Assembly (NCBI GenBank): GCA_016865505.2
Contig: AP025252.1
Span: 4,278,001-4,342,000 of the forward strand
Direction: 5' to 3'
DNA: 64,000 bases
Source: Bryobacterales bacterium F-183
GTDB taxonomy: Bacteria; Acidobacteriota; Terriglobia; Bryobacterales; Bryobacteraceae
The notes below the pieces were generated by a model. That model was not told the DNA's origin. It worked only from the letters and a program-made list of their open reading frames with translations, and did not search any database. This document shows positions 1 to 64,000 of the stretch, in pieces. The position numbers and the translations under genes were made by a program. Position 1 is the first letter of the stretch; each line of letters starts with the position of its first letter.

Positions 1-1515
1 CCGAAGGATATTGACGAGAGTACGGACACGTACGACACGATTGACTGGCTGGTAAAGAACATTCCGAACAATAACGGCAATGTCGGGATGTGGGGCATTT
101 CGTATCCGGGGTTTTATGCGGCTGCGGGCATGATTGATTCGCATCCGGCGTTGAAGGCGTCGTCGCCGCAAGCGCCGGTGACCGATTACTACATGGGCGA
201 TGACTCGTTCCACAACGGCGCGTTTATGCTGGGGGCGAACTTTGGGTTTTATAGCGGGTTCCTGCCTCGTGTGGGAGGTCCTGCACCGCCGCCGAAGTTT
301 CGCGAGCCGTTTGATTACGGGACTCCGGATGCGTACGAGTTCTTTTTGAAGCTGGGTCCGTTATCGAATGCGGATGAAAAGTACTTCAAGTTCAAGAATC
401 CGTATTGGACGATGCAGATGAAGCATACGAACTACGACGAGTTCTGGAGTAGCCGGAGTTTGCAGAATCATGTGAAGAACGTGAAGTCCGCGGTGATGAC
501 GGTGGGCGGCTGGTTTGATGCGGAGGATCTGCAGGGGCCGCTGCGGATTTACCGGAAGACCAAGGAGTTCAATCCGGGCGCGAAGAACATGATTGTGATG
601 GGGCCGTGGACGCACGGGAGTTGGTCGCGCGGGGATGGCAATAAGGTTGGCAATGTCGATTTTGCTACGAATACGGCGGCGTATTATCGCAACCAGATTG
701 AGGCTCCGTTCTTTGAGTACTTCCTGAAGGGCAAGGGGAAGGGCGACTTCAAGGAAGCGTACATGTTTGAGACGGGGCGTAATGAATGGCATGCGGAACC
801 GGTGTGGCCTCCGGCGGATGCGAAGTCGAAGACGCTGTACTTCCGTGAGGGCGGTACGTTGGCGTTTGATGCGCCGACGGCAGCGGAGGGTTTTGATGAG
901 TATCTGTCCGATCCGTCGAAGCCTGTGCCGTACCTGGGTTATCCGGCGCGTGGGATGACCGGCGATTACATGACCGATGACCAGCGATTTGCGGCGAAGC
1001 GGCCGGATGTACTGGTGTTTCAGACCGAGCCCTTGGAAGAGGACTTTACGATGCTGGGTCCGATTCGGGCGCTGTTGAATGTGTCGACCACGGGTACGGA
1101 TTCGGACTTTGTGGTGAAGGTGATTGATGTGTACCCGGCCGATTATCCGACGCCGGAGGCTCCTGCGGGGAACAAGCCGTTTGGGTTCCAGACGCCGATG
1201 GGCGGGTATCAGCAGTTGGTACGCGGTGAGCCGTTCCGCGGGCGGTTCCGCAAGAGCTTTGAGAAGCCTGAGCCGTTTGTGTCGGGCAAGATGGACAAGA
1301 TCGACTTTGAACTGCCGGATGTTTTCCATACGTTCCGGCGTGGGCATCGGATTATGGTGCAGATTCAGAGTTCGTGGTTCCCGCTGACGGATCGGAATCC
1401 GCAAAAGTTTGTGCCGAACATCCCGGATGCGAAGCCGGAGGACTTTATCAAGGCGACGCAGCGGCTGTACCGGAATCGCGGAGCGGCGTCTTCGATTACG
1501 TTCCTGACCCGTTAA
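1..1515 (+). CDS. CocE/NonD family serine hydrolase, 5'-truncated
   Basis: The reading frame is open from the first base of the window, so the true start lies upstream; 504 codons are present against roughly 600-640 residues usual for the family. The nucleophile elbow GISYPG puts the catalytic Ser at codon 34. The sequence GGWFDAEDLQGP supplies the likely acid (about codon 173) and GPWTHGSW the His (about 205). The C-terminal half fits the beta-sandwich domain shared with X-Pro dipeptidyl peptidases (Pfam S15 plus C-terminal domain). Such enzymes cleave acyl esters, beta-lactam side chains or X-Pro peptides. The substrate cannot be told here, and any signal peptide would be outside the window. 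It ends 36 bases before the next gene. Confidence 0.9.
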   Translation, partial: PKDIDESTDTYDTIDWLVKNIPNNNGNVGMWGISYPGFYAAAGMIDSHPALKASSPQAPVTDYYMGDDSFHNGAFMLGANFGFYSGFLPRVGGPAPPPKFREPFDYGTPDAYEFFLKLGPLSNADEKYFKFKNPYWTMQMKHTNYDEFWSSRSLQNHVKNVKSAVMTVGGWFDAEDLQGPLRIYRKTKEFNPGAKNMIVMGPWTHGSWSRGDGNKVGNVDFATNTAAYYRNQIEAPFFEYFLKGKGKGDFKEAYMFETGRNEWHAEPVWPPADAKSKTLYFREGGTLAFDAPTAAEGFDEYLSDPSKPVPYLGYPARGMTGDYMTDDQRFAAKRPDVLVFQTEPLEEDFTMLGPIRALLNVSTTGTDSDFVVKVIDVYPADYPTPEAPAGNKPFGFQTPMGGYQQLVRGEPFRGRFRKSFEKPEPFVSGKMDKIDFELPDVFHTFRRGHRIMVQIQSSWFPLTDRNPQKFVPNIPDAKPEDFIKATQRLYRNRGAASSITFLTR

Positions 1516-1551
1516 GCTGGAGGGATATCGTGTTGTGGTACTCTGCGCGCT

Positions 1552-2136
1552 ATGCGTAGCGTCTTCTTACGAACACTTATCATCCTCGGTGGTCTTGCGG
1601 CGGCGAGTGTGCCGGCCTGTGCCGACACCGTACTCAACTTTGACGATCTGACAACCCTCTATGCCCCGGTGGGAACCTACCAGGGCGTGGTCTTCGATGC
1701 GTCGTGGAACTACTTCGACTTTCCCGACCCCCAATACCCCGCGTCCTCACCGTCGACGCGACTCGGCGTGAATAAGCTTTTCGGCGGGGACGCCGAGTTC
1801 ACCTTCGCGTCGCCTGTGATCTTTAAGGGCGCGTTCTTCAGCGGCCTGACCGGGGAGAAAGTGAGCTTTGAACTTTACAATGGCGGGTTGGTACACACCA
1901 GTGGGATTCTGGCCGTGAGCGATGTGCCGACGTTCCTCTCATCCGGCTATACGGGCTTGGTGAGCAAGGTGCGCGTGCGGAACACAGCTGACCCCATTTT
2001 TGCTCAGTTCGTTATGGACGATGTGACCTTTCAACAGGTGACAACCGGCGTTCCGGAGCCGAGCGCGGTAGTGCTTATGAGCGGTGTCGCGGGGTTGCTC
2101 GTACTTGGTGGGCGCAGGCAGCGGTTGACTACCTAA
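1552..2136 (+). CDS. PEP-CTERM sorting domain protein
   Basis: This is a 194-residue secreted protein. An N-terminal signal peptide (RTLIILGGLAAASVPACA) is followed by a beta-rich body beginning DTVLNFDDL. The C-terminus has the PEP-CTERM arrangement: VPEPS at about 170, a hydrophobic segment, then the basic tail GGRRQR. By family knowledge, PEP-CTERM proteins are processed by exosortase and delivered to the surface or exopolysaccharide matrix. No exosortase is visible here. No good ribosome-binding site sits directly before the ATG; a GGAGGG lies about 27 bases upstream. The 3' end overlaps the convergent gene by 8 bases. Specific function unknown. Confidence 0.85.
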   Translation: MRSVFLRTLIILGGLAAASVPACADTVLNFDDLTTLYAPVGTYQGVVFDASWNYFDFPDPQYPASSPSTRLGVNKLFGGDAEFTFASPVIFKGAFFSGLTGEKVSFELYNGGLVHTSGILAVSDVPTFLSSGYTGLVSKVRVRNTADPIFAQFVMDDVTFQQVTTGVPEPSAVVLMSGVAGLLVLGGRRQRLTT

Positions 2137-2701
2137 AGTGGCATTGACCGTTGATGCAGACTACTTCCTTGCCTCCGTCGCCGGTTCCGTCGTCCAGGGC
2201 TGTGTAGTAGGGTCCGAAACTCGTGGTGGTGATGTAGTTGGTGTAGCCATGGACGGGGATGCCGCCGAGGCATTCGGACACCTTACTGAGCACCGAGCGG
2301 TCATTGCCGGTACGGCAGGCGAGGATGTAGACGTGGGCGTCGCGGCTAAGGAATGGGGCAACGCGGCGCAGGAGGGCATGTTCGTTTCGGGATCCGATGC
2401 CCGAGGTGATGACAGTTGAGCCGATGTAGAAATGACCGCCTTCGTACTTACCGTCCTCATAGCCTCCGTGGGCGCCGATCACCAAATTCTTGATTAAGCG
2501 CTTGCGAAGGCTCACTTCCGCGAAGATCCGACCGCAGAATTCGTTCATGTTCCCGATGGTGACGCCTTGGCGAAAGTAGCTCTTGAGGGCGTTGAGGTAG
2601 TCGGCCGGGTGATCGTGAATTTTGGGGTTGTAGTCTAGCAAGCGCTGGGGAATGTTGTTGGGGTCCTGAATCAGGACGAGGTCGAAAGTGTCATTTGCCA
2701 T
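2129..2701 (-). CDS. Small protein with caspase-like His/Cys arrangement (DUF4347-like)
   Basis: This 190-residue protein has no signal peptide or membrane segment. The central part has the layout of clan CD (caspase-fold) domains. A hydrophobic strand ends in LVIGAHGG (His78). About 50 residues later a second strand ends in VYILACRTGND (Cys129), followed by LGGIPVHGYTN, which resembles the post-Cys part of DUF4347 domains. This assignment rests on motif layout only and I give it moderate weight. The gene lies 30 bases downstream of the Ser/Thr kinase on the same strand, with AAGGA just before the ATG, so co-transcription is likely. It could be a protease-like partner of the kinase or a catalytically inert fold relative. 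Confidence 0.6.
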   Translation of the reverse strand: MANDTFDLVLIQDPNNIPQRLLDYNPKIHDHPADYLNALKSYFRQGVTIGNMNEFCGRIFAEVSLRKRLIKNLVIGAHGGYEDGKYEGGHFYIGSTVITSGIGSRNEHALLRRVAPFLSRDAHVYILACRTGNDRSVLSKVSECLGGIPVHGYTNYITTTSFGPYYTALDDGTGDGGKEVVCINGQCHFR

Positions 2702-2731
2702 TTTCCTTCGGTGCGGGAACGGCGCGCGGAT

Positions 2732-5404
2732 TTAGACCGGGCAGCTCTTCATTTTTTCGGCTACCGCCTGCTTCTGGCGTGCGACCCATGGAGATTTGCT
2801 GGCGGTCCAGTTCTGCCAGAGTTGGAACTGTTTGCCGCGCCATTGGCAGCTTGTGGCGGGATCTGGCGCGAGGTCGGCGAGAGCTTCGTAGGCCGACGCG
2901 GCGGGGGCTAAAAGCGCGAGGTCGGTTGCGGTAGTTAGCGTGTGAGCGAGTTCCGCAGCCTCGGCGGCAGCCTTTTGTGCATCCTCGCGGTTGTGCAGGG
3001 CATGATCGATTTTGGCCTTGGACACGAGGGCCGAGATGAGCAAGGCGCGCGTGGGAAGGTCGTCTTTCTGGCGGTCGACCATTTCTCGAAGGGTCTGCAC
3101 CGCTGAGGAGATGGCGGCGCGGGCTTGATCGGGCTTGCCGGCAGCTTGCAGCGACAAAGCCAGCACCGTTTCCCCGTGTGGGTCGTTTGTGACCTTTTTG
3201 CTGGACCCAGCGACGCTTTGACTGTAGATCTCGAGGCCACGCCTGACGTCCAGTACAGCTTGTTCCGGATTCAATTTGCGGCCAGACATGCCTTTGGCGA
3301 TCCAGCAGGAACCGAGTTCGGCGCGAGCGTAGTTGTCGTTGGGGTCACGACTGAGATGGCCGGTCCACTCTGCACAGAGTTTTTCGGTGTAGGCGAGGGA
3401 GCGTTTCGGATCGTCGAGGCTGGCCTTAAATGCATTGTCGTGGATATCTGCGAGCAACGCCCAAGCGGATGGCAGGAAGCGCAGGGTGGCTTGGCGGAAC
3501 CGGCCGGGAGGTAGCTTGGCAACAACACCGGGCAGGTCGCGCTCGACGGCCTGGAGTTGTGCGGCAGCCTCGTCGAGCATGCCCAGGTGGAGGAGTAACT
3601 GGCCACGGTCGAGACGGGCAAGTAGGGTCAGGCGAGGCGCATTCTCCCCGGTGCTGGCGGCGAGTAGCGCGTCTGCCTTTTGCAAGTGCGACTCAGCGGT
3701 GGCCAGATCGCCTTTGCGACGGATTGCTCGTGCCAGAAAGACGTGGACCATCGCGACCTCCGGCTTGAGGTGTGAGGGCGGATTGGGCAGAAGGCGGTTG
3801 CTGATCTCGAGAGCCCGGGTGCCTGCGGCGACGGCTTCGTCGAGACGGCCGAGGTCCTTGAGGTCGTTTGTGATGCGCCCGGCGATGGTGACGAGTTTGC
3901 CGTTCTCTTCGACATTCGTTCCGGCGACGCTGAGGCGGAGGTCGATGGCGCGGCGGCGGCTTTCCAGCGCGGCGGCACGCTGGTTGAGGTTGATGTTCGA
4001 GCCACCTTGTACGGTGGCGAGGCGCTCGTAGGCGGCGGCGAGTTCGAGGATCAACTCACGGTCATTTCCTGCGGAGCGGGACAGATTTTCCAAGTACTCG
4101 CTGGCGGTGGAGACCAGCAATGCTGTGGCTTTGGTGTTGCCCGGGACGCGCTGGAGTTCGTCGTTAAAGTCGAAGATAAACGTGCGGGCGATCTTGCGGA
4201 GTTGGTTGAACCGTTCCTGGGCCTGGTTAGCGCGATTGACAGCGAAAACAGTGGTTCCGATGAGCAAGAGCGTCGCGATGGTGGCGGCGGTGACGGCGAG
4301 TTGGTTGCGGCGCAGGAACTTGCCAGTACGGTAGAGGATGGTTTGCGGCCGCGCCGCGATGGGGTGGCCTTGCAGGTGGCTATCGATGTCGCGACGGAGA
4401 AGATCGACGAGCGCGTAGCGGAGATTGGGGTCCTTCTGCATGGCGCGATGCACGATGGTTTCGAGATCGCCGGCGAGGGCGCGTTGCAGCGCTGGCCGGG
4501 CGGCTGCTGTGAGGCGCTGAGGTTCGCGATGACAGACCGCCTCTACGATCTCACTGGCGCTGGCGTTCGAGAGGTTATGGGCGCGCTTGCCGCTGAGGAG
4601 TTCGTACAAAATGCAGCCTAGGGCATAGACGTCCGTGGCTGTGGAGACGGGTTCGCCGCGGACTTGTTCAGGGCTGCAGTAGTCCGGCGTAAAGGCTTGT
4701 GTGGAGGTGTCGGCGGTGTTCTCTGTGAGTACCTTGGCGATGCCGAAATCGAGGAGCTTGACGGTGCCTTGCTCTGTGACGAGGATGTTGCCGGGCTTGA
4801 GATCGCGATGGATGACGAGGTTCGAGTGCGCATACTGTACGGCCTCGCAGACGGTTCGAAAAAGCCGCAGGCGATCTGGAATCGAGAGGTCCTTCTCATT
4901 GCAGTAAGCGGTGATGGAAGTGCCTTGGACGTATTCCATGACGAAGTACGGCAGGCCGGCTGAGGTTCCAGCATCGTAGAGGCGAGCGATGTTGGGATGT
5001 TCGAGACGTGAGAGGATCTGGCGTTCATTGCGAAAGCGTTCGAGGGTGGGTCCAGAGATGAGTCCACCGCCTCGTACCACTTTGATGGCGACCTGTTGCG
5101 TGAGTTCGCCGTCGGCACGCTCGGCGCGGTAGACAACACCCATACCGCCTTCACCCAATACCTCCAGAAGCTTGTAGGGCCCGAGCATAGAGCCTGTGGC
5201 GATGGGCGCGACGATCTGGTTGGCGGCGTGGCCGATGGCGTCGCTAATGGAGTTGGAGGTGTGGCCGCCGCTGTCGAAGGCGAAGAGGCGTTCGAGCGAC
5301 TGCTGGAGGTCTGTGGGAATGTTGTTGCCGGCGTAGTACGCGGTGCGATCGTCGGGGGTGAGGTCTACGAGTTGGTGAAAGAGCTGTTCGAGTTGAGGAG
5401 TCAT
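2732..5404 (-). CDS. Membrane Ser/Thr protein kinase with TPR-like C-terminal region
   Basis: Start chosen at ATG 5404 because GGAGGA lies 11 bases upstream; a longer frame would run into the divergent sigma factor gene. The product is about 890 residues. The Hanks-type kinase domain includes LGEGGMGVVY (83-92), Lys108 in AIKVV, HRDLKPGN (Asp201) and DFG (219-221), so it should be active. A transmembrane segment follows at about 368-389. The remaining 500 residues are helical, TPR-like and probably extracytoplasmic. This layout is standard for acidobacterial and planctomycete PknB-like kinases encoded beside ECF sigma factors. It is divergent from the ECF gene at 5473 and upstream of the caspase-like gene. 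Substrates are unknown. Confidence 0.9.
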   Translation of the reverse strand: MTPQLEQLFHQLVDLTPDDRTAYYAGNNIPTDLQQSLERLFAFDSGGHTSNSISDAIGHAANQIVAPIATGSMLGPYKLLEVLGEGGMGVVYRAERADGELTQQVAIKVVRGGGLISGPTLERFRNERQILSRLEHPNIARLYDAGTSAGLPYFVMEYVQGTSITAYCNEKDLSIPDRLRLFRTVCEAVQYAHSNLVIHRDLKPGNILVTEQGTVKLLDFGIAKVLTENTADTSTQAFTPDYCSPEQVRGEPVSTATDVYALGCILYELLSGKRAHNLSNASASEIVEAVCHREPQRLTAAARPALQRALAGDLETIVHRAMQKDPNLRYALVDLLRRDIDSHLQGHPIAARPQTILYRTGKFLRRNQLAVTAATIATLLLIGTTVFAVNRANQAQERFNQLRKIARTFIFDFNDELQRVPGNTKATALLVSTASEYLENLSRSAGNDRELILELAAAYERLATVQGGSNINLNQRAAALESRRRAIDLRLSVAGTNVEENGKLVTIAGRITNDLKDLGRLDEAVAAGTRALEISNRLLPNPPSHLKPEVAMVHVFLARAIRRKGDLATAESHLQKADALLAASTGENAPRLTLLARLDRGQLLLHLGMLDEAAAQLQAVERDLPGVVAKLPPGRFRQATLRFLPSAWALLADIHDNAFKASLDDPKRSLAYTEKLCAEWTGHLSRDPNDNYARAELGSCWIAKGMSGRKLNPEQAVLDVRRGLEIYSQSVAGSSKKVTNDPHGETVLALSLQAAGKPDQARAAISSAVQTLREMVDRQKDDLPTRALLISALVSKAKIDHALHNREDAQKAAAEAAELAHTLTTATDLALLAPAASAYEALADLAPDPATSCQWRGKQFQLWQNWTASKSPWVARQKQAVAEKMKSCPV

Positions 5405-5472
5405 CGCCTGATTGGTCCTCCGTGTGGATAGTTGAGGATTGTATCGCAAGGGGCGAACGTTAGAATAATTCG

Positions 5473-6030
5473 ATGGATGTGACCACACTGCTGCAGCGGG
5501 CCCACGATGGCGACCGGCAGGGTCTGGATGCGGCCATGCCGCTCATTTACGACGAGCTGAAGCGGCTGGCGTCATCGCACTTGCGGCGTGAGGGCGACCA
5601 GAGTCCAATGGCTGCGACGACCTTGGTGCACGAGGCGTACTTGCGGCTGGTGCATGCGAACCATCCGGCGTACCAGAATCGCGCGCATTTTTATTCGATT
5701 GCATCGCGAGTGATGCGGCAGGTGCTGGTGGATGCGGCACGAGCCCGGTTGACGGGGAAGCGCAACGGGAAGCCGCCCATGCAGTTGGACGAATTAACCG
5801 AGTTTGGTACGGCAAATCCAGATCGGGTGGTGTTGGCGGTGAACGACGCCGTGGATCAACTGTCGAGGATCAGCGAGGTGAAGGCGACGCTGATCGAGAT
5901 GCATTACTTTGGCGGGATGACAGCCGATGAATGCGCCGAGGCGAAGCAGATGTCGGTACACATGGTCCGCAAAGAGCTTCGCCTGGCACAGGCTTGGTTG
6001 CGTGCTGAGATGGCTGGCGGGGTTCGTTAA
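5473..6030 (+). CDS. ECF-type RNA polymerase sigma factor (kinase-associated class)
   Basis: This 185-residue protein resembles the ECF-like sigma family common in Acidobacteriota and Planctomycetota (TIGR02999-type). Region 2 contains TTLVHEAYLRLV and YSIASRVMRQVLVDAARAR. Region 4 is MHYFGGMTADECAEAKQMSVHMVRKELRLAQAWLRAEM, a helix-turn-helix. Unlike classic ECF factors no anti-sigma gene is adjacent. Instead a Ser/Thr kinase is divergently encoded 68 bases away, which suggests control by phosphorylation. The 3' end overlaps the convergent aldolase gene by 4 bases. Confidence 0.9.
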   Translation: MDVTTLLQRAHDGDRQGLDAAMPLIYDELKRLASSHLRREGDQSPMAATTLVHEAYLRLVHANHPAYQNRAHFYSIASRVMRQVLVDAARARLTGKRNGKPPMQLDELTEFGTANPDRVVLAVNDAVDQLSRISEVKATLIEMHYFGGMTADECAEAKQMSVHMVRKELRLAQAWLRAEMAGGVR

Positions 6031-6791
6031 GCGAGCGCGGTGGAGATTTCCGTCGCGCGGTCGAACATCATGGCGGCTTCGGTGGAGCAGCCGAGGAACT
6101 TCATGCCGCGTTCCTTCCAGAACTTGGCGAGTTCGAGAGTGCGAGTCTGGGTGCCGGGGAAGATGCCGCGTTTGACGCACGAGTCGCGGATGGCTTCCAT
6201 GGCTTCGACCATCTTGGGATGCTGGAAGTCGCCGGGTACGCCGAGGGAGATCGAAAGGTCGGCGGGGCCGACCATCACGACGTCGATGCCGGGTACGCTC
6301 AAGAGTTCTTCGCGGGCTTCGAAGGCCTTCTTGGTTTCGATCTGGAGCACCACGAGTACTTCACGGTTCATCTGCTCGATGACCTGCGGGATGGTGACCT
6401 TTTCATAGTCCACGTGGGGGCCGATGAGGCCGAAGCCGCGCTGGCCGACGGGCGGGAACTTGGTCCAGCTCACTGCGTCTTCGAGGAGCTTGGGATCTTC
6501 GACGCGGGGGAAGATGATGCCGTGAGCGCCGAGGTCGAGGCAGCGGGCCACGAGGTCGTATTCGAGGCTGGTGACGCGGAGGATGGGCGTGAAGCCGACC
6601 AACTGCGAGGTCTTGCAGATCTGCCACAGCGTTTCCGGATTGAAGACGCCGTGTTCGAGATCGACGAAGGCCCATTTGAAGCCGGCGGCGGCGAGGAGGC
6701 GTACGACTTCGGGGGTCGCGAGGTGGCTGAAGTTGGTGCCCAATTGCACTTTGCCTTCGTGCAGGGCCTTTTTGACTTGGTTGATGAACAT
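6027..6791 (-). CDS. HpcH/HpaI-type class II aldolase
   Basis: This 254-residue protein is close to the usual length of metal-dependent pyruvate-type aldolases of the HpcH/HpaI family, which cleave 2-keto-3-deoxy acids to pyruvate and an aldehyde. Family motifs include FVDLEHGVFNPETL, a likely metal Glu in VLQIETKKAFEAREEL, and GIDVVMVGPADLSISLG near the C-terminus. The substrate is not determinable; a sugar-acid or aromatic-acid product is possible. It is the last gene of a four-gene minus-strand operon (phosphodiesterase, nitrilase, propeller, aldolase), six bases after the propeller gene. Confidence 0.85.
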   Translation of the reverse strand: MFINQVKKALHEGKVQLGTNFSHLATPEVVRLLAAAGFKWAFVDLEHGVFNPETLWQICKTSQLVGFTPILRVTSLEYDLVARCLDLGAHGIIFPRVEDPKLLEDAVSWTKFPPVGQRGFGLIGPHVDYEKVTIPQVIEQMNREVLVVLQIETKKAFEAREELLSVPGIDVVMVGPADLSISLGVPGDFQHPKMVEAMEAIRDSCVKRGIFPGTQTRTLELAKFWKERGMKFLGCSTEAAMMFDRATEISTALA

Positions 6792-6797
6792 TGAGGT

Positions 6798-8081
6798 TTA
6801 CGGTTTGCCGATCGCGTACAACGTGTCCTGACTGCGCAGATAGATCATGCCGTCCACGATTGCCGGGGTCGCGATGAAGGAGGCATCCTCCAGTGTATTC
6901 GTCGCGGCCACTTCGTAGGTCGGCCCCATCTTGACGACTACGACATCGCCTTCTTCGGTGGCGAGGTACAAGTGGCCGTTGGCGCCCACGGGCGAGGCTT
7001 TGAAGTTGTACGGCTTGGGGAGGCGCTGCTGATGATAATGGGCCTTGCCGGTCTTGACGTCGAAGCAGCTGAGCTGGCCGTTGTCGGTGACGAAATAGAT
7101 GAGGCCGTTGTGGAGCACGGGCGACGGGGTGTAGCTGTTGCCTCGCGTGTTGGACCATACGACGGTGCCGTTGTTGTCGAGGCGGATGGCTTGCAGGTTA
7201 GGGTCGCGATGGCCGCTCATGACAACGACGATGTCTTCATGTACGACGGGGGCGGGGATGACGTTGGTGCCGAGTCCGGCGACTTCCCAGATGAGCTTGC
7301 CGGTTAGATAGTCGTAGGCGCGGGTCTTGTTGCTGGCGCTGGTTATGACTTGCTTCTTGCCGTTGACGACGGTGATGAGAGGTGGCGACCAGGAGCTGGG
7401 TTCGTCGCGATCGACGCGCCAGAGTTCTTTGCCGGTGGTCTTGTCGTAGACCTGCATGTAGGAGTCATGCTCGCTGTCGAGTTTGACGAACAAGCGGTCT
7501 TCATGAAGGGTGAGCGGGACGCCTTCGCCAAACTCCAGGCGCATGTTCTGAGCGGGGAAGTTTTTCTTCCAAACGATCTTGCCATTGAAGTCCAGCGCGT
7601 AGAGGCCGAAGGAGCCAAAGAAGGCGTACAGCAGCTTGCCGTCGGTGACGGGGGTGTTCGACGCATAGGAGCCGTAGCGGAAGTGGTAGCCTTCATGCGG
7701 CGCGAGGTTGGCGGCTACGGTGTCCCAGAGGATCTTGCCGGACTTGCGGTCGACGCAGTAGACGACGAAGCGGTGGTTGACGCCTTTGGCACCTGCACCT
7801 CCGCCAGCGCCGCGTCCTCGGGTGGGAGCGGCGGGGGCTGCGGCTTGAGGTGCGGTTTCATTGGGGATCGCGGTGGTCAAAAAGATCTTGTCGCCCCAGA
7901 CGATGGGCGAGGACATGCCGCGGCCGGGGATCTTGACCTTCCAGGCAATGTTTTTGGTGTCCGACCATTCGAGAGGCGCGGTGCCACGGGCCATGCCGTC
8001 ATCTTTGGGGCCGCGCCATTTGGCCCAGCCGTCGATGTCGGCGAATGCGATGGAGAAAAGCGCAACGGTGGCGAGCATCAT
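6798..8081 (-). CDS. Exported PQQ-binding-like beta-propeller protein
   Basis: This 427-residue protein has a short signal peptide ([16 protein letters not shown]). It continues with [13 protein letters not shown], typical of the outer-membrane-assembly/PQQ-like WD-type propellers of Acidobacteriota and Planctomycetota. Blade repeats are visible as [44 protein letters not shown] and [10 protein letters not shown]. An Ala/Gly/Arg-rich linker lies near residues 75-100. Catalytic function is doubtful, since many of these proteins bind no PQQ. Its ATG overlaps the nitrilase stop (ATGA), so translation is coupled. Confidence 0.85.
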
Positions 8082-8905
8082 ATGTTCCCTTTGTTGACGG
8101 TGAGTTGGAAGATATCGTTACGGGCGTAGTGGCCGACGGCATCGAAATCGAGGCGGGCACGCACGATGTCGTCGAGATTGAGGTCGGCGGTGAGGATGCA
8201 TTCGCCGTCGCGCTGGGGTCCGGCGAGGAGGTCGCCGAGCGGGCCGATGATACAGCTTCCTCCGGCGGGCGGGGCGTTGCAGCTGAGGACGAAGCAGCGG
8301 CCTTCGAGCGCGATGTGGCGCATGGTGGAGATCCAGGATTCGCGGCCGTCGGCCGTGGGCGCGCAGTAGAGTTCGATGCCTTGCTGGTAGAGCGCTGTGC
8401 GGTAAAGCGGCATGTAGTTTTCCCAGCAGATCGCCGCGCCGAGCTTGCCTATGGCGGTGTCGAAGACCTGCATGGTGGAGCCGTCGCCACAGCCCCAGAT
8501 CACGCGTTCGAGAGCGGTTGGCATCAGTTTGCGATGCTTGCCAAGCAGGGTACCGTCGGGGGCGAAGAAGAGGGCCGTACAGTAAAGCGTGCCGCCGTCG
8601 CGTTCCGTAACTCCGGTGACGAGGTACGTGTTGTTGGCCGCGGCGATTGCGCCGATTCGCTCTGTGTGGACGCTGGGGACTTCAATAGCGCCCTTCCAAT
8701 ACTGCAGGAACTGTTCGCGACCTTCCGCGGTACGGTTGCCGATGGTGGCGCCGAAGTCGAAGCCTCGCGGATAGCCGGAGATAAAGACTTCCGGGAAGAG
8801 GATGAGTTGCGAGCCTTGCGCCTTGGTGGCTAGGGTTTCCATCTTTGCGATGCAAGCGTCAGCATCGAAAGGAATGGAGCTTGCCTGGATGACGGAGGCT
8901 CTCAT
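8078..8905 (-). CDS. Carbon-nitrogen hydrolase, nitrilase-like
   Basis: This is a 275-residue nitrilase-superfamily enzyme with the complete catalytic set: Glu39 in [15 protein letters not shown], Lys126 in GKHRKLMPT and Cys160 in [14 protein letters not shown]. The Cys context and the following [14 protein letters not shown] match true nitrilases and cyanide hydratases (branch 1) more than amidases, so a nitrile to carboxylate plus ammonia reaction is likely. It is slightly shorter than typical nitrilases (about 310-350 residues). It is coupled by ATGA overlaps to genes on both sides. The operon may process a nitrogen-containing natural product; that is inference. Confidence 0.85.
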
Positions 8906-10101
8906 TTTGCCAGCCCCACGAGCTTTTCGAATCGCGCGTTGAGGTCCACCATGGAGAGTTCGCCGAGCTTTTGGGGGACGATGGAAGGTCCTGCGGCGAG
9001 AAAGATGGAGCGGTAGTTGGGGCGTGCGGGCCAGAGGCCGTGTTCGCCGCGCGGCTTGTGTTCGGGCCAGAGTACGTCGACGCCGCGGCCGAACATCACG
9101 TGGTCTGCGGGTTCGAACGCGGCTACTGCGCCGTCACTGAGTTCGGGTGCGAAGCGCTTGAGTTCGTCGAGCGGGATCTTGCGGCCGATTCCGGGCTTGC
9201 CTTCGAGAAATGCTGCAATTTCCTGGCTTTTTGCGACCACTACACCGGAGGCGACGGTGAGGGCAGGCTTAAGTCCGGCTTGGCTGATCATCACGTAGGG
9301 GTTGAGGATCTTTTCTGTGAGTTCAAAGCCGTGGTCACTGACGATGGCGACGTTGAAGCTGGACGGCGTGGCGGCGAGGATACGGCCAATCAACTCGTCG
9401 CTGTATTCGAGCATCGCTTTGGCTTCTGGCGTAAACGGGCCGCGTTCGTGTTGTTCGGAGTCGAGGTCGACGAGGTGGAGCAACGTGAGGGTCGGCTTGA
9501 GCTTGCTGACCATGTACATGGTGGCGAGGGTCCGGTTGCGGTCGTCCATCCATTCGGTGCCAAAGGCGGGATGCTGCTTGCGGATGTCGTCGACCAGGGT
9601 CTTGGGGGTGGCCTTGAGGGCGATACTGTCGAGGTCCATGGCGCCACCGTTGCGACGCTGGAAGTACTCGGGGAGGTTGAAGTCGATTCTGGCTTCCGAG
9701 GTGACCGGCCACGTGATGGCGGCGGTGGTGCCGCCCGCTTCTTTGACGCGCTGCCAAAGGGTTCTGGACTTGAGAAGGTCGGGGGTCCAGTAGTAGTCGC
9801 CACCTTCGGACGCGGGTCGCTTGTTGTTGAGGATGCCGTGCTCGATGGGTCGTGCGCCGGTGATCATCGACGTGTGGGAGGGCCAGGTGACGGTGCCGAA
9901 TACGCCCATGACGCCTTGCTGTGCGTACTGCGCGCGTGTAGCGAACTTGCGCAGGTTCGGGATCTTGAGCCCGAGTTTGTCGGCGTCGCGGAGGTAGCGG
10001 TTGTCGAGTCCGTCGACGGAGATCACCAGCAGGGGGCGCAACGGCGTTTGAGCGCTGGCGCAGACCGCGATGAAGGCCGCGAAGAGGGTGCGTAAGAGCA
10101 T
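8902..10101 (-). CDS. Exported alkaline phosphatase-fold phosphodiesterase (NPP-like)
   Basis: This 399-residue protein has a signal peptide ([17 protein letters not shown]) and an alkaline phosphatase-fold core of the nucleotide pyrophosphatase/phosphodiesterase type. Metal and nucleophile signatures are [14 protein letters not shown] near the N-terminus, the candidate nucleophile Thr or Ser in [28 protein letters not shown], and [10 protein letters not shown]. It probably acts in the periplasm on a phosphodiester or phosphonate substrate. It is the first gene of the minus-strand operon and is divergent from the dipeptidase, with only 30 bases between the two starts. Confidence 0.85.
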
Positions 10102-10131
10102 TGCGTTCTTATGATGCTAACGTGTGAAGCG

Positions 10132-11478
10132 ATGGCCGAAACACAGGAACAGCTTATCGAAGGTCTGAAGGCATTTTTGCGGATTCCCAGCGTGAGTACA
10201 GCGCCGAAGCATACGGCGGATGTACGGCGTTGTGCGGAGCATGTGCGCGAGATGCTGGTAGCGGCGGGGTTGCAGAATGCGCAGTTGATCGAGGCGGAGG
10301 GGCAGCATCCGCTGGTGTACGCGGAGTGGCTGGGTGCCGGCGAAGGTAAGCCGACACTGCTGTTTTATGGGCATTACGATGTGCAGCCGGCCGACGGCGA
10401 ATGGGTCACGCCGGCGTTTGAGCCTTCGGTTCGCGACGGCAACATTTATGCGCGTGGTGCGGCCGACGATAAGGGTCAGGTGTTTCTGCAGATCAAGGCT
10501 GTAGAGCGTTTGATGGAGCGCGATGGCAAGCTGCCGGTGAATGTACGGTTCCTGATCGAGGGTGAGGAAGAGGTTGGGGGCGAGCATATCGAGGCGTTTG
10601 TCGCGTCGGGCGATGCGCGGCTGAAGGCGGATGCCGCGGTGGTTTGCGATACCGAGATGTTCGCGCCAGGGCTGCCGACGTTGTGTGTGGGGCTTCGCGG
10701 CATTGTGTACGGCGAGATTTTGGTGAAGAGCGGCGACACCGATTTGCATTCCGGCATGTATGGTGGGGCGGCGCCGAACGCGATTATGGCGGCGTGCGAG
10801 ATCGTAACGGCGCTGAAGGATCGGGATGGGCGGATTCTGATTCCCGGGTTTGCAGATAGCGTGATTCCACCGTCGGCAGCGGAGCGTGCGGCTTGGGACC
10901 GGCTGCCGTTCAATGAGGCGGAGTACTTGGAGAAGGAAGTGAAGTCCACGGCGTTGACGGGGGAGCCGGGGTACGACGTGTTTGAGCGTACGTGGGCGCG
11001 GCCGACGTTAGAGGTGCACGGGATTCGTGGGGGCTTTACGGGCGAGGGTGCAAAGACCGTGATTCCTTGCGAAGCGCTGGTGAAGGTCAGCATGCGGCTG
11101 GTGGCAGGGCAGACGGTGGAGGTCGCGACGCGGCAGCTGGCGGAGGCCGTGAAGGCGGTGTGTCCGAAGGCTGTGCAGGCGGAGTTCCGGCCGTTCCATG
11201 GAGCGGAACCGTCGCTGGTGCGGACGGACAATGTATTTATTGAGAAGTCGGCTCAGGCGATGCAAGAGGTGTTTGGGAAAGAGACGGTGTACATCCGGTC
11301 TGGCGGGTCCATCCCGATTGTGGGGTTGTTTGAGCGGCACCTGGGGATTCCGAGCGTGATGATGGGGTTCGGGCTGCCGGATGACAATCTGCATGCGCCG
11401 AACGAGAAATTCCATCTGGCGAATTTGTTCGGTGGGATCGATGCGATGGTGCGGTATCTGGAACTGCTAGGTTCTTAG
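10132..11478 (+). CDS. M20 family metallopeptidase (dipeptidase)
   Basis: I place the start at ATG 10132 (MAETQEQL) rather than the upstream ATG at 10111, which lies only ten bases from the divergent start. The product is 448 residues. Di-zinc motifs are visible: FYGHYDVQPADGEW (His, Asp), RGAADDKGQ (bridging Asp), LIEGEEEVGG (general base and metal Glu), and a late His in GFGLPDDNLHAPNEK. A dimerisation domain is inserted in the middle. Length and motifs match the cytosolic dipeptidase/succinyl-diaminopimelate desuccinylase-like branch of M20. The last 12 bases overlap the convergent methyltransferase gene. Confidence 0.92.
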   Translation: MAETQEQLIEGLKAFLRIPSVSTAPKHTADVRRCAEHVREMLVAAGLQNAQLIEAEGQHPLVYAEWLGAGEGKPTLLFYGHYDVQPADGEWVTPAFEPSVRDGNIYARGAADDKGQVFLQIKAVERLMERDGKLPVNVRFLIEGEEEVGGEHIEAFVASGDARLKADAAVVCDTEMFAPGLPTLCVGLRGIVYGEILVKSGDTDLHSGMYGGAAPNAIMAACEIVTALKDRDGRILIPGFADSVIPPSAAERAAWDRLPFNEAEYLEKEVKSTALTGEPGYDVFERTWARPTLEVHGIRGGFTGEGAKTVIPCEALVKVSMRLVAGQTVEVATRQLAEAVKAVCPKAVQAEFRPFHGAEPSLVRTDNVFIEKSAQAMQEVFGKETVYIRSGGSIPIVGLFERHLGIPSVMMGFGLPDDNLHAPNEKFHLANLFGGIDAMVRYLELLGS

Positions 11479-12000
11479 CATCCGGAACTTGCGGAGGAGT
11501 TCGTAGAGGAGGACGCCTCCTGCGGTGGCTACGTTGAGAGAGTGCTTGCGGCCGAGCATGGGGATGCGGACGTGGGTGTCGCAAAGGTCCATGAGTTCGG
11601 GGCGGACGCCGTCGGTTTCGTGTCCAAACACTAAGCAAACCGGGAAGACGGGGCGCCAGTCGAAGAGGTCGACGGCTTTGACCGAGGTTTCGATGGCGGC
11701 GATTTCGACTCCGGCGTCGCGGAGTTCACGGAGGCGCGGGACGGGGTCCCAGTGGTGTTCCCAGGGGAGTGTTTCTTCGGCGCCCAGCGCGGTTTTGGAG
11801 ATCTGATTCTTTGGTGGGTACGCGGTGATGCCGCCGAGGATGAGCTTTTCAATCGCTGCTGCGTCGCCAGTGCGGAAGAACGAGCCGACGTTGTACATCG
11901 AGCGGACGTTGTCGAGCAGGACATACACCGGGAGCTTGGTGATGCCGTCGTAGGGTGTGGACGCGGTGGTGGCGAGGAAGGGAAGTCGCGAATCGGTCAT
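11467..12000 (-). CDS. SpoU/TrmH family RNA 2'-O-methyltransferase
   Basis: This is a 177-residue SPOUT methyltransferase. The three family motifs are present: LLDNVRSMYNVGSFFRTGDA (motif 1), CLVFGHETDGV (motif 2) and IPMLGRKHSLNVATAGGVLL (motif 3, part of the trefoil knot that binds S-adenosylmethionine). It has no extra RNA-binding domain, so it is of the short TrmL/TrmH type. It presumably methylates a tRNA or rRNA ribose; the target base cannot be assigned. It starts directly after the stop of the upstream GNAT gene and likely shares its transcript. Confidence 0.9.
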   Translation of the reverse strand: MTDSRLPFLATTASTPYDGITKLPVYVLLDNVRSMYNVGSFFRTGDAAAIEKLILGGITAYPPKNQISKTALGAEETLPWEHHWDPVPRLRELRDAGVEIAAIETSVKAVDLFDWRPVFPVCLVFGHETDGVRPELMDLCDTHVRIPMLGRKHSLNVATAGGVLLYELLRKFRMLRT

Positions 12001-12843
12001 TTAATGTTCGGACAGGTAGATCGAGAATTGGGTGGCCTGCCGGTAGCCCATTTTGAAATACATCGGGTAGCCCGAGGGCGTCGATTGCAGGATGCTGGCG
12101 GTAAGGCCGGTTTGGGCGGAGACTTCAGCGATGACGTGGCGCATGATGAGTTCCGCAAACCCTTTGCGGCGGACCATGGGTACGGTGCCGATGGTGTACA
12201 AACCGATGCAGTCGTTGGTGGCAACAGCGGCACAGGTGGCCACGGGTTGACCGTTCCAGTAGCCGACCCAGCCTTGCATGGTGCCGGACCAGGAACGCTC
12301 GACTTGGTAAATCTCGCGGCAGATGGACATCGGAAGGTCGAAGTTGCAGGCTGTGGTGGCGCTGAAGTCGAGGCGCGTGCGGGTGTCGTGCACCTTTTCG
12401 ATGGTGAGGTCGTGGAGGGGCAACGGTCGCGTGGGCGGCGCAGGCAGAGCGTCGAGAAACATGCCCGGCGGCTCGGCGGATTGACGTAGGCCGTGGCGCA
12501 GGACGAGTCCACCAACGCGGCGGAGGACGACTTGGGGCAGAAGGTCGCGACAGAGCCAGAAGGACCAGCGCTCTTTACGGGCTGCGAAGAATTTAGCAGC
12601 GCTTTCGAGGCGTGAGGCGAGGACGGCGCCCGTGAGGTCGTCGATTGGTTCGGTGAGCATCGCCGAATTGAAGGGCGAAAAGTCGAGGCCGGAGGAGACG
12701 AGTTGGAGACCGTCGCGCAGTTCCAGCGCGGCGTTTGGGCGGGCGAGCGAGAAGAACTGCATCATCTCGCGCAGGTTGCGTTCGATGGGCAGATGCCGGC
12801 CGGCGAGGGACGGGCTTGGTCGGGCTGCCGAGGGCCAGAGCAT
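12001..12843 (-). CDS. GNAT-family acetyltransferase-like protein
   Basis: This 280-residue protein's second half is a GNAT domain. VGYWNGQPVATCAAV leads into IGLYTIGTVPMVRRKGFAELIMRHVI, the acetyl-CoA pyrophosphate-binding loop (R-R-K-G-F). It ends with SGYPMYFKMGYRQ, the usual final GNAT motif. The first 110 residues are not recognisable and may be a degenerate second GNAT half. An internal start at MMQFFSLARP is possible. The substrate is unknown. It abuts the methyltransferase gene. Confidence 0.75.
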   Translation of the reverse strand: MLWPSAARPSPSLAGRHLPIERNLREMMQFFSLARPNAALELRDGLQLVSSGLDFSPFNSAMLTEPIDDLTGAVLASRLESAAKFFAARKERWSFWLCRDLLPQVVLRRVGGLVLRHGLRQSAEPPGMFLDALPAPPTRPLPLHDLTIEKVHDTRTRLDFSATTACNFDLPMSICREIYQVERSWSGTMQGWVGYWNGQPVATCAAVATNDCIGLYTIGTVPMVRRKGFAELIMRHVIAEVSAQTGLTASILQSTPSGYPMYFKMGYRQATQFSIYLSEH

Positions 12844-12886
12844 CGCCCTCGATTTTAGCGCGGGTCTTGACTAGAATAAGAAAACG

Positions 12887-13426
12887 ATGCAACGACGCGA
12901 CGTGTTCAAGTTGGGTGCCCTGGCTGCTGCGGCGACGGTTGAGGTTGAGGCGCAAACTGCGACCAAACCAGCCGCTGGTACCGCTAATGCCGGGATTGCT
13001 GCTGCCTGGAAGCCCGAGGCGATGGATACGCACCAGAACGAGACGCTTGCCGTTGCTGCCGACCTGATCATTCCGGATACGGATACGCCTGGCGCTCGCG
13101 CGGCGGGTGTACACCGGCACATCGATAAGTTGCTCGCGGCCGGCGACGATGAGGCTCGGCATCGGTTTATCGGCGCTCTCAACTGGCTGGACGGGTACGC
13201 GATTGAGAAGCATGACCGGCCGTTTGTGAAGTGTTCGAAAGAACAGCAGATTGCGTTGCTCACGGCGATGGACGAGGGCAATGAAGACGGCATGCCGCAG
13301 TCGGGACAGATGGTTTTTCGCGGCATCAAGAGCATGGTTTCGCGCGTGTACTATGCGACCGAAGCTGGGTTCCGTGAGTTGAATAAGGGCGGGCGCGTAC
13401 CGAAGACGTACGGCTGCCAGGCTTAA
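12887..13426 (+). CDS. Gluconate 2-dehydrogenase subunit 3-like protein, Tat-type leader
   Basis: This 179-residue protein begins MQRRDVFKLGALAAAATVEV, which fits a twin-arginine signal (RRDVFK). The body fits the gluconate 2-dehydrogenase subunit 3 family, with LAVAADLIIPDTDTPGARAAGV followed by a helical core ending in KTYGCQA. In known systems this small subunit escorts a GMC-type flavoprotein through the Tat pathway. No GMC oxidoreductase gene is adjacent: upstream lies a divergent GNAT gene and downstream, ten bases away, an amino-acid permease. The partner is probably encoded elsewhere. Confidence 0.8.
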   Translation: MQRRDVFKLGALAAAATVEVEAQTATKPAAGTANAGIAAAWKPEAMDTHQNETLAVAADLIIPDTDTPGARAAGVHRHIDKLLAAGDDEARHRFIGALNWLDGYAIEKHDRPFVKCSKEQQIALLTAMDEGNEDGMPQSGQMVFRGIKSMVSRVYYATEAGFRELNKGGRVPKTYGCQA

Positions 13427-13435
13427 CCTCTTTTT

Positions 13436-14740
13436 GTGAAGCGCGAACTCGGTCTTCGCGACGTCGTTTTCTTTACCATTTCGGGCATTCTGGGTACGCG
13501 ATGGCTATCGGCTAGCGCGCATGCGGGTCCTGGCGCGGTTACGCTTTGGTTCCTGGCTGCGGTGCTGTTTCTGGTGCCGTGTGCGTGGGCGATGGCGGTA
13601 TTGTCGCGCAAGTATCCGCAGCAGGGCGGGCTGTACGTCTGGACGCGCAACGACTTTGGCGATTGGCACGGATTCCTCTGTTTTTGGCTGTATTGGACGA
13701 GTATTTCGCTGTGGTTCCCGAATGCGGTGATGGCGTATTCCAGCATGGCCGTGTATGCGCTGGGGCCGGATTATCAGCATCTAGCGTCAGATCGTGCGTA
13801 TGTGGTGATAGCGTCCTTGCTGTTGATCTGGGTGTCCCTGGGGAGCCATTTGGTCGGGTTGAAGTACGGCAAGTGGACGCAGGCGTTGGGCTTTGTGGGC
13901 AGTTACGGCGTGGGGGCGATGCTGTTGTTGATTGCCGGCGCGGTGTGGATGCGCGATGGGCAGCCTGCGACGCCGATGCACTTTGTCCCCGAGTTCAACT
14001 TTGAAACCATCAACTTTTGGGCGCAGATTTCGTACGCGCTGACGGGGCTTGAGATGGCGCCGATTATTGGCGAGGAGATTCACGATCCGGAGCGGGTACT
14101 GCCGAAGTCGGCGTGGATCGCGACGTTTGCTTGTGCTGGGTATTATTCGCTGGCGACTGCGGCTTTATTGGTGTTGATGCGGCCGGAGCAGGTGAATGTC
14201 CTGTACGGATTGGCCGAAGGCGGACATCTGGCTGGGATCAAGCTGGACTTGCACTGGCTGGGTCCGGTGTTTGCGATTTGCATCCTCATGGGCGCGTTAG
14301 GACAGTTTGGCGCTTTGGGATCTTCCGCGGCGCGGTTGCCATATGTGGTGGGCGCGGACAAGTACTTTCCTGCGGCGTTTGCGAAGCTGCATCCGCGCTG
14401 GGGTACGCCGCATGTGTCCATCCTGACCTTGGCGGGGATTGCTTCTGTGGCGCTGGTGCTGGTGCAGTTTGGCGAGAGCATACGCGCGGCGTACTCATTG
14501 CTTGTCGACCTGATGGTGTTGACCACGTTCGTGCCATTTCTGTACATCTTTTTGAGCTCTTGGAAGGCGGGGAACCGGGTGTCGGCGGTGTCGGGGATCG
14601 CCGTTTCCATTCTTGCGATGGCTTGCAGTTTGGTGCCTCCTGCTGATACGCCGAACGTGCTGTTGTTTGAAGTGAAGTTGATTGGCGGCGCGCTGTTGCT
14701 GACGGCTGCGGCGCGATGGATGTTTACTTCGCGATCATGA
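13436..14740 (+). CDS. APC-family amino acid/amine permease
   Basis: This 434-residue integral membrane protein starts at GTG 13436, nine bases after the previous stop. It shows about 12 hydrophobic segments. The conserved APC N-terminal region is recognisable as LGLRDVVFFTISGILGTRW, and a broken-helix region occurs around ISYALTGLEMAPIIGEEI. The family transports amino acids or polyamines by proton or sodium symport or by exchange; the substrate is not predictable. The stop overlaps the FolC start by ATGA, so the pair is translationally coupled. Confidence 0.88.
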   Translation: MKRELGLRDVVFFTISGILGTRWLSASAHAGPGAVTLWFLAAVLFLVPCAWAMAVLSRKYPQQGGLYVWTRNDFGDWHGFLCFWLYWTSISLWFPNAVMAYSSMAVYALGPDYQHLASDRAYVVIASLLLIWVSLGSHLVGLKYGKWTQALGFVGSYGVGAMLLLIAGAVWMRDGQPATPMHFVPEFNFETINFWAQISYALTGLEMAPIIGEEIHDPERVLPKSAWIATFACAGYYSLATAALLVLMRPEQVNVLYGLAEGGHLAGIKLDLHWLGPVFAICILMGALGQFGALGSSAARLPYVVGADKYFPAAFAKLHPRWGTPHVSILTLAGIASVALVLVQFGESIRAAYSLLVDLMVLTTFVPFLYIFLSSWKAGNRVSAVSGIAVSILAMACSLVPPADTPNVLLFEVKLIGGALLLTAAARWMFTSRS

Positions 14741-15966
14741 CCTATCCGGATTCGGTTCGTTATCTGTACGCGCTGGGCAATGAGATCAAGACTGTGAAGT
14801 TGGGTCTGGATCGGGTTCGAACGGTGCTGGCCGCATTGGGGAATCCGCAGGATCGTTACAGCGTGGTCCACGTTGCGGGTACCAATGGCAAGGGGTCCAC
14901 GTGCGCGATGATCGAGGCCGGGTTGCGGCACGATGGGGTTCGCACGGGGTTGTATACGTCGCCCCATTTGGTGGAGCCGACCGAGCGCGTGCGGATGAAC
15001 GGCGTGGCGGTGAGCGCCGAGATGTTCGCCGATGCCTTTGGGGCGGTTCACGAAGCGTCTGAGATGCTGCTGGCGGAAGGTACGATCGACATGCATCCGA
15101 CGTACTTTGAGACCGTCACCGCAATGGCGTTTCTGCTGTTTGCGCAGGCGGACATCGACATGTTGGTGTGCGAAGTGGGCATGGGCGGGAGGCTCGATGC
15201 CACCAATGTGGTGAAGCCGGAACTGTGCGTGATTACGCCGATCGATTACGATCACGAACTGTATCTGGGCAATACGCTGACCAAGATCGCCGGGGAGAAG
15301 GCTGGGATCCTGAAGCCTGGTGTCCCGGCGGTGTTTGCGCCACAACATGCGGAAGCCGACGCGGTGCTGCATGCCGAGTTGCAAGGTCCGCTCATAGCGC
15401 TGCCGGAGATTCACGATTTGGAAGAGGGTCCGTTTCACTGCCGTTACCGTACGGATCGGTTCGAGGTCGAGTGTCCCCTGGCTGGTCCGCATCAGGTGGT
15501 GAATTCGCTGGTGGCGGCGACGGCGCTGCATGCACTGGGACTTTCTACGGCGGGCATCAGCAACACGGTTTGGCCGGGCCGCCTGGAACGGGTGGCGCGC
15601 GACCCGGACATTATTCTGGATGGGGCACACAATCCTGCAGGTGCGAAGGCGCTGGCCGAGTACATCACGACGTACTTCAAGGGACGGCGGAAAGTGCATC
15701 TGATTTACGGCACGATGCGCGATAAGGCTGTGGACGAGGTTACCGGACTGCTGTTTCCGCTGGCGGACCGGCTGATTCTGACTGCTCCGGACAATGCACG
15801 TGCGTTGCATCCCGATGCATTGCAGCAGCCCGGTGCGGTGATTGCTGCGAACGTCGCAGAAGCATTGCGGATTGCGCTCGAAGGCGCGTCGAAGGACGAT
15901 GTGGTGTTGTTGACGGGGTCTTTGTATTTGGTTGGCGAAGCCAGACCGCTGCTGGTCAAGCCATAA
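14737..15966 (+). CDS. folC: Folylpolyglutamate synthase / dihydrofolate synthase
   Basis: I place the start at ATG 14737, which overlaps the permease stop (ATGA); an ATG at 14716 in frame is possible but less likely. The product is about 409 residues. The Mur-ligase-type ATP loop is VVHVAGTNGKGSTCAMIE, followed by GLYTSPHLVEPTERVR, EVGMGGRLDATN and ITPIDYDHELYLGNT, all FolC signatures. The C-terminal domain contains DPDIILDGAHNPAGAKAL. The enzyme adds glutamate to dihydropteroate and folates. Confidence 0.93.
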   Translation: MTYPDSVRYLYALGNEIKTVKLGLDRVRTVLAALGNPQDRYSVVHVAGTNGKGSTCAMIEAGLRHDGVRTGLYTSPHLVEPTERVRMNGVAVSAEMFADAFGAVHEASEMLLAEGTIDMHPTYFETVTAMAFLLFAQADIDMLVCEVGMGGRLDATNVVKPELCVITPIDYDHELYLGNTLTKIAGEKAGILKPGVPAVFAPQHAEADAVLHAELQGPLIALPEIHDLEEGPFHCRYRTDRFEVECPLAGPHQVVNSLVAATALHALGLSTAGISNTVWPGRLERVARDPDIILDGAHNPAGAKALAEYITTYFKGRRKVHLIYGTMRDKAVDEVTGLLFPLADRLILTAPDNARALHPDALQQPGAVIAANVAEALRIALEGASKDDVVLLTGSLYLVGEARPLLVKP

Positions 15967-15981
15967 TGGTGATTTAACTTT

Positions 15982-16692
15982 ATGGCAGCTATTTGGGCGT
16001 ACCTTGTGGTCGACCCGTTGATCTTATTCCTCACGATCTTCTTCGGTTCCCTCAACATTGCCGTTTCGTTTCTTGATTCCAAGGGCCATGTGCAGATGTG
16101 GATGGCGCGGACCTGGGCGCGATGCCTGCTGTTTGTGTCGGGTGTTCGCGTGCGGGCCGAGGGGCTGGACAAGATCGATCTGAGCAAGCCGTACGTGATT
16201 GCGTCGAACCATGCGAGCTATATGGATACGCCGGTGATCCTGACGTACATCCGGTTGCAGTTCCGCTTTATGGCGAAGGAAGAGCTGTTCAAGATTCCGT
16301 TCTTGGGTACGCATTTGAAGACGGCGGGGCACGTGTCTGTGCCTCGCAGCGATCCTCGCGCGGCGGTTCGGACGATGAATGAGGCGGCAGAGAACATTCG
16401 CGTCAAGGGGATTTCGATGCTGATTTTTCCGGAGGGCGGACGTACGCGGACCGGCGAGTTGCAGGACTTTAAAGAAGGCGTCGCGTCGATTGCGATCAAG
16501 GCTGGTGTGCCGATTGTGCCGGTGGGCTTGACGGGTACTCGAGCAGTGGTGCCGATGGGTTCGGCGATTGTGAAGCCAGGTAGAGTGACGCTGCGTGTGG
16601 GCGAGCCGATCCCGACGGAGGGCATGAATCCAAAGGATCGTGGGGCGTTGACGGCGAAGGTACGCGAATCGATTGCGAGTTTAATAGGATGA
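15982..16692 (+). CDS. plsC: 1-acyl-sn-glycerol-3-phosphate acyltransferase
   Basis: This 236-residue membrane-associated acyltransferase has an N-terminal hydrophobic segment. The catalytic HX4D box is SNHASYMDTPV (His77, Asp82). Acceptor and phosphate-binding motifs follow as FPEGGRTRTGELQDFKEG and VPIVPVGLTGT. It converts lysophosphatidate to phosphatidate in phospholipid synthesis. The start is 15 bases after folC and the stop overlaps the next start, so it belongs to the same plus-strand run. Confidence 0.93.
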   Translation: MAAIWAYLVVDPLILFLTIFFGSLNIAVSFLDSKGHVQMWMARTWARCLLFVSGVRVRAEGLDKIDLSKPYVIASNHASYMDTPVILTYIRLQFRFMAKEELFKIPFLGTHLKTAGHVSVPRSDPRAAVRTMNEAAENIRVKGISMLIFPEGGRTRTGELQDFKEGVASIAIKAGVPIVPVGLTGTRAVVPMGSAIVKPGRVTLRVGEPIPTEGMNPKDRGALTAKVRESIASLIG

Positions 16693-17801
16693 TGAACGGT
16701 ATGAATAAGGCTTGCTTCTTGCTGATGGTTGGCGGGCTGTGCTTGTTTGCACAGCGGGAACGCGAAGTGCCGCCGATGCGGATTGATGAGTACAATCCGA
16801 AGTCGACGTTGAAGGTACCGGAGCATCCGCTGAAGCGGTCGAAGTTTCCGTTCATCGACGTGCACAATCATCAGACGCGGACGCTGGAATCGAACACCGG
16901 GCTGGACAAGCTGGTGTCCGATATGGACGCGCTGAACATGCAGATTATGGTGAACCTGTCGGGCGGCTTTGGCGAGCGGCTGACGCAGACCGTGAAAGGC
17001 ATGAAGACGCGGTATCCCGGGCGTTTTGTGGTGTTCGCGAATGTCGATTTCCGCGGCATGAACGATCCCGGCTATCCGGATAAAGCAGCGAAGCAGCTTG
17101 AGGAAGACATCAAGAATGGCGCGCAGGGGCTGAAGTTCTTCAAGAACTTTGGCATGGAGCTGAAGGATGAAAAAGGCGAGCGCGTGCATGTGGACGATGC
17201 CCGGCTGGACAAGGTCTTTCAGGTTTGCGCGAAGTACAAGATTCCGGTGCTGATTCACACGGCTGAGCCGAGGCCGTTCTTTGAGCCGATCGACAAGAAC
17301 AACGAACGCTGGCTGGAGTTACAGCAGTTTCCGTCGCGCGCGCGGCCTGCGGATAAGTTTCCGAGTTGGGACACGCTCATGAACGAGCAGATGGCGCTGT
17401 TTGCCAAGCATCCGAATGTGAAGTTCATCAACGCGCATTTGGGTTGGCTGGGCGGCGATCTGACGGAGTTGGGCAGGCGCATGGACAAGCTGCCGAACAT
17501 GTACACGGAGATCGGTGCGGTGCTGGCGGAGATCGGACGGCAGCCTCGCGCGGCTCTGGCGTTTTTTACGAAGTATCAGGATCGCGTGTTGTTTGGCAAA
17601 GACATTTGGGAGCCTTCGGAATACTACGTGTACTTCCGCGTATTGGAGACGCAGGATGAGTATTTCGAGTACTACCGGAAGCGCCACGCGTTTTGGCGGA
17701 TGTACGGGATTGGGCTGCCGGACGACATTCTGAAGAAGCTGTACTACAAGAATGCGCTGAAGCTGATTCCGGGTCTGGATGCTTCGAAGTTTCCGAAGTA
17801 G
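16689..17801 (+). CDS. Exported amidohydrolase family 2 protein
   Basis: This 370-residue protein has a signal peptide (MNKACFLLMVGGLCLFAQ). Its TIM-barrel metal-hydrolase domain is of the amidohydrolase-2 (aminocarboxymuconate decarboxylase-like) group. Metal and active-site residues are expected in FIDVHNHQTR, PVLIHTAEPRPF, FINAHLGWLGGD and VLFGKDIWEPSE; the Asp in GKDIWEP replaces the usual GSD/GTD. It begins in the 3' end of plsC (4-base overlap). Acidobacteria carry many such secreted amidohydrolases of unknown substrate. Its TAG stop lies inside the first copy of a 14-bp direct repeat. Confidence 0.85.
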   Translation: MMNGMNKACFLLMVGGLCLFAQREREVPPMRIDEYNPKSTLKVPEHPLKRSKFPFIDVHNHQTRTLESNTGLDKLVSDMDALNMQIMVNLSGGFGERLTQTVKGMKTRYPGRFVVFANVDFRGMNDPGYPDKAAKQLEEDIKNGAQGLKFFKNFGMELKDEKGERVHVDDARLDKVFQVCAKYKIPVLIHTAEPRPFFEPIDKNNERWLELQQFPSRARPADKFPSWDTLMNEQMALFAKHPNVKFINAHLGWLGGDLTELGRRMDKLPNMYTEIGAVLAEIGRQPRAALAFFTKYQDRVLFGKDIWEPSEYYVYFRVLETQDEYFEYYRKRHAFWRMYGIGLPDDILKKLYYKNALKLIPGLDASKFPK

Positions 17802-17808
17802 CTCGGCC
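17795..17808. repeat. 14-bp direct repeat, copy 1
   Basis: The sequence GAAGTAGCTCGGCC occurs here across the amidohydrolase stop codon and again, identically, at 18062-18075. The two copies are 267 bases apart and bracket exactly the antitoxin gene. Confidence 0.9.
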
Positions 17809-17810
17809 AA

Positions 17811-18068
17811 ATGCGATACAGATTAAACATGGCGGCATCCATTCGTCCCAGATACCTGAGGAAGAATCTTGCGCGGGTCCTGGATCGAGTCGTCGATGAA
17901 CAGGAAACTATCGTTGTTCGTCGCGCCGGTTCGCGTGATGTTGCGTTTATCGATGCGTCCGAGTTGTCCAGCTTGCAGGAGACACTGTACCTGTTGAGCT
18001 CGCCAGCGAACGCCTCGAGATTGTTGACGGCAATCGAGCGGAGCCGTGCGAATACCTTTGTGAAGTAG
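17811..18068 (+). CDS. Phd/YefM-type antitoxin, apparently without its toxin
   Basis: This 85-residue protein (79 if ATG 17829 is used; neither start has a strong ribosome-binding site) has the Phd/YefM pattern. IRPRYLRKNLARVLDRVV is followed by EETIVVRRAG-like strands (here EQETIVVRRAG), AFIDASELSSLQET, and the helix LLSSPANASRLLTAIERS. These antitoxins bind DNA through the N-terminus and neutralise RelE/YoeB/Doc-type toxins through the C-terminus. A toxin gene normally follows within a few bases. Here the next gene is the convergent kinase seven bases away, so the antitoxin is orphaned. The gene is flanked by perfect 14-bp direct repeats. Confidence 0.8.
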   Translation: MRYRLNMAASIRPRYLRKNLARVLDRVVDEQETIVVRRAGSRDVAFIDASELSSLQETLYLLSSPANASRLLTAIERSRANTFVK

Positions 18069-18075
18069 CTCGGCC
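18062..18075. repeat. 14-bp direct repeat, copy 2
   Basis: This is the second perfect copy of GAAGTAGCTCGGCC. It spans the antitoxin TAG stop and touches the last base of the convergent kinase gene. Confidence 0.9.
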
Positions 18076-20714
18076 TACTGATTGGCTTGCGCGAGCGCTG
18101 CGGCGGCCCGCTTGGTTTCCACACGGTTGGGACCCATGAGGTCTGTGAGTTGCTTGTGTGACCGCTCGAGGTACGGGCGGGCTTCGTCTTTGCGGCCCAT
18201 CGCCAGCAGGGTTTGCCCCTTCACCATCTGTGCGACGGCGTAGGACACCACTTTTGTGCGTCCCATGTTCTCGATGAGCTTGAGGCTTTTGTCGGCATTC
18301 TGCAGCGCACTGTCGAGGCGGCCCAGGCTGAGTTCGCTCTTCGCGAAGTGGAAATAGCTGTTGGCTGTACGCAGTTCTTTCTCGCCAAAGTTCTTCAAGT
18401 TGCGTGTCAACGCATCCCGGAACTCGACATTTGCTTCCTGATTGCGGCCCTGGCCCAGCAGGGACTCGCCTAAAGCCCAACGAAAGTCGCCCATGGACGG
18501 GTGATTGGCTTGCCCGGAGGTTTCAAAGATCTGAATGGACCGGCGTACGATGGGCTCTGCCTCCTTGTGCTTGCCAAGAAGGTTCAAGCTGGCCGCATAA
18601 TTCATGGAAAGGACTGCGAAGTTCGGGTTGGTATCGCCAAAGAACTTCGGCGCCAGCTGCAAAACTTCCTTGTAGTATTTCTCGGCTTCGGCGGGGTCGC
18701 CACTGAGATTGTTGGCCAAGCCGAGCTCGTTCAAAGAGCGCATGATCGGCATACCGGAGTTGAACTTTCGCTTCAACTCCAATGCTTCTTTGAGATATGG
18801 AATGGCCTGGCGCGGTTCGCCCTGACGGCGGTAGATCTGCCCGATGACCTCAAGCGTGTCCGCACGATCTCTGGGGAGCGAACCAGGGTGGCTATCGAGC
18901 CAGGCGCGAGACTCCTTGGCGAGTTCGAGGGCACGACTATGTTCGCCAATTTGCGACAACGACGTCGCGGCGCCAATCAAGTCTTGCGGGGTCTCCGACA
19001 ACTCACCTTCATTCGGAAACTTCTTACGAATGGCGAGAGCATGCAAATAGAAGTCGGCTGCTTCTTTATACTTGCCCAGGTTGTAGTAGGTAGTGGCAAG
19101 ACCGTGCCAGGAGTCTGCCTCTCGCACATTACCGTCGGGCCCGTAGAGGGAGTGGCGAATGGCGATGGAATCCTGAAACGAGCGAATCGATTCCGAGTAC
19201 GGCAGCAACGTGTGATAGAACGTCCCGAGATTGTCGAGCAAGCGAGCGCGCAGTTCGGGCTGGTTGGCCAGGTCGCGATCCAGACGATGGCGGCCCTGGT
19301 TCAAAAGGTCGCGAGCGGTGAGGTCAGCGGTGGCGCCATCGCCCGGCGTCGCGTCGCGGAACAGGCCGATCAGGAACTCATTCACTTGTTCCGCGTTGGC
19401 TGCCTCCAGATTGGCACGGTCACGTTCCGCGCGGATGCGGTTGGCCTGGATCACCGAGATGACGGCAAAGGCAGCGATCAACATCATGACAACGCCCAGC
19501 GAGGCAAAGGCAAGGCGGTGACGCTGAAACAGCTTGCGGAACTGGTAGAGCGCACTCGGGGGACGTGCCTGGATCGGCATGTCGTTGAGGTAGCGCTGCA
19601 GGTCTTCGGAAAAGGCAAGGACGCTTTGGTAGCGATGCGCAGGCTCTTTTTCGAGCGCCTTGAGGACCACCGTTTCCAGATCCTCATCGTAGGTACGGCC
19701 CCAGACGCGGAAGCTGCGGGGCGGCGTCTGGCAGATGATGCTGGCGCCTTCCACGAGACCGGTGCTTTCGGTGAAGTACGGGTGGTGCCCGGTGAGCATC
19801 TCGTACAAGAGGACACCCAGCGAATAGATGTCCGTACGGATGTCGATGCGGGCGCTGTCGCCACGAACCTGTTCGGGGCTCATGTACGGGATGCTGCCCT
19901 GGATCACGCCCGATTGCGTGACTTCCGCGTCGGTAGTGATGCGTGCGAGGCCAAAGTCCAGCACCTTTACGGGCATGCGGAGTCCGCTGGTGCTGGTGCT
20001 GGCGCTTGGGTTCGAGGATCCTGAGCCGCTCCAGTCGACGGACGGCAGAATGACGTTGCCAGGCTTGATGTCGCGATGGATGACGCCGTTTAGATGCGCG
20101 TAGTGGATCGCGCTGCAGATGGCCAGGAACAGTTGAATGCGTTCGTGGGAAGAGCTTTTGTCGAGGCGCTCCGGGGCAGGGACCCGAGCCAAGTATTGCT
20201 GTAGGGTCTCGCCGTTGACGAGTTCCATCGCAAGGTACGGCTGCTCGTCCTCGGTAAGGCCCGATTCGTAGATGGTCGCGATGCCGGGATGCTGGAGGCG
20301 ACCCAGGGCTTCGGCCTCGCGGAGTAGAAGGCGGCGATGCCGTTCCGAGGCGTGACGCCCACCGCGCATCACCTTCAGCGCCACTTTCCGGCGCGGGTTC
20401 GATTGCTCGGCCTCGTACACGACACCCATGCCACCTTCGCCAAGCAGACGGATCGTGCGGAACTTGCCGGCGATTTCCGGCGCTTGCGGATTGGCTGCAG
20501 CGGCCGCGGCAGCAGCGGTCGCTTGTACAGCGGCGCGCCCGACCGCAAGTTCCAGCGCGTCGATACCGTCGCAGGCAAGCAGCGATTCCACTTGTTGGCG
20601 GAGATGTACATCGCCAGAGCACTCGCGCTCCAGCAGTTCGGCCCGGCGCTGCGGTTCGAGATCGGCGGCGCGATCAAACAGATGCTGTATCTTTTCCCAG
20701 CGCTCTTTAGTCAT
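18075..20714 (-). CDS. Membrane Ser/Thr protein kinase with TPR C-terminal region
   Basis: This 879-residue protein has a helical N-terminus typical of these kinases, then a poly-Ala stretch (about 66-74). The kinase domain includes LGEGGMGVVY (91-100), Lys114, HRDIKPGN (Asp215) and DFG (253-255). A Ser/Gly-rich insertion of about 20 residues lies between the catalytic loop and DFG, which is unusual. A transmembrane segment is at about 400-422. Behind it are TPR motifs, for example GLATTYYNLGKYKEAADFYLHAL. It starts within the end of the ECF sigma gene (8-base overlap), so the two are translationally coupled and probably work together. Confidence 0.92.
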   Translation of the reverse strand: MTKERWEKIQHLFDRAADLEPQRRAELLERECSGDVHLRQQVESLLACDGIDALELAVGRAAVQATAAAAAAAANPQAPEIAGKFRTIRLLGEGGMGVVYEAEQSNPRRKVALKVMRGGRHASERHRRLLLREAEALGRLQHPGIATIYESGLTEDEQPYLAMELVNGETLQQYLARVPAPERLDKSSSHERIQLFLAICSAIHYAHLNGVIHRDIKPGNVILPSVDWSGSGSSNPSASTSTSGLRMPVKVLDFGLARITTDAEVTQSGVIQGSIPYMSPEQVRGDSARIDIRTDIYSLGVLLYEMLTGHHPYFTESTGLVEGASIICQTPPRSFRVWGRTYDEDLETVVLKALEKEPAHRYQSVLAFSEDLQRYLNDMPIQARPPSALYQFRKLFQRHRLAFASLGVVMMLIAAFAVISVIQANRIRAERDRANLEAANAEQVNEFLIGLFRDATPGDGATADLTARDLLNQGRHRLDRDLANQPELRARLLDNLGTFYHTLLPYSESIRSFQDSIAIRHSLYGPDGNVREADSWHGLATTYYNLGKYKEAADFYLHALAIRKKFPNEGELSETPQDLIGAATSLSQIGEHSRALELAKESRAWLDSHPGSLPRDRADTLEVIGQIYRRQGEPRQAIPYLKEALELKRKFNSGMPIMRSLNELGLANNLSGDPAEAEKYYKEVLQLAPKFFGDTNPNFAVLSMNYAASLNLLGKHKEAEPIVRRSIQIFETSGQANHPSMGDFRWALGESLLGQGRNQEANVEFRDALTRNLKNFGEKELRTANSYFHFAKSELSLGRLDSALQNADKSLKLIENMGRTKVVSYAVAQMVKGQTLLAMGRKDEARPYLERSHKQLTDLMGPNRVETKRAAAALAQANQ

Positions 20715-21327
20715 CGGACGAGGGAGAGTCAGACGGGGACGAAAGCAGTTCGTGATGCAGCCAAGCTTTGGCCAGGCGCCATTCGCGACGCACGGTAACT
20801 TCTGAAACTTTCAGCACCTCTGCGGCCTCTATTGCCGTGAGTCCGCCGAAGATCATAAGGTCGATCACCTGCGCCTTGCGGGGATCGATCGCTTCGAGGC
20901 GGAGCAGGGCAGCCTCAATAGCAATGACGTCGAGAGTGTTCTCTTCCTGCGCGTGATCCACTTCATCGAGAGACACGCGGAACCATTCGCCGCCACGCTT
21001 CTGGCGCTTGCTGGAACGCGCATGGTCGACCAGGACGCGGCGCATTTCGCGGGATGCGATGGCGAGGAAGTGAGACCTGTCCTGCCAGGGTACATCCGCG
21101 CCGAGCAGGCGAATGTAGGCCTCGTGTACCAGAGCTGTGGCGCTTAGCGTATGGCCAGGATTTTCGCCGGCCATATAGCGTTGCGCGATCTGCCGGAGGT
21201 TTTCGTAAATGATGGGGGCGAGCGCTGTCAGCGCCTCGGATTCCCCGTTGCGCCATCTGGTGAGCAAGATGGTGACGGATTGGTCGCGCGGCTCCGATGC
21301 CACGTCATTCTGCCCTGCTGCGGCCAT
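20707..21327 (-). CDS. ECF-type sigma factor (kinase-associated class)
   Basis: I chose ATG 21327 (MAAAGQND) because AGGGAGA lies about 12 bases upstream; ATGs at 21363 and 21393 are in frame but lack such a site. The product is about 206 residues. Region 2 is TALVHEAYIRLLGADVPWQDRSHFLAIASREM in part, and region 4 is DLMIFGGLTAIEAAEVLKVSEVTVRREWRLAKAWL. It is paired in the same direction and overlapping with the downstream kinase. It is divergent from the DUF1844 gene, leaving about 48 bases for both promoters. Confidence 0.88.
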   Translation of the reverse strand: MAAAGQNDVASEPRDQSVTILLTRWRNGESEALTALAPIIYENLRQIAQRYMAGENPGHTLSATALVHEAYIRLLGADVPWQDRSHFLAIASREMRRVLVDHARSSKRQKRGGEWFRVSLDEVDHAQEENTLDVIAIEAALLRLEAIDPRKAQVIDLMIFGGLTAIEAAEVLKVSEVTVRREWRLAKAWLHHELLSSPSDSPSSDD

Positions 21328-21374
21328 GAAATATGGCTGTCTCCCTGAGGTTGAGGTTACCATGTCTAGTAGCA

Positions 21375-21650
21375 ATGCCCGAAGAGCTTCCACTGCCCCC
21401 GGCGTCTTTCGAGTTCCTGGTTATTTCCTATAAAACACAGGCCGAGATGAACCTCGGTCTGCTGAAGTTGACGGACGATCAACCGCCACCGGACATCCGT
21501 GTTGCGCGCCATCTGATCGACATGATGGCGATGCTGCAGGAAAAGACAAAAGGCAACCTTTCCTGGGAAGAGGAACGTTTGCTCAACAATACGCTCACCG
21601 AGCTCCGGTTCCGCTATATGCAGGCGGTTTCGGAAAAGAAAACCACCTAA
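21375..21650 (+). CDS. DUF1844 domain protein
   Basis: This 91-residue cytosolic protein starts at ATG 21375 (MPEELPLPPASF). The DUF1844 pattern is clear: FEFLVISYKTQAEMNLGL, then ARHLIDMMAMLQEKTKGNL, then SWEEERLLNNTLTELRFRYM. The family is common in Acidobacteriota and deltaproteobacteria and its function is unknown. It sits four bases before the metallo-hydrolase gene and starts a plus-strand run through ribF to the aldolase. Confidence 0.88.
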   Translation: MPEELPLPPASFEFLVISYKTQAEMNLGLLKLTDDQPPPDIRVARHLIDMMAMLQEKTKGNLSWEEERLLNNTLTELRFRYMQAVSEKKTT

Positions 21651-21653
21651 CAC

Positions 21654-22466
21654 ATGGCGGCCTACGAACTGGCCCTTACCGTACTTGGGTCCGGCACCAG
21701 CGTTGGCGTGCCGACGGTCGGCTGTGACTGCAAGGTCTGCCGGTCCACCGACGAGCGGGATAAGCGCCTGCGGCCTTCGGTGCTGGTTAGCTACCGTGGC
21801 CGGAACATCCTGATCGACACCACGCCCGACTTCCGTTCGCAGGCCCTGCGCGCGACCATCGACCGGGTGGATGCCGTTCTGTTTACACACGCGCACGCCG
21901 ACCACATTATGGGTCTTGACGATTTGCGGCCCTTCAACTTCCGGCAGCGCGATCCCATCCCGATCTACGCGTCTCCGCCGCATCTGGACTACATCAAGCG
22001 TGTGTTTCCGTACATCTTTGACGATCGGCCTACGGAGTCGTCCAAGCCCAAGATCTCGGCCTCGGAGTTCGAGTTTGGGTGCGCGGGGATCGACCTTTTT
22101 GGACTGACTTTTGTCCCGCTACGGCTGGCGCATGGCAAGGGGGTGTCATTCGGCTATCGCTTCGGTCCTGTGGCGTATCTCACGGACCATAGCGACATCC
22201 CACCGGAGTCCCTGGAGCGCTTGGAAGGGCTGGACATCCTGTTCTTAGACGCACTGCGGCACAACCCGCATCCTACGCATTCGACGGTGAACCAGAGCTT
22301 GAAGTGGGTAGACCAGTTGAAGCCCCGGCAGGCGTACTTTACCCATATTTCCCATGATCTCGGCCACGAGCAAACCGAAAAGCAGTTGCCTGCCCATGTG
22401 CGGTTGGCGTACGACACGATGCGCGTAACGGCTATGGTTTACGAGGAAGCGGAGGGCGAGAGATAG
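21654..22466 (+). CDS. Metallo-beta-lactamase fold phosphodiesterase (PhnP/PqqB-like)
   Basis: This 270-residue protein has a LGSGTSVGVPTVGCDCKVC N-terminus, whose closely spaced Cys residues (24, 26, 29) recall the extra zinc site of PhnP. The main metal motif is THAHADHIMGLDD (His79, His81, Asp83, His84). Further ligands are likely in YLTDHSDIP and YFTHISHDL. By family it would hydrolyse a cyclic phosphodiester, such as phosphoribosyl cyclic phosphate or a 2',3'-cyclic nucleotide. No phosphonate genes are nearby, so the substrate is open. Confidence 0.85.
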   Translation: MAAYELALTVLGSGTSVGVPTVGCDCKVCRSTDERDKRLRPSVLVSYRGRNILIDTTPDFRSQALRATIDRVDAVLFTHAHADHIMGLDDLRPFNFRQRDPIPIYASPPHLDYIKRVFPYIFDDRPTESSKPKISASEFEFGCAGIDLFGLTFVPLRLAHGKGVSFGYRFGPVAYLTDHSDIPPESLERLEGLDILFLDALRHNPHPTHSTVNQSLKWVDQLKPRQAYFTHISHDLGHEQTEKQLPAHVRLAYDTMRVTAMVYEEAEGER

Positions 22467-22468
22467 CC

Positions 22469-23455
22469 ATGCCGTTTCGAGCGATACGAGACGGGCAGGC
22501 GGTGCCCGCCGACTTCGGACCCTGCGCGCTGACTATTGGGAATTTCGATGGGGTCCACGCCGGACATCGTGAGTTGATGCGCCGGGTGGCGGCCGCTGCC
22601 GGACCGCACAAACTGCGTCCCACCGTACTGACGTTTGACCCGCATCCGGCCAAGATTGTCGCTCCGGCAAGGTCGCCCAGGTTGATTACGACGATTGAAG
22701 AGCGGCTGTCGCTGATTCAGGCGGAGCATATGGAGCAGGCCCTGGTGCTGCCCTTTACTTTGGACATCGCGCGGCTGCGTCCGGAGGAGTTTGTCAGACA
22801 ACTTCTCGTCGATACGCTGCAGGCGCGGTACGTCGTGGTGGGCGACAACTTCCGGTTTGGAATGGACCAGGCGGGCGACGCGGCCATGCTTGCAAAGCTC
22901 GGCGAACAGTATGGTTTTCGCGTCGAAGCGGTGCCTGCGGTAAAGCTGGGTGGCGTGGTGGTGTCGAGCAGCGAGATCCGCAAACGCATCGGGTCGGGCG
23001 TGGACATAGGGGTCGCGAATGAGATGCTGGAGCGCCCCTATGCGCTCGCCGGACGGGTGGTAAGCGGGCACGGGATCGGGGCCAAACAGACGGTTCCGAC
23101 GCTGAATTTGGAGACAGCCGCTGAGGTCCTGCCGGGCATCGGCGTGTATGTCACGCGTACGTCGGACTTGGATGATCGGCGCCGGGTTTGGGAGTCCGTG
23201 ACAAACGTCGGGCGGCGTCCGACGTTCCACGCCGACGGTAGCGACGGACTAACGATAGAGACCTTTTTGCTTTCCGAGTTCGACGGCGTGAATCCGCTGC
23301 GCATCCGCGTCGAATTCCTGAAATGGGTGCGCGAAGAACGCAAGTTCCCGTCGCCCGAGGCACTGAAACAGCAGATTTTCCGTGACGTGAACGAGGCCAA
23401 GTCGTTCTTCACGGCAGCTATACTAGAGGGAAATCCCCTGACAGGAGAGTTATGA
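22469..23455 (+). CDS. ribF: Bifunctional riboflavin kinase / FAD synthetase
   Basis: This 328-residue protein has the standard RibF architecture. The N-terminal FAD synthetase nucleotidyltransferase has TIGNFDGVHAGHRELM and later VVSSSEIRKRIGSG. The C-terminal riboflavin kinase has YALAGRVVSGHGIGAKQTVP and TNVGRRPTFHADG. It converts riboflavin to FMN and FAD. It starts two bases after the metallo-hydrolase gene. Its stop overlaps the aldolase start by four bases (ATGA), so the aldolase is coupled to it. Confidence 0.93.
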   Translation: MPFRAIRDGQAVPADFGPCALTIGNFDGVHAGHRELMRRVAAAAGPHKLRPTVLTFDPHPAKIVAPARSPRLITTIEERLSLIQAEHMEQALVLPFTLDIARLRPEEFVRQLLVDTLQARYVVVGDNFRFGMDQAGDAAMLAKLGEQYGFRVEAVPAVKLGGVVVSSSEIRKRIGSGVDIGVANEMLERPYALAGRVVSGHGIGAKQTVPTLNLETAAEVLPGIGVYVTRTSDLDDRRRVWESVTNVGRRPTFHADGSDGLTIETFLLSEFDGVNPLRIRVEFLKWVREERKFPSPEALKQQIFRDVNEAKSFFTAAILEGNPLTGEL

Positions 23456-24447
23456 GTATTTCTGAAGGCAAGTTGCGCCACATGCGCAAATTGTCGAACG
23501 CCAATGGTGTCATTGCCGCCGCCGCCATGGATCAGCGCGGCAGCTTGCAGAAGTCGTTGGCCGCGGCCAAGGGCGTCCCGCCCAAGGAAATCCCCGCTGA
23601 TATGTTGGAGGAGTTCAAGACTGCGGTTGTGCGCATCCTGACCCCGCACGCCACCGCCATCCTCCTCGATACCGAGTTCGGTCTGCCGGCCGCTGCGGCG
23701 CGCGCCTCCAATGCCGGTTTGCTTCTGGCATACGAGAAGACCGGGTACGACGTGACCCAGGAAGGTCGCCTGCCGGACCTGCTGCCCGACCTTTCGGTGA
23801 AGCGCATCAAGGACCATGGCGCTGATGCCGTCAAGATCCTGCTTTACTACACCCCGTTTGACGATCCGAAGATCAACGACATCAAGCATGCGTTCGTGGA
23901 GCGCATTGGTTCGGAATGCGAAGACAACCAGATCCCGTTCTTCCTCGAGTTCATCGGCTACCTCCCGAAGGGCGGGGACGAGAAGGGTCTGGAGTTCGCC
24001 AAGCTGAAGCCGGAGATCGTGATCCAGAGCATGGCCGAATTCTCGAAGCCGCAGTACAAGGTGGACGTGCTGAAGGTGGAAGTGCCGATCAACGCCAACT
24101 TTGTCGAAGGTTCTTCGGTGTTTAAGGGTGAGAAGGCGTACAGCTACCAGGAAGCTCTGGGTCACTTCAAGCGTGCGTCGGACCTCGCGACCAAGCCGTT
24201 CATTTACCTGAGCGCTGGCGTCAGCAACGATCAGTTCACCGAGTCTCTCCGCATGGCAGGAGAAGCGGGTACGGATTATTCGGGTGTTCTCTGCGGCCGC
24301 GCTACCTGGAAAGACGGTATGCCGATCTACGCCACCAAGGGCGTAAAGGCTCTGGAAGACTGGCTGTCGACGGAAGGCATCAAGAACATCAACGCGGTGA
24401 ACGAAGCACTGAAGACCGCGAAGAGCTGGGAAAAGAAGCTCAGCTAA
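23452..24447 (+). CDS. lacD: LacD-type tagatose 1,6-diphosphate aldolase
   Basis: This 331-residue protein resembles class I tagatose-1,6-bisphosphate aldolases. AAAMDQRGSLQKSL at the N-terminus, LLDTEFGLPAA, the active-site region ADAVKILLYYTPFDD (Schiff-base Lys expected here) and PFIYLSAGVSNDQFTESL fit the family. It cleaves tagatose-1,6-bisphosphate or a similar ketose bisphosphate to dihydroxyacetone phosphate and glyceraldehyde 3-phosphate. No other tagatose genes are near, so it may serve as a general ketose-bisphosphate aldolase. A hairpin at 24469-24494 follows. Confidence 0.85.
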   Translation: MSISEGKLRHMRKLSNANGVIAAAAMDQRGSLQKSLAAAKGVPPKEIPADMLEEFKTAVVRILTPHATAILLDTEFGLPAAAARASNAGLLLAYEKTGYDVTQEGRLPDLLPDLSVKRIKDHGADAVKILLYYTPFDDPKINDIKHAFVERIGSECEDNQIPFFLEFIGYLPKGGDEKGLEFAKLKPEIVIQSMAEFSKPQYKVDVLKVEVPINANFVEGSSVFKGEKAYSYQEALGHFKRASDLATKPFIYLSAGVSNDQFTESLRMAGEAGTDYSGVLCGRATWKDGMPIYATKGVKALEDWLSTEGIKNINAVNEALKTAKSWEKKLS

Positions 24448-24468
24448 TCTAGTACTGGGTAAGGGAAG

Positions 24469-24494
24469 GGCCTCCGGCGAAGTCGCTGGAGGCC
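24469..24494. terminator. Hairpin terminator between convergent genes
   Basis: Arms GGCCTCC (24469-24475) and GGAGGCC (24488-24494) form a perfect 7-bp stem with a 12-base loop, between the aldolase stop and the convergent RDD gene stop. The following plus-strand bases are T/C-rich (TCTTCT) without a long T run. It probably serves both strands. Confidence 0.65.
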
Positions 24495-24501
24495 TCTTCT
24501 A

Positions 24502-25431
24502 TTAGTGCTGAACCGGAGACGGGAAGGTCTTCGAGATATGGTCGTGCCAGGTGAGCTGTTCTTCGTCCACCAGCGACCAAACCAAGCCGAGGCCAGCGGA
24601 GAGGAAGCCGAGTACACCACCGAACATACGGTAGATGCGCTGTTCACGATCCGGCGTGGAGCCTTCAAAGCTGATCAGACGCAGATTCGTCCAAATCATG
24701 CCCGGCGTGTCGGCGCCGCAGATGCTGTAGAGGGCCTTGTAGAAGAACCAAAGCACCGCGTAAACCGTAGCGCAGAGTGCGCCGACAGCTGGGGTAACCG
24801 ACAGGCGACCACCCATCAAGTAAAACGTCAAGAAGAACAATACAACTGCAAGAAATACCATGCTAAAGTCGAGCGCGCCGGCGGTGAGACGGTGCATCGG
24901 CTGAGCGACGGGTGCATCGCAGAAGATGCCTTGCTGCGGACGAACCAGGTAAAGGCGGTTGTCGAACTCGGAAGCAGGTACCGACTCAACGGTGTGGAGA
25001 CCGCTGGATTCAAAGATCCAGTTGTCCGCATCCGAGACGGCTTGTTGTTGCTGCTGGGAGTCGAAGGAAAAGGCCTGTTGATTCGGATCGGCCGGACGCA
25101 TCCGGCGAGCCTTGACAGGCGGCTTACGGCGCGCCTGCTGATCCTGCTGGGGAACCTGCACCGGCATCGGCAACTGGATGACCGCAGAATCGAAAAGGGA
25201 CTTCTGATAGCTCAGCCGTGGCAATTCCGCTGGAACAACCTCGCGAACCGGCACGCGCTCTGTGTCAGCCTGCCAAAACGGATCAAAAGCGTGCGCGGTG
25301 GCAGTAGTCGAAACCGGAAAGATAGCCGGTTCGGTAGAACGATAGACATGAGAAGCGCCGAAGCGGCGTCCACAGCGTTCGCAGCGATTCGTGACGGCCG
25401 TCGCAACAGCCAAACAATGAGGGCAGTTCAT
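24502..25431 (-). CDS. RDD family membrane protein with N-terminal zinc ribbon
   Basis: This 309-residue protein has an N-terminus MNCPHCLAVATAVTNRCERC that holds two CxxC knuckles (Cys3/6 and Cys17/20), a short zinc-ribbon. A disordered Pro/Gln-rich linker of about 120 residues follows. The C-terminal half has an RDD domain: MHRLTAGALDFSMVFLAVVL, a second hydrophobic segment, and GADTPGMIWTNLRLISFEG, then a third segment and HDHISKTFP. RDD proteins are suspected small-molecule or ion transporters. It is the only minus-strand gene in a long plus-strand run. Confidence 0.85.
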   Translation of the reverse strand: MNCPHCLAVATAVTNRCERCGRRFGASHVYRSTEPAIFPVSTTATAHAFDPFWQADTERVPVREVVPAELPRLSYQKSLFDSAVIQLPMPVQVPQQDQQARRKPPVKARRMRPADPNQQAFSFDSQQQQQAVSDADNWIFESSGLHTVESVPASEFDNRLYLVRPQQGIFCDAPVAQPMHRLTAGALDFSMVFLAVVLFFLTFYLMGGRLSVTPAVGALCATVYAVLWFFYKALYSICGADTPGMIWTNLRLISFEGSTPDREQRIYRMFGGVLGFLSAGLGLVWSLVDEEQLTWHDHISKTFPSPVQH

Positions 25432-25502
25432 TTAAATATGCCTTACTTATCACTTGCTTCCGGCCCTTGCGGATCTTTGTCCCAGCATGCTAGGGTGCTC
25501 GT

Positions 25503-27896
25503 TTGGCGCCCATTCTTTATCGGTACCCAGTACAAAAGTTTTGCACAGGGTCCAGTACTTTTTATACCAGACTCGTTTTGGCGTGTCACGAACTTTATCT
25601 ACTTTCCCCTCTAAAGTTATTGATAGTCCTACTCTTACTCCGAGGAGTACTCCTCGCCCAAGTTGTACCCGACGTGAATACCACGGCGCCAAAACCGGTC
25701 ATCCGGGTGGCATCAGACGAGTTACTGGTGCGGGCGGAGCAGCAGATTAACGAAGGTCCAGTGTGGAAGGGTCGTGGAATGGTAGAGATCCGCACCAATG
25801 ACATGATCCTTCGCGCCGATGAGATTGATTACGATAGGGATCGCGACTACGCCGAGGCCCGCGGCAACGTCCATTTCGAGAATCTCAAAAGCGGCGAAAA
25901 GATGGATTGCGAGAAGGCCGAGTACCAGTTGGACAAAGAGACCGGCCGCTTTTATAAGCCGAAAGGCACCTCGCCGGCTAAGATCGACGCCAGGCCCGGT
26001 CTTCTCGTCACTAGCAATCCCTTTTATTTTGAAGGGGAATGGGCAGAAAAGCTCAGGGAACAGAAGAAGGATGGCACCTTTCTGGATCGATACGTTTTGC
26101 ACAACGGATTCGTCACAGACTGCAAGATTCCCGACCCTGCCTGGATTCTGAAGGGTCCGAAGTTTGACATCATTCCGGGTGAGCGGGCTGTCGCCTACAA
26201 TACTTTCTATCGCCTGAAGGGTGTTCCGCTGTTTTTCAGCCCCGTCTTTTATAAGTCGCTGAAACGGCTACCCCGCCGGAGCGGTTTTCTGATGCCCAAC
26301 ATCGGCAATTCATCCCGCTTTGGATTCATGTTGGGTGGCGGCTACTACTGGGCCATCAATCGAAGCTATGACTTGATGTATCGTGGCCAATGGTTTACAA
26401 CCAGAGGACTTGCCAGCACAGTCGACTTTCGTGGCAAACCGACGCAGGGCTCCGAGTTCAACTTCTATCTATACGGCGTGAACGACAACGGGACCACTGT
26501 CGGCGATACAACCTACAAATATCCAGGCTTTTTCGCCCAGTTTAACGGCAAGGCTCGGCTCGGCAAGGGCTTCAACGCCTTCTCGCAGATCAACTACCTG
26601 AGTAGCTTTGCCTTTCGCCAGGAGTTTACACAGTCGTTCTTCGAGGCTATCTCCGCCGAGACGCACTCGGTTGCCTATATTGAGAAGCACTGGTCGACGT
26701 TTGGGCTCTACACCTCCTACCAGCGGGATGTGAATTTCCAAACAACCACGGAGGGCGACCAAGTGCTGCTGCGGAAGCTTCCGCAGGTGCAATTGCTCTC
26801 ACGGGACCGTAATGTAGCAAGTGAGAAACTGCCCGTATACGTTTCTTTTGATTCTACTTTTGGATTCCTCCATCGCAATCAACCACAGTTTCAAACACAA
26901 CAGTACGTCGACCGCGCGGATTTCCAGCCTCGAATCAGTACAGCGTTTCATTTGAAGGGGTTCACGCTGATTCCGAGCTTCAGTGTCCGGGGGACGCACT
27001 ATGGTGCGAGCTTCTCGCCAGATCGTCAAGTTTTAGATCAGGGAATATGGCGCAACTCTAGGGAAGCAATTGCCGAACTGATGTTTCCGTCGGTCGCCAA
27101 GATTGGAAAGATGCCGAAGCTTTTTGGTGGCGGCCAGTACAAGCACGTGGTGGAAGCTCGCGCCAGCGTTCGGCACTCCGCTGGCGTCAGAGACTTCAAT
27201 CAGGTTGTACTTTTCGACTCGGCAGACCTTGTGGCCAATTCCACCGAGGTTGAAGTTTCGCTTACCAATCGTCTGTATACAAAGGACAAAACCGGGAACG
27301 TCAAAGAGATCATGAGCTGGGAACTCTGGCAGCGCCGCTACCTCGATCCAACCTTCGGCGGCGCCATCGTCCCCGGCCGGCGTAATGTGGTGGACTCCTC
27401 TGTGGGCCTCACACCGTTCGCCTTTCTGGACGGCACGCGGCACTATTCCCCCATCGTGTCTTCCTTCCGATTGCAGCCGAATCGTATTGGTGTGGAATGG
27501 CGTTCCGATTACGATCCGATGCGAATGCGTTTTGTGAACAGTACCCTCACCGCGGACTCTCGCTGGTCTAACTATTATCTGTCTGCGGGGCACGCTCAGA
27601 TCCGCAGTTCGGACATTTTGAGTCCGAACTCCAATCAGTTTCGAGCTTCGGCTGGATGGGGAAACGAGAATCGCCGTGGAATCAATGTCGGCGCGTATGC
27701 ATCCTATGATTACCGAGTGAAACAGCTACAGTATGTTAGCGTACAGGTGACGAAGAATTGGGATTGCTGCGGGGTGAGCGTGCAGTATCGCAAGTTTGAC
27801 TTCGGTACCCGCCAGGAAAACCAGTTCAGAGTGGCATTTGCAGTAGCCAACATCGGTTCGTTCGGGACTCTTCGCCGCCAGGAACGGCTTTTTTAA
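25503..27896 (+). CDS. lptD: LPS-assembly outer-membrane protein LptD
   Basis: This is up to 797 residues. The hydrophobic stretch LLIVLLLLRGVLLAQ is the signal peptide, so the true start lies just before it, and the 35 residues ahead of it (opened by a TTG) are doubtful. An OstA/LptA-like domain follows (MILRADEIDYDRDRDYAEARG). Then comes the beta-barrel, starting near KGPKFDIIPGERAVAYNTFYRLKG-type strands and VPLFFSPVFYKSL, and ending RVAFAVANIGSFGTLRRQE. LptD inserts lipopolysaccharide into the outer leaflet with LptE. Its presence shows a diderm cell. Confidence 0.88.
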   Translation: MAPILYRYPVQKFCTGSSTFYTRLVLACHELYLLSPLKLLIVLLLLRGVLLAQVVPDVNTTAPKPVIRVASDELLVRAEQQINEGPVWKGRGMVEIRTNDMILRADEIDYDRDRDYAEARGNVHFENLKSGEKMDCEKAEYQLDKETGRFYKPKGTSPAKIDARPGLLVTSNPFYFEGEWAEKLREQKKDGTFLDRYVLHNGFVTDCKIPDPAWILKGPKFDIIPGERAVAYNTFYRLKGVPLFFSPVFYKSLKRLPRRSGFLMPNIGNSSRFGFMLGGGYYWAINRSYDLMYRGQWFTTRGLASTVDFRGKPTQGSEFNFYLYGVNDNGTTVGDTTYKYPGFFAQFNGKARLGKGFNAFSQINYLSSFAFRQEFTQSFFEAISAETHSVAYIEKHWSTFGLYTSYQRDVNFQTTTEGDQVLLRKLPQVQLLSRDRNVASEKLPVYVSFDSTFGFLHRNQPQFQTQQYVDRADFQPRISTAFHLKGFTLIPSFSVRGTHYGASFSPDRQVLDQGIWRNSREAIAELMFPSVAKIGKMPKLFGGGQYKHVVEARASVRHSAGVRDFNQVVLFDSADLVANSTEVEVSLTNRLYTKDKTGNVKEIMSWELWQRRYLDPTFGGAIVPGRRNVVDSSVGLTPFAFLDGTRHYSPIVSSFRLQPNRIGVEWRSDYDPMRMRFVNSTLTADSRWSNYYLSAGHAQIRSSDILSPNSNQFRASAGWGNENRRGINVGAYASYDYRVKQLQYVSVQVTKNWDCCGVSVQYRKFDFGTRQENQFRVAFAVANIGSFGTLRRQERLF
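25541..25568 (+). promoter_or_regulatory. Candidate sigma70 promoter for lptD
   Basis: TTGCAC (25541-25546) and TATACC (25563-25568) are separated by 16 bases in an AT-rich stretch before lptD. Two copies of CCAGTAC (25527-25533 and 25552-25558) lie around the -35 region. If this is the promoter, lptD translation must begin downstream of about 25575, not at TTG 25503. Confidence 0.4.
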
Positions 27897-27898
27897 GA

Positions 27899-29329
27899 AT
27901 GAAATTTTCAGATTCGTTTTTCGCAGTCCGGTTTGGGATCACCGAACGGGACCTGGAGCGATACCTCGCGGCGGCGCTGGATTCGGGCGGAGACTACGCC
28001 GATCTTTACTTCGAGTACCTCACTACCACCAGCATCAGCATGGATGAGTCGATTGTGAAGAGCGCTACACAGGGCGTCACAATGGGCGTTGGTGTCCGCG
28101 TGATCTCCGGGGAGAAAACTGGATACGCATATTCGGAGGACCTGTCGCCGGAGAAGGTCCTGCAGGCCGCAGCGGTGGCTGCGCGAATCGCCTCGGCGCC
28201 ATCCCGGGTGGACAAGGTTGGGCTGGACGAGGCGCCGCGACGCAATCTGTACCCGGTAGTGGCCGCTTCGAGCGACGCGAGTTTGCACGAGCGGGTTGGC
28301 CTGGTGTTGCGTGCTGATGCTGCCGCTCGTGCTGCTGATGCTCGCGTCTTCCAGGCGTCGGTGGCGTACGTGGATGCGCTCAAGCATGTGCTCGTCGCAA
28401 CCTCCGAAGGCGCGCTCAGCTATGACCGGCAGCCGATGACTCGCATGAACGTATCCGTGCTGGCACGCGAGGGCAACGGAGTGCCACAACAGGGGTATTC
28501 CGGCGGCGGCGGCAGAGTCGGACTGGAGTTTTTTGCCGAAAGAACACCCGAGTCGTTTGCGGTGGAAGCGGTTCGCCAGGCGCTGGTGCAGTTGGACGCG
28601 GTGGAAGCGCCGGCTGGGGAGACGACGGTGGTGTTGGGGTCGGGTTGGCCCGGCATTCTGCTTCATGAGGCCGTAGGCCATGGTTTGGAAGCGGACTTCA
28701 ATCGTAAAAAGGTATCCGCGTTTTCGGATCGCGTGGGGCAGCAGGTGGCGAGCAAGCTTTGTACGGTGATCGACGACGGGACGATGGACAGCCGCCGCGG
28801 TTCGCTCAACGTTGACGATGAAGGAGTGATGTCGCAGCAGAACGTCCTCATCGAGGACGGGATCCTGCGCGGCTACCTGACCGATAAGCTCTCCGAACGG
28901 ATTACCGGGACGCGATCCACAGGCAGCGGACGGCGCGAGAGCTACCAACACATCCCTATGCCGCGTATGACAAACACGTTCATGCGGGCAGGGGAGAGCG
29001 ATCCGGAAGAGATCATCCGGTCGGTGGAGAAGGGAATTTACTGCGCGAACTTTGGCGGCGGACAGGTGGACATCACCAGTGGCAACTTTGTATTCGATGC
29101 TACGGAAAGCTACCTGATCGAGAACGGCAAGGTGACTCGTCCAGTGCGCGGTGCGACGTTGATTGGCAATGGTCCTGAGGCGTTAAAGTGGGTGAGCATG
29201 GTGGGCAACGACCTGGCGCTGGACCAGGGCGTCGGCGTTTGCGGCAAGGCGGGACAGCATGTGCCGGTTGGCGTCGGAATTCCGACGGTCCGGATCGATC
29301 GTATGACGGTGGGCGGGACTGCCAAATGA
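27899..29329 (+). CDS. tldD: TldD metalloprotease subunit
   Basis: This 476-residue protein has the TldD zinc motif HEAVGHG (HExxxH, His256, Glu257, His261). Other family regions are GVRVISGEKTGYAYSEDL near the N-terminus, and VGNDLALDQGVGVCGKAGQ plus VPVGVGIPTVRIDRMTVGG at the end. TldD with TldE/PmbA forms a heterodimeric protease with an enclosed chamber that degrades unfolded peptides and matures microcin B17-type peptides in other bacteria. It starts two bases after lptD. Its stop overlaps the partner's start (ATGA), matching heterodimer production. Confidence 0.92.
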   Translation: MKFSDSFFAVRFGITERDLERYLAAALDSGGDYADLYFEYLTTTSISMDESIVKSATQGVTMGVGVRVISGEKTGYAYSEDLSPEKVLQAAAVAARIASAPSRVDKVGLDEAPRRNLYPVVAASSDASLHERVGLVLRADAAARAADARVFQASVAYVDALKHVLVATSEGALSYDRQPMTRMNVSVLAREGNGVPQQGYSGGGGRVGLEFFAERTPESFAVEAVRQALVQLDAVEAPAGETTVVLGSGWPGILLHEAVGHGLEADFNRKKVSAFSDRVGQQVASKLCTVIDDGTMDSRRGSLNVDDEGVMSQQNVLIEDGILRGYLTDKLSERITGTRSTGSGRRESYQHIPMPRMTNTFMRAGESDPEEIIRSVEKGIYCANFGGGQVDITSGNFVFDATESYLIENGKVTRPVRGATLIGNGPEALKWVSMVGNDLALDQGVGVCGKAGQHVPVGVGIPTVRIDRMTVGGTAK

Positions 29330-30678
29330 CCGGGGCGGAACTGGAACAGATTGCGCAACGCGCGGTTCAGAAAGCCCTTGAGTTGGGCGCCGACGACGCC
29401 GAGGTGACCCTATCGCAGGGCAGCCAGTTTTCTGTGAGCCTGCGGATGGGCGAGATCGAAAAGCTGAAGCAGTCCGGGTCGAGCGGGGCTGGGATTCGCG
29501 TTCTGCGAGGCAAGCGGACGGGGTCGGGATATACCTCTGATCTGACAGCCGACGGTATAGAAAAAATGGTGGTGTCCGCGATTGAGATCGCGGCGATCAC
29601 CACCGAGGATCCCCACGCCGGGATGCCCGACGCGGCGGACCTTGGCAAGATCGAAACCGACTTGCAGATGTACTACGACGATGTGTTGTCGCTCACTCCC
29701 GATGAGCGAATCCAACTGGCGCGCAAGGCGGAGGAGACGGCGCTGGCCTACGATGCGCGGATTACGAATTCCGATGGCGCAGGGTTCGGGTCTGGCGAAG
29801 GAGTCCGCGTGTTCGCCAACTCGCGGGGCTTTTCCGGCAACTACCGGTATACGAGTTGTTCGTTGTACGCCACGCCAGTGGCTAAGGATGGCGCGTCGAT
29901 GGAGCGCGACTCTTGGGGGTCGACGGCGCGGAGCATCGCCAAGCTGGAAAGCCCGGAAGAGGTGGGTCGAGTGGCCGGGGAACGCGTGATCCGGCGACTG
30001 CACGCCCGCAAGGTGGCGACCCAAAAGTGTCCGGTGGTCTTTGACCGTCGCATGGCGGGCGGCTTTATTGGGCATCTGTTTGAGGCAGTGAACGGTACGT
30101 CGATTTACCGCAAGAGTTCGTTTCTGGCCGGCAAGATCGGCGAGCGCGTGGCGTCCGAACATCTGACGCTGATCGACGACCCGACGATTCCCGGTCTCTT
30201 CGGCAGCTACCCGTTTGACGACGAGGGCGTGCCGGGGCGTCGCAAGACGATCATCCGCAATGGCGTGCTCGAAAGCTATCTGCTGAACACATACTGCGCG
30301 AAGAAGTTGGACATGAAGACCACTGGCAATGCGTCCCGTGGCTTGAGTGGCAATGCCGGGGTGGGGATCGGGAACTTCTATCTGGAGCCTGGGACAAAGA
30401 CCGATGTCGAGCTCATTCGCAGCATCCCCAACGGACTCTATGTGACGGAACTCATCGGGTCCGGCGTGAGTGTGGTGACTGGCGATTACTCGCGAGGCGC
30501 GGCCGGTGTCTGGATCGAGAACGGCGAACTGGCATATCCTGTTCATGAGATCACCATCGCGGGCAATTTACGCGAGATGTTGATGGCGATTGAGGCCGTG
30601 GGTTCTGACCTGGAGTTTCGTTCCTCGATTGCCTCGCCGACGCTGGTGATTGGGGAGATGACCGTCAGTGGCAAATAG
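29326..30678 (+). CDS. pmbA: TldE/PmbA protease subunit
   Basis: The start is ATG 29326 (MTGAELEQIAQ), overlapping the tldD stop by four bases. It has 450 residues, as usual for PmbA. It lacks the HExxxH zinc motif, as expected for the non-catalytic partner. Instead it has the PmbA features GGFIGHLFEAVNGTSIYRKSSFL in part, VPGRRKTIIRNGVLESYLL and GNAGVGIGNFYLEPG. No small precursor peptide gene was seen next to the pair. Confidence 0.9.
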   Translation: MTGAELEQIAQRAVQKALELGADDAEVTLSQGSQFSVSLRMGEIEKLKQSGSSGAGIRVLRGKRTGSGYTSDLTADGIEKMVVSAIEIAAITTEDPHAGMPDAADLGKIETDLQMYYDDVLSLTPDERIQLARKAEETALAYDARITNSDGAGFGSGEGVRVFANSRGFSGNYRYTSCSLYATPVAKDGASMERDSWGSTARSIAKLESPEEVGRVAGERVIRRLHARKVATQKCPVVFDRRMAGGFIGHLFEAVNGTSIYRKSSFLAGKIGERVASEHLTLIDDPTIPGLFGSYPFDDEGVPGRRKTIIRNGVLESYLLNTYCAKKLDMKTTGNASRGLSGNAGVGIGNFYLEPGTKTDVELIRSIPNGLYVTELIGSGVSVVTGDYSRGAAGVWIENGELAYPVHEITIAGNLREMLMAIEAVGSDLEFRSSIASPTLVIGEMTVSGK

Positions 30679-31135
30679 CAAACCTGCCCCATCGTCGAGC
30701 AATGCGTGGATCGTCGCCGTCGTTATGGCCGCGGTGATTGCGACGGGCGTCGTGCTGTGGGCGAAGATGGCAAGGGAGTCCCAGAAAGCTCCGATCGCGC
30801 TGACGGACGATGCCAAGAAGTACGTCGCGAACCTGAAGATTTCGGATGTCGAGATGAAGGCTGCCGAAAGCTACATGAAGCAGACGGTGGTGGAGATCAC
30901 GGGCAAGATCAAGAACACGGGTCCACGCGGGGTTCGCATCGTGGATCTGAACTGCACGTTCTACGACGGGTACAACCAGATCGTATTGAAAGAGCGTGTG
31001 TCGATCGTACGGGAGAAGATGGGTGGTCTGGCGCCGGAGGAAGAGAAGCCGTTCCGATTGCCGTTTGATACGGTGCCCGAGTCCTGGAATCAGGCGATGC
31101 CGAGTTTGGTGATCGCGGGGATTGAGTTTCAGTAG
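30668..31135 (+). CDS. Membrane-anchored protein with FxLYD/DUF2393-like domain
   Basis: This 155-residue protein starts at GTG 30668 (MANSKPAPSSS) and overlaps the pmbA end by 11 bases. It has one N-terminal transmembrane segment (AWIVAVVMAAVIATGVVLWA). A periplasmic beta-sandwich-like domain follows (LKISDVEMKAAESYMKQTVV, ITGKIKNTGPRGVRIVDLNC), which resembles FxLYD/DUF2393-type domains of unknown function. Translational overlap suggests it belongs to the lptD-tldD-pmbA transcript. Confidence 0.7.
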   Translation: MANSKPAPSSSNAWIVAVVMAAVIATGVVLWAKMARESQKAPIALTDDAKKYVANLKISDVEMKAAESYMKQTVVEITGKIKNTGPRGVRIVDLNCTFYDGYNQIVLKERVSIVREKMGGLAPEEEKPFRLPFDTVPESWNQAMPSLVIAGIEFQ

Positions 31136-32188
31136 CTAGGCCGCGGCTCGACGCTGGCCCTTATAAAATTGCTTCACCAGCACCATCGTTAGCTTTTCGC
31201 CCATCTTCAAACTCTGTACACCTGAGCCCACTACACGAAACAGTGCGCGATCGGTATACCCTTGGAGCACCGCGGGATGGATGTAGTAACTGCGACAGGT
31301 CGCCGGGCGATTTGCGAGCTTCGACGCCGTGTTCTTCACTGCGGCCGCTACCCGGCGCTTTACCTCTGTCGCCGTTTCCGCAGGACCCGCTGCCGCCAAC
31401 TCCATCAACGCTGTCACCGTGCCGTGCCAGGTGCGAAAGTCCTTTGCGGTGAACTCCTGGCCGGAGATCTCGCGCAGATAGGCGTTGACGTCGGACGAGT
31501 CGAGAGGCTTAAAGTCGCCGTTCTCGTCTTTGTATTGAAATAACTCTTCACCGGGCAGATCCTGCGATTTCTTGACGATTTTGGCCAGTTTCGGATCCGT
31601 TAGCATACAGTCCCGCTCGACACCGCTCTTGCCGCGGAACTGGAACCGGATCTTGCCACCGCGCTGTACGGTGACGTGTTCGTCCCTCAACGTGGTCAGT
31701 CCGTAGCTATCGTTGTCCCGTGCGTACTCGTTGTTACCGACGCGGATGCAGGTGTCGTCCAACAGCTTGACCACGGTGGCGCACATCTTTCGCTTGGGCA
31801 GGGAATTGAGCTTGAGGTCCCGTAGAACGGTACGGCGGATTTTTGGAAGCGCCTTGCCGAAATCGAGAATGTGCTGGAACTTGTTCAGGTCCCGAACCTC
31901 TCGGAAGCGATCGTGATAGCGGTACTGCTTGCGTCCCTTGGCATCGCGGCCCACGGCTTGGATGTGACCTTTGGCATCGGGGCAGATCCAAACGTGTTCC
32001 CAGGCTGGCGGGATGACAAGCTTCTGGATTCGATCGAGGGTCGCGCGATCTTTCACCATGCGCTGTCCGTTCGACTCGTCGAAGTACACGAAGCCCTTGC
32101 CACGGCGGCGGCGGACGATGCCTGGGCGGGTGTCGCTGACATAGCGGAGTCCTGCATTCTTTGCTTCTTCGGGACCGGTAGCGTTCAC
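31136..32188 (-). CDS. DNA topoisomerase IB, bacterial (poxvirus-like) type
   Basis: This 350-residue protein starts at GTG 32188, with AGGA upstream. The N-terminal domain runs to about residue 105. The catalytic domain has the conserved set: Arg149 in DTCIRVGNNEYA, Lys187 in RFQFRGKSGVER, Arg252 in FRTWHGT, and the nucleophilic Tyr302 with His304 in CRSYYIHPAVL. It relaxes positive and negative supercoils through a 3'-phosphotyrosyl intermediate. Length matches the usual bacterial form. It is divergent from the frameshifted gene at 32256. Confidence 0.92.
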   Translation of the reverse strand: MNATGPEEAKNAGLRYVSDTRPGIVRRRRGKGFVYFDESNGQRMVKDRATLDRIQKLVIPPAWEHVWICPDAKGHIQAVGRDAKGRKQYRYHDRFREVRDLNKFQHILDFGKALPKIRRTVLRDLKLNSLPKRKMCATVVKLLDDTCIRVGNNEYARDNDSYGLTTLRDEHVTVQRGGKIRFQFRGKSGVERDCMLTDPKLAKIVKKSQDLPGEELFQYKDENGDFKPLDSSDVNAYLREISGQEFTAKDFRTWHGTVTALMELAAAGPAETATEVKRRVAAAVKNTASKLANRPATCRSYYIHPAVLQGYTDRALFRVVGSGVQSLKMGEKLTMVLVKQFYKGQRRAAA

Positions 32189-32255
32189 TGGCCATTAGAT
32201 CCTGGATGGCGAAAAGCTGTTTCTGCACGCGCCGCTGTCGGGTAAGCTTGGACCT

Positions 32256-33777
32256 ATGACGGTCGTTCTTGTTTGCACGCTACTTGCACAAGCGATCCCG
32301 CAAGGTCCCGATCCCATATCGATTCTGGTGGACCAGGTCCGATCGACACCGCCAGAGGTCCAGGCGGACCTGTTGATCCGCATTGCCAGTCGTCCGAAAG
32401 CAGGTTCGCGCAAGGCTCGTGTGGCGATGCTGGAGGAGGCGTTTCAAGTAGCAGCTGGCGCGCAGGAGAAATGGCCGCTGCGGCAGTTTAACGGCGGGAC
32501 GGACTCGCTTTCCGGTGCGACGCGCCGTGCCTTTGCTAGGGGCATCGATACGATGTCGCTGCAGTCTCGCGCGGTGACGGCTCTTACCGATTTGGATCGT
32601 GATCGCGCCGTGGAACTCGCCTCGTCGATCGTGGTCAGCGAGGTTGCCCTGCGTTCCTGTGGCGATTGGTTCACGTACGACTTTTCGCATCTCTATCGAA
32701 TGAAGAGCCGCCTGGGAGTGGACGTTCCACTGATCGCCACACCGCGCCACTTTTGCGGAGGTCGCGCCCTTTGCGGAGTGGATCAGCGGATTGCCAGTGG
32801 ACGAGCGCCTGGAGAAGGCTCGCAACCTTGCGACGTGGATCCGAAGTGCGTCATCAGATTGGCATGGATTGCTGGCATCGCTTTACGATCTGGGCGAGGC
32901 GCTGCCGAAACTCGCGGCGACTCTCCCGCCTGAGGCTCGGATGGAGTTAGCAAGCGCCTTGCATGCCGCTGTCACGGCGTATTTGGATCGCGACTGGTGC
33001 GGCATTCGGGACAACGGGCAGGATGCGCCGGGCATGTTGATTGCGTTCTACGATACCGCCGCTGCATCAATTGTGGGTTCCGACCACACGGTTGCCGCTA
33101 TCGAACGCAAAGGCGTACGAGGCAAGGCCGGAGAGGCTCGCGAATCGGATCGCTTTTGGCTTAGCGCGGGCGCTGGCACCAACTTGTACGGCCGCATGAT
33201 CGACTTGCTGGTGAAGATCGACGCTGCAACAAAGAAGTCCCCAGAATGGATTCGCCAGACCAATGAGCTGTACGATGCGTTGCGCGCGTGGGATGGGTCG
33301 GACCGGGAAGACAAGACCATCTACTTTCTGGAGAAGTGCGTCCTGTATCGGGCGTTTGTTACCTCGGCGGTGCAGGTGGGACCATTCACGGGCAAAACAG
33401 AGGCGGATTACCACGCGTACATGGACTCTCGCAAGGACCTGCCGCCGATGCCGGAACGGGGTCGTGCACTTCGCGATGCTGTAGCGTGGCTCGACAGCAG
33501 CGCCGGGCATCGCGTGTATGAACAGCGTCGCGTCTACTGGCTGGGGCAGCTGTTTTCCCTTCTCACGGCAGCCGAGAGCGCCGGGCTCGACAAGGGCGAA
33601 CTCAGCGACTTGCTACTGTCCGCGAAGCACCCGGTGTTGAACGTCTACGGCAGCGCGTTACGGATTCCAGGTGCTGATGCCGTGTTAGGTCAGCGGGATC
33701 ACTTCAACGGGCAGATCCTCTTCGCTTTTCTTGCGCTTCCGCCACTTTCCCGTTGGCTCGTCGCGAATCCACATTAG
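32256..33777 (+). pseudogene. Exported protein of unknown function, interrupted by a one-base frameshift
   Basis: Two reading frames overlap at 32734-32933. The first (from 32256) starts with a short signal-like segment (MTVVLVCTLLAQA) and is helical up to VDVPLIATPRHF. The second resumes as FAEVAPFAEWISGLPVDERL and runs to 33777. Removing one T from the run at 32751-32754 joins them into one protein of about 506 residues, reading PRHFAEVAPFAEW. This may be a sequencing error in a homopolymer or a genuine inactivation. The helical, charged composition suggests a repeat scaffold; I do not recognise a family. The last 93 bases overlap the convergent gene, which is unusually long. Confidence 0.6.
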
Positions 33778-34362
33778 CGGACGATACTCGATTGGTTTGT
33801 CGGCGGAAACAAAGTGTTTGGCACTTCGCATGGCTTCCTTAACGCAATTCAAGGCCATCGCATTTCCTGGATTCTGATTTTCGTTGAATCGCAAAAACTC
33901 GCGGTTCAACACTTCGAGGATCTTCATGCGCCGTAACTCTTCATCATTTAACCCGGTAAAGAATGGATCAAATACAGAGCCGTAATCATCGCTACGGGCC
34001 TCGCCCAACGGCCCTTCTACCAGGTTCCATTCGGGCCAAACGGCTTGTTCCAGCACCGGAGTGTAATGAAATGTTTCCAACGCAGCGACTACAAAGTGGC
34101 TGGAATGCTGTTGCGCAGCGTGCCCGGCGCGCATCCTTTGGATGAAACCTTTAGGATCGGCAAGTGACGGATAGAAGAGTCGTAAATGGTGATAAACCGC
34201 CTCTTGGGCCTCACCCAGGTTTGTTCGGGTGAGCGATGTTACCAGACAATTCCAGGTTTGCAGCAACACCGCATCAGGAATCACGTGATGAAAGCTCATT
34301 CCACGCCTTGGTGTCCAGCGGCGCGGCCTATCAACCTCAGTGGCAGTAAGGTTTTTTACCAT
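33685..34362 (-). CDS. Orphan protein with an N-terminal His-His motif
   Basis: This 225-residue protein has no signal peptide. AAGG lies seven bases before ATG 34362. Near the N-terminus is RRGMSFHHVIPDAVLLQTWN, whose HHVIP core resembles the start of HNH/His-Me finger nucleases such as those in polymorphic toxins. The rest (for example NREFLRFNENQNPGNAMALN) is not recognisable, and a complete nuclease motif set is not evident. The region 33.8-34.4 kb is visibly AT-richer than its neighbours and contains rarer codons, which suggests transfer. Function unknown. Confidence 0.6.
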   Translation of the reverse strand: MVKNLTATEVDRPRRWTPRRGMSFHHVIPDAVLLQTWNCLVTSLTRTNLGEAQEAVYHHLRLFYPSLADPKGFIQRMRAGHAAQQHSSHFVVAALETFHYTPVLEQAVWPEWNLVEGPLGEARSDDYGSVFDPFFTGLNDEELRRMKILEVLNREFLRFNENQNPGNAMALNCVKEAMRSAKHFVSADKPIEYRPLMWIRDEPTGKWRKRKKSEEDLPVEVIPLT

Positions 34363-34376
34363 ATGGCTACCTTACT
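34345..34376 (-). promoter_or_regulatory. Inverted repeat that could mask the ribosome-binding site of the orphan gene
   Basis: Perfect 7-bp arms AGTAAGG (34345-34351) and CCTTACT (34370-34376) lie across the start of the minus-strand gene. In its mRNA the AGTAAGG ribosome-binding site can pair with CCTTACT located in codons 5-7, enclosing the ATG. Confidence 0.4.
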
Positions 34377-34388
34377 ACTTGTTGTGAC

Positions 34389-35939
34389 CTATTGCTGCAG
34401 CGAGGCCCGCCACTTCTTCCAGCCTCCAAAGCTGGTGATCTCTAGCGCACCCTTCAATCCCTGAGGCTCGCAGATAAAGCCCATCTCGCGGACCCCGTCC
34501 TCCAGGATGATCGACCCAATCCCCAATGGCGGCGGGATTAAATTCACAAACGACCCGAAGTTGCGCGCAGGCATCGCCCACACTTCCACATCAATCCCCG
34601 GGCCATCGAAGCCTTCTTCACGCACCAATCCGGGCTTGGGTGGCGTAGTGTTGGCCAGCGAGTACAGCCGGTAATTCTTCGCGGTCTTGCAGGTGCGGAC
34701 CAAACGGGCGTTACGCTCGGTCAACTGCTTGTTCAACGGCTGACCCGTCAGGTGCGCTCCCACCACCGTGATGCGAACTTCTTCGAGCCTCGCGGCTAGC
34801 TCGATGAGCGCCCAATCCGTGCGCGCCGGAGCGATCAGCGACACTCCGAACGGTAGGCCATTGGGACGGAAGCCCGCGGGAATCGCGATCGCCGCGAGGT
34901 CCAGCAGGTTGACGAAGTTCGTGTAATAGCCGAGGTTGGTGTTCAGCTTCAACGGCTCCGCTTCCACCTCCGCGATCTTGTACGTCGTACCCGTCGTCGG
35001 CAGCAGCAGGAAGTCCACGGTGTCCCACGTGGGCAGGGATTTCACGCGCAGCGCTTCCAACTTATACGACGCCTGAAACGCATCCACCGCCGAATACTTG
35101 GTGGCACCCAGGATGATGTCGCGCACCGTGGGATTCACAGCGTCTTTGTGCGACGCGATGAATTCGCCGACAGCGGCGTAGCGCTCGGCGACCCAGGGTC
35201 CTGCATAGAGAAGGGAAGCCGCGTCTTTGAACGGCGTGTAGTCGAATTCTACCGCTACTCCGCCCAACGCGGCGAGGCGATCGATCGAGTCTTGATACAG
35301 GCTCGCGGCTGCGATGTCGCCGAAGAACTCCCGCTGATTAACAGGCAGAATGCCGAAGCGGAACTTACCCGTCGCCCAGCCAGGCAGCGATGCGGGACGC
35401 GGCAGCACCGTCTCGTACACGCGTGCGCAGGTTGCGATGTCGCGGGTGAAGATGGTGACGCAATCGAGGCTCGCGCAGGCAGGCACTACGCCCTCATTCG
35501 AGATCACGCCCTTGGACGGTTTCAACCCCACGATGTTGTTGAAGGCAGCCGGTACGCGACCCGACCCCGCGGTGTCCGTACCTAACGCGAAGTCCACTTG
35601 GCCTGATGCGACCGCCACCGCCGACCCCGAACTCGAGCCGCCGGAGATGTACTCGGCGTTGAAGACACTCGACGGAGCACCGTATGGCGAACGTACACCG
35701 ACAAGTCCCGTGGCGAACTGATCCATGTTGGTCTTGCCGACGGCTACGGCTCCGGCTTGCTCAAGCGTAGCCACGATGGGCGCACTCTTGGCAGGCGTGT
35801 AGGCGTACGCGGGGCAGGCTGCTGTGGTGGGTACGCCAGCGTAGTCGATGTTGTCCTTGATGGCGAACGTCAGCCCTTGCAACGGCCCGGCCGCCGCTGT
35901 CTTGCGAGGGATTTCCGCGATCCACACGGGCGACTTCAT
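34389..35939 (-). CDS. atzF: Allophanate hydrolase
   Basis: The start is ATG 35939 (MKSPVWIAEI), overlapping the carboxylase stop by ATGA. The product is 516 residues. The amidase-signature triad is visible: Lys28 in LTFAIKDNID, the cis-Ser in ISGGSSSGSA (102-103) and nucleophile Ser126 in GTDTAGSGRVP. A C-terminal domain typical of allophanate hydrolases follows (LYSLANTTPPKPGLVREEG). It hydrolyses allophanate to two ammonia and two CO2. It is somewhat shorter than many homologues (about 600). It is the last gene of the carboxylase operon and finishes either urea or guanidine breakdown. Confidence 0.93.
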   Translation of the reverse strand: MKSPVWIAEIPRKTAAAGPLQGLTFAIKDNIDYAGVPTTAACPAYAYTPAKSAPIVATLEQAGAVAVGKTNMDQFATGLVGVRSPYGAPSSVFNAEYISGGSSSGSAVAVASGQVDFALGTDTAGSGRVPAAFNNIVGLKPSKGVISNEGVVPACASLDCVTIFTRDIATCARVYETVLPRPASLPGWATGKFRFGILPVNQREFFGDIAAASLYQDSIDRLAALGGVAVEFDYTPFKDAASLLYAGPWVAERYAAVGEFIASHKDAVNPTVRDIILGATKYSAVDAFQASYKLEALRVKSLPTWDTVDFLLLPTTGTTYKIAEVEAEPLKLNTNLGYYTNFVNLLDLAAIAIPAGFRPNGLPFGVSLIAPARTDWALIELAARLEEVRITVVGAHLTGQPLNKQLTERNARLVRTCKTAKNYRLYSLANTTPPKPGLVREEGFDGPGIDVEVWAMPARNFGSFVNLIPPPLGIGSIILEDGVREMGFICEPQGLKGALEITSFGGWKKWRASLQQ

Positions 35940-38900
35940 CGAATCACCGCCAGCACCTGCCCGGGCTGTACGATGGCGCCCGGAGCACAACGCAGTTCCA
36001 GCACTTCACCCGCGATGGGCGCCGTAATGGCGAGTTCCATCTTCATCGCCTCCAGTACGATCACGCGTTCCCCGTCGCCAAGCTTTTGGCCCACTTGGAC
36101 GGGGATGTTCCACACGCTGGCCGAGATCGGCGAACGTACGGCAGTCGCGCCTTCCGGCAGCGCATCTTCGACGGGCGGCGGCAGGTCTTCCAAAGCCGGT
36201 GCGATGTATTCCCCCCAGCGGTCGCGCTCTTCGCGGAACGCCTGTTCGCGCATCTGCTGGAACTCGGCCGCCTCCTTCTCAATCGACTTGAGGAACCGGC
36301 GATGATCCTCGATGCGGAACTCGCCGTCCTCGATGCGAGGCGTAAAGCTGCGGTCGGCACGCATCTCCAGCAACTCCTGCGCGGACACGGGATAGAACTG
36401 GATGCGGTCAAAGAAGTCCAAAAGCCAGGGTTTCTCGCCGTTGTACGTGTTCCACATCTGCGTGGTACGTCCGACGAACTGATAGCCGCCAGGACCTTCC
36501 ATGCCGTACACACACATGTACGCGCCGCCGATGCCGACAGCATTCTCAGGCGTCCAGGTGCGCGCGGGGTTGTACTTTGTCGTCACCAAACGATGGCGCG
36601 GATCGACAGGCGTCGCCACCGGCGCACCCAGGTACACGTCGCCTAAAGCGAGGGTCAGCCAGCTCGCCTCAAACACGATGCGGTACACATCATCGACGGA
36701 GCCGAGTCCGTTGATGCGGCGGATGAATTCGATGTTCCAGGGGCACCACGGCGCATCGGCACGTACGCCCTGCATGTACTTTTCGATGGCCAAGCGCGTC
36801 TGCGGATCGTCCCAAGATAGCGGCAGATGCACGGTGCGCGACGGTACCGACGTCAACGGATGCGCCTGCGCCGCGTCGATGCGTTCGTACAGTTCTGTGC
36901 GAGATAGCTTGGCCGGATTGTAGTGAATCTGCAGAGACCGGATTCCCGGCGTCAGGTCAATTAACCCCGGCGTACCCAACAATTGACGGCGCAGCGAATG
37001 CGCCTGCAATGAGAGTTCAAAATCAAGCTTATTCGGGCCGAATTCGACCAGCAGGTACTCATCGCCATCGGCGCGAATCACCGTACCTGGCGCTTCGCCA
37101 CGCAGTACGGCAGGTTCGTTGTTGACGCGCACAAAGCGGACGAGATCGCCTGCTTTGAGCTGCCCCATCTTCCAACGTTCGGACGCGACAATGGTCGCGG
37201 GACACACAAAGCCGCCGCAACTGGGACCATCAGGACCCAGGATGATCGGCATGTCGCCGGTAAAGTCCACGGTGCCGACAGCGTACGCGTTGTCGTGCAG
37301 GTTCGACGGGTGCAAGCCCGCCTCACCCCCGTCTTTACGGGCCCAAACCGGCTTCGGACCGAGCAGACGAATGCCCGTACGATCAGAGTTGTAGTGGACC
37401 TTCCACGCCGTCGAGAAGAACATCTCGATGTCGCCATCGGTGAAGAAGTCCGGAGCACCGTGCGGACCATAGGTCACGCCGATAGACCATTCTTTGCTGT
37501 AAACAGGCGGTTCCGCGATGGACTTCGGCTCGGCAGCAGCAGCGTTGCCGAAGCGCAGCAGATCGCCCATGCGCAGGAACTGACCGCCGAACTTGCCCAG
37601 AATAAACGTAGATTTGCTGCCCAGGTACGACGGCACGTCGATGCCACCGCGCACCGCGAGATAACCGCGCGCACCCGCGCCATTCACTGGGCCAAAGCGC
37701 AGTACATCGCCGGCTTTGACATGCAGCGGCTTCCAACGTTCGACGCCCATATCCGCGCCCGTAGCCGCGACCACCGCATCGTGATGGAACTTCAACGTCG
37801 GCCCGATCAGCGAAAACTCAAAGCCCGCCGCGTCGGGAGCATTGCCGACGATCTCGTTGGCCATGCGGAACGCCAGGTCATCAATTGGACCCGACGGCGG
37901 CACACCGACATCCCAATAGCCCAAGCGACCGGGGAAGTCCTGCACCGTCGATTGCGTACCCGGTTCGATCACTTCGATCGCGCGCGTGACGTACGCAAAG
38001 CGCCGCAGGAACGACGTTGGAAAGCCGCCTTTCTGGAACTCGGCATCCGCGCAGATGGCTTTCAAATAATCGACGTTGGTCTCAATGCCGCTGATCGTCG
38101 TGTGATCCAAAGCCTTTGCCAGCGCGGCTACGGCAGCCTCGCGCGTGTCTGCCTTGACGATGACCTTGGCCAGCAGCGGGTCATAAAACATCGACACTTC
38201 GCTACCGGATTCGATCCAACTTTCCACGCGCGCGACATCCGCGCCGGGCAGGGAAACCACGCCCAGGGAACCAGCACAGGGCACAAAGTCCTTCAGCGGG
38301 GATTCGGCGTACACACGAACCTGGATGGACGCACCCTTGGGCTCCACCGGCTTCAGTACATCTTCACCAGCGGCGCAGCGCACCATCCATTCCACAAGGT
38401 CCACACCCGTGACCTCTTCCGTCACGCCGTGTTCCACCTGCAATCGCGTGTTCACTTCCAGGAAGTAAAATTCGCCGCGATCATCGTCGTATAGGAACTC
38501 GACAGTACCCGCGTTGCGATAGGAGACTGCCTCGCCCATCTTGACGGCCGCCGCGAACAGCTCCTTGCGCGTCTCATCCGTCAAGCCGACAGCAGGCGTC
38601 TCTTCCACCACCTTCTGATTCCGACGCTGTGCCGAACAATCGCGCTCGCCCAGCGCCATCACGCGACCCTTGCCGTCGCCAAAGATCTGGACTTCAATAT
38701 GCCGCGCGCGCTCGACAAAGCGCTCAGCAAACACGCCGCCGTCTTTGAAGTTGGTACGGCTCAGGTTCTCGATCGAGGTAAATGCTTCCGACAGTTCCTC
38801 CGCCGTACGGCAGATGCGCAGACCAATGCCGCCGCCGCCTGCCGTGGACTTCAGCATCAGCGGAAAGCCAATGGCCGCAGCGTCGGCTGGATTCGACAGC

Positions 38901-39298
38901 AGTCCCGTACCCTTCAACAGCGGTACGCCTTGTTGCTCGGCGATCTCGCGAGCCTTGTGCTTCAGGCCGAAGTCGTTAATCTGCGATGGCGTGGGTCCGA
39001 TGAAGGTGATCCCTGCCGCTTCGCAGGCATCGGCAAACGCGGTGTTCTCGGACAAAAACCCATAGCCGGGATGTACGGCCTGCGCGCCGGACTGGCGAGC
39101 GGCGTTCAAGACAGCGTCCACATCGAGGTACCCGCGAGGTCCCCCAACGGACACTGCCTCGTCGCACATGCGGACATGGAGCGAGCCGCGGTCTGCTTCC
39201 GAATAGATGGCGACGCTGGTAATGCCCATCGCACGCAGAGTACGAGCGATGCGGCAGGCGATGGCGCCGCGATTGGCGATCAGAACTTTGGAAAACAT
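35936..39298 (-). CDS. Biotin-dependent urea/guanidine carboxylase
   Basis: This is a 1120-residue multidomain enzyme. A biotin carboxylase domain (1-450) has the ATP-grasp GGGGIGLRICRTAEEL and EVNTRLQVEHGVTEEV. Then come AHS2/KipA-like (about 450-760, AIEVIEPGTQSTVQDFPGRLG) and AHS1/KipI-like (about 780-1000) domains that form the carboxyltransferase. A biotinyl domain follows with Lys1086 in VLEAMKMELA. The annotation urea carboxylase is traditional. Because two DUF1989 genes lie directly upstream, guanidine is the more likely substrate, giving carboxyguanidine. Overlap with atzF indicates coupled synthesis. Confidence 0.92.
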   Translation of the reverse strand: MFSKVLIANRGAIACRIARTLRAMGITSVAIYSEADRGSLHVRMCDEAVSVGGPRGYLDVDAVLNAARQSGAQAVHPGYGFLSENTAFADACEAAGITFIGPTPSQINDFGLKHKAREIAEQQGVPLLKGTGLLSNPADAAAIGFPLMLKSTAGGGGIGLRICRTAEELSEAFTSIENLSRTNFKDGGVFAERFVERARHIEVQIFGDGKGRVMALGERDCSAQRRNQKVVEETPAVGLTDETRKELFAAAVKMGEAVSYRNAGTVEFLYDDDRGEFYFLEVNTRLQVEHGVTEEVTGVDLVEWMVRCAAGEDVLKPVEPKGASIQVRVYAESPLKDFVPCAGSLGVVSLPGADVARVESWIESGSEVSMFYDPLLAKVIVKADTREAAVAALAKALDHTTISGIETNVDYLKAICADAEFQKGGFPTSFLRRFAYVTRAIEVIEPGTQSTVQDFPGRLGYWDVGVPPSGPIDDLAFRMANEIVGNAPDAAGFEFSLIGPTLKFHHDAVVAATGADMGVERWKPLHVKAGDVLRFGPVNGAGARGYLAVRGGIDVPSYLGSKSTFILGKFGGQFLRMGDLLRFGNAAAAEPKSIAEPPVYSKEWSIGVTYGPHGAPDFFTDGDIEMFFSTAWKVHYNSDRTGIRLLGPKPVWARKDGGEAGLHPSNLHDNAYAVGTVDFTGDMPIILGPDGPSCGGFVCPATIVASERWKMGQLKAGDLVRFVRVNNEPAVLRGEAPGTVIRADGDEYLLVEFGPNKLDFELSLQAHSLRRQLLGTPGLIDLTPGIRSLQIHYNPAKLSRTELYERIDAAQAHPLTSVPSRTVHLPLSWDDPQTRLAIEKYMQGVRADAPWCPWNIEFIRRINGLGSVDDVYRIVFEASWLTLALGDVYLGAPVATPVDPRHRLVTTKYNPARTWTPENAVGIGGAYMCVYGMEGPGGYQFVGRTTQMWNTYNGEKPWLLDFFDRIQFYPVSAQELLEMRADRSFTPRIEDGEFRIEDHRRFLKSIEKEAAEFQQMREQAFREERDRWGEYIAPALEDLPPPVEDALPEGATAVRSPISASVWNIPVQVGQKLGDGERVIVLEAMKMELAITAPIAGEVLELRCAPGAIVQPGQVLAVIR

Positions 39299-39303
39299 TT
39301 ACC

Positions 39304-39900
39304 CTACTGGACGATTAACCGGACTGGTGTGGGATTGTAGGCGTTACAGGGATTGTTCAACTGCGGGCAGTTGGAAATCAGCACGAGCGTATCCATCTCG
39401 GCATAAAGTTCCAGGTACTTGCCGGGCGCAGAGAGACCGTCTTCAAACGTCAGCTTGCCTTCCGGCGTCACCGGGACGTTCATAAAGAAGTTGATGTTCG
39501 ACACGATGTCGCGCTTCTCAATGCCGTGTTTCAGACCATACTTCATAAAAGTCTGCCGGCATGCATGCATGTACCGCTTGCCGATGTCGTAGCGCACCAT
39601 GTTCGATTCCTGCGAACACGCGCCGCCCAACGTGTCGTGACGGCCGCACTGATCTTCCGTGATGGTCATCAGCACGTTGCCATTCTGGGTCAGCAGCTTC
39701 GACCCCTTGGTGAGATAGATGTTGCCCTGCGCGTTGATCGTGTCGATCGCCGAATAACGGTCTTCTTTATCGTGCGCGTTGTAAAGCAACGTGTCGACAG
39801 CCTGGTTGCCCTCCAGGTCGATGATGCGGAGCGTTTCGCCCTTCTTGACGACCTCACACCAACCGTCGCCCGCGAGTACGGTTACGTCGATCCGCGGCAT
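39304..39900 (-). CDS. DUF1989 protein UAAP2, carboxyguanidine deiminase subunit
   Basis: The start is ATG 39900 ([11 protein letters not shown]), two bases after the preceding gene. The product is 198 residues. The DUF1989 fold is recognisable by [38 protein letters not shown] and [21 protein letters not shown]1 and UAAP2 were long called urea-amidolyase-associated. They are now known to form a heteromeric deiminase converting carboxyguanidine to allophanate plus ammonia. Conserved Cys and His in DQCGRHD likely contribute to the metal or active site. It lies six bases before the carboxylase gene. Confidence 0.88.
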
Positions 39901-39901
39901 A

Positions 39902-40612
39902 CTAGCAGCACCTCGCATTGATCTCAAAGCCACGTCCGTTCTCAGGACGCGACAGACGGCACTTGTCATCCGCTCCGGCCGGCGGCACCTGCTTGACGGT
40001 GATCTTTACCGGCTTTGGCGCGTAGGTTGAGCCTGGCTCCCACGGATGATGATTGGCATTCAACACAAGCAGCGTACGCATCTCGGCGCGCAGTTCGACG
40101 TACGAACCGGGCTTCGAACTGCCGGGTATGTACTTCATGACGCCGTCCAGGTTGCACTCCACTTTGCTGAAGAAGTTCAGCGTGGGAATCCAGTCGCGTG
40201 GACCTAGCGAGTACTTCGCCAGTTCCAGCAGCATCTGCTCCTTGGGGGCCTGCGTCCACTCGTTGCGATGCTCCTGATAGCTTTTGACGCCATACTTCTT
40301 CGCAAGCGACTTCTCGTCGAGGACGCCGCCCAGCGGGTCGTGCCACCCGCAGGTGTCGTGCGTGACGGACCACATGATACGGCCCATGTCCGAATAGATG
40401 CAGAAGCCTTCGGTGAGGCGCGCGATGTGCTGCGCCTTCAAGGTGTCCGGCATGTTGTAACGCTCTTCCATATGCCGGGAGTTGTACATGAGGGCGGACA
40501 CGTTGGCGCCGCCCTCGACATCGGTGAGGCGGATGGCCATGCCAAGGTCAAAGATATGCGACCAGGTCTGGCCTCCGCGGAGTTCTTCTTCCCAGAGGAT
40601 CTTTTCTTCCAT
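39902..40612 (-). CDS. DUF1989 protein UAAP1, carboxyguanidine deiminase subunit
   Basis: This 236-residue protein is homologous in outline to its neighbour: [40 protein letters not shown] and [20 protein letters not shown]. It is the UAAP1 type, longer at the C-terminus ([20 protein letters not shown]). Together with UAAP2 it should form the carboxyguanidine deiminase that acts between the biotin carboxylase and allophanate hydrolase. The gene follows the propeller gene by six bases and precedes UAAP2 by one. Confidence 0.88.
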
Positions 40613-40618
40613 TTGTCT

Positions 40619-41665
40619 CTACTTCAGCAGCTTTGCTGGATCGAGTCTCCAAATATTCTGTTCTCTCAAGTTTGACAGCCATACGGACCCGTGTGCGAAC
40701 AGCACTGCGTCGCCACCGGCTCCGGCCCACTGATGGGTAACCTTATCCGTCTTCGCGTCGATGCGTGTCAGAGGGATCTGGAACACGGTCAACCATACCG
40801 CGCCGCCACCGGCAGAGATTTCGCCACCGCCACCGGGTACGCCACACTGAATGGTCGCGACCACCTTCTTGGTCTTGGGATCCACCTTCGACACCGTACC
40901 GTCGCCCTGATTGAGGGTCCACACAAAGCCTTCGCCAACCGTAAGGAAGCGCGGCTTGGGACCCACCTCGATCTTGTCCGTCACCGTGTTGGTCTTGGGA
41001 TCGATGCGCGTCAGGATGTTGCCGCTCGACTGCGTCACCCATACGGCGCCTTCGCCGTAGTCCACGGTGTGCGACCCGGAAACGATGGCGATCTCTTTCT
41101 CCACTTTGTTGGTGGTCGGGTTGATGCGCAGAACCTTGTCGCCTTCGGCGCCGCTGGCAATCCACACTGCTTCGGGCGACACGGCGATGCCGCCTTCGGA
41201 GTTCGCGGGCGGGGCATCGATGAACGCCACGAGCTTATTGGTCTTGATATCCACACGCGCGACACCGGAGTTGGTGAAGTCGGTGGGACGTTCGCGATTC
41301 CGGTCGCCACACGTCGGCGCCCAGATACTGCCGAACCCAAACGCGATGCCGCTGCAGGGCGCCTTGCCGACTTCGATCGTCTCTTCGACGATGTTGGTCT
41401 TGGCGTTCAGCTTCGACACCGTACCCTTGGGCTTGTTCGACACCCAGATGCCGTCCGGAGCGGCTGTGGTCCAATCCGGAACGCCGGGCACCGGGAACAC
41501 CGCATCGGGCGTGATCTCCGTCATCGGCTTCTGTACTTCCTTGACGCCAGGCAGCGGCGGCCGCTGCGGACGCATGCCTTTCTTCTGCTGTGGAGGGCCG
41601 GGCGGCGGCGCCTCCTGCGCCATGACGGCGATTGCGGTTAGGAATAGGACGAATGAGTTTCGCAA
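40619..41665 (-). CDS. Exported Vgb/YncE-like beta-propeller in the guanidine operon
   Basis: The start is TTG 41665 (MRNSFVLFLTAIAVMAQ), with GAGG seven bases upstream, overlapping the symporter 3' end by 28 bases. The product is 348 residues: a signal peptide, a Pro-rich linker, then propeller blades repeating the pattern VSKLNAKTNIVEETIEVG, VLRINPTTNKVEKEIAI, LTRIDPKTNTVTDKIEVG and VSKVDPKTKKVVATIQC. It resembles streptogramin-lyase/YncE propellers but the lyase residues are not evident. It is probably a periplasmic binding or sensing protein. A related propeller is encoded behind the divergent TonB receptor. Confidence 0.85.
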   Translation of the reverse strand: MRNSFVLFLTAIAVMAQEAPPPGPPQQKKGMRPQRPPLPGVKEVQKPMTEITPDAVFPVPGVPDWTTAAPDGIWVSNKPKGTVSKLNAKTNIVEETIEVGKAPCSGIAFGFGSIWAPTCGDRNRERPTDFTNSGVARVDIKTNKLVAFIDAPPANSEGGIAVSPEAVWIASGAEGDKVLRINPTTNKVEKEIAIVSGSHTVDYGEGAVWVTQSSGNILTRIDPKTNTVTDKIEVGPKPRFLTVGEGFVWTLNQGDGTVSKVDPKTKKVVATIQCGVPGGGGEISAGGGAVWLTVFQIPLTRIDAKTDKVTHQWAGAGGDAVLFAHGSVWLSNLREQNIWRLDPAKLLK

Positions 41666-43074
41666 AGAAGGACCTCGGTGTTCTCAACAGTAGATGGTTT
41701 GGTCAAAAGGCTCGTGGTAAAGAACGCGACCGCGCTGATGACGGGAGGCAGTAGCGTATCGAGCCCGGCCCATGCGGCAGGAACCGCAAAGTAACAGATC
41801 ATGCGGGCCAGCGTACCGGCCAGGATGCTGGCAATGGCACCTTCGGAGGTGGCCCGTTTCCAGTACACCCCAAAGAACAGCGGAATCACGCAGCCGGCAA
41901 ACACGATGTCGAACGCCACCACCAGCAGGATGCCGGGTTCGGGACGCACATACGCGATCCAACCGGCGGCGATCGAAACGGGCAGAGCCAGCACGCGCGA
42001 CAGCATCAGCATGAAAGAGTCAGAAGGAGTTTTGGCGGTCCACCGCTGCCAGATGTTACGCGCCATCACGATTGAGATCACCAGCATCGCGCCGTTGGCG
42101 GTGGACATCGACGCACCCAGTACGCCAACAAACACCATCACGCCGATGATGTACGGCAGGAACTGGCCGGCGTACGCTGGCATCACCATTCGGGGATCGT
42201 CCAGCTTGCCTACCGAAGAGATAGCCGCGAGTCCAATGAGCGAAGCGCACAGCCCGATGATGATCGTCCAGCCTGCAGCGTAGTAGCAGGCGCGGCGTGC
42301 GGTCTCAGGGGACTTGGCGGAAAACACACGCTCCATAAAGTCCAGCGCCATCGCATTGCCGAACCCCAGCGAGATGATGCTTGCCCAGTTGGACAGCCCG
42401 CCTCCAGCCAGCGTCGTCATCTGCGCGGGGTCCAGGGTCGAAGCCGGCAACTTCGCCAGTACATCGCCCAGTCCGCGCGTCCACAAAATGTATCCAGCAG
42501 CGAGCAAAAAGCCCAGAATCGCGATGTGGATCTGGAAGAAGTCCGTCCACAGCGCCGCGTACAAACCGCCGGCCACTGTGTACACCAGGATCACAGTAGT
42601 ACCAATCACCAAACACGTTCCATAATCGAGCCCGCTGACCACGGACAGGATCCACGCCACAGCGGACAGATTGCCGGCCACCAGGATGATAAAGCACACC
42701 ATGGTGAGCATCGATGTGAGCAGTTCGGCGTACTTCGAATAGCGGCGGTAAAAGAACTCGGGCAGGGTGAGCAGGTCCATCTTGTGGAGCGGAGCGGCCA
42801 GAAAGCGCCCGACCACTATGAGACTAAGTGCTAGTCCCAGCGGAATAGCCGCCCCTGCCCAGAATCCGGTAGTGAGCGTAAGCGATGCATTCCCCAAGGT
42901 CGCATTGCCGTCAATGGCTTGCGCCGCGAGTCCTGTACCCACCACGATGAACGGCATAGCCTTGCCGCAAACGGTGTAGTTCTTACTCGATCCCCGAACC
43001 TGTGTGTAGGTGTAAAGTCCGATCGCCAGTGAGATGGCCATGAAGATCACAACAGGCCACAGCATTGCTGTCAC
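41638..43074 (-). CDS. Sodium:solute symporter (SSS family), first gene of guanidine operon
   Basis: I chose GTG 43074 (MTAMLWPVVIF), with GAGGA seven bases upstream; ATG 43065 in the same frame is the alternative. The product is about 478 residues with 12-13 transmembrane segments. SSS-family features include AMPFIVVGTGLAAQAIDGNATLGNA, PEFFYRRYSKYAELLTS and VIILVYTVAGGLYAALWTDF-like helices (here VILVYTVAGGLYAALWTDF). The substrate is unassigned; position as first gene suggests uptake of guanidine, urea or a precursor. Its promoter lies in the shared region at 43157-43195. Confidence 0.88.
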   Translation of the reverse strand: MTAMLWPVVIFMAISLAIGLYTYTQVRGSSKNYTVCGKAMPFIVVGTGLAAQAIDGNATLGNASLTLTTGFWAGAAIPLGLALSLIVVGRFLAAPLHKMDLLTLPEFFYRRYSKYAELLTSMLTMVCFIILVAGNLSAVAWILSVVSGLDYGTCLVIGTTVILVYTVAGGLYAALWTDFFQIHIAILGFLLAAGYILWTRGLGDVLAKLPASTLDPAQMTTLAGGGLSNWASIISLGFGNAMALDFMERVFSAKSPETARRACYYAAGWTIIIGLCASLIGLAAISSVGKLDDPRMVMPAYAGQFLPYIIGVMVFVGVLGASMSTANGAMLVISIVMARNIWQRWTAKTPSDSFMLMLSRVLALPVSIAAGWIAYVRPEPGILLVVAFDIVFAGCVIPLFFGVYWKRATSEGAIASILAGTLARMICYFAVPAAWAGLDTLLPPVISAVAFFTTSLLTKPSTVENTEVLLCETHSSYS

Positions 43075-43156
43075 GGTGCGTTCCTCTGCTTTCAACGATG
43101 TGTAAGCGGAGGGACAGGGCCCGCTCAAAAACCTTCGCAAACCGGGGCGAATAAGG

Positions 43157-43162
43157 ATTATA
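43157..43162 (-). promoter_or_regulatory. -10 element of the symporter/guanidine operon promoter
   Basis: On the minus strand this reads TATAAT, a perfect -10 hexamer, about 83 bases before the symporter GTG. The -35 candidates 17-18 bases upstream are weak and fall inside the inverted repeat at 43168-43193, as expected for a promoter dependent on a regulator. Confidence 0.6.
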
Positions 43163-43167
43163 GCGGT

Positions 43168-43193
43168 TTTCTATTTGACCCTTGAAATAGAAA
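43168..43193. promoter_or_regulatory. Operator-like inverted repeat between divergent promoters
   Basis: Perfect 9-bp arms TTTCTATTT (43168-43176) and AAATAGAAA (43185-43193) are separated by 8 bases. With a one-base bulge the arms extend to GG/CC. The repeat covers the -35 of the rightward promoter and the -35/spacer of the leftward promoter, so a bound dimer would control both the guanidine operon and the TonB receptor. No regulator gene is adjacent. Confidence 0.6.
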
Positions 43194-43204
43194 CCTTTTA
43201 TGAT
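43175..43204 (+). promoter_or_regulatory. Sigma70-type promoter of the TonB receptor
   Basis: TTGACC (43175-43180), an 18-base spacer, then TATGAT (43199-43204). Transcription would begin near 43211, leaving a leader of about 110 nt. The ATG at 43200 lies inside the -10 and therefore cannot be the receptor's start codon. Confidence 0.7.
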
Positions 43205-43210
43205 CCTGTT

Positions 43211-43322
43211 ATTCGCTTCCGTGGGGTTATCGGAAGCTGGTACCCGCCTAGTCAGCGTGCTCAATGTGCGAGCCACCCCAGCGCCAGTGTTGGCGCAAAG
43301 ATCACGTCTTTGGGGGCTTTAC
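43211..43322 (+). ncRNA. Structured 5' leader with alternative pairings, candidate riboregulator
   Basis: Four helices can form: GCTTCCG/CGGAAGC (43215-43221, 43231-43237), GCTC/GAGC (43259-43262, 43270-43273), GCGCCA/TGGCGC (43281-43286, 43291-43296) and AAAGA/TCTTT (43297-43301, 43307-43311). ACCCCA (43275-43280) can pair with TGGGGT in the loop of the first hairpin (43222-43227), making a pseudoknot. Alternatively its CCCCA can pair with TGGGG at 43311-43315, which is the likely ribosome-binding site before TTG 43323. The two pairings exclude each other, the hallmark of a translational switch. It does not match a riboswitch consensus I know. Confidence 0.5.
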
Positions 43323-46300
43323 TTGAAGAAAACAATCGTCTGTTTGGCACTTGCGGCGCTCGGACTGCAAGCGCAAACCAGCTCTATCCAGGGCTCGGTG
43401 ACGGATGCTCAGAATGCCATCGTACCCACCGCAGTGGTTACGCTCACCAACGTCGGCACCTCCGCCTCGCGGAAAACCGTAGCGGCCGACGGCACCTATA
43501 ATTTTGCCCAGGTTCCTCCGGGAACTTACAAGCTGGAGGCACAGAGCCCCGGCTTTCGTACCTACGTCGCGGACGTAGTGCTACAGATCAACGTCCCGTC
43601 CACTCTCGACATCAAATTGGAAGTCGGCCAGGTCACGGAAGTGATCCGCGTAGAAGAAGTCGCACCCACCGTGAACACCCAAAACGCCACCGTCGGCAAT
43701 GCGTTCACAGAAACCCAGGTCCGCCAGCTTCCCTTGCAGACCCGCAACGTCGTGGAACTCCTCAGCGTACAGCCGGGCGTAACCGCCACCGGCGAAGTTC
43801 TCGGCGCCCGCCGCGACCAGAACAACGTCACGCTTGACGGCGTCGACGTCAACGACAATCAGAACTCCGGCGTCACCTCCTCCAGCCAGAACGCGCAGAC
43901 CGCCGGCGCTGCAGGCCTCACTTCCGCGCTTCCCGTGCCGCTCGATTCGGTTCAGGAATTCCGCGTCACCATCGCCGGTCAGGGCGCCGATCAGGGCCGC
44001 TCTTCCGGTGGCCAAGTCTCGCTCGTCACCAAGTCCGGTTCCAACGATTTTCACGGATCTCTGTATGAGTTCCACCGCAACGTCAAGACGGCCGCCAACG
44101 ATTGGTTCTCCAACCGCTCGCGCCTCCCGCGCGAAGCGCTGATCCGCAACCAGTTTGGCGCCTCGCTCGGCGGCCGCATCATCCGCGACAAGGCGTTCTT
44201 CTTCCTCAACTGGGAAGACCGCAAGGACCGTTCGGCCTCCGCACAGTCCCGCAACGTACCCACCGAAACCCTGAAGCAGGGCATCGTGCAGTTCCGCCAG
44301 AACGATGGCACCATCGGCCAGATCAGCCCGTCGGAAGTACGCTCGGTCGACCCGCTCGGCCTCGGCGTAAATCCCGCCATGATGGAACTGTTGAAGCAGT
44401 ATCCCGCCGCCAACGACCTCGCTGCCGGCGCCGACCGTGGCCTGAACTTTGGCCTCTTCCGCTTCAACGCTCCGCTCACCCGCAACGATCGCGCCTACGT
44501 TGCCAAGTTCGACTTCAACCTCACCCAGAAGCAGAGCTTCATGGTGCGCGGCACTCTCGCCGACAACCAGCGCGACGAAGTGCTCGCCCAGTTCCCGGGC
44601 CAGGACGCGGCCGCCAAGAACATCGACAACTCCCGCGGCCTCGCGGCGCGTCACACCTACGTGTTCTCGCCCACCCTGGTCAACGTATTCAACTTCGGCT
44701 ATACCCGCCTCGGCATCGCCCAGACCGGTTCGCCCAACAACTCTCTCAGCTTCGACGGTCTTTCCACCTTTGAGAACTTCACCCGCGGTTTTGGTCGCAT
44801 CATCCCGACCACCAACCTGGTGAACGACCTCACCTGGACCAAGAAGACCCACACCGTACAGGGCGGCATCAACTTCCGCATTATCCAGAACGACCGTACG
44901 TCGTTTGCCACCTCGTACCTCAGCCACAGCTTCTCGCGTAACACCCTCGCCGGTCTCGGTGCCGACGCCAGCAACGCGGTCATCGCGTTCATCCGTCAGC
45001 GCTCGGGTACCTCCACTTTGGGTCTCGCCGAAACGCAACCCACGCAGCGCGCTCTGGGCATTCTGCTCGGCGTCATCAACCAGTACAGCGGCACCTATAA
45101 CTTCGACCTGTCGGGCAAGGCCGTACCGTTCGGTCAGCCGATCGCCCGTAGCTTCGCCGCCCGCGAGTACGAGTTCTACATCCAGGACGTCTGGAAGATG
45201 CGTAAGGACCTAACGCTCACCTACGGTGTCCGTTACGGCAACTACGCTCCTCCCTATGAAAAGAACGGCGTGCAGGTTACCCCCACCGTGCCGATCGAGC
45301 AGGTGTGGGACCAGCGCGTTGGTTCCGCCTTGGGCGGCTTCACCAACAGCAACATCGCCGACCTCACCTTTGCCGCTGCCGGACCTGCCAATGGTCGTGA
45401 CAGCTGGTATCGCCGTGACAACAACAACTGGGCTCCCCGCCTGAACATCGCCTACGCCCCCACCTACGACGGCTTCTGGGGTACGTTGTTCGGCAAGGGC
45501 TCCGTCATCCGCGTTGGCGCCTCGGTGCTCTATGACCGCTACGGTTCGAACATGGTCACCAACTTCGACCAGTCCGGTTCGCCCGGTCTCGCCACCCAGC
45601 GCACCCAGCCGGTGAACACCAACTTCACCACTTCGGCCCGCTACGGCATCGGTTCGCTCCCGTCCATCCCCAGCGCTCCTGCCGCTGTGTTCCCCTTCAC
45701 GCCCGACGTCGCCGTCGGCGGATTCGGAGCCTACCAGGGCGCGTTCTCGAACCTCGCCGCTCCGTACAACTACCTGCTGAACGCCAGCTACGCCCGTCCG
45801 CTTCCCGGCAAACTGGTCGTTGAAGTTGGCTACGTCGGCCGCCTCGCCCGCAAGAGCCTGGTTCGCCTCGACGTCTTCCAGCCCTCCACCCAGTTCAAGG
45901 ATGCCAAGTCGGGCCAGACCTGGACCCAGGCCGCCGGCATGCTGCGTGATCATTACGAGCGTGGCGGCACCGCTGCCAACGTTCCCACGGTCGCCTTCTT
46001 TGAAAACATGTTCCCCGGCGCCGCCAACCGTTACATCACCGGCAGCGCCACCGCCAACTACTTCCACACCACCTACAACACCTACGCCGGTTCGGACCTC
46101 GACGCGCTCAACGATATGGATCGCGTCCGCCAGTCCAACGGCCAGTGCCTGTCGGTGTTCGGCTGCAACACGTTCTTCATGCGTCAGGCCGCCGGTTTCC
46201 CGGCATGGTCCAACATGGGCCGCTCCTCCTACCACGGTGGTCAGCTGACCTTGCGCCGCCCGGTCACCCAGGGCTGGGGCTTTGACTTCAACTACACCCT

Positions 46301-46970
46301 GTCGAAGTCGATCGACCTCTCCTCCGGCGCCGAATCGGCTGGTGCGACCATCCAGGACAGCTTCAACCCCACCGGCTTCCGCGGTCTGTCAGACTTCGAT
46401 GCCCGGCACAACATCACGGCCAACACCGTGGTGGACCTGCCGTTCGGCAAAGGCCGTCGCTACCTGAACAACGCCCCCGGCATTGTGAACACACTGCTCG
46501 GCGGCTGGGGCACCTCGATGCTCTGGCGCTATCGCTCCGGCAACCCGCTCTCGGTCACCGCTGGTGGCGTCTACTCGGTCAACTACCTGACCTCTTCGCT
46601 CGGCATCGCCCGCCCCGGCGCGACCTTGCCCACCGCTCAGGTACAGATCAACGCAAACGGCAATCCCAGCCTCTTCTCGAATGTGAACGGGGTAAACTCG
46701 ATCATGGCTGCCTATCCCGGAACCACCGGTACCCGCGCTATGTTCACCGGACCCTCGATGTCCAACTTCGACCTCTCGCTCAGCAAGTACTTCTCTGTGC
46801 CGAAGCTCGAAGGCCATCGCGTCCAGTTCCGCGCCGAAGCATTCAACGCCTTCAACAACGTCAATTTCACTTCGCCCAGCCTGAACCTGTCGGCGCCGTC
46901 CACCTTCGGACAGCTGTCCGGCGTGATGCAGGCCCGAGTGATGCAGTTCGCCCTGCGCTATGAGTTCTAA
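43323..46970 (+). CDS. Oar-like TonB-dependent receptor with carboxypeptidase-regulatory domain
   Basis: I place the start at TTG 43323: GGGGG lies six bases upstream and the signal peptide LKKTIVCLALAALGLQAQ begins there. The product is 1215 residues. Order: signal peptide, CarboxypepD_reg-like domain (about 20-100, IQGSVTDAQNAIVPTAVVTL), plug domain (LPLQTRNVVELLSVQPGV, NNVTLDGVDVND), and a long 22-strand-type barrel ending in FALRYEF. Codon use is strongly C-ending, as in highly expressed genes. This is the common acidobacterial surface receptor for oligomeric or peptide-like substrates. It is divergent from the guanidine operon and coupled to a propeller gene. Confidence 0.92.
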   Translation: MKKTIVCLALAALGLQAQTSSIQGSVTDAQNAIVPTAVVTLTNVGTSASRKTVAADGTYNFAQVPPGTYKLEAQSPGFRTYVADVVLQINVPSTLDIKLEVGQVTEVIRVEEVAPTVNTQNATVGNAFTETQVRQLPLQTRNVVELLSVQPGVTATGEVLGARRDQNNVTLDGVDVNDNQNSGVTSSSQNAQTAGAAGLTSALPVPLDSVQEFRVTIAGQGADQGRSSGGQVSLVTKSGSNDFHGSLYEFHRNVKTAANDWFSNRSRLPREALIRNQFGASLGGRIIRDKAFFFLNWEDRKDRSASAQSRNVPTETLKQGIVQFRQNDGTIGQISPSEVRSVDPLGLGVNPAMMELLKQYPAANDLAAGADRGLNFGLFRFNAPLTRNDRAYVAKFDFNLTQKQSFMVRGTLADNQRDEVLAQFPGQDAAAKNIDNSRGLAARHTYVFSPTLVNVFNFGYTRLGIAQTGSPNNSLSFDGLSTFENFTRGFGRIIPTTNLVNDLTWTKKTHTVQGGINFRIIQNDRTSFATSYLSHSFSRNTLAGLGADASNAVIAFIRQRSGTSTLGLAETQPTQRALGILLGVINQYSGTYNFDLSGKAVPFGQPIARSFAAREYEFYIQDVWKMRKDLTLTYGVRYGNYAPPYEKNGVQVTPTVPIEQVWDQRVGSALGGFTNSNIADLTFAAAGPANGRDSWYRRDNNNWAPRLNIAYAPTYDGFWGTLFGKGSVIRVGASVLYDRYGSNMVTNFDQSGSPGLATQRTQPVNTNFTTSARYGIGSLPSIPSAPAAVFPFTPDVAVGGFGAYQGAFSNLAAPYNYLLNASYARPLPGKLVVEVGYVGRLARKSLVRLDVFQPSTQFKDAKSGQTWTQAAGMLRDHYERGGTAANVPTVAFFENMFPGAANRYITGSATANYFHTTYNTYAGSDLDALNDMDRVRQSNGQCLSVFGCNTFFMRQAAGFPAWSNMGRSSYHGGQLTLRRPVTQGWGFDFNYTLSKSIDLSSGAESAGATIQDSFNPTGFRGLSDFDARHNITANTVVDLPFGKGRRYLNNAPGIVNTLLGGWGTSMLWRYRSGNPLSVTAGGVYSVNYLTSSLGIARPGATLPTAQVQINANGNPSLFSNVNGVNSIMAAYPGTTGTRAMFTGPSMSNFDLSLSKYFSVPKLEGHRVQFRAEAFNAFNNVNFTSPSLNLSAPSTFGQLSGVMQARVMQFALRYEF

Positions 46971-48231
46971 CTTCCGCAGGTTCCTGATCCTTCTCGCAAT
47001 GGGGGTGGCCACAACCGTGGCCGCCTCCGGCGCTGAGGAAAGCAAGAAGAAGCAGACCAAGCCGGCCGCGGCAGTTGCAGCCGGTCCCAAGGCCGGGCTC
47101 AAAACGCCCGGCGTTCTCATTCCCGCCGCGACCCTGGTCGCCGAAGCGGAAATCGAACTCGACAGCCCCGCCGTCGGCATGCAGTTCAACGACGCGGCCC
47201 TGATCGCCACCGCCACCGCGGTCAAGCGTATCGATCCCAAAACCAACAAGCCGGCCGAACCGCTCGTCAGCGTCAAAGTCGAAAACGGCTGCGGCGGCAT
47301 GCTCAGCGCGTTCAACGCCTTTTGGGTTCCAGCCTGCGGCAACCACACCCTCGCCAAGATCGAAACGGCGGGCGGTGGTCGCGGCGGACGTGGAGGTCCT
47401 GGTGGCGGACCCGGAGGCGATACACGCCGTCCCGACGCAGCCAAACCTAGCGACGCACCCAAGCCCGATGCCGCCAAACCGGAAGCCGCTCAAGCGCCCG
47501 CAGAAGCCAAACCCGTAGCAGGCGAAAAGCCCCAACGTGGACCCGGTGGCACCGGTGCCGGACGTCCTGCCGGCGCCCCCGGCGCTATGACCCTTGCCGC
47601 CCACATCCCGGTAGGCAACAAGGTGACCGCCCGCAATGCGGTAGCCGCCAATGAGGACAGCATCTGGCTCCTCGCCGATTCCAAAACCACGCTCCAGCGC
47701 ATCGACCCCAAGGAAAACACCGTGGTCGGCGAAATGCGCCTGGCTCCCAACTGCACCTCGATCCTCTCGGCGGACTCTTCCATCTGGGTGACCTGCCCAG
47801 GTGAGGATCGCGTCGCCCGCATCGACCCCAAAACCAGCCTCGTGACCAAGCGCATCGATGTCGCCGCAGAGCCGATCGCTCTGGCATTCGGCGAAGGCTC
47901 CGTCTGGGTGCTGGGCCGCAAAGAAGGCAAGATTTCCCGCATCGACCCGAAGACCAACAAAGTCATCGCCACCGTCGATTTGGGCATCCCCGGTGCCGCC
48001 ACCGCGTCACTGGCCTTTGGCGACGGTTCGCTCTGGGCGTCGCTGCCTGGTTTCCCGGTCATTCGCATCAGCCCCACGGCGGAAAAAGAAAAAGTGTTAC
48101 AGGAATTCCACGGCGAAGGCGGTGGAGGTCTCATAACATTTGGACTCGGTTCTGTTTGGGTCGCTTCTCCCGGCTCCAATTCCGTCAAACGCTACGACCC
48201 CAAGCGGATTGTGGCCACTTTGGCGGAGTAA
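46960..48231 (+). CDS. Exported YncE/Vgb-like beta-propeller coupled to the TonB receptor
   Basis: This 423-residue protein overlaps the receptor's last 11 bases. A signal peptide (RFLILLAMGVATTVAASG) is followed by a blade region (TAVKRIDPKTNKPAEPLVSV, then NAFWVPACGNHTLAKIE). Next is a low-complexity Gly/Pro/Ala/Lys/Asp insertion of about 75 residues, then more blades (LQRIDPKENTVVGEMRLAPN, VARIDPKTSLVTKRIDV, ISRIDPKTNKVIATVDLG). The WVPACG segment parallels IWAPTCG in the other propeller at 40619-41665, so the two are related. It is likely a periplasmic partner of the receptor. Confidence 0.85.
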   Translation: MSSNFRRFLILLAMGVATTVAASGAEESKKKQTKPAAAVAAGPKAGLKTPGVLIPAATLVAEAEIELDSPAVGMQFNDAALIATATAVKRIDPKTNKPAEPLVSVKVENGCGGMLSAFNAFWVPACGNHTLAKIETAGGGRGGRGGPGGGPGGDTRRPDAAKPSDAPKPDAAKPEAAQAPAEAKPVAGEKPQRGPGGTGAGRPAGAPGAMTLAAHIPVGNKVTARNAVAANEDSIWLLADSKTTLQRIDPKENTVVGEMRLAPNCTSILSADSSIWVTCPGEDRVARIDPKTSLVTKRIDVAAEPIALAFGEGSVWVLGRKEGKISRIDPKTNKVIATVDLGIPGAATASLAFGDGSLWASLPGFPVIRISPTAEKEKVLQEFHGEGGGGLITFGLGSVWVASPGSNSVKRYDPKRIVATLAE

Positions 48232-48252
48232 GCCTTGTATTTGGCGAGACTT

Positions 48253-48415
48253 CTGAACAAAATTCAGGTAAACTTAGGTTCATGTGGCGGGCTGCGCTGC
48301 CCGCTACGAACCGGGTCTTTGTCCGCCACCCTCGTTTCCCAGTTGTGCATTCCCGGCTCGCACTGCAACGCTCAGGCCGGGTTCGGTCCGAAACAATGTT
48401 CGAGTAGTTTGAGGG
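48253..48415 (+). promoter_or_regulatory. Hairpin-rich leader before the DUF1549/DUF1553 gene
   Basis: The 191-base gap holds CTGAA/TTCAG (48253-48257, 48263-48267), GCGGGC/GCCCGC (48287-48292, 48299-48304) and CCCGGC/GCCGGG (48352-48357, 48376-48381). CCCTC (48329-48333) is complementary to the ribosome-binding site GAGGG (48411-48415). Part may terminate the upstream transcript and part may act as a leader. No convincing promoter hexamers were seen. Confidence 0.35.
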
Positions 48416-48422
48416 GACTCCA

Positions 48423-51400
48423 ATGTTAGGGAAGTCGTATTCGGTTCTTGCGCTATCCGCCACAGCGCTGGCGGTTCAACTGCACGCGCAGCAAAATCCC
48501 AGCTCTCCAGAATTTTTCGAAACCAAGGTTCGTCCGGTGCTCGCCACCAACTGCTTCGGCTGCCACACCAACGGCGCCATGGGCGGTTTGCGGCTCGACA
48601 GCCCGGAAGCCATCGCCAAGGGCGGCAAACGCGGCCCCGCGGTCGACACCAAAAATCTCGACGGCAGCATCCTGCTTACGGCCATCCGTCACACCGAACC
48701 CAGCTTGAAGATGCCCATGGGCAACAAGCTGAAGGATGCGGAAATCGCCGACATCACGGCGTGGGTCAAGGCCGGCGCGCCCTGGCCAAAGTCTGCCGTA
48801 CAGGTATCGGCCAAGAGCAAGTCCGGCGAATTTGAAATCCTGCCGGAAATGCGCAAGTTCTGGTCGATCGTGCCGCTCAAGCCGACGCCTGCGCCCGCGG
48901 TCAAGAACGCTGCCTGGCCCAAGACGGAGGTCGACAAGTTCGTTCTGGCCAAGCTTGAGAAGGAAGGCATCAAGCCGGTGGCCCCCGCCACCAAGCGCGA
49001 CCTCATCCGCCGCGCCTCACTCGATCTCACCGGTCTCCCTCCGACCTATGAAGAGATCCAGGCGTTTGAAGCCGACAAGTCGCCCGACGCTTTTGCCAAG
49101 GTTGTCGACAAGCTCATCGCCTCGCCCCACTTCGGCGAACGCTGGGGACGCTTCTGGCTCGACGTCGCCCGCTACGGCGAAGACGACTACCGCTCCTTGA
49201 ATCCTTTCCCCCGCGGCTACCGTCCGTACCCCAACGCGTACACCTATCGTGACTGGGTGATCAACGCGATGAACGACGACATGCCGTACGACGAGTTCAT
49301 CAAGGCCCAGCTTGCTGGCGACCTCATGGACCGTACGCAGAAGCACAAGTACCTGCCGGCCACCGGATTCCTCGGCCTCGGCCCCTGGTACTACGACAAC
49401 GGCGCTTTTGAAATCACCCGCGCCGACGAACGCAACGATCGCGTGGACGTCGTCACCCGCGGCTTCATGGGTCTCACCGCCGCCTGCGCCCGCTGCCACG
49501 ATCACAAGTACGATCCCATCAGCCAGAAGGATTACTATGCGATGGCCGGCGTCTTCTACAACACGATCTATGAGGAGTACCCGATGGCGCCCAAGAGCGT
49601 CGTCGACGAATTCCTGAAGCTCGAAGAAGACATGGATCGCCAGCAGAAGATCCTGCAGGAAGCCAACACCCAGCTCTTGAACGATCTCTCCCGCAGCCTC
49701 GCCTATCAGACCTCGAACTACCTGCAGGGTGCCTGGGAAGTCGCCGGGCCGCAGAAGAAGGATATGGCGGCGGTCGTCGAAGCCCGCAAGCTCGACTTCG
49801 AAGTGCTCGATCGCTGGATCAAGTACATGGCCAAGCCCACCACCAAGTACAAGCACAAGGATGCGTGGCAGGCCATGATGAAGCGTCCCACCAGCACGAT
49901 GCAGGAAGCCAAGCGTCTTGCCGACGACCTACAGGAAAAGATCATCGCCGTGATGCTCGAACGCAATGAGCTCGACGCAGAAAACAAAGTGATCATGGCC
50001 AAGGACCTCGAAGGCACCAAGCCCAAGAAGCGCACCGACAAGCCGTCCAACTTCACTTCGTTTAAGGACTTCAACCCCGGCGCTCACCTCGAGTTCAAGT
50101 CGCTGCCCGAAGCGGACAACAACTTCTGGACCGAAGTCTTCCAGCGCGAACTCCCCGAAGCGGACGACCCCAACGCCATGATGGCCATGGGCATGCGCAG
50201 CTTCAAGCCCGGCGTACTGATGTTCCGCGGCTGGGCTCTCGAATCCCGCCTCGGCGCCGAACCGCAGGCTCGCCTCAAGACCATCCAGGGCGGCATCGAC
50301 GCTCTTCGCAAAAAGCTCGAAGCCAAGTTCCCCTTCGTGCACGGCGTGCGCGACGCGGAAAAGCCCGAAGACATCAAGCTGCACTTCCGTGGGGACCCCG
50401 CCAACCTCGTGGGCGAACCCATCAAGCGCCACTTCCTGTCGATCCTGTCGCCCAGCGACAAGCCCATCGAGTTCCGCCAGGGTAGCGGTCGTTTGGAACT
50501 CGCCGAACTCATCGTCGGCCAGCCCATCACGTCCCGCGTCTACGTCAACCGCATCTGGAAGCAGCTGTTCGGTTCCGGCATCGTCGACACGCCGTCCAAC
50601 TTCGGCATGACCGGCGAACGACCCACCAATCCTGAGCTGCTCGAATACCTCGCCGACAACTTCACGCGCAACGGTCGCTCCACCAAGAAGCTCCTGCGCG
50701 AACTCGTCCTCAGTTCGACGTATCAGTTGTCCTCCGCCAACGACCCCGCCGCGTTCGCCAAGGATTCGGGCAACCGTCTCTACTGGCGCGCCGCCCGCAA
50801 GCGTATGGACGCCGAACAGATTCGCGACTCCATCATGCAGGTGTCCGGCAACCTCGACCTCTCCCTCGGCGGACCTTCCGTCGAGCTCACCCCCGCGATG
50901 CTGCGCCGCACGGTGTACGGCAAGATCAGCCGCTACAAGCCCGACGAATACCTCATGTTGTTTGACTTCCCGACGCCGCTCATCAGCGCCGAGAAGCGCT
51001 TCCAGACCACCGTCCCCGGACAGCGCCTCTTCCTGATGAATTCGGACTTCATGCAGATTGAAGCGGAAGAGTTGGCCAAGCGCGTCGCCAATGAAGCCAA
51101 CAACCGCGAACGCATCAAGAAGGCCTACCGCCTCGTCTACGGTCGCGACGCCAGCGAAGAAGAAATCGCCCTCGGCATCGACTACCTGAAGAACGAGCCT
51201 CTCCGCGAATACGAAGAGCGCAAGAAGAAGGCGGAAGAAGAAAAGAACAAGCCCAAGGACGGCGCGCCCAAGCCCGCCGGTCCCGTCGAAGTCACCGGAG
51301 GCGCACCCGCCGTACCGATGCCCACCGACGTCGCCGGCAAGCCGATGCCCATGCCAATGCCTGTAGGCATCCAGGTGGACGGCAACGGCGCCGCCGCCAT

Positions 51401-51590
51401 GCCCATGGACATGCCCCCGCCCGTTGGAGCAGCCGCTCCCATGCAGGCGATGGGCGCAGGCATGATGGGTGGCATGGGTGGACGTCGCGGACCCGGTCCC
51501 GCCGCCCCCGAAGTGAAGTACGAACCAACGGCCTGGGGCCGTTACGCCAAAGTGTTGCTCAGCTCGAGCGAGTTCCTGTTCATCAACTAA
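48423..51590 (+). CDS. Exported PSCyt1/DUF1549/DUF1553 cytochrome-type protein
   Basis: This 1055-residue protein has a signal peptide (LALSATALAVQLHAQ). A planctomycete-type cytochrome domain has a heme motif CFGCH (44-48). DUF1549 begins near KFWSIVPLKPTP and contains CARCHDHKYDPI, a second CxxCH. DUF1553 (about 690-1000, LELAELIVGQPITSRVYVNR, STYQLSSAND) follows. Just before the conserved end YAKVLLSSSEFLFIN lies a Met/Pro/Gly-rich insertion of about 80 residues. GAGGGG precedes the ATG. The family always occurs with DUF1501; both are thought to act in periplasmic polymer breakdown, but biochemistry is lacking. Confidence 0.9.
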   Translation: MLGKSYSVLALSATALAVQLHAQQNPSSPEFFETKVRPVLATNCFGCHTNGAMGGLRLDSPEAIAKGGKRGPAVDTKNLDGSILLTAIRHTEPSLKMPMGNKLKDAEIADITAWVKAGAPWPKSAVQVSAKSKSGEFEILPEMRKFWSIVPLKPTPAPAVKNAAWPKTEVDKFVLAKLEKEGIKPVAPATKRDLIRRASLDLTGLPPTYEEIQAFEADKSPDAFAKVVDKLIASPHFGERWGRFWLDVARYGEDDYRSLNPFPRGYRPYPNAYTYRDWVINAMNDDMPYDEFIKAQLAGDLMDRTQKHKYLPATGFLGLGPWYYDNGAFEITRADERNDRVDVVTRGFMGLTAACARCHDHKYDPISQKDYYAMAGVFYNTIYEEYPMAPKSVVDEFLKLEEDMDRQQKILQEANTQLLNDLSRSLAYQTSNYLQGAWEVAGPQKKDMAAVVEARKLDFEVLDRWIKYMAKPTTKYKHKDAWQAMMKRPTSTMQEAKRLADDLQEKIIAVMLERNELDAENKVIMAKDLEGTKPKKRTDKPSNFTSFKDFNPGAHLEFKSLPEADNNFWTEVFQRELPEADDPNAMMAMGMRSFKPGVLMFRGWALESRLGAEPQARLKTIQGGIDALRKKLEAKFPFVHGVRDAEKPEDIKLHFRGDPANLVGEPIKRHFLSILSPSDKPIEFRQGSGRLELAELIVGQPITSRVYVNRIWKQLFGSGIVDTPSNFGMTGERPTNPELLEYLADNFTRNGRSTKKLLRELVLSSTYQLSSANDPAAFAKDSGNRLYWRAARKRMDAEQIRDSIMQVSGNLDLSLGGPSVELTPAMLRRTVYGKISRYKPDEYLMLFDFPTPLISAEKRFQTTVPGQRLFLMNSDFMQIEAEELAKRVANEANNRERIKKAYRLVYGRDASEEEIALGIDYLKNEPLREYEERKKKAEEEKNKPKDGAPKPAGPVEVTGGAPAVPMPTDVAGKPMPMPMPVGIQVDGNGAAAMPMDMPPPVGAAAPMQAMGAGMMGGMGGRRGPGPAAPEVKYEPTAWGRYAKVLLSSSEFLFIN

Positions 51591-51604
51591 GGAGCCAAAG
51601 ACGA

Positions 51605-53149
51605 ATGCATAAGTCCAGAAATCCCCAGACTCGCCGTGAAGCAATGCGGCGCATTGGAAATGGCTTCGGCATGGCCGCCTTCGCCAGCATGGTCGGCGAA
51701 TCGCTGGCTCGCGCCGGTGGCGTGTCCACCCCCGATGGCGATGTCGCGCTCCAGACCCTGCATCATCCGCAGCGCGTCAAGCGTGTCATCTTCCTGTTCA
51801 TGAACGGTGGCTGCAGCTCCATCGACAGTTTTGATCCCAAGCCGGCGCTCGCCAAGTACGACGGCCAGCCCATGCCCGGCGGCGGCATCAAAACGGAGCG
51901 TCGCACCGGCGAACTCATGAAGTCGCCGTTCACCTTCAAGAAGTACGGCCAGTGCGGCATGGACATCTCCGAACTCTGGCCCAAGCTCGGCGAAGTGGCC
52001 GACGACATCTGCTGGATCCGCTCGGTCTACACCGAGATCCCGAATCACGAACCGGCATGTCTGATGATGAACACCGGCGCCAACCAGGCCGGACGTCCCT
52101 CCATCGGCGCCTGGCTCACCTACGGCCTCGGTACGGACAACAAGAGCCTCCCCGGCTTCGTCGTGTTGTGCCCCAACATGCCGACCACGGTAGGCTCGCC
52201 GCTCTGGTCGAACGGCTTCCTCCCGGCCATCAACCAGGGGACCTTCATCTCCTCGCGCATCCAGACCCGCACCAATCCCGACGGCTCCCCCATGGAAGAA
52301 GAGCCGATGTCCATGGACAAGCCCATGGAAAAGGATAAGGACGGCAAGGAGAAGCCAAAGCCGGTGAAGGTAGAAGCTGCCTTCGACCCCAAGAAGCTCG
52401 TCAACAACATCAACAACCCCAAGTTCGAACTCGCCGAACAGCGCCGCGAAATGGACCTTCTGCAAAAGCTCGAAGGCATCCACAAGAAGCAGGCCGGCGA
52501 GGACGCGCAGGTAGAAGCCGTGTTGAAGAACATGGAAGTCGCCTACCGCATGCAGACCGAAGCGCCCGACGTCTTCGACGTCCGCAAGGAATCGCAAGCC
52601 ACGCTCGACCTGTACGGCGAAGGCTCCACCGCGCGAGGCTGTCTGCAAGCCGTGCGTCTGGTCGAAAAAGGCGTTCGCATGGTGCAGGTCTACTACGCCA
52701 GCGGCGACCCCTGGGACGCCCACGGCGACATCATGGCCCACAAGGTCAACGCCAAGGCCTCGGACCAGCCGTTCGCGGCCGTGATCAAGGACCTCAAGCA
52801 GCGCGGCCTTTGGAAGGACACGCTGGTGGTCTGCGGTTCCGAGTTCGGCCGTACCCCGGTCCGCGAAGTCGGCGGCGGTGGTGGAGGCGTCAAGAAGGGT
52901 CGTGACCACAATCCCTTCGGCTTCACCATGTGGCTAGCCGGAGGCGCAGTCAAAGGCGGCACCATCTACGGAGCAACGGACGAGTTCGGGTTCAAAGCGG
53001 TAGAGAAGCCGACCCACGTCCACGACATCCACGCGACCATTCTGTACCTGATGGGCATTGATCATACCAAGCTGACGTATCGGTACAGCGGTCGTGACTT
53101 CCGCCTGACCGACGTACACGGAAACGTGCTGCACGACCTGATCGCCTAA
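51605..53149 (+). CDS. DUF1501 protein, sulfatase-like fold, Tat-type leader
   Basis: This 514-residue protein's N-terminus TRREAMRRIGNGFGMAAFAS is compatible with a Tat signal. The alkaline-phosphatase/sulfatase-like fold is marked by RVIFLFMNGGCSSIDSFDPK, HEPACLMMNTGANQAGRPSIG, GDPWDAHGDIMAHKVNAKA and VVCGSEFGRTPV. An acidic-basic insertion (PMEEEPMSMDKPMEKDKDG) lies near residue 230. It starts 14 bases after the DUF1549/1553 gene and is its usual partner. The precise reaction is unknown. A strong hairpin follows the stop. Confidence 0.9.
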   Translation: MHKSRNPQTRREAMRRIGNGFGMAAFASMVGESLARAGGVSTPDGDVALQTLHHPQRVKRVIFLFMNGGCSSIDSFDPKPALAKYDGQPMPGGGIKTERRTGELMKSPFTFKKYGQCGMDISELWPKLGEVADDICWIRSVYTEIPNHEPACLMMNTGANQAGRPSIGAWLTYGLGTDNKSLPGFVVLCPNMPTTVGSPLWSNGFLPAINQGTFISSRIQTRTNPDGSPMEEEPMSMDKPMEKDKDGKEKPKPVKVEAAFDPKKLVNNINNPKFELAEQRREMDLLQKLEGIHKKQAGEDAQVEAVLKNMEVAYRMQTEAPDVFDVRKESQATLDLYGEGSTARGCLQAVRLVEKGVRMVQVYYASGDPWDAHGDIMAHKVNAKASDQPFAAVIKDLKQRGLWKDTLVVCGSEFGRTPVREVGGGGGGVKKGRDHNPFGFTMWLAGGAVKGGTIYGATDEFGFKAVEKPTHVHDIHATILYLMGIDHTKLTYRYSGRDFRLTDVHGNVLHDLIA

Positions 53150-53173
53150 TACACGAAAACACCTTTCAGACAA

Positions 53174-53197
53174 GGCCGGATTCGCAAGAGTCCGGCC
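53174..53197 (+). terminator. Intrinsic terminator after the DUF1501 gene
   Basis: Arms GGCCGGA (53174-53180) and TCCGGCC (53191-53197) form a perfect 7-bp GC-rich stem with a 10-base loop, followed by TAAGTTATT. It ends the two-gene cytochrome/DUF1501 transcript. Confidence 0.75.
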
Positions 53198-53215
53198 TAA
53201 GTTATTCTGAGACCT

Positions 53216-53761
53216 ATGTACCGCTCCGTACTTCTTCTGTCACTCATCTGCTTCGTGACATTCGCGCAACAAGAGCGGGAGAAACAAGTCCACCGCTGCC
53301 ATGTTTATGCGGTAGACGAAGTTGGCGCGGCCAAGCTCATGGAGGAGATTGAGGCCGCACCGTCTGGAACAAATATGGAAACATTTCGCGAACGGGCGTC
53401 CAAGATCGAGCTCATTCTCGGAAGATTCGAACCTGAGATCGGCGAGGAGATAGACACCGTCAAAATCTATCCCCTCGGCAATACGGGGATGACAGTCAGC
53501 GCGGAAGTCCGCTATACGGACGAAAGCATGCCGGGCGGGGACTCCATGATCTTGAGCCTCGCGGTAGCCAAGGACCCTGTCCCACATCCGCGAGTTCACG
53601 TCGGCGCTGCCTTGGCAGAAGTGAGTCTCGATGAATTTACCTACAAAGCCCGGGTAAAGCAGCGTCACTCAATCGGAGGCAAGGTCTGGTTCATTGGCCT
53701 CGAATGTGAATGTATGAGCGCCGAGCAACGTGACCGTCTTTGGAAACGACAAAAACGGTAA
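53216..53761 (+). CDS. Exported protein of unknown function
   Basis: This 181-residue protein has a clear signal peptide (YRSVLLLSLICFVTFAQQ). The mature part is mixed alpha/beta with regions such as ASKIELILGRFEPEIGEEID and IYPLGNTGMTVSAEVRYTD. I recognise no family. It begins 18 bases after the terminator hairpin, so its promoter must lie in or beyond that hairpin. It is the last gene before the RAYT element. Confidence 0.7.
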   Translation: MYRSVLLLSLICFVTFAQQEREKQVHRCHVYAVDEVGAAKLMEEIEAAPSGTNMETFRERASKIELILGRFEPEIGEEIDTVKIYPLGNTGMTVSAEVRYTDESMPGGDSMILSLAVAKDPVPHPRVHVGAALAEVSLDEFTYKARVKQRHSIGGKVWFIGLECECMSAEQRDRLWKRQKR

Positions 53762-53788
53762 CTAAGCGAGGGCTGAAGGGGGCTGAAG

Positions 53789-53809
53789 GGGACAGCCTGA
53801 GCAGCCACG
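53789..53809 (+). repeat. Left 21-bp REP-like inverted repeat
   Basis: It begins GGGACAGCCTGAGC and ends AGCCACG. It is exactly complementary to the right copy at 54593-54613. Confidence 0.85.
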
Positions 53810-53876
53810 TTGAGATGTGACATTCACGGGTGTCCCACGTGAGATTTTTCCCACTTTTCCGCACTATATAGGCGGA

Positions 53877-54578
53877 ATGCCACGAAACGCACGAGTCATT
53901 GCTCCGGGACTTCCCTATCACATTACACAACGCGGTACCAACCGGCAACGAGTTTTCTTTACTGACGCGGATCGCTCCCTGTACCTGCGACTAATCCGCG
54001 AAAACTTAGAGGAGGCCAAAGCAAAGGTGTTGGCGTACTGCCTAATGACCAATCACGTGCATTTCGTCGTCATCCCCGAGCAAGAGGATTCCTTAGCCCT
54101 ATTGTTCGGACGGGCGAACGGTCGCTACGCTCAGGCAATCAACATCCGCAAAGGAAGAAGTGGGCATCTGTGGCAGGCAAGGTACAACTCCTGCCCAATG
54201 TCTGAGAGGCACTTTTGGGTGGGGCTGCGGTACGTCGAGACCAACCCCTGTCGCGCCGGAATCGTCCAATTACCTGAGGAATACAAGTGGTCCAGCGCGC
54301 GCAACCACTTAACGGGCGATCCCGACCGCAGCCGTGTTTTGGACACTGCCTTTTGGGAACGAGCCGGCGGAATTGACGCTTGGCGCGACTTACACAATCG
54401 GCCTCTGGACATGGACATGGTGACAAACCTGAGAAAATGCACCTACGCCGGTCGACCCTTCGGAGATAGTGAATTCCTGGAGGCAATGGAAGTGCGCTTC
54501 CAACGGAAATGGCGGGTCGAGCGTACGCAGTATCAAATCCCAGAAAGTAGCGAGAAAGCAGCTGCCGGGTGTCCCTAA
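53877..54578 (+). CDS. REP-associated tyrosine transposase (Y1/IS200-like, RAYT)
   Basis: The start is ATG 53877 (MPRNARVIAPGLPYHI). The product is 233 residues. HUH-type single-strand transposase features are GLPYHITQRGTNRQRVFFTD, the HUH motif in MTNHVHFVVIPEQEDSL, and the nucleophilic Tyr in ANGRYAQAINIRKGRSGHLW, followed by YVETNPCRAGIV and the RAYT motif YKWSSARNHL. RAYTs move or maintain REP sequences and are usually single-copy domesticated genes. Base composition is less GC-rich than its neighbours. The reading frame ends just after the inner direct repeat. Confidence 0.9.
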   Translation: MPRNARVIAPGLPYHITQRGTNRQRVFFTDADRSLYLRLIRENLEEAKAKVLAYCLMTNHVHFVVIPEQEDSLALLFGRANGRYAQAINIRKGRSGHLWQARYNSCPMSERHFWVGLRYVETNPCRAGIVQLPEEYKWSSARNHLTGDPDRSRVLDTAFWERAGGIDAWRDLHNRPLDMDMVTNLRKCTYAGRPFGDSEFLEAMEVRFQRKWRVERTQYQIPESSEKAAAGCP

Positions 54579-54592
54579 CAGGTTTTTTCGAG

Positions 54593-54613
54593 CGTGGCTG
54601 CTCAGGCTGTCCC
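54593..54613 (-). repeat. Right 21-bp REP-like inverted repeat
   Basis: This is a perfect reverse complement of 53789-53809, located 15 bases after the RAYT stop. Confidence 0.85.
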
Positions 54614-54652
54614 TTCGCGCCCTTCGCGCCCTTCGCGCCGTCCCTTCGCGCC
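54611..54652. repeat. Short tandem repeat, CCCTTCGCG units
   Basis: Three near-perfect CCCTTCGCG units in a row are followed by a fourth after a two-base interruption, directly outside the right REP-like repeat. It resembles the Gly/Ala- or Arg-poor spacer repeats seen at RAYT boundaries; no coding role is apparent. Confidence 0.7.
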
Positions 54653-54708
54653 GCAATGTTAAGCGATAACAGTCCGCGAAAACACGCCCCCACGTGCCCT
54701 CAGCTTCC

Positions 54709-55392
54709 CTAGAAGAAAATCCCGTACTCCAGGACAATCCCCGGCTTTCCATTCACCGCACGATTCGGAATCTTATACGCAGCCACAAACATGTGACGCT
54801 TGGACGGATGATACAGCAGACCCGTCACGAAGAAGCCAAAGTCATGCTCACCGCGGAACCATTCGTTCACAGCAACCAACTTCTCTCCCCAAATCGGCTG
54901 CTCAATACCCGCTAGCACGTTCGCAGTATTCTTCTTGAAGAGTTGCCTGGTACCCGCCCATCCACCGCCCGTCAAACGCGTATGCGTCTTCGGCAAACGG
55001 AAGCTCAGATGCGCGTACGAAAAGCTACCCAACCCTTGCGACCGATGGCTCACAATCGCCATTTGCCCGACCGTCAGCTTGATCTCGCGCTCGGGGTGGG
55101 ACTTGCTAAACAGTTGCGGAGAGCTTTTGAATCCCACACCGCTTGCCAGGTTCGGCGCCTCGGGAGTCCCGGCATTGTATGTCGTCACCGCGAACTCAGT
55201 TGCATGGCCAAGACCGTAACAGTAGAAATTCGTCCCGTACCAATACGTACCAGGGTTCCACCAGCGCCACTGCGTCTCGTGCATCAGGAAGTTCTTACCC
55301 TTCGGAGTGATGTCCGCGGAGGGCATATTCACAATGGCTTGTTGGGATAGAAGGGGGAGGCAGGCAAAAAGGCCGAAGGCCAAAACTCTCAT
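54709..55392 (-). CDS. Exported, probably outer-membrane, protein of unknown function
   Basis: This 227-residue protein has a signal peptide (RVLAFGLFACLPLLSQQ). The mature protein alternates hydrophobic and polar residues, with many aromatic residues (HETQWRWWNPGTYWYGTNFY, EHDFGFFVTGLLYHPSKRHM). It ends in an amphipathic strand PGIVLEYGIFF with terminal Phe, all consistent with a small beta-barrel. No family recognised. The start codon overlaps the stop of a 28-30 codon upstream frame by ATGA. Confidence 0.7.
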   Translation of the reverse strand: MRVLAFGLFACLPLLSQQAIVNMPSADITPKGKNFLMHETQWRWWNPGTYWYGTNFYCYGLGHATEFAVTTYNAGTPEAPNLASGVGFKSSPQLFSKSHPEREIKLTVGQMAIVSHRSQGLGSFSYAHLSFRLPKTHTRLTGGGWAGTRQLFKKNTANVLAGIEQPIWGEKLVAVNEWFRGEHDFGFFVTGLLYHPSKRHMFVAAYKIPNRAVNGKPGIVLEYGIFF

Positions 55393-55481
55393 GAATCAGT
55401 GTGGATGAACCAAGCTCGTATCAGGTTGCAAAAACACCACAAAATGGCCCAAAAAACGGCAAAACGACGAGCCATGTCCAT
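55389..55481 (-). CDS. Possible 30-residue leader peptide coupled to the barrel gene
   Basis: An open frame of 30 codons (or 28 from the second ATG at 55475) runs into the next gene, its TGA overlapping that gene's ATG as ATGA. The peptide is hydrophobic and rich in Trp, Phe and Cys (ARRFAVFWAILWCFCNLI). The ribosome-binding site is weak. It could be a leader peptide, a small membrane peptide or chance. Confidence 0.3.
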   Translation of the reverse strand: MDMARRFAVFWAILWCFCNLIRAWFIHTDS

Positions 55482-55548
55482 TTTTTCTACCGGCACCTAT
55501 TTGCTTTCCTGAAGTCCACCGCCATTCGGCCCCAAAGGCACGATCCTC

Positions 55549-56649
55549 TCACTCCCCACCAGGCCAAGGCACGACCCTCCCTGCATCCCACGCATAACAG
55601 TGCCGACCCCCACCATGCCACCACGCCGACGGCTGCGCCCCCATCGCCGGAGCCTCACTCGCCTGACCAAACGTCGCGCACAACTCGTACCGGCTCGCCG
55701 CCCCATCCACGACCCTGTACTCATACGGCTGCTGCGTAAACGGATCCCGCAAGTACAGCGCACGACCCTGTGACTGCAACTCCCCCAGCGACCCCGGCAA
55801 CTTCCGTTCCTCAACACTCCGCGAACTCGCCTCCCACTGCATGTGGATCGTATCCGCAAGCGCATGCAAGTCCTGTACCCGCCGCCGGTCCTCCGCCAGT
55901 ACCCTCTGATTCCCCGGCGACCCCGTCCGCCAGAACCCGATCACCAACGTCAGCACGATCAACACCCCAGCCACCATCGCGAACTGCCGGTGCCAGCCTG
56001 CATTCAAAACCGCCGCTCCACGCGTATTCACGCCGCGCGTGTAGTACGCAAACACCGCGCCCGACAGCACCAGCACCACCAGCGACTTTGCCGCGAACCT
56101 CGCCGTGATCTCGCCTTGCAGAAACGTCGCCAGAAACGCCACCAGATCTCCGATAAACACCAGCGCCGTAATCAGCAGCGCGATGTTCGTCAGCCACCGC
56201 CGTACCGCGCTCGCCGCATTATCCGGATTCGCGATCAGGTCCGCCACAATCTTTCGCGTCGCATACGCGAACACCGGAAAGGACACCAGAATCGCCGCAA
56301 TCTGCCAGCTCACCTCGCGGATTCGCCAACTACGCGACCCGTAATAAGGCGACGTCGCATCCGGGAACCAGTACTCGATCATCGTGAACCAAATCGACCC
56401 GATCGCGTACATCCAAACGCTCAACGTCCCAAATGCCAGCAGATGGAAGAACGCCTCGCGAGCCGACTCCAGCGCTCCTCGCGCCGCAGGCATCGGCAAC
56501 CCAGTGGACTCCGCATAATGCCTGCCCAACGCCTCATACACACTGCGTTCCGGCCACCCATGTTGCTGCATCAGCCGTACCAGAAACTCATCGCTCGCCC
56601 CCTGCGCCTTGGCCGCGCGCAGAAACCCATCCAGCTCGCTATTGGACAT
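55549..56649 (-). CDS. DUF5671-type membrane protein
   Basis: This 366-residue protein has a helical N-terminal part resembling a small DNA- or protein-binding helix bundle (LRAAKAQGASDEFLVRLMQQ). SAREAFFHLLAFGTLSVWMY then begins a DUF5671 domain with five to six transmembrane segments (for example WQIAAILVSFPVFAYATRKI and SLVVLVLSGAVFAYYTRGV). A C-terminal periplasmic region has two Cys residues (CATFGQ, HCYAWDAG). Function unknown. The start and the previous stop share one base (TGATG), so it is coupled to the upstream gene. Confidence 0.75.
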   Translation of the reverse strand: MSNSELDGFLRAAKAQGASDEFLVRLMQQHGWPERSVYEALGRHYAESTGLPMPAARGALESAREAFFHLLAFGTLSVWMYAIGSIWFTMIEYWFPDATSPYYGSRSWRIREVSWQIAAILVSFPVFAYATRKIVADLIANPDNAASAVRRWLTNIALLITALVFIGDLVAFLATFLQGEITARFAAKSLVVLVLSGAVFAYYTRGVNTRGAAVLNAGWHRQFAMVAGVLIVLTLVIGFWRTGSPGNQRVLAEDRRRVQDLHALADTIHMQWEASSRSVEERKLPGSLGELQSQGRALYLRDPFTQQPYEYRVVDGAASRYELCATFGQASEAPAMGAQPSAWWHGGGRHCYAWDAGRVVPWPGGE

Positions 56650-57398
56650 CAGTACGTGAACCCCGATTCGTTGATCTTCAGCCGTTCCGCCGGAATCCCA
56701 AACAGCTTTTGCAGGTTCGCCGCCGCTTCCTTGCGCGCCACTTCCGCATCCCGCTCTACGCCCAACGGACTGAGCGCATTCCTGTACTTCAGAAAGTTCT
56801 CTCCGAACGTGATGGCCAGCAATTCGGTCATCTCCTGCTTCTCCGCATCGGTCATCTTCACGATCTTCGGATTCTTCGACAACTCCTCACGAAACTGCAG
56901 AAACACCGCGCGTTCCTGCAGCGGCGTCGGCGTCATATTCTTCTTCTGACCCATCAACGCAATGCGATCGAACGAGTCCTTGCCACGCTTCGCCCAAGGG
57001 TCGTACTCATAATCGACGCGATGCAGATCGTGCACCGTCATGTAGGAATTCACAACAAAGTACGTCATCGCGTACGCCAGGTCGTTTGCCGGAAAGCGAT
57101 CGTCCTTTGCAGTCTTCTCGTACAACTCTAAGAACGATTCCGAAACAGCCGGCCGCGGAAAACGCTTGGGCAAAATGCGCGACCCCGAGTGCCGGAACTC
57201 CGTCGGACCCGGCGCCGGAGCAGCAGCCTTGGGCGCAACACCAGCAACACTAGCGCCGTGCGTCACACGCATATTGCTCAAGATGTTATTCAAGAGCGTT
57301 GTTTTGTTGATGTAATCCTGAACCGGATTGACGCTCAGCTGAGCCGTGAGCAAGGCAGGGAAGAAGGCCAATAACAGCGTACGCAGCAAGTACCGCAT
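56649..57398 (-). CDS. Exported protein, possibly DUF6683-like
   Basis: This 249-residue protein has a signal peptide (RYLLRTLLLAFFPALLTAQ). The mature part is mainly helical with PANDLAYAMTYFVVNSYMTV and ALMGQKKNMTPTPLQERAVF, then MTDAEKQEMTELLAITFGEN. This recalls the DUF6683 family of exported proteins, but I am not certain. It starts nine bases after the lipoprotein gene stop and is coupled to the DUF5671 gene, so a shared envelope role is likely. Confidence 0.6.
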   Translation of the reverse strand: MRYLLRTLLLAFFPALLTAQLSVNPVQDYINKTTLLNNILSNMRVTHGASVAGVAPKAAAPAPGPTEFRHSGSRILPKRFPRPAVSESFLELYEKTAKDDRFPANDLAYAMTYFVVNSYMTVHDLHRVDYEYDPWAKRGKDSFDRIALMGQKKNMTPTPLQERAVFLQFREELSKNPKIVKMTDAEKQEMTELLAITFGENFLKYRNALSPLGVERDAEVARKEAAANLQKLFGIPAERLKINESGFTY

Positions 57399-57407
57399 AC
57401 GCCGATC

Positions 57408-58586
57408 TTAACTCCCCGATGTCTGCGTTTCACCTGGTACGCTGATCAGCGACTGTTCGACCTTCTTCCGCATCACAGCCATATCCTGCTCAAGGATGAT
57501 GCCTCGCCAGGCCTCTTCCACCTGTTTCGTACTTCCAGGACCCGCCTGCTTCTTGATCCCGCCAAAGTACGCCTGCGCCATCTCTTCGGCCTTGGCGCGA
57601 TCTCCCTGCAGCGCACGCATCGCCGCTGCCTTGATCCCCGCCGTACGCCCCTGCGCCGTCTGCGGGAACCTCGCCCCGCAATCGGTAAACTGCTTCTCCG
57701 CCGCCGCGTAGTCCTTCAGGATGAAGTACACCTCGCCCAGCGAATCGACGGCATTGGCCTCATCGCCGCCAAACTTCTTGTACTTCTCAATCGCCTCCAC
57801 CGCAGCCGCTTTATGCCCCAACACGGCTTCCGAATACCCGATCTGATTCCACGATGACGGAACCTGCTCCGCCACACTGCGCAAAACCTCGGACGCCTGC
57901 GCCAACCGTCCCGTCTGAAACAGCACCTGCCCCATCACGGTCTGCGCCTCTTGCGACAGCGCCTTGCGATTCGCATACGCGCGATCCGCAAACTCACGGG
58001 CCATCGCCGGAGGCATCGACAGCAGAATCGGACCACACGCCGCGTACCCCGCGCTGAACCCCGGATCCCGCTCCAGCAACTCACGGCACTGCCGAACCAC
58101 ATCCGGCGTAATCGGCGCATTCAGGATCGCGGCCCACTGCTCGATGCTCGCCGCATCGCGATTGCCCAACGCCTGCGGAGTCTTCGTCAACTGCTTTGCG
58201 ACCTCAGTCGCCGCCGCCAGCGGGTCTGGACCCTCACCCGTCAAAGTACGCAATGTCGTATGCCGCCCGGCGTCGAACAACTCCACAGTCAGCCGAATCA
58301 GCCCTTTGGGATTGCGCTCCAGGACTCCATGCGCGATCGCGCCGGCGCCCGACAGCACGGCCTGCGCCTCATTCTGCGCATTCACCCGCGACCCCGTCAT
58401 CGCGCGCAGAGCGGCCTGTACGGGCAAGCTCCAACGGTCGAGCGACGCATCGCCGGTTTGATTGTCGAAGGGTAAGAACGCAGTCCGCTCGATGCTGCCA
58501 GCATCCGATGAACTACGCGAACAGGCCCCGGCGATTGTCAGCACCAGGGCAAGTACAAAAAGCTGTATGGGACGCTGTCCGCTCAG
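57408..58586 (-). CDS. TPR-like lipoprotein
   Basis: The lipobox IAGACS lies near the N-terminus. With GTG 58544 the signal would be only eight residues. The frame continues upstream to CTG 58586 through PIQLFVLALVLTIAGACS, a proper lipoprotein signal, so I use 58586, where CTG overlaps the previous gene's stop. The mature protein (about 370 residues) has a short AMIN/FlgO-like region (ERTAFLPFDNQTGDASLDRW) and then TPR helices (AAILNAPITPDVVRQCRELL, EVYFILKDYAAAEKQFTDCG). It is probably anchored to the envelope as a scaffold. Confidence 0.7.
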   Translation of the reverse strand: MSGQRPIQLFVLALVLTIAGACSRSSSDAGSIERTAFLPFDNQTGDASLDRWSLPVQAALRAMTGSRVNAQNEAQAVLSGAGAIAHGVLERNPKGLIRLTVELFDAGRHTTLRTLTGEGPDPLAAATEVAKQLTKTPQALGNRDAASIEQWAAILNAPITPDVVRQCRELLERDPGFSAGYAACGPILLSMPPAMAREFADRAYANRKALSQEAQTVMGQVLFQTGRLAQASEVLRSVAEQVPSSWNQIGYSEAVLGHKAAAVEAIEKYKKFGGDEANAVDSLGEVYFILKDYAAAEKQFTDCGARFPQTAQGRTAGIKAAAMRALQGDRAKAEEMAQAYFGGIKKQAGPGSTKQVEEAWRGIILEQDMAVMRKKVEQSLISVPGETQTSGS

Positions 58587-59380
58587 AGGACCTTATACTC
58601 CGCGGCCAGAATCTGCTGGAACTCCGGCAAGTCGCGCAACGCGGCAAAGTCCGGCTCTTCCATCACCTTCTGCTTCTCTTTAAAGCCCTCTTCCAAAGCC
58701 TTGCGCAAATACAACAGTGCCCGCTCGCTATTGCCGGCCTTGGCATAGCTCTTGGCCAGATAGAAGTGGAACTTCGCACGCTCCTCAACAGACCGCTCCT
58801 GCAGCAACACGCCATGCGACCCGCGATGCTCAAATACATCCGGATCGAGCTTCATGGCAATCTGGTACTCCTCCATCGCGGCCTTGTAATTCCGCCGCGC
58901 AAAGTATGCAGTACCCAGATTGCTGTGGATAGACGCAGCGTTCGGCGTCACCTTCAGCGCGCGCTTGTAATGCGTAATCGCCTTGCGGTAATTCTTCTGC
59001 GCGTAGTACGTCGTACCCAGATTGTTGATGGCCTCGGCGTAATCCGCCTTCATCTTCACAGCGCGCGCATAGTGCTTCCGCGCCTGGTCCATCTCCACAA
59101 GCTGGTGGTACGCGATGCCGATCTTATTCTGAATCACCGGATTGTTCTCCGGCGCCTGACGGTACATATCAATCGCCTCGCGGAACATCTTCCGCGCCAT
59201 CAGAATATCGGCCCGTACTTCAGGCGTAATCGGTTGCGCCGCCTCGGCTCGCTGCTGCCCGTTCGGTGGAACTTGAGACCGCGTCTCTGCAAACGAGTTC
59301 CCAGCGGGTTGGGCGAACCCAACGGCGGACAGAGCAGTAATCAGAGCGAAGGACCTGGTAAGGATGTGCGAAGACAACAT
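58583..59380 (-). CDS. Exported TPR repeat protein
   Basis: The start is ATG 59380 (MLSSHILTRSF), with AGGAGG immediately upstream; spacing is short and TTG 59377 would be equally good. The product is about 265 residues: a signal peptide (RSFALITALSAVGFAQ), then four to five TPR units such as AINNLGTTYYAQKNYRKAIT and SIHSNLGTAYFARRNYKAAM. The protein is likely periplasmic. It lies 34 bases downstream of the penicillin-binding protein gene, suggesting a role in cell-wall synthesis complexes. Confidence 0.85.
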   Translation of the reverse strand: MLSSHILTRSFALITALSAVGFAQPAGNSFAETRSQVPPNGQQRAEAAQPITPEVRADILMARKMFREAIDMYRQAPENNPVIQNKIGIAYHQLVEMDQARKHYARAVKMKADYAEAINNLGTTYYAQKNYRKAITHYKRALKVTPNAASIHSNLGTAYFARRNYKAAMEEYQIAMKLDPDVFEHRGSHGVLLQERSVEERAKFHFYLAKSYAKAGNSERALLYLRKALEEGFKEKQKVMEEPDFAALRDLPEFQQILAAEYKVL

Positions 59381-59414
59381 GCGCCTCCTGAATGTGACCG
59401 TCAACAACCGAACT

Positions 59415-61988
59415 TTACTTAAATATACCCTTTAAGCGGTCCATCAGTGACTTTTTTTCACCCGTGTCGCCTTTTGGCGCCGGGTTACCGGACTGGCCCT
59501 GTGCCGGCTTAGGCTGAGTCACCGGAACACTCCGTACCTCGCGGCTCTCCCGCCGCTTCACCGGAGCATCGCCTGTAGCGCCCGCAGGCGGGGCAGCACC
59601 AGCAGCAGGAGCGGCCGCAGCCTCACTGACAGGCGCCGGTGCCGGAGCCGCATCCCAGGTCGACACATGCGCCGCCATGCCGCTGCCGTGCAGCTTGCAC
59701 ACATCCACAGGTTGCGTACCCGCAATGAACACTTCGGTCTTCGGATTCGGGCACGACGCCGTAGCCAGCAAGCCCGTCTGCGGGTCGATGTCCACCGTCA
59801 CCACACCGTCCGGCGGCGCGAACTCCGTGACACCGCGGTACTGCCGGTGCGTGTGCGCGCGCTTCATAAACTCCGTCCAAATCGGCAGCGCCACCACCGA
59901 ACCATCCAGTCCGATGTTCTTGTTATCGTCAAACCCGACCCACACCGCGCACAGCAGCTTGCTCGTGTACCCGACAAACCACCCGTCATTGGACGACCCC
60001 GTCTTGCCCGCCGCCGGCTGCCAGAACCCGCGCGACCGTATGCCTGCCGCCGTACCCGTGCGCGTCACTTCCTGCATCAGGTTCGTCATCATATACGCCA
60101 CTCGCGAATCGAGCGCATACCGGCTGGGCTTCGACATATCGATACGATCCGCGCCCGGCTCCCGCACTTCCATAAATAGATTCGGCGGCGCAAACTTCCC
60201 GTAATTCGAAAAGATCGTGTACGCCCCAGCGATTTCGAGCGGCGTCACTTCATACGCACCCAGCGCCAGTGAGGGCGTGGCCCGAATGTCAGAGTTCATC
60301 CCGGCATTCCGCGCCAACTGCACCACCCGGCGGTACCCCACCTCTTCCGCGATCTTCACCGCGGGGATGTTCATGGACTTTGCCAGAGCCGTACGCAACG
60401 TCACCGGACCCAGCCACGCATTGTTGTGATTGCCCGGATCATACGGCTTCCCGTCATAAAAGAACGTGGTCGGCTCATCAATCACGGTCGATACCGGCGT
60501 AATCACCTTGCCGTCGCCGCCGTTCAACGCCGTAGACAATGCCGCCGCGTACACAAACGGCTTGAACGACGATCCCGGCTGCCGCTTCGACATCGCACGA
60601 TTCAACTGCGTCTGCCCGTAATCGCGGCCACCCAACAACGCCCGAACCTCGCCCGTATGCGGATCCAGGGCCACCAGCGCCACCTGCGCCAGCGGATGCT
60701 CCTCGTTCGGATACCCCTTAAAGCGCCGCGCCAAGGCCTTGTCCACCTCTTCCATCGCCTTCTTCACCGCGGCGTTGGCATCCTGCTGCAATTCGATGTC
60801 GAGCGTCGTATAAATCTTGTACGGCTTGGTGATGTAGTCCGCGCCCAGTTTTTCAGTCATCTGGTCGTTCACCAGATCCACAAAGTACGGTGCGTCGCTC
60901 GATTCCACTTCCTTGGTCACCACGCGCACCGGAGCCGCCGCCGCCTCATCGTACTGCGCCTTCGTGATGTACCCGTTGTCCCGCATCATGCCCAGCACGA
61001 TGTTGCGCCGCTGCTTGGCGCGCTCGGGATACCGGATCGGATTGCCATTGATCGGCACCTGCGGCAAGCCGGCAAGTAGCGCGGCCTCCGCCAACGTCAG
61101 CGACCCCAGCTCTTTCCCAAAGAACACGCGAGCCGCCTCGCTAAACCCATGGATACTGAACGACCCCTGCTGTCCGACATAAATGCCGTTGAAGTAGTAC
61201 TGGAAGATCTCTTTCTTGGTCAGCCGCTGTTCCAGGTGGATGGTGATCAGCGCCTCGGCTACTTTACGATCGAGCGTCCGCTGATTCGTCAGCCACAGCG
61301 TACGCGCCACCTGCATGGTCAGTGTGGATGCACCCTGCTGGGCCTTCCCGCGCCGGATGTCGTACAGCAGCGCGCCCGCAATACGGAACGGGTCAAACCC
61401 GACGTGTTCAAAGAACCGTTTATCTTCCGCCGATAGTACGGCCTTCACCATCATGTCCGGGATGTCTTCGTACTGCGTGATGCGCCGCTTCTCGCGCTTC
61501 TGGTCAAACAGGCTGGTGATCAGTTCCGGCTCAATCGCGTACTGCGGGACGTCGACATTGTCCTTCAACGCGATGATCTGCGAAACCTTATCGCCCCGGA
61601 ACTTGATGACCGCGCCTTCCTGATTGAAGTAGCTCTCGCTTTCCGGATGGATCTCAATCGCGTCGGGCCGTAGCTGGTACCAGCCCACCGGATTCACCCG
61701 GCCCTCGCTGTAACCGGCCTTCCGCAACAGGCTCGCCGTCTCGCCCGGCGTCAACGTGTCGCCAATTTGGATGCCGCGAGGCGAAGCGTACAGCAGCGCC
61801 GTGTTCGGAAACGGACCCGCCTTCAGCTTCTCGTCGATCAGATTGGCGTAGTGGATGTAGAAGTAGGCCAGCGTAAAGAAAGCCAGCAGGAATAAGGAAA
61901 TGCCGGAGATTAGAGCAATCTTGCCCCAACGCGTTTTGAAGATGCGAACCAGAAACGCGGATCTGGGAACCTGGAATCGAATTGCCAC
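59415..61988 (-). CDS. Class A penicillin-binding protein (PBP1B-like)
   Basis: This is an 857-residue bifunctional peptidoglycan synthase. It has an N-terminal transmembrane helix (22-44) and a UB2H-like domain (about 60-125, PRGIQIGDTLTPGETASLLR), which is typical of PBP1B. GT51 transglycosylase: Glu188 in SAEDKRFFEH. Transpeptidase: nucleophile Ser473 in PGSSFKPF, SMN (538-540) and KTG in AAGKTGSSNDGW. A disordered Pro/Ala tail ends in a short amphipathic helix (KKSLMDRLKGIFK). It is the first gene of a minus-strand envelope operon. Confidence 0.93.
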   Translation of the reverse strand: MAIRFQVPRSAFLVRIFKTRWGKIALISGISLFLLAFFTLAYFYIHYANLIDEKLKAGPFPNTALLYASPRGIQIGDTLTPGETASLLRKAGYSEGRVNPVGWYQLRPDAIEIHPESESYFNQEGAVIKFRGDKVSQIIALKDNVDVPQYAIEPELITSLFDQKREKRRITQYEDIPDMMVKAVLSAEDKRFFEHVGFDPFRIAGALLYDIRRGKAQQGASTLTMQVARTLWLTNQRTLDRKVAEALITIHLEQRLTKKEIFQYYFNGIYVGQQGSFSIHGFSEAARVFFGKELGSLTLAEAALLAGLPQVPINGNPIRYPERAKQRRNIVLGMMRDNGYITKAQYDEAAAAPVRVVTKEVESSDAPYFVDLVNDQMTEKLGADYITKPYKIYTTLDIELQQDANAAVKKAMEEVDKALARRFKGYPNEEHPLAQVALVALDPHTGEVRALLGGRDYGQTQLNRAMSKRQPGSSFKPFVYAAALSTALNGGDGKVITPVSTVIDEPTTFFYDGKPYDPGNHNNAWLGPVTLRTALAKSMNIPAVKIAEEVGYRRVVQLARNAGMNSDIRATPSLALGAYEVTPLEIAGAYTIFSNYGKFAPPNLFMEVREPGADRIDMSKPSRYALDSRVAYMMTNLMQEVTRTGTAAGIRSRGFWQPAAGKTGSSNDGWFVGYTSKLLCAVWVGFDDNKNIGLDGSVVALPIWTEFMKRAHTHRQYRGVTEFAPPDGVVTVDIDPQTGLLATASCPNPKTEVFIAGTQPVDVCKLHGSGMAAHVSTWDAAPAPAPVSEAAAAPAAGAAPPAGATGDAPVKRRESREVRSVPVTQPKPAQGQSGNPAPKGDTGEKKSLMDRLKGIFK

Positions 61989-62048
61989 TCGGTACCTGTA
62001 AACATTTTCGCAGAACTACGGGGCCAGGTCGGCGGCGTTGAAAACAGA

Positions 62049-62585
62049 CTACTTTGCCCGGGCCGCGACAAACAGGGCGTTGCACTCTTTCTCCAGTACG
62101 CCGCCAACCACCCGGCAGCGACGGAACGGCGACTTCGCCACCACCTCTTCCGCGCTGATCCCAATCTGGTTCCATCCCATCGCCAGCAGACCGGACACAG
62201 ACGTTCCAAAGACCACCAGCGGGATACCCGCCCAGATCACTGTACTCTGGCACATCGAGCAAGGCTCAGCGGTGGTGTAAAGCGTAAGCCTGCCCCAATC
62301 CGGCTTGCCATGCTGCTCGACGCACCGGTTGATGGCATCCATTTCGCCGTGCCAGGCGGGATGCTGTGAACTCTTATTCCAACCCTCCGCCATGATCTTT
62401 TTTTGCTCGCGATCGACGAGCAGTGCTCCAAACGGAGCCTTGCGATTGTTGGCTGCGAGTTCGATGGCACGGCGCATGTACTTCTCATGTTCGGCGCGCT
62501 CGGAGTCCGCCGCCGTATCGGCTCCAGCATGCATCATCTCGGCCGAGGCCATGGCAAGAAGAATTCTCCGGGTCATCGACTTCAT
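62049..62585 (-). CDS. Nucleoside deaminase-family protein with a signal-like N-terminus
   Basis: This is a 178-residue zinc deaminase of the tRNA adenosine/guanine deaminase group. His79 and Glu81 are in WHGEMDAINRC, Cys109 and Cys112 in AEPCSMCQSTVIWAGI. The core is complete, so activity on guanine, adenine or a related base is plausible. The N-terminus MTRRILLAMASAEMMHAGA looks like a short Sec or Tat-type leader (RR pair then hydrophobic stretch), which is odd for a cytosolic family. It may instead be a non-cleaved extension. The gene is upstream of the PBP gene by 60 bases. Confidence 0.85.
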   Translation of the reverse strand: MKSMTRRILLAMASAEMMHAGADTAADSERAEHEKYMRRAIELAANNRKAPFGALLVDREQKKIMAEGWNKSSQHPAWHGEMDAINRCVEQHGKPDWGRLTLYTTAEPCSMCQSTVIWAGIPLVVFGTSVSGLLAMGWNQIGISAEEVVAKSPFRRCRVVGGVLEKECNALFVAARAK

Positions 62586-62614
62586 TCTGCCATGGCCAAG
62601 GCTCCGGCACCTGC

Positions 62615-62935
62615 TTACTCGATGCGCAGGACCTGACCCGGCGCGACGGCGTTCAAGGCCTGCAATGTGGCGGGCACCAGGACCTTCAGGTCAGCCAGCC
62701 GGTTGGAGGCGCCACATAAAATGAGGATCGCAATCCTGCGCTGGCCAAGGTTCTGCTGGTAGGGAATCTCTTGATCGGTAGTGATCATGATTTCGAAACC
62801 GGCTGACTCGGCAGCGGCCAGCAAGACGCCGTTCTTCAAGCCCGCCAGTTTGGCGTAGGCAGCCGTTTGGCAATCGTGGCCAACGAACAGATTCCGAAGC
62901 TTTTGGTCGACGCACTCATCGAGCAAGATCTTCAT
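62615..62935 (-). CDS. DUF5615 PIN-like protein, putative toxin
   Basis: This 106-residue protein starts MKILLDECVDQKLRNLF, the PIN-like acidic start of DUF5615. The second acidic patch is EIMITTDQEIPYQQN. These are the likely metal-binding residues of a nuclease. DUF5615 genes usually follow DUF433 genes, as here with 15 bases between, and the pair is considered a toxin-antitoxin-like module. Toxicity is predicted by family, not shown. Confidence 0.85.
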   Translation of the reverse strand: MKILLDECVDQKLRNLFVGHDCQTAAYAKLAGLKNGVLLAAAESAGFEIMITTDQEIPYQQNLGQRRIAILILCGASNRLADLKVLVPATLQALNAVAPGQVLRIE

Positions 62936-62950
62936 CGTCGGAGATTCAGC

Positions 62951-63169
62951 TCAGACTCGCGCCAAACGTAGTTCCTTGCACTCCTCCAAAACCTGGATCG
63001 CCAGGTCCCGGCTGATCGTGGGGAACCCTTCCAAGAATTCATCCAAGGAATCGCCGTTCTCTAAGTAGTCGAACAAGGTCTGCACGGGGACGCGGGTACC
63101 GCGAAATACAGGGGTTCCATGCATTACCTCGGGATCGCGCGTGATGGCTTCTTGCATGCCTTCTTGCAT
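62951..63169 (-). CDS. DUF433 protein, putative antitoxin
   Basis: I start at ATG 63169 (MQEGMQEAITRDPEVM); ATG 63157 is also possible. The product is about 72 residues. DUF433 is evident from ITRDPEVMHGTPVFRGTRVP and DYLENGDSLDEFLEGFPTIS, a short winged-helix-like DNA-binding protein. It precedes the DUF5615 gene in the usual antitoxin-toxin order. A five-residue duplication (MQEGMQEA) at the N-terminus comes from a 12-base direct repeat. Confidence 0.85.
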   Translation of the reverse strand: MQEGMQEAITRDPEVMHGTPVFRGTRVPVQTLFDYLENGDSLDEFLEGFPTISRDLAIQVLEECKELRLARV

Positions 63170-63383
63170 GGTTTCATTGTCGCTCAGCGCTTCCCACGAG
63201 AGAAAGCTTCCGCACAACACCAAAGATCTCTGTTGTCTGATGGGTACGCGGTGGGCCGGAATTCACACCATCCAACCCGCGATTCCATTCACAACACACT
63301 TCTCTTGTTCCATCAACGACTTGCGACCAAAGACTTGACACTAGGCGGTGCTAGGCTCGTGCGCAGAGGAATCATTCCCGTCT
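63170..63383. other. Intergenic region between DUF433 and the last gene
   Basis: The region is 214 bases and carries divergent starts. It holds TTGACA (63335-63340) followed by a CTAGGC pair ten bases apart (63341-63346, 63351-63356). No RNA gene, hairpin or clear operator was seen. Confidence 0.4.
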
Positions 63384-63998
63384 ATGCCAACGCCTTTGCT
63401 CACCTCCACCGAGGTGTACGTACCGTCCAACGACATCGTCGCCTTTGAAGCTTTCCAGGCCGAACTGGCCGCCGACTTTGCCCCGCGCTGCGAATTTGAA
63501 CTCCACTGCGTCCGCACCATCGCGCACTCGCTCTGGACCATCCGCCGCACTCGCACCCTCGAACGCCGCATGCAGGAACGCGCTGTCAACGAAGGCTACA
63601 TCGACCCGCTGCTCGACCTCGAATGGGCCAAGCAACTGCGCGGCATCCTCAATCTCCGCCGTCAGGCCGAGCGCAGCCAGTTGCTCGCCCTCAAGGAACT
63701 CCGCGCCTACCGCGCCTCGCACCCCACGCCTCCCGAAGAACCCAAAACCGCTGCTGCTGGTGCCAACGGCTCCCTCGACCAACTCGAACACAGCCTCGCC
63801 GCCGCTGCCAACGTACTCGAAATGCCCAAAGCAAAAAGGGCGGCTCGCCCCTTCCTCGTGGACTCAAGTTCAGAAGAACCGGAACAGGAAGTAGGTTTGC
63901 CGCCCTTACAGAAAACGCCGGGTATGTTACCGGACCGCAATCTGTACAGTATTCGACATCATGCCGCCGGCCGATACCACCACCGGCTGGTTGCCTGA
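63384..63998 (+). CDS. Protein of unknown function
   Basis: The start is ATG 63384 (MPTPLLTSTEVYV). The product is about 204 residues: a helical N-terminal half (IVAFEAFQAELAADFAPRCE, ECVRTIAH-like helix HCVRTIAHSLWTIRRTRTLE), then a Pro/Ala-rich and acidic, probably disordered C-terminus. I know similar proteins only as acidobacterial hypotheticals. TTGACA at 63335-63340 may be a -35 but no matching -10 was found. An inverted repeat AAGGGCGGC/GCCGCCCTT (63836-63844, 63899-63907) lies within its 3' part. The stop is three bases from the window end. Confidence 0.6.
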   Translation: MPTPLLTSTEVYVPSNDIVAFEAFQAELAADFAPRCEFELHCVRTIAHSLWTIRRTRTLERRMQERAVNEGYIDPLLDLEWAKQLRGILNLRRQAERSQLLALKELRAYRASHPTPPEEPKTAAAGANGSLDQLEHSLAAAANVLEMPKAKRAARPFLVDSSSEEPEQEVGLPPLQKTPGMLPDRNLYSIRHHAAGRYHHRLVA

Positions 63999-64000
63999 CG

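Follow-up and report, generated by a model that had tools for sequence, protein, structure and literature searches.

Some leaders, such as RNA thermometers and ribosomal protein leaders, sequester the Shine-Dalgarno (SD) sequence, and the ribosome-binding site can then be hidden by an anti-SD segment. Acidobacteria have greatly expanded their family of TonB receptor genes, and the open-licence literature that we searched contained no account of RNA-controlled TonB receptors in this group or of the element described below. Solibacter usitatus presumably belongs to the same order as the organism studied here. Solibacter-1 is a candidate RNA from that species which, according to the available part of its description, has no Rfam number and is classed as not cis-regulatory; we set it beside our leader by description only (PMC2864571). 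Guanidine-II (mini-ykkC) is outlined in the available part of PMC12186494 as a switch acting on translation through a pair of small sensor elements upstream of the gene, and operons for guanidine carboxylase and carboxyguanidine deaminase are described there as well. In Bacteroides, translation of TonB-dependent transporters is controlled near the 5' end of the messenger; the available part of PMC11697453 describes FopS small RNAs, which control SusC-type transporters, and RbpB, an RRM protein.

Here we describe a structured leader before an Oar-type receptor gene in the window, by which we mean the whole 64,000-nucleotide stretch of DNA that was analyzed, part of a genome of 6.28 Mb (Table 1). 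Comparison of leaders shows four hairpins, P1, P2, H2, and P3, in a fixed order and inherited with one clade of Oar-type receptors. Unlike SD-sequestering leaders in general, this one has, in addition to its computed SD pairing, a conserved core hairpin marked by a loop motif. It differs from guanidine-II in its YYGUY-like loops, in the lack of an Rfam match, and in its occurrence away from guanidine genes. In the Bacteroides SusC-type messengers, as far as the available part of PMC11697453 describes them, the small RNA pairs near the start codon, whereas here it is the leader itself that bears conserved hairpins.

Table 1. Positions in the window of the leader, its elements, and the adjoining promoter and gene
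Feature	Position	Strand	Basis or remark
Sigma-70-like promoter TTGACC-18-TATGAT, predicted	43175..43204	+	Sequence
Conserved structured leader	43213..43325	+	R2 covariance-model match over all 111 positions of the model
P1 hairpin CTTCCG-TGGGGTTAT-CGGAAG	43216..43236	+	6/6 pairs double-changed in A5
P2 hairpin CGC-CTAGTCA-GCG	43245..43257	+	In A5, three inner pairs invariant, outer pair covarying
H2 core hairpin GCTC-AATGTGC-GAGC	43259..43273	+	Motif CUC-N3-GY-N1-2-GAG at 43260-43272
Anti-SD segment GAGCCACCCCA	43270..43280	+	Overlaps 3' arm of H2; GAGCC.CCC pairs with 43312-43319 (minimum-energy fold)
P3 hairpin GCGCC-AGTGTT-GGCGC, degenerate YYGUY loop	43281..43296	+	4/5 pairs covary in A5
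P4 hairpin AAAGA-TCACG-TCTTT	43297..43311	+	Minimum-energy fold only
Shine-Dalgarno GGGGG	43312..43316	+	Sequence; 6 bases 5' of start codon; computed paired probability 0.99
Oar-type outer-membrane receptor	43323..46970	+	Start TTG 43323; Pfam OMP_b-brl_4 1.3e-132, CarboxypepD_reg 6.8e-17

The reading frame of the receptor, which we take to be an Oar protein, is open back to position 43200. L010 and L039 denote one gene of a sister species (84% identity), and there the corresponding TTG is immediately preceded by a stop codon, so that by this comparison TTG 43323 is most likely the start of the receptor. The same stop codon and the variable loop length oppose a leader peptide, a candidate that we rejected. 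The position of the predicted promoter would place the transcription start at about 43211, 5' of hairpin 1, and a start downstream of hairpin 1, which an earlier note on this DNA had named as evidence against its own proposal, is not what the prediction gives. Similar hexamers, with a spacing of 17 to 18 and TATGAT or TATGCT as the -10 element, are present in 7/7 relatives checked from the same subgroups; the pattern is absent from the 5/5 L083-L088-type leaders checked. Downstream of the receptor, at 48423-51590, lies a gene whose large DUF1549/DUF1553 product includes a cytochrome c domain, and the same family is found downstream of both L083-L088-type receptors that we read (L237 and L241).

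The relatives found by sequence carry Acidobacteriota names, several of them Bryobacterales. A covariance model (R1) built from five leaders of receptors 68 to 70% identical to the window receptor finds the L083-L088 leaders (receptors 60 to 62% identical) at E values of 1e-6 to 1.6e-4 and L039 at 0.19 in 381 kb, and does not recover the window leader at E <= 1. Model R2 joins the five leaders of R1 to L083-L088; its 11 leaders all come from other species, and none is from the window, its genus, or the L058/L060/L062 group. R2 finds the window leader with 24.9 bits and E = 1.8e-4 in 427 kb, and the same search returns L062 (1.3e-5), L060 (7e-5), L039 (0.0018), and L058 (0.065). Within its own genome, with 150 of the 2368 first-look candidates scored, the window leader is the only R2 match at E <= 10 (E = 0.0026). 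A second copy was also sought there by DNA comparison, in which the best other match has E = 0.03.

Across 257 genomes of the order, R2 gives 25 matches in 22 genomes at E <= 0.1. Fifteen of these lie directly 5' of receptor genes; 11 of them went into building the model and so match necessarily, leaving four that are independent (G000, G001, G175, and G176). The other 10, read by eye, have no receptor start directly downstream and are within chance expectation for 257 genomes; one of them presumably resembles the antisense of 23S rRNA. The G174 leader, L058, was missed by this search. No Rfam family reaches its gathering score in the window, guanidine-I, guanidine-III, cobalamin, and other riboswitches included, or in 20 related loci. 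Around the window leader there are only two weak, unrelated matches (E of 2.9 and 6.9); among the relatives' leaders, L011 has none and L083 only weak, unrelated ones (weak E values of 0.8 to 8.4 over the window and L083). The scan agrees with the earlier note, which had recognized no known riboswitch motif in the leader: no Rfam family fits. Judged from these comparisons, the leader is evidently a real structured RNA, without an Rfam match and specific to one receptor clade.

All four hairpins that the earlier note drew in the leader are present, with P4 as a possible fifth, and the compensatory changes in homologous leaders on which it would have its proposal judged are found in two sets of leaders, A5 and A6. 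Both sets were aligned to the structure with the model, a procedure that favors that structure, and the leaders share kinship, so the following counts are not independent: in A5, 12/19 pairs and 33 cells are double-changed, against 9.8 +- 2.6 in shuffles (0/500 reach the observed value) and at most 13 in slid frames; in A6, which comprises eight R2 matches of the 427-kb search, the window included and two of them weak (E of 0.49 and 1.1), 16/19 pairs and 21 cells are double-changed, against 5.8 in shuffles. The letters of the P1 loop vary between leaders, and the covarying outer pair of P2 does not form in the window leader. H2 is nearly invariant in A5, with 3/4 pairs (CUC/GAG) unchanged. In relatives, P3 loops read ACTGTCC, TCCTGTCC, and similar. 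The fold energy of the window leader is ordinary (z = -0.81; 40/200 shuffles equally good), and unusual stability of the fold was looked for and not found. The structure of the leader is well supported; what we say of its mechanism below is what we infer from it.

The core of the leader is H2. Its motif, CUC-N3-GY-N1-2-GAG, with a hairpin loop of 6 or 7 bases, occurs in 35/59 leaders of related Oar receptors (receptors roughly 44 to 100% identical), compared with 2/59 on the reverse strand, 0/65 control leaders, and a mean of 0.67 (maximum, 3) in 200 shuffles; the motif was spotted by eye in the same leaders in which it was later counted, and G-Y was widened from G-T after reading. The G-T form alone is found in 21/59 (reverse strand, 1; controls, 0; shuffle mean, 0.35). 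Leaving out the window's own subgroups gives 29/53, and leaving out L047, which was added to the close set by hand when already known to bear the core, gives 34/58. More distant Oar receptors have the core in 2/22 leaders, and it is absent from 5/5 leaders of receptor family f3 (44 to 48% identity, starts uncertain). These counts come from 126 leaders, of which 17 were dropped as duplicates or for uncertain starts or short upstream sequence (core in L010, L012, L047, and L121, absent in 13) and the remaining 109 were clustered to 80; the control genes were taken by a simple frame-and-SD rule from 400 kb of this one genome. The core is missing from 24/59 close leaders. L107 (G000:C1:786437-787037), the only other close receptor paralogue found in this genome, is among these.

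Leaders fetched once the pattern had been settled carry the core in 7/16 cases (four with G-T), one of them (L227) from another order of the class. These 16 are a partial hold-out, as L191-L193, L198, and L199 are near known leaders and L200 resembles L044, and they were read over a longer stretch than the main count (-260 to 20 to 45 bases past the receptor match). L196, with 4 bases upstream, and L201, identical in sequence to L044, were left out. The reverse strand, checked in 14 of the 16, has one match, in L203, which is also positive on the forward strand. We also tried and rejected a genome-wide core regulon: the 12-mer CTCCNNGYNGAG, a form that does not match the window's own core (CTCA), occurs 83 times compared with 109 for the reversed control and is not enriched.

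The pair just outside CUC/GAG is Watson-Crick in 21/35 leaders, against 9.6 expected (0/5000 shuffles), with three kinds of pair; the second pair out has no significant covariation (9/35, 6.4 expected, p=0.16). These pairs bear on the reading of CTC-N6/7-GAG as a DNA palindrome, bound by a transcription factor just 3' of the promoter. The arms are indeed palindromic and stand about 50 bases after the predicted start, but we hold an operator to be very improbable. The G-Y orientation is fixed (35 versus 2 of 59), the loop varies in length, and the adjacent pair covaries in the manner of an RNA helix, and these three features together argue for an RNA rather than a DNA operator or a coding stretch.

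Hairpins with similar loops recur in these leaders. YYGTC-loop hairpins are found in 23/80 leaders, compared with 3 on the reverse strand, 3/65 controls, and 4.0 +- 2.0 in shuffles. A further YYGUY hairpin is present in 13/35 core-bearing leaders (shuffled, 3.2), and a YYGUY hairpin is present in 13/24 leaders without the core (shuffled, 2.3), with backgrounds of 2 and 2 on the reverse strand and 6/65 in controls. The stems vary around the kept loop (GCGAG/CTCGC, CCCC/GGGG, GCCCT/AGGGC, TGCGC/GCGCA). The window leader has P3 as its second hairpin, with a loop, AGTGTT, that itself fails the YYGUY pattern. In a separate subgroup (L074, L079, and L080), 8 to 10 bases perfectly complementary to the leader's own SD lie inside a hairpin, for example CCCC-TCCGTCC-GGGG, and compensating changes occur between members (TTACCCCT/AGGGGTAA and CTACCCCT/AGGGGTAG).

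In the minimum-energy fold of the window leader, the 3' side of H2 (GAGCC.CCC) pairs with GGGGGCUU, covering the start codon as well as the SD. The L040 and L083-L088 groups have the masking segment on the 5' side of H2 (TCCCCT/AGGGGA or CCCCCT/AGGGGG). In the L058 group, AGCCC at the same 3' place as in the window is complementary to the SD region, and the minimum-energy folds of L058 and L060 mask with other segments. The SD is paired with a probability of 0.85 to 1.00 in 13/13 clade leaders folded, and forcing H2 lowers this pairing in 12/13; in the window it falls from 0.99 to 0.89 only, and the forced fold costs 3.5 kcal/mol. Among 24 leaders, forcing H2 reduces SD pairing in 19, leaves it unchanged in 2, and raises it in 3. 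In core-bearing leaders, C follows CTC in 17/21 with the SD GGAG versus 3/12 with GGGG (p=0.003), as expected if the H2 arm also pairs with the SD. SD masking is thus a consistent feature of the computed folds of the window's clade, and, as in a translational riboswitch, a conserved covarying structure appears to overlap the computed masking element. From the folds we infer a switch between the masking helix and H2. The L083 leader contains three copies of the hexamer GACTCC, located around the masking segment and 5' of the SD.

We considered whether masking is general to Oar leaders and set this aside as weak. SD pairing over 58 close Oar leaders is 0.814 versus 0.770 in shuffled leaders, and control genes have a similar gap (0.679 versus 0.629); exchanging each SD for another is a weak test, with 572/5000 permutations as extreme for energy and 23/5000 for the longest run. 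Such figures speak for a constitutive leader, whose hairpins would tune basal translation or shield the messenger without the involvement of any switching factor: occlusion of the SD barely exceeds that of shuffled leaders, controls behave alike, and forcing H2 alters SD pairing in the window little. Against this, the loop is kept while the stems around it change, which points to recognition rather than mere stability, and we consider a purely constitutive role unlikely.

The folds also bear on the two-state switch proposed in the earlier note, in which ACCCCA at 43275-43280 would pair either with TGGGGT in loop 1, forming a pseudoknot, or, through CCCCA, with TGGGG at the SD. Both complementarities are present in the window. 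The match to loop 1, six bases long in the window and five in L039, is four bases or fewer in the 10 other leaders checked, all of which keep P1, so that the pseudoknot is possible in 2/12 leaders, both of one genus, and is at most a genus-level feature. For the anti-SD half, relatives do keep an SD-masking segment, written in other letters, but the computed masked state lies in another register than the one proposed, and the fifth pair of the proposed register (A43280) is lost in L039, where A is replaced by T and the SD and its 5' flank are unchanged. In this specific form the switch is most improbable.

At 35936-43065, genes running in one direction encode a urea-carboxylase-type enzyme, two DUF1989 proteins (UAAP1 and UAAP2), a beta-propeller-like protein, and a sodium:solute symporter. 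The set, which we take to be a guanidine carboxylase set and thus likely a guanidine-use cluster, adjoins the receptor divergently. The Pfam matches of the carboxylase-type enzyme include no allophanate hydrolase (amidase) domain. Symporter, DUF1989, and carboxylase genes are also present at L040 and at the G174 and G175 loci, which belong to the L058-type group. Two loci of the L083-L088 type (G005 and G133) have no guanidine- or urea-carboxylase gene among the 12/12 frames of at least 150 residues called in the flanks read. These frames encode aminotransferase, S13 peptidase, LexA, beta-helix, HlyD-like, and 3-keto-disaccharide hydrolase proteins, as well as DUF1501 and DUF1549/DUF1553 proteins, and three are without a match. 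R1 matches the L083-L088 leaders, and because the same leader occurs at these two loci with no guanidine genes nearby, guanidine, which the earlier note had put forward for probing, is unlikely to be the signal. At the loci read, the leader thus appears to go with the receptor and not with guanidine genes.

The guanidine-II family has no match at E <= 10 around the window leader, L011, or L083. Guanidine-II loops read ACGR, and tandem hairpins with such loops are not found in the window leader, in which the loops are TGGGGTTAT, CTAGTCA, AATGTGC, and AGTGTT. The L011 and L070-L073 leaders contain a hairpin, CTCCCACGACGGAG, with an ACGA loop that recalls guanidine-II; this likeness was dropped, as L011, the one leader tested, has no Rfam match. 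A metabolite riboswitch in a wider sense would use the YYGUY-loop hairpins as its sensor, with ligand binding freeing the SD. Its translational plan with two similar-loop hairpins would resemble guanidine-II in outline, as far as the available part of PMC12186494 goes, and a novel riboswitch would agree with the lack of a fitting Rfam family. Yet the 12 clade leaders have few invariant letters apart from CUC..GU..GAG and CGCC, receptors vary in the stems and lengths of their leaders, and the two subgroups read have no metabolic neighbors in common. A metabolite sensor is, in our estimate, rather unlikely, and the scarcity of invariant letters outside the hairpin core is no less compatible with recognition by a protein or small RNA than with a riboswitch.

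We think it somewhat probable that this conserved, roughly 110-nt untranslated RNA at the 5' end of the messenger governs translation of the receptor through the balance between H2 and the masking helix, together with a factor. In the free RNA, the SD, and in the window also the start codon, would be paired to a segment that overlaps H2, and by this overlap H2 and the masking helix would be mutually exclusive. H2 alone is predicted to be unstable in most members, and its arms and loop G-Y are among the most conserved letters of the leader; since a hairpin so weak on its own is nonetheless so strongly conserved, a factor that recognizes its loop is likely. By binding YYGUY-type loops, that of H2 and often a second such as P3, the factor would probably tip the equilibrium between the two helices and determine the level of receptor synthesis. 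The most likely candidates are RNA-binding proteins and small RNAs, and a metabolite is less likely. Four RRM-1 matches, together with Hfq and CsrA, are present in this genome and may be considered as possible partners. The earlier note's interpretation is partly supported: the Rfam-less leader, the compensatory changes, the predicted upstream start, and the computed masking of the SD all stand, and the pseudoknot and guanidine do not.

More tentatively, and with less confidence than we give the control of this one receptor, the leader may belong to a new class of Acidobacteriota sensory leaders in which one or more YYGUY hairpins (core CUC-N3-GY-N-GAG) precede a large clade of Oar-type receptors, a dedicated ligand, protein, or small RNA couples receptor synthesis to substrate, and the anti-SD segment co-evolves with the SD of each receptor. 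The covarying motif offers a concrete handle that can be probed, mutated, or used as bait for its binding partner. RNA control of this receptor would parallel, by other means, that of the SusC-type transporters of Bacteroides.
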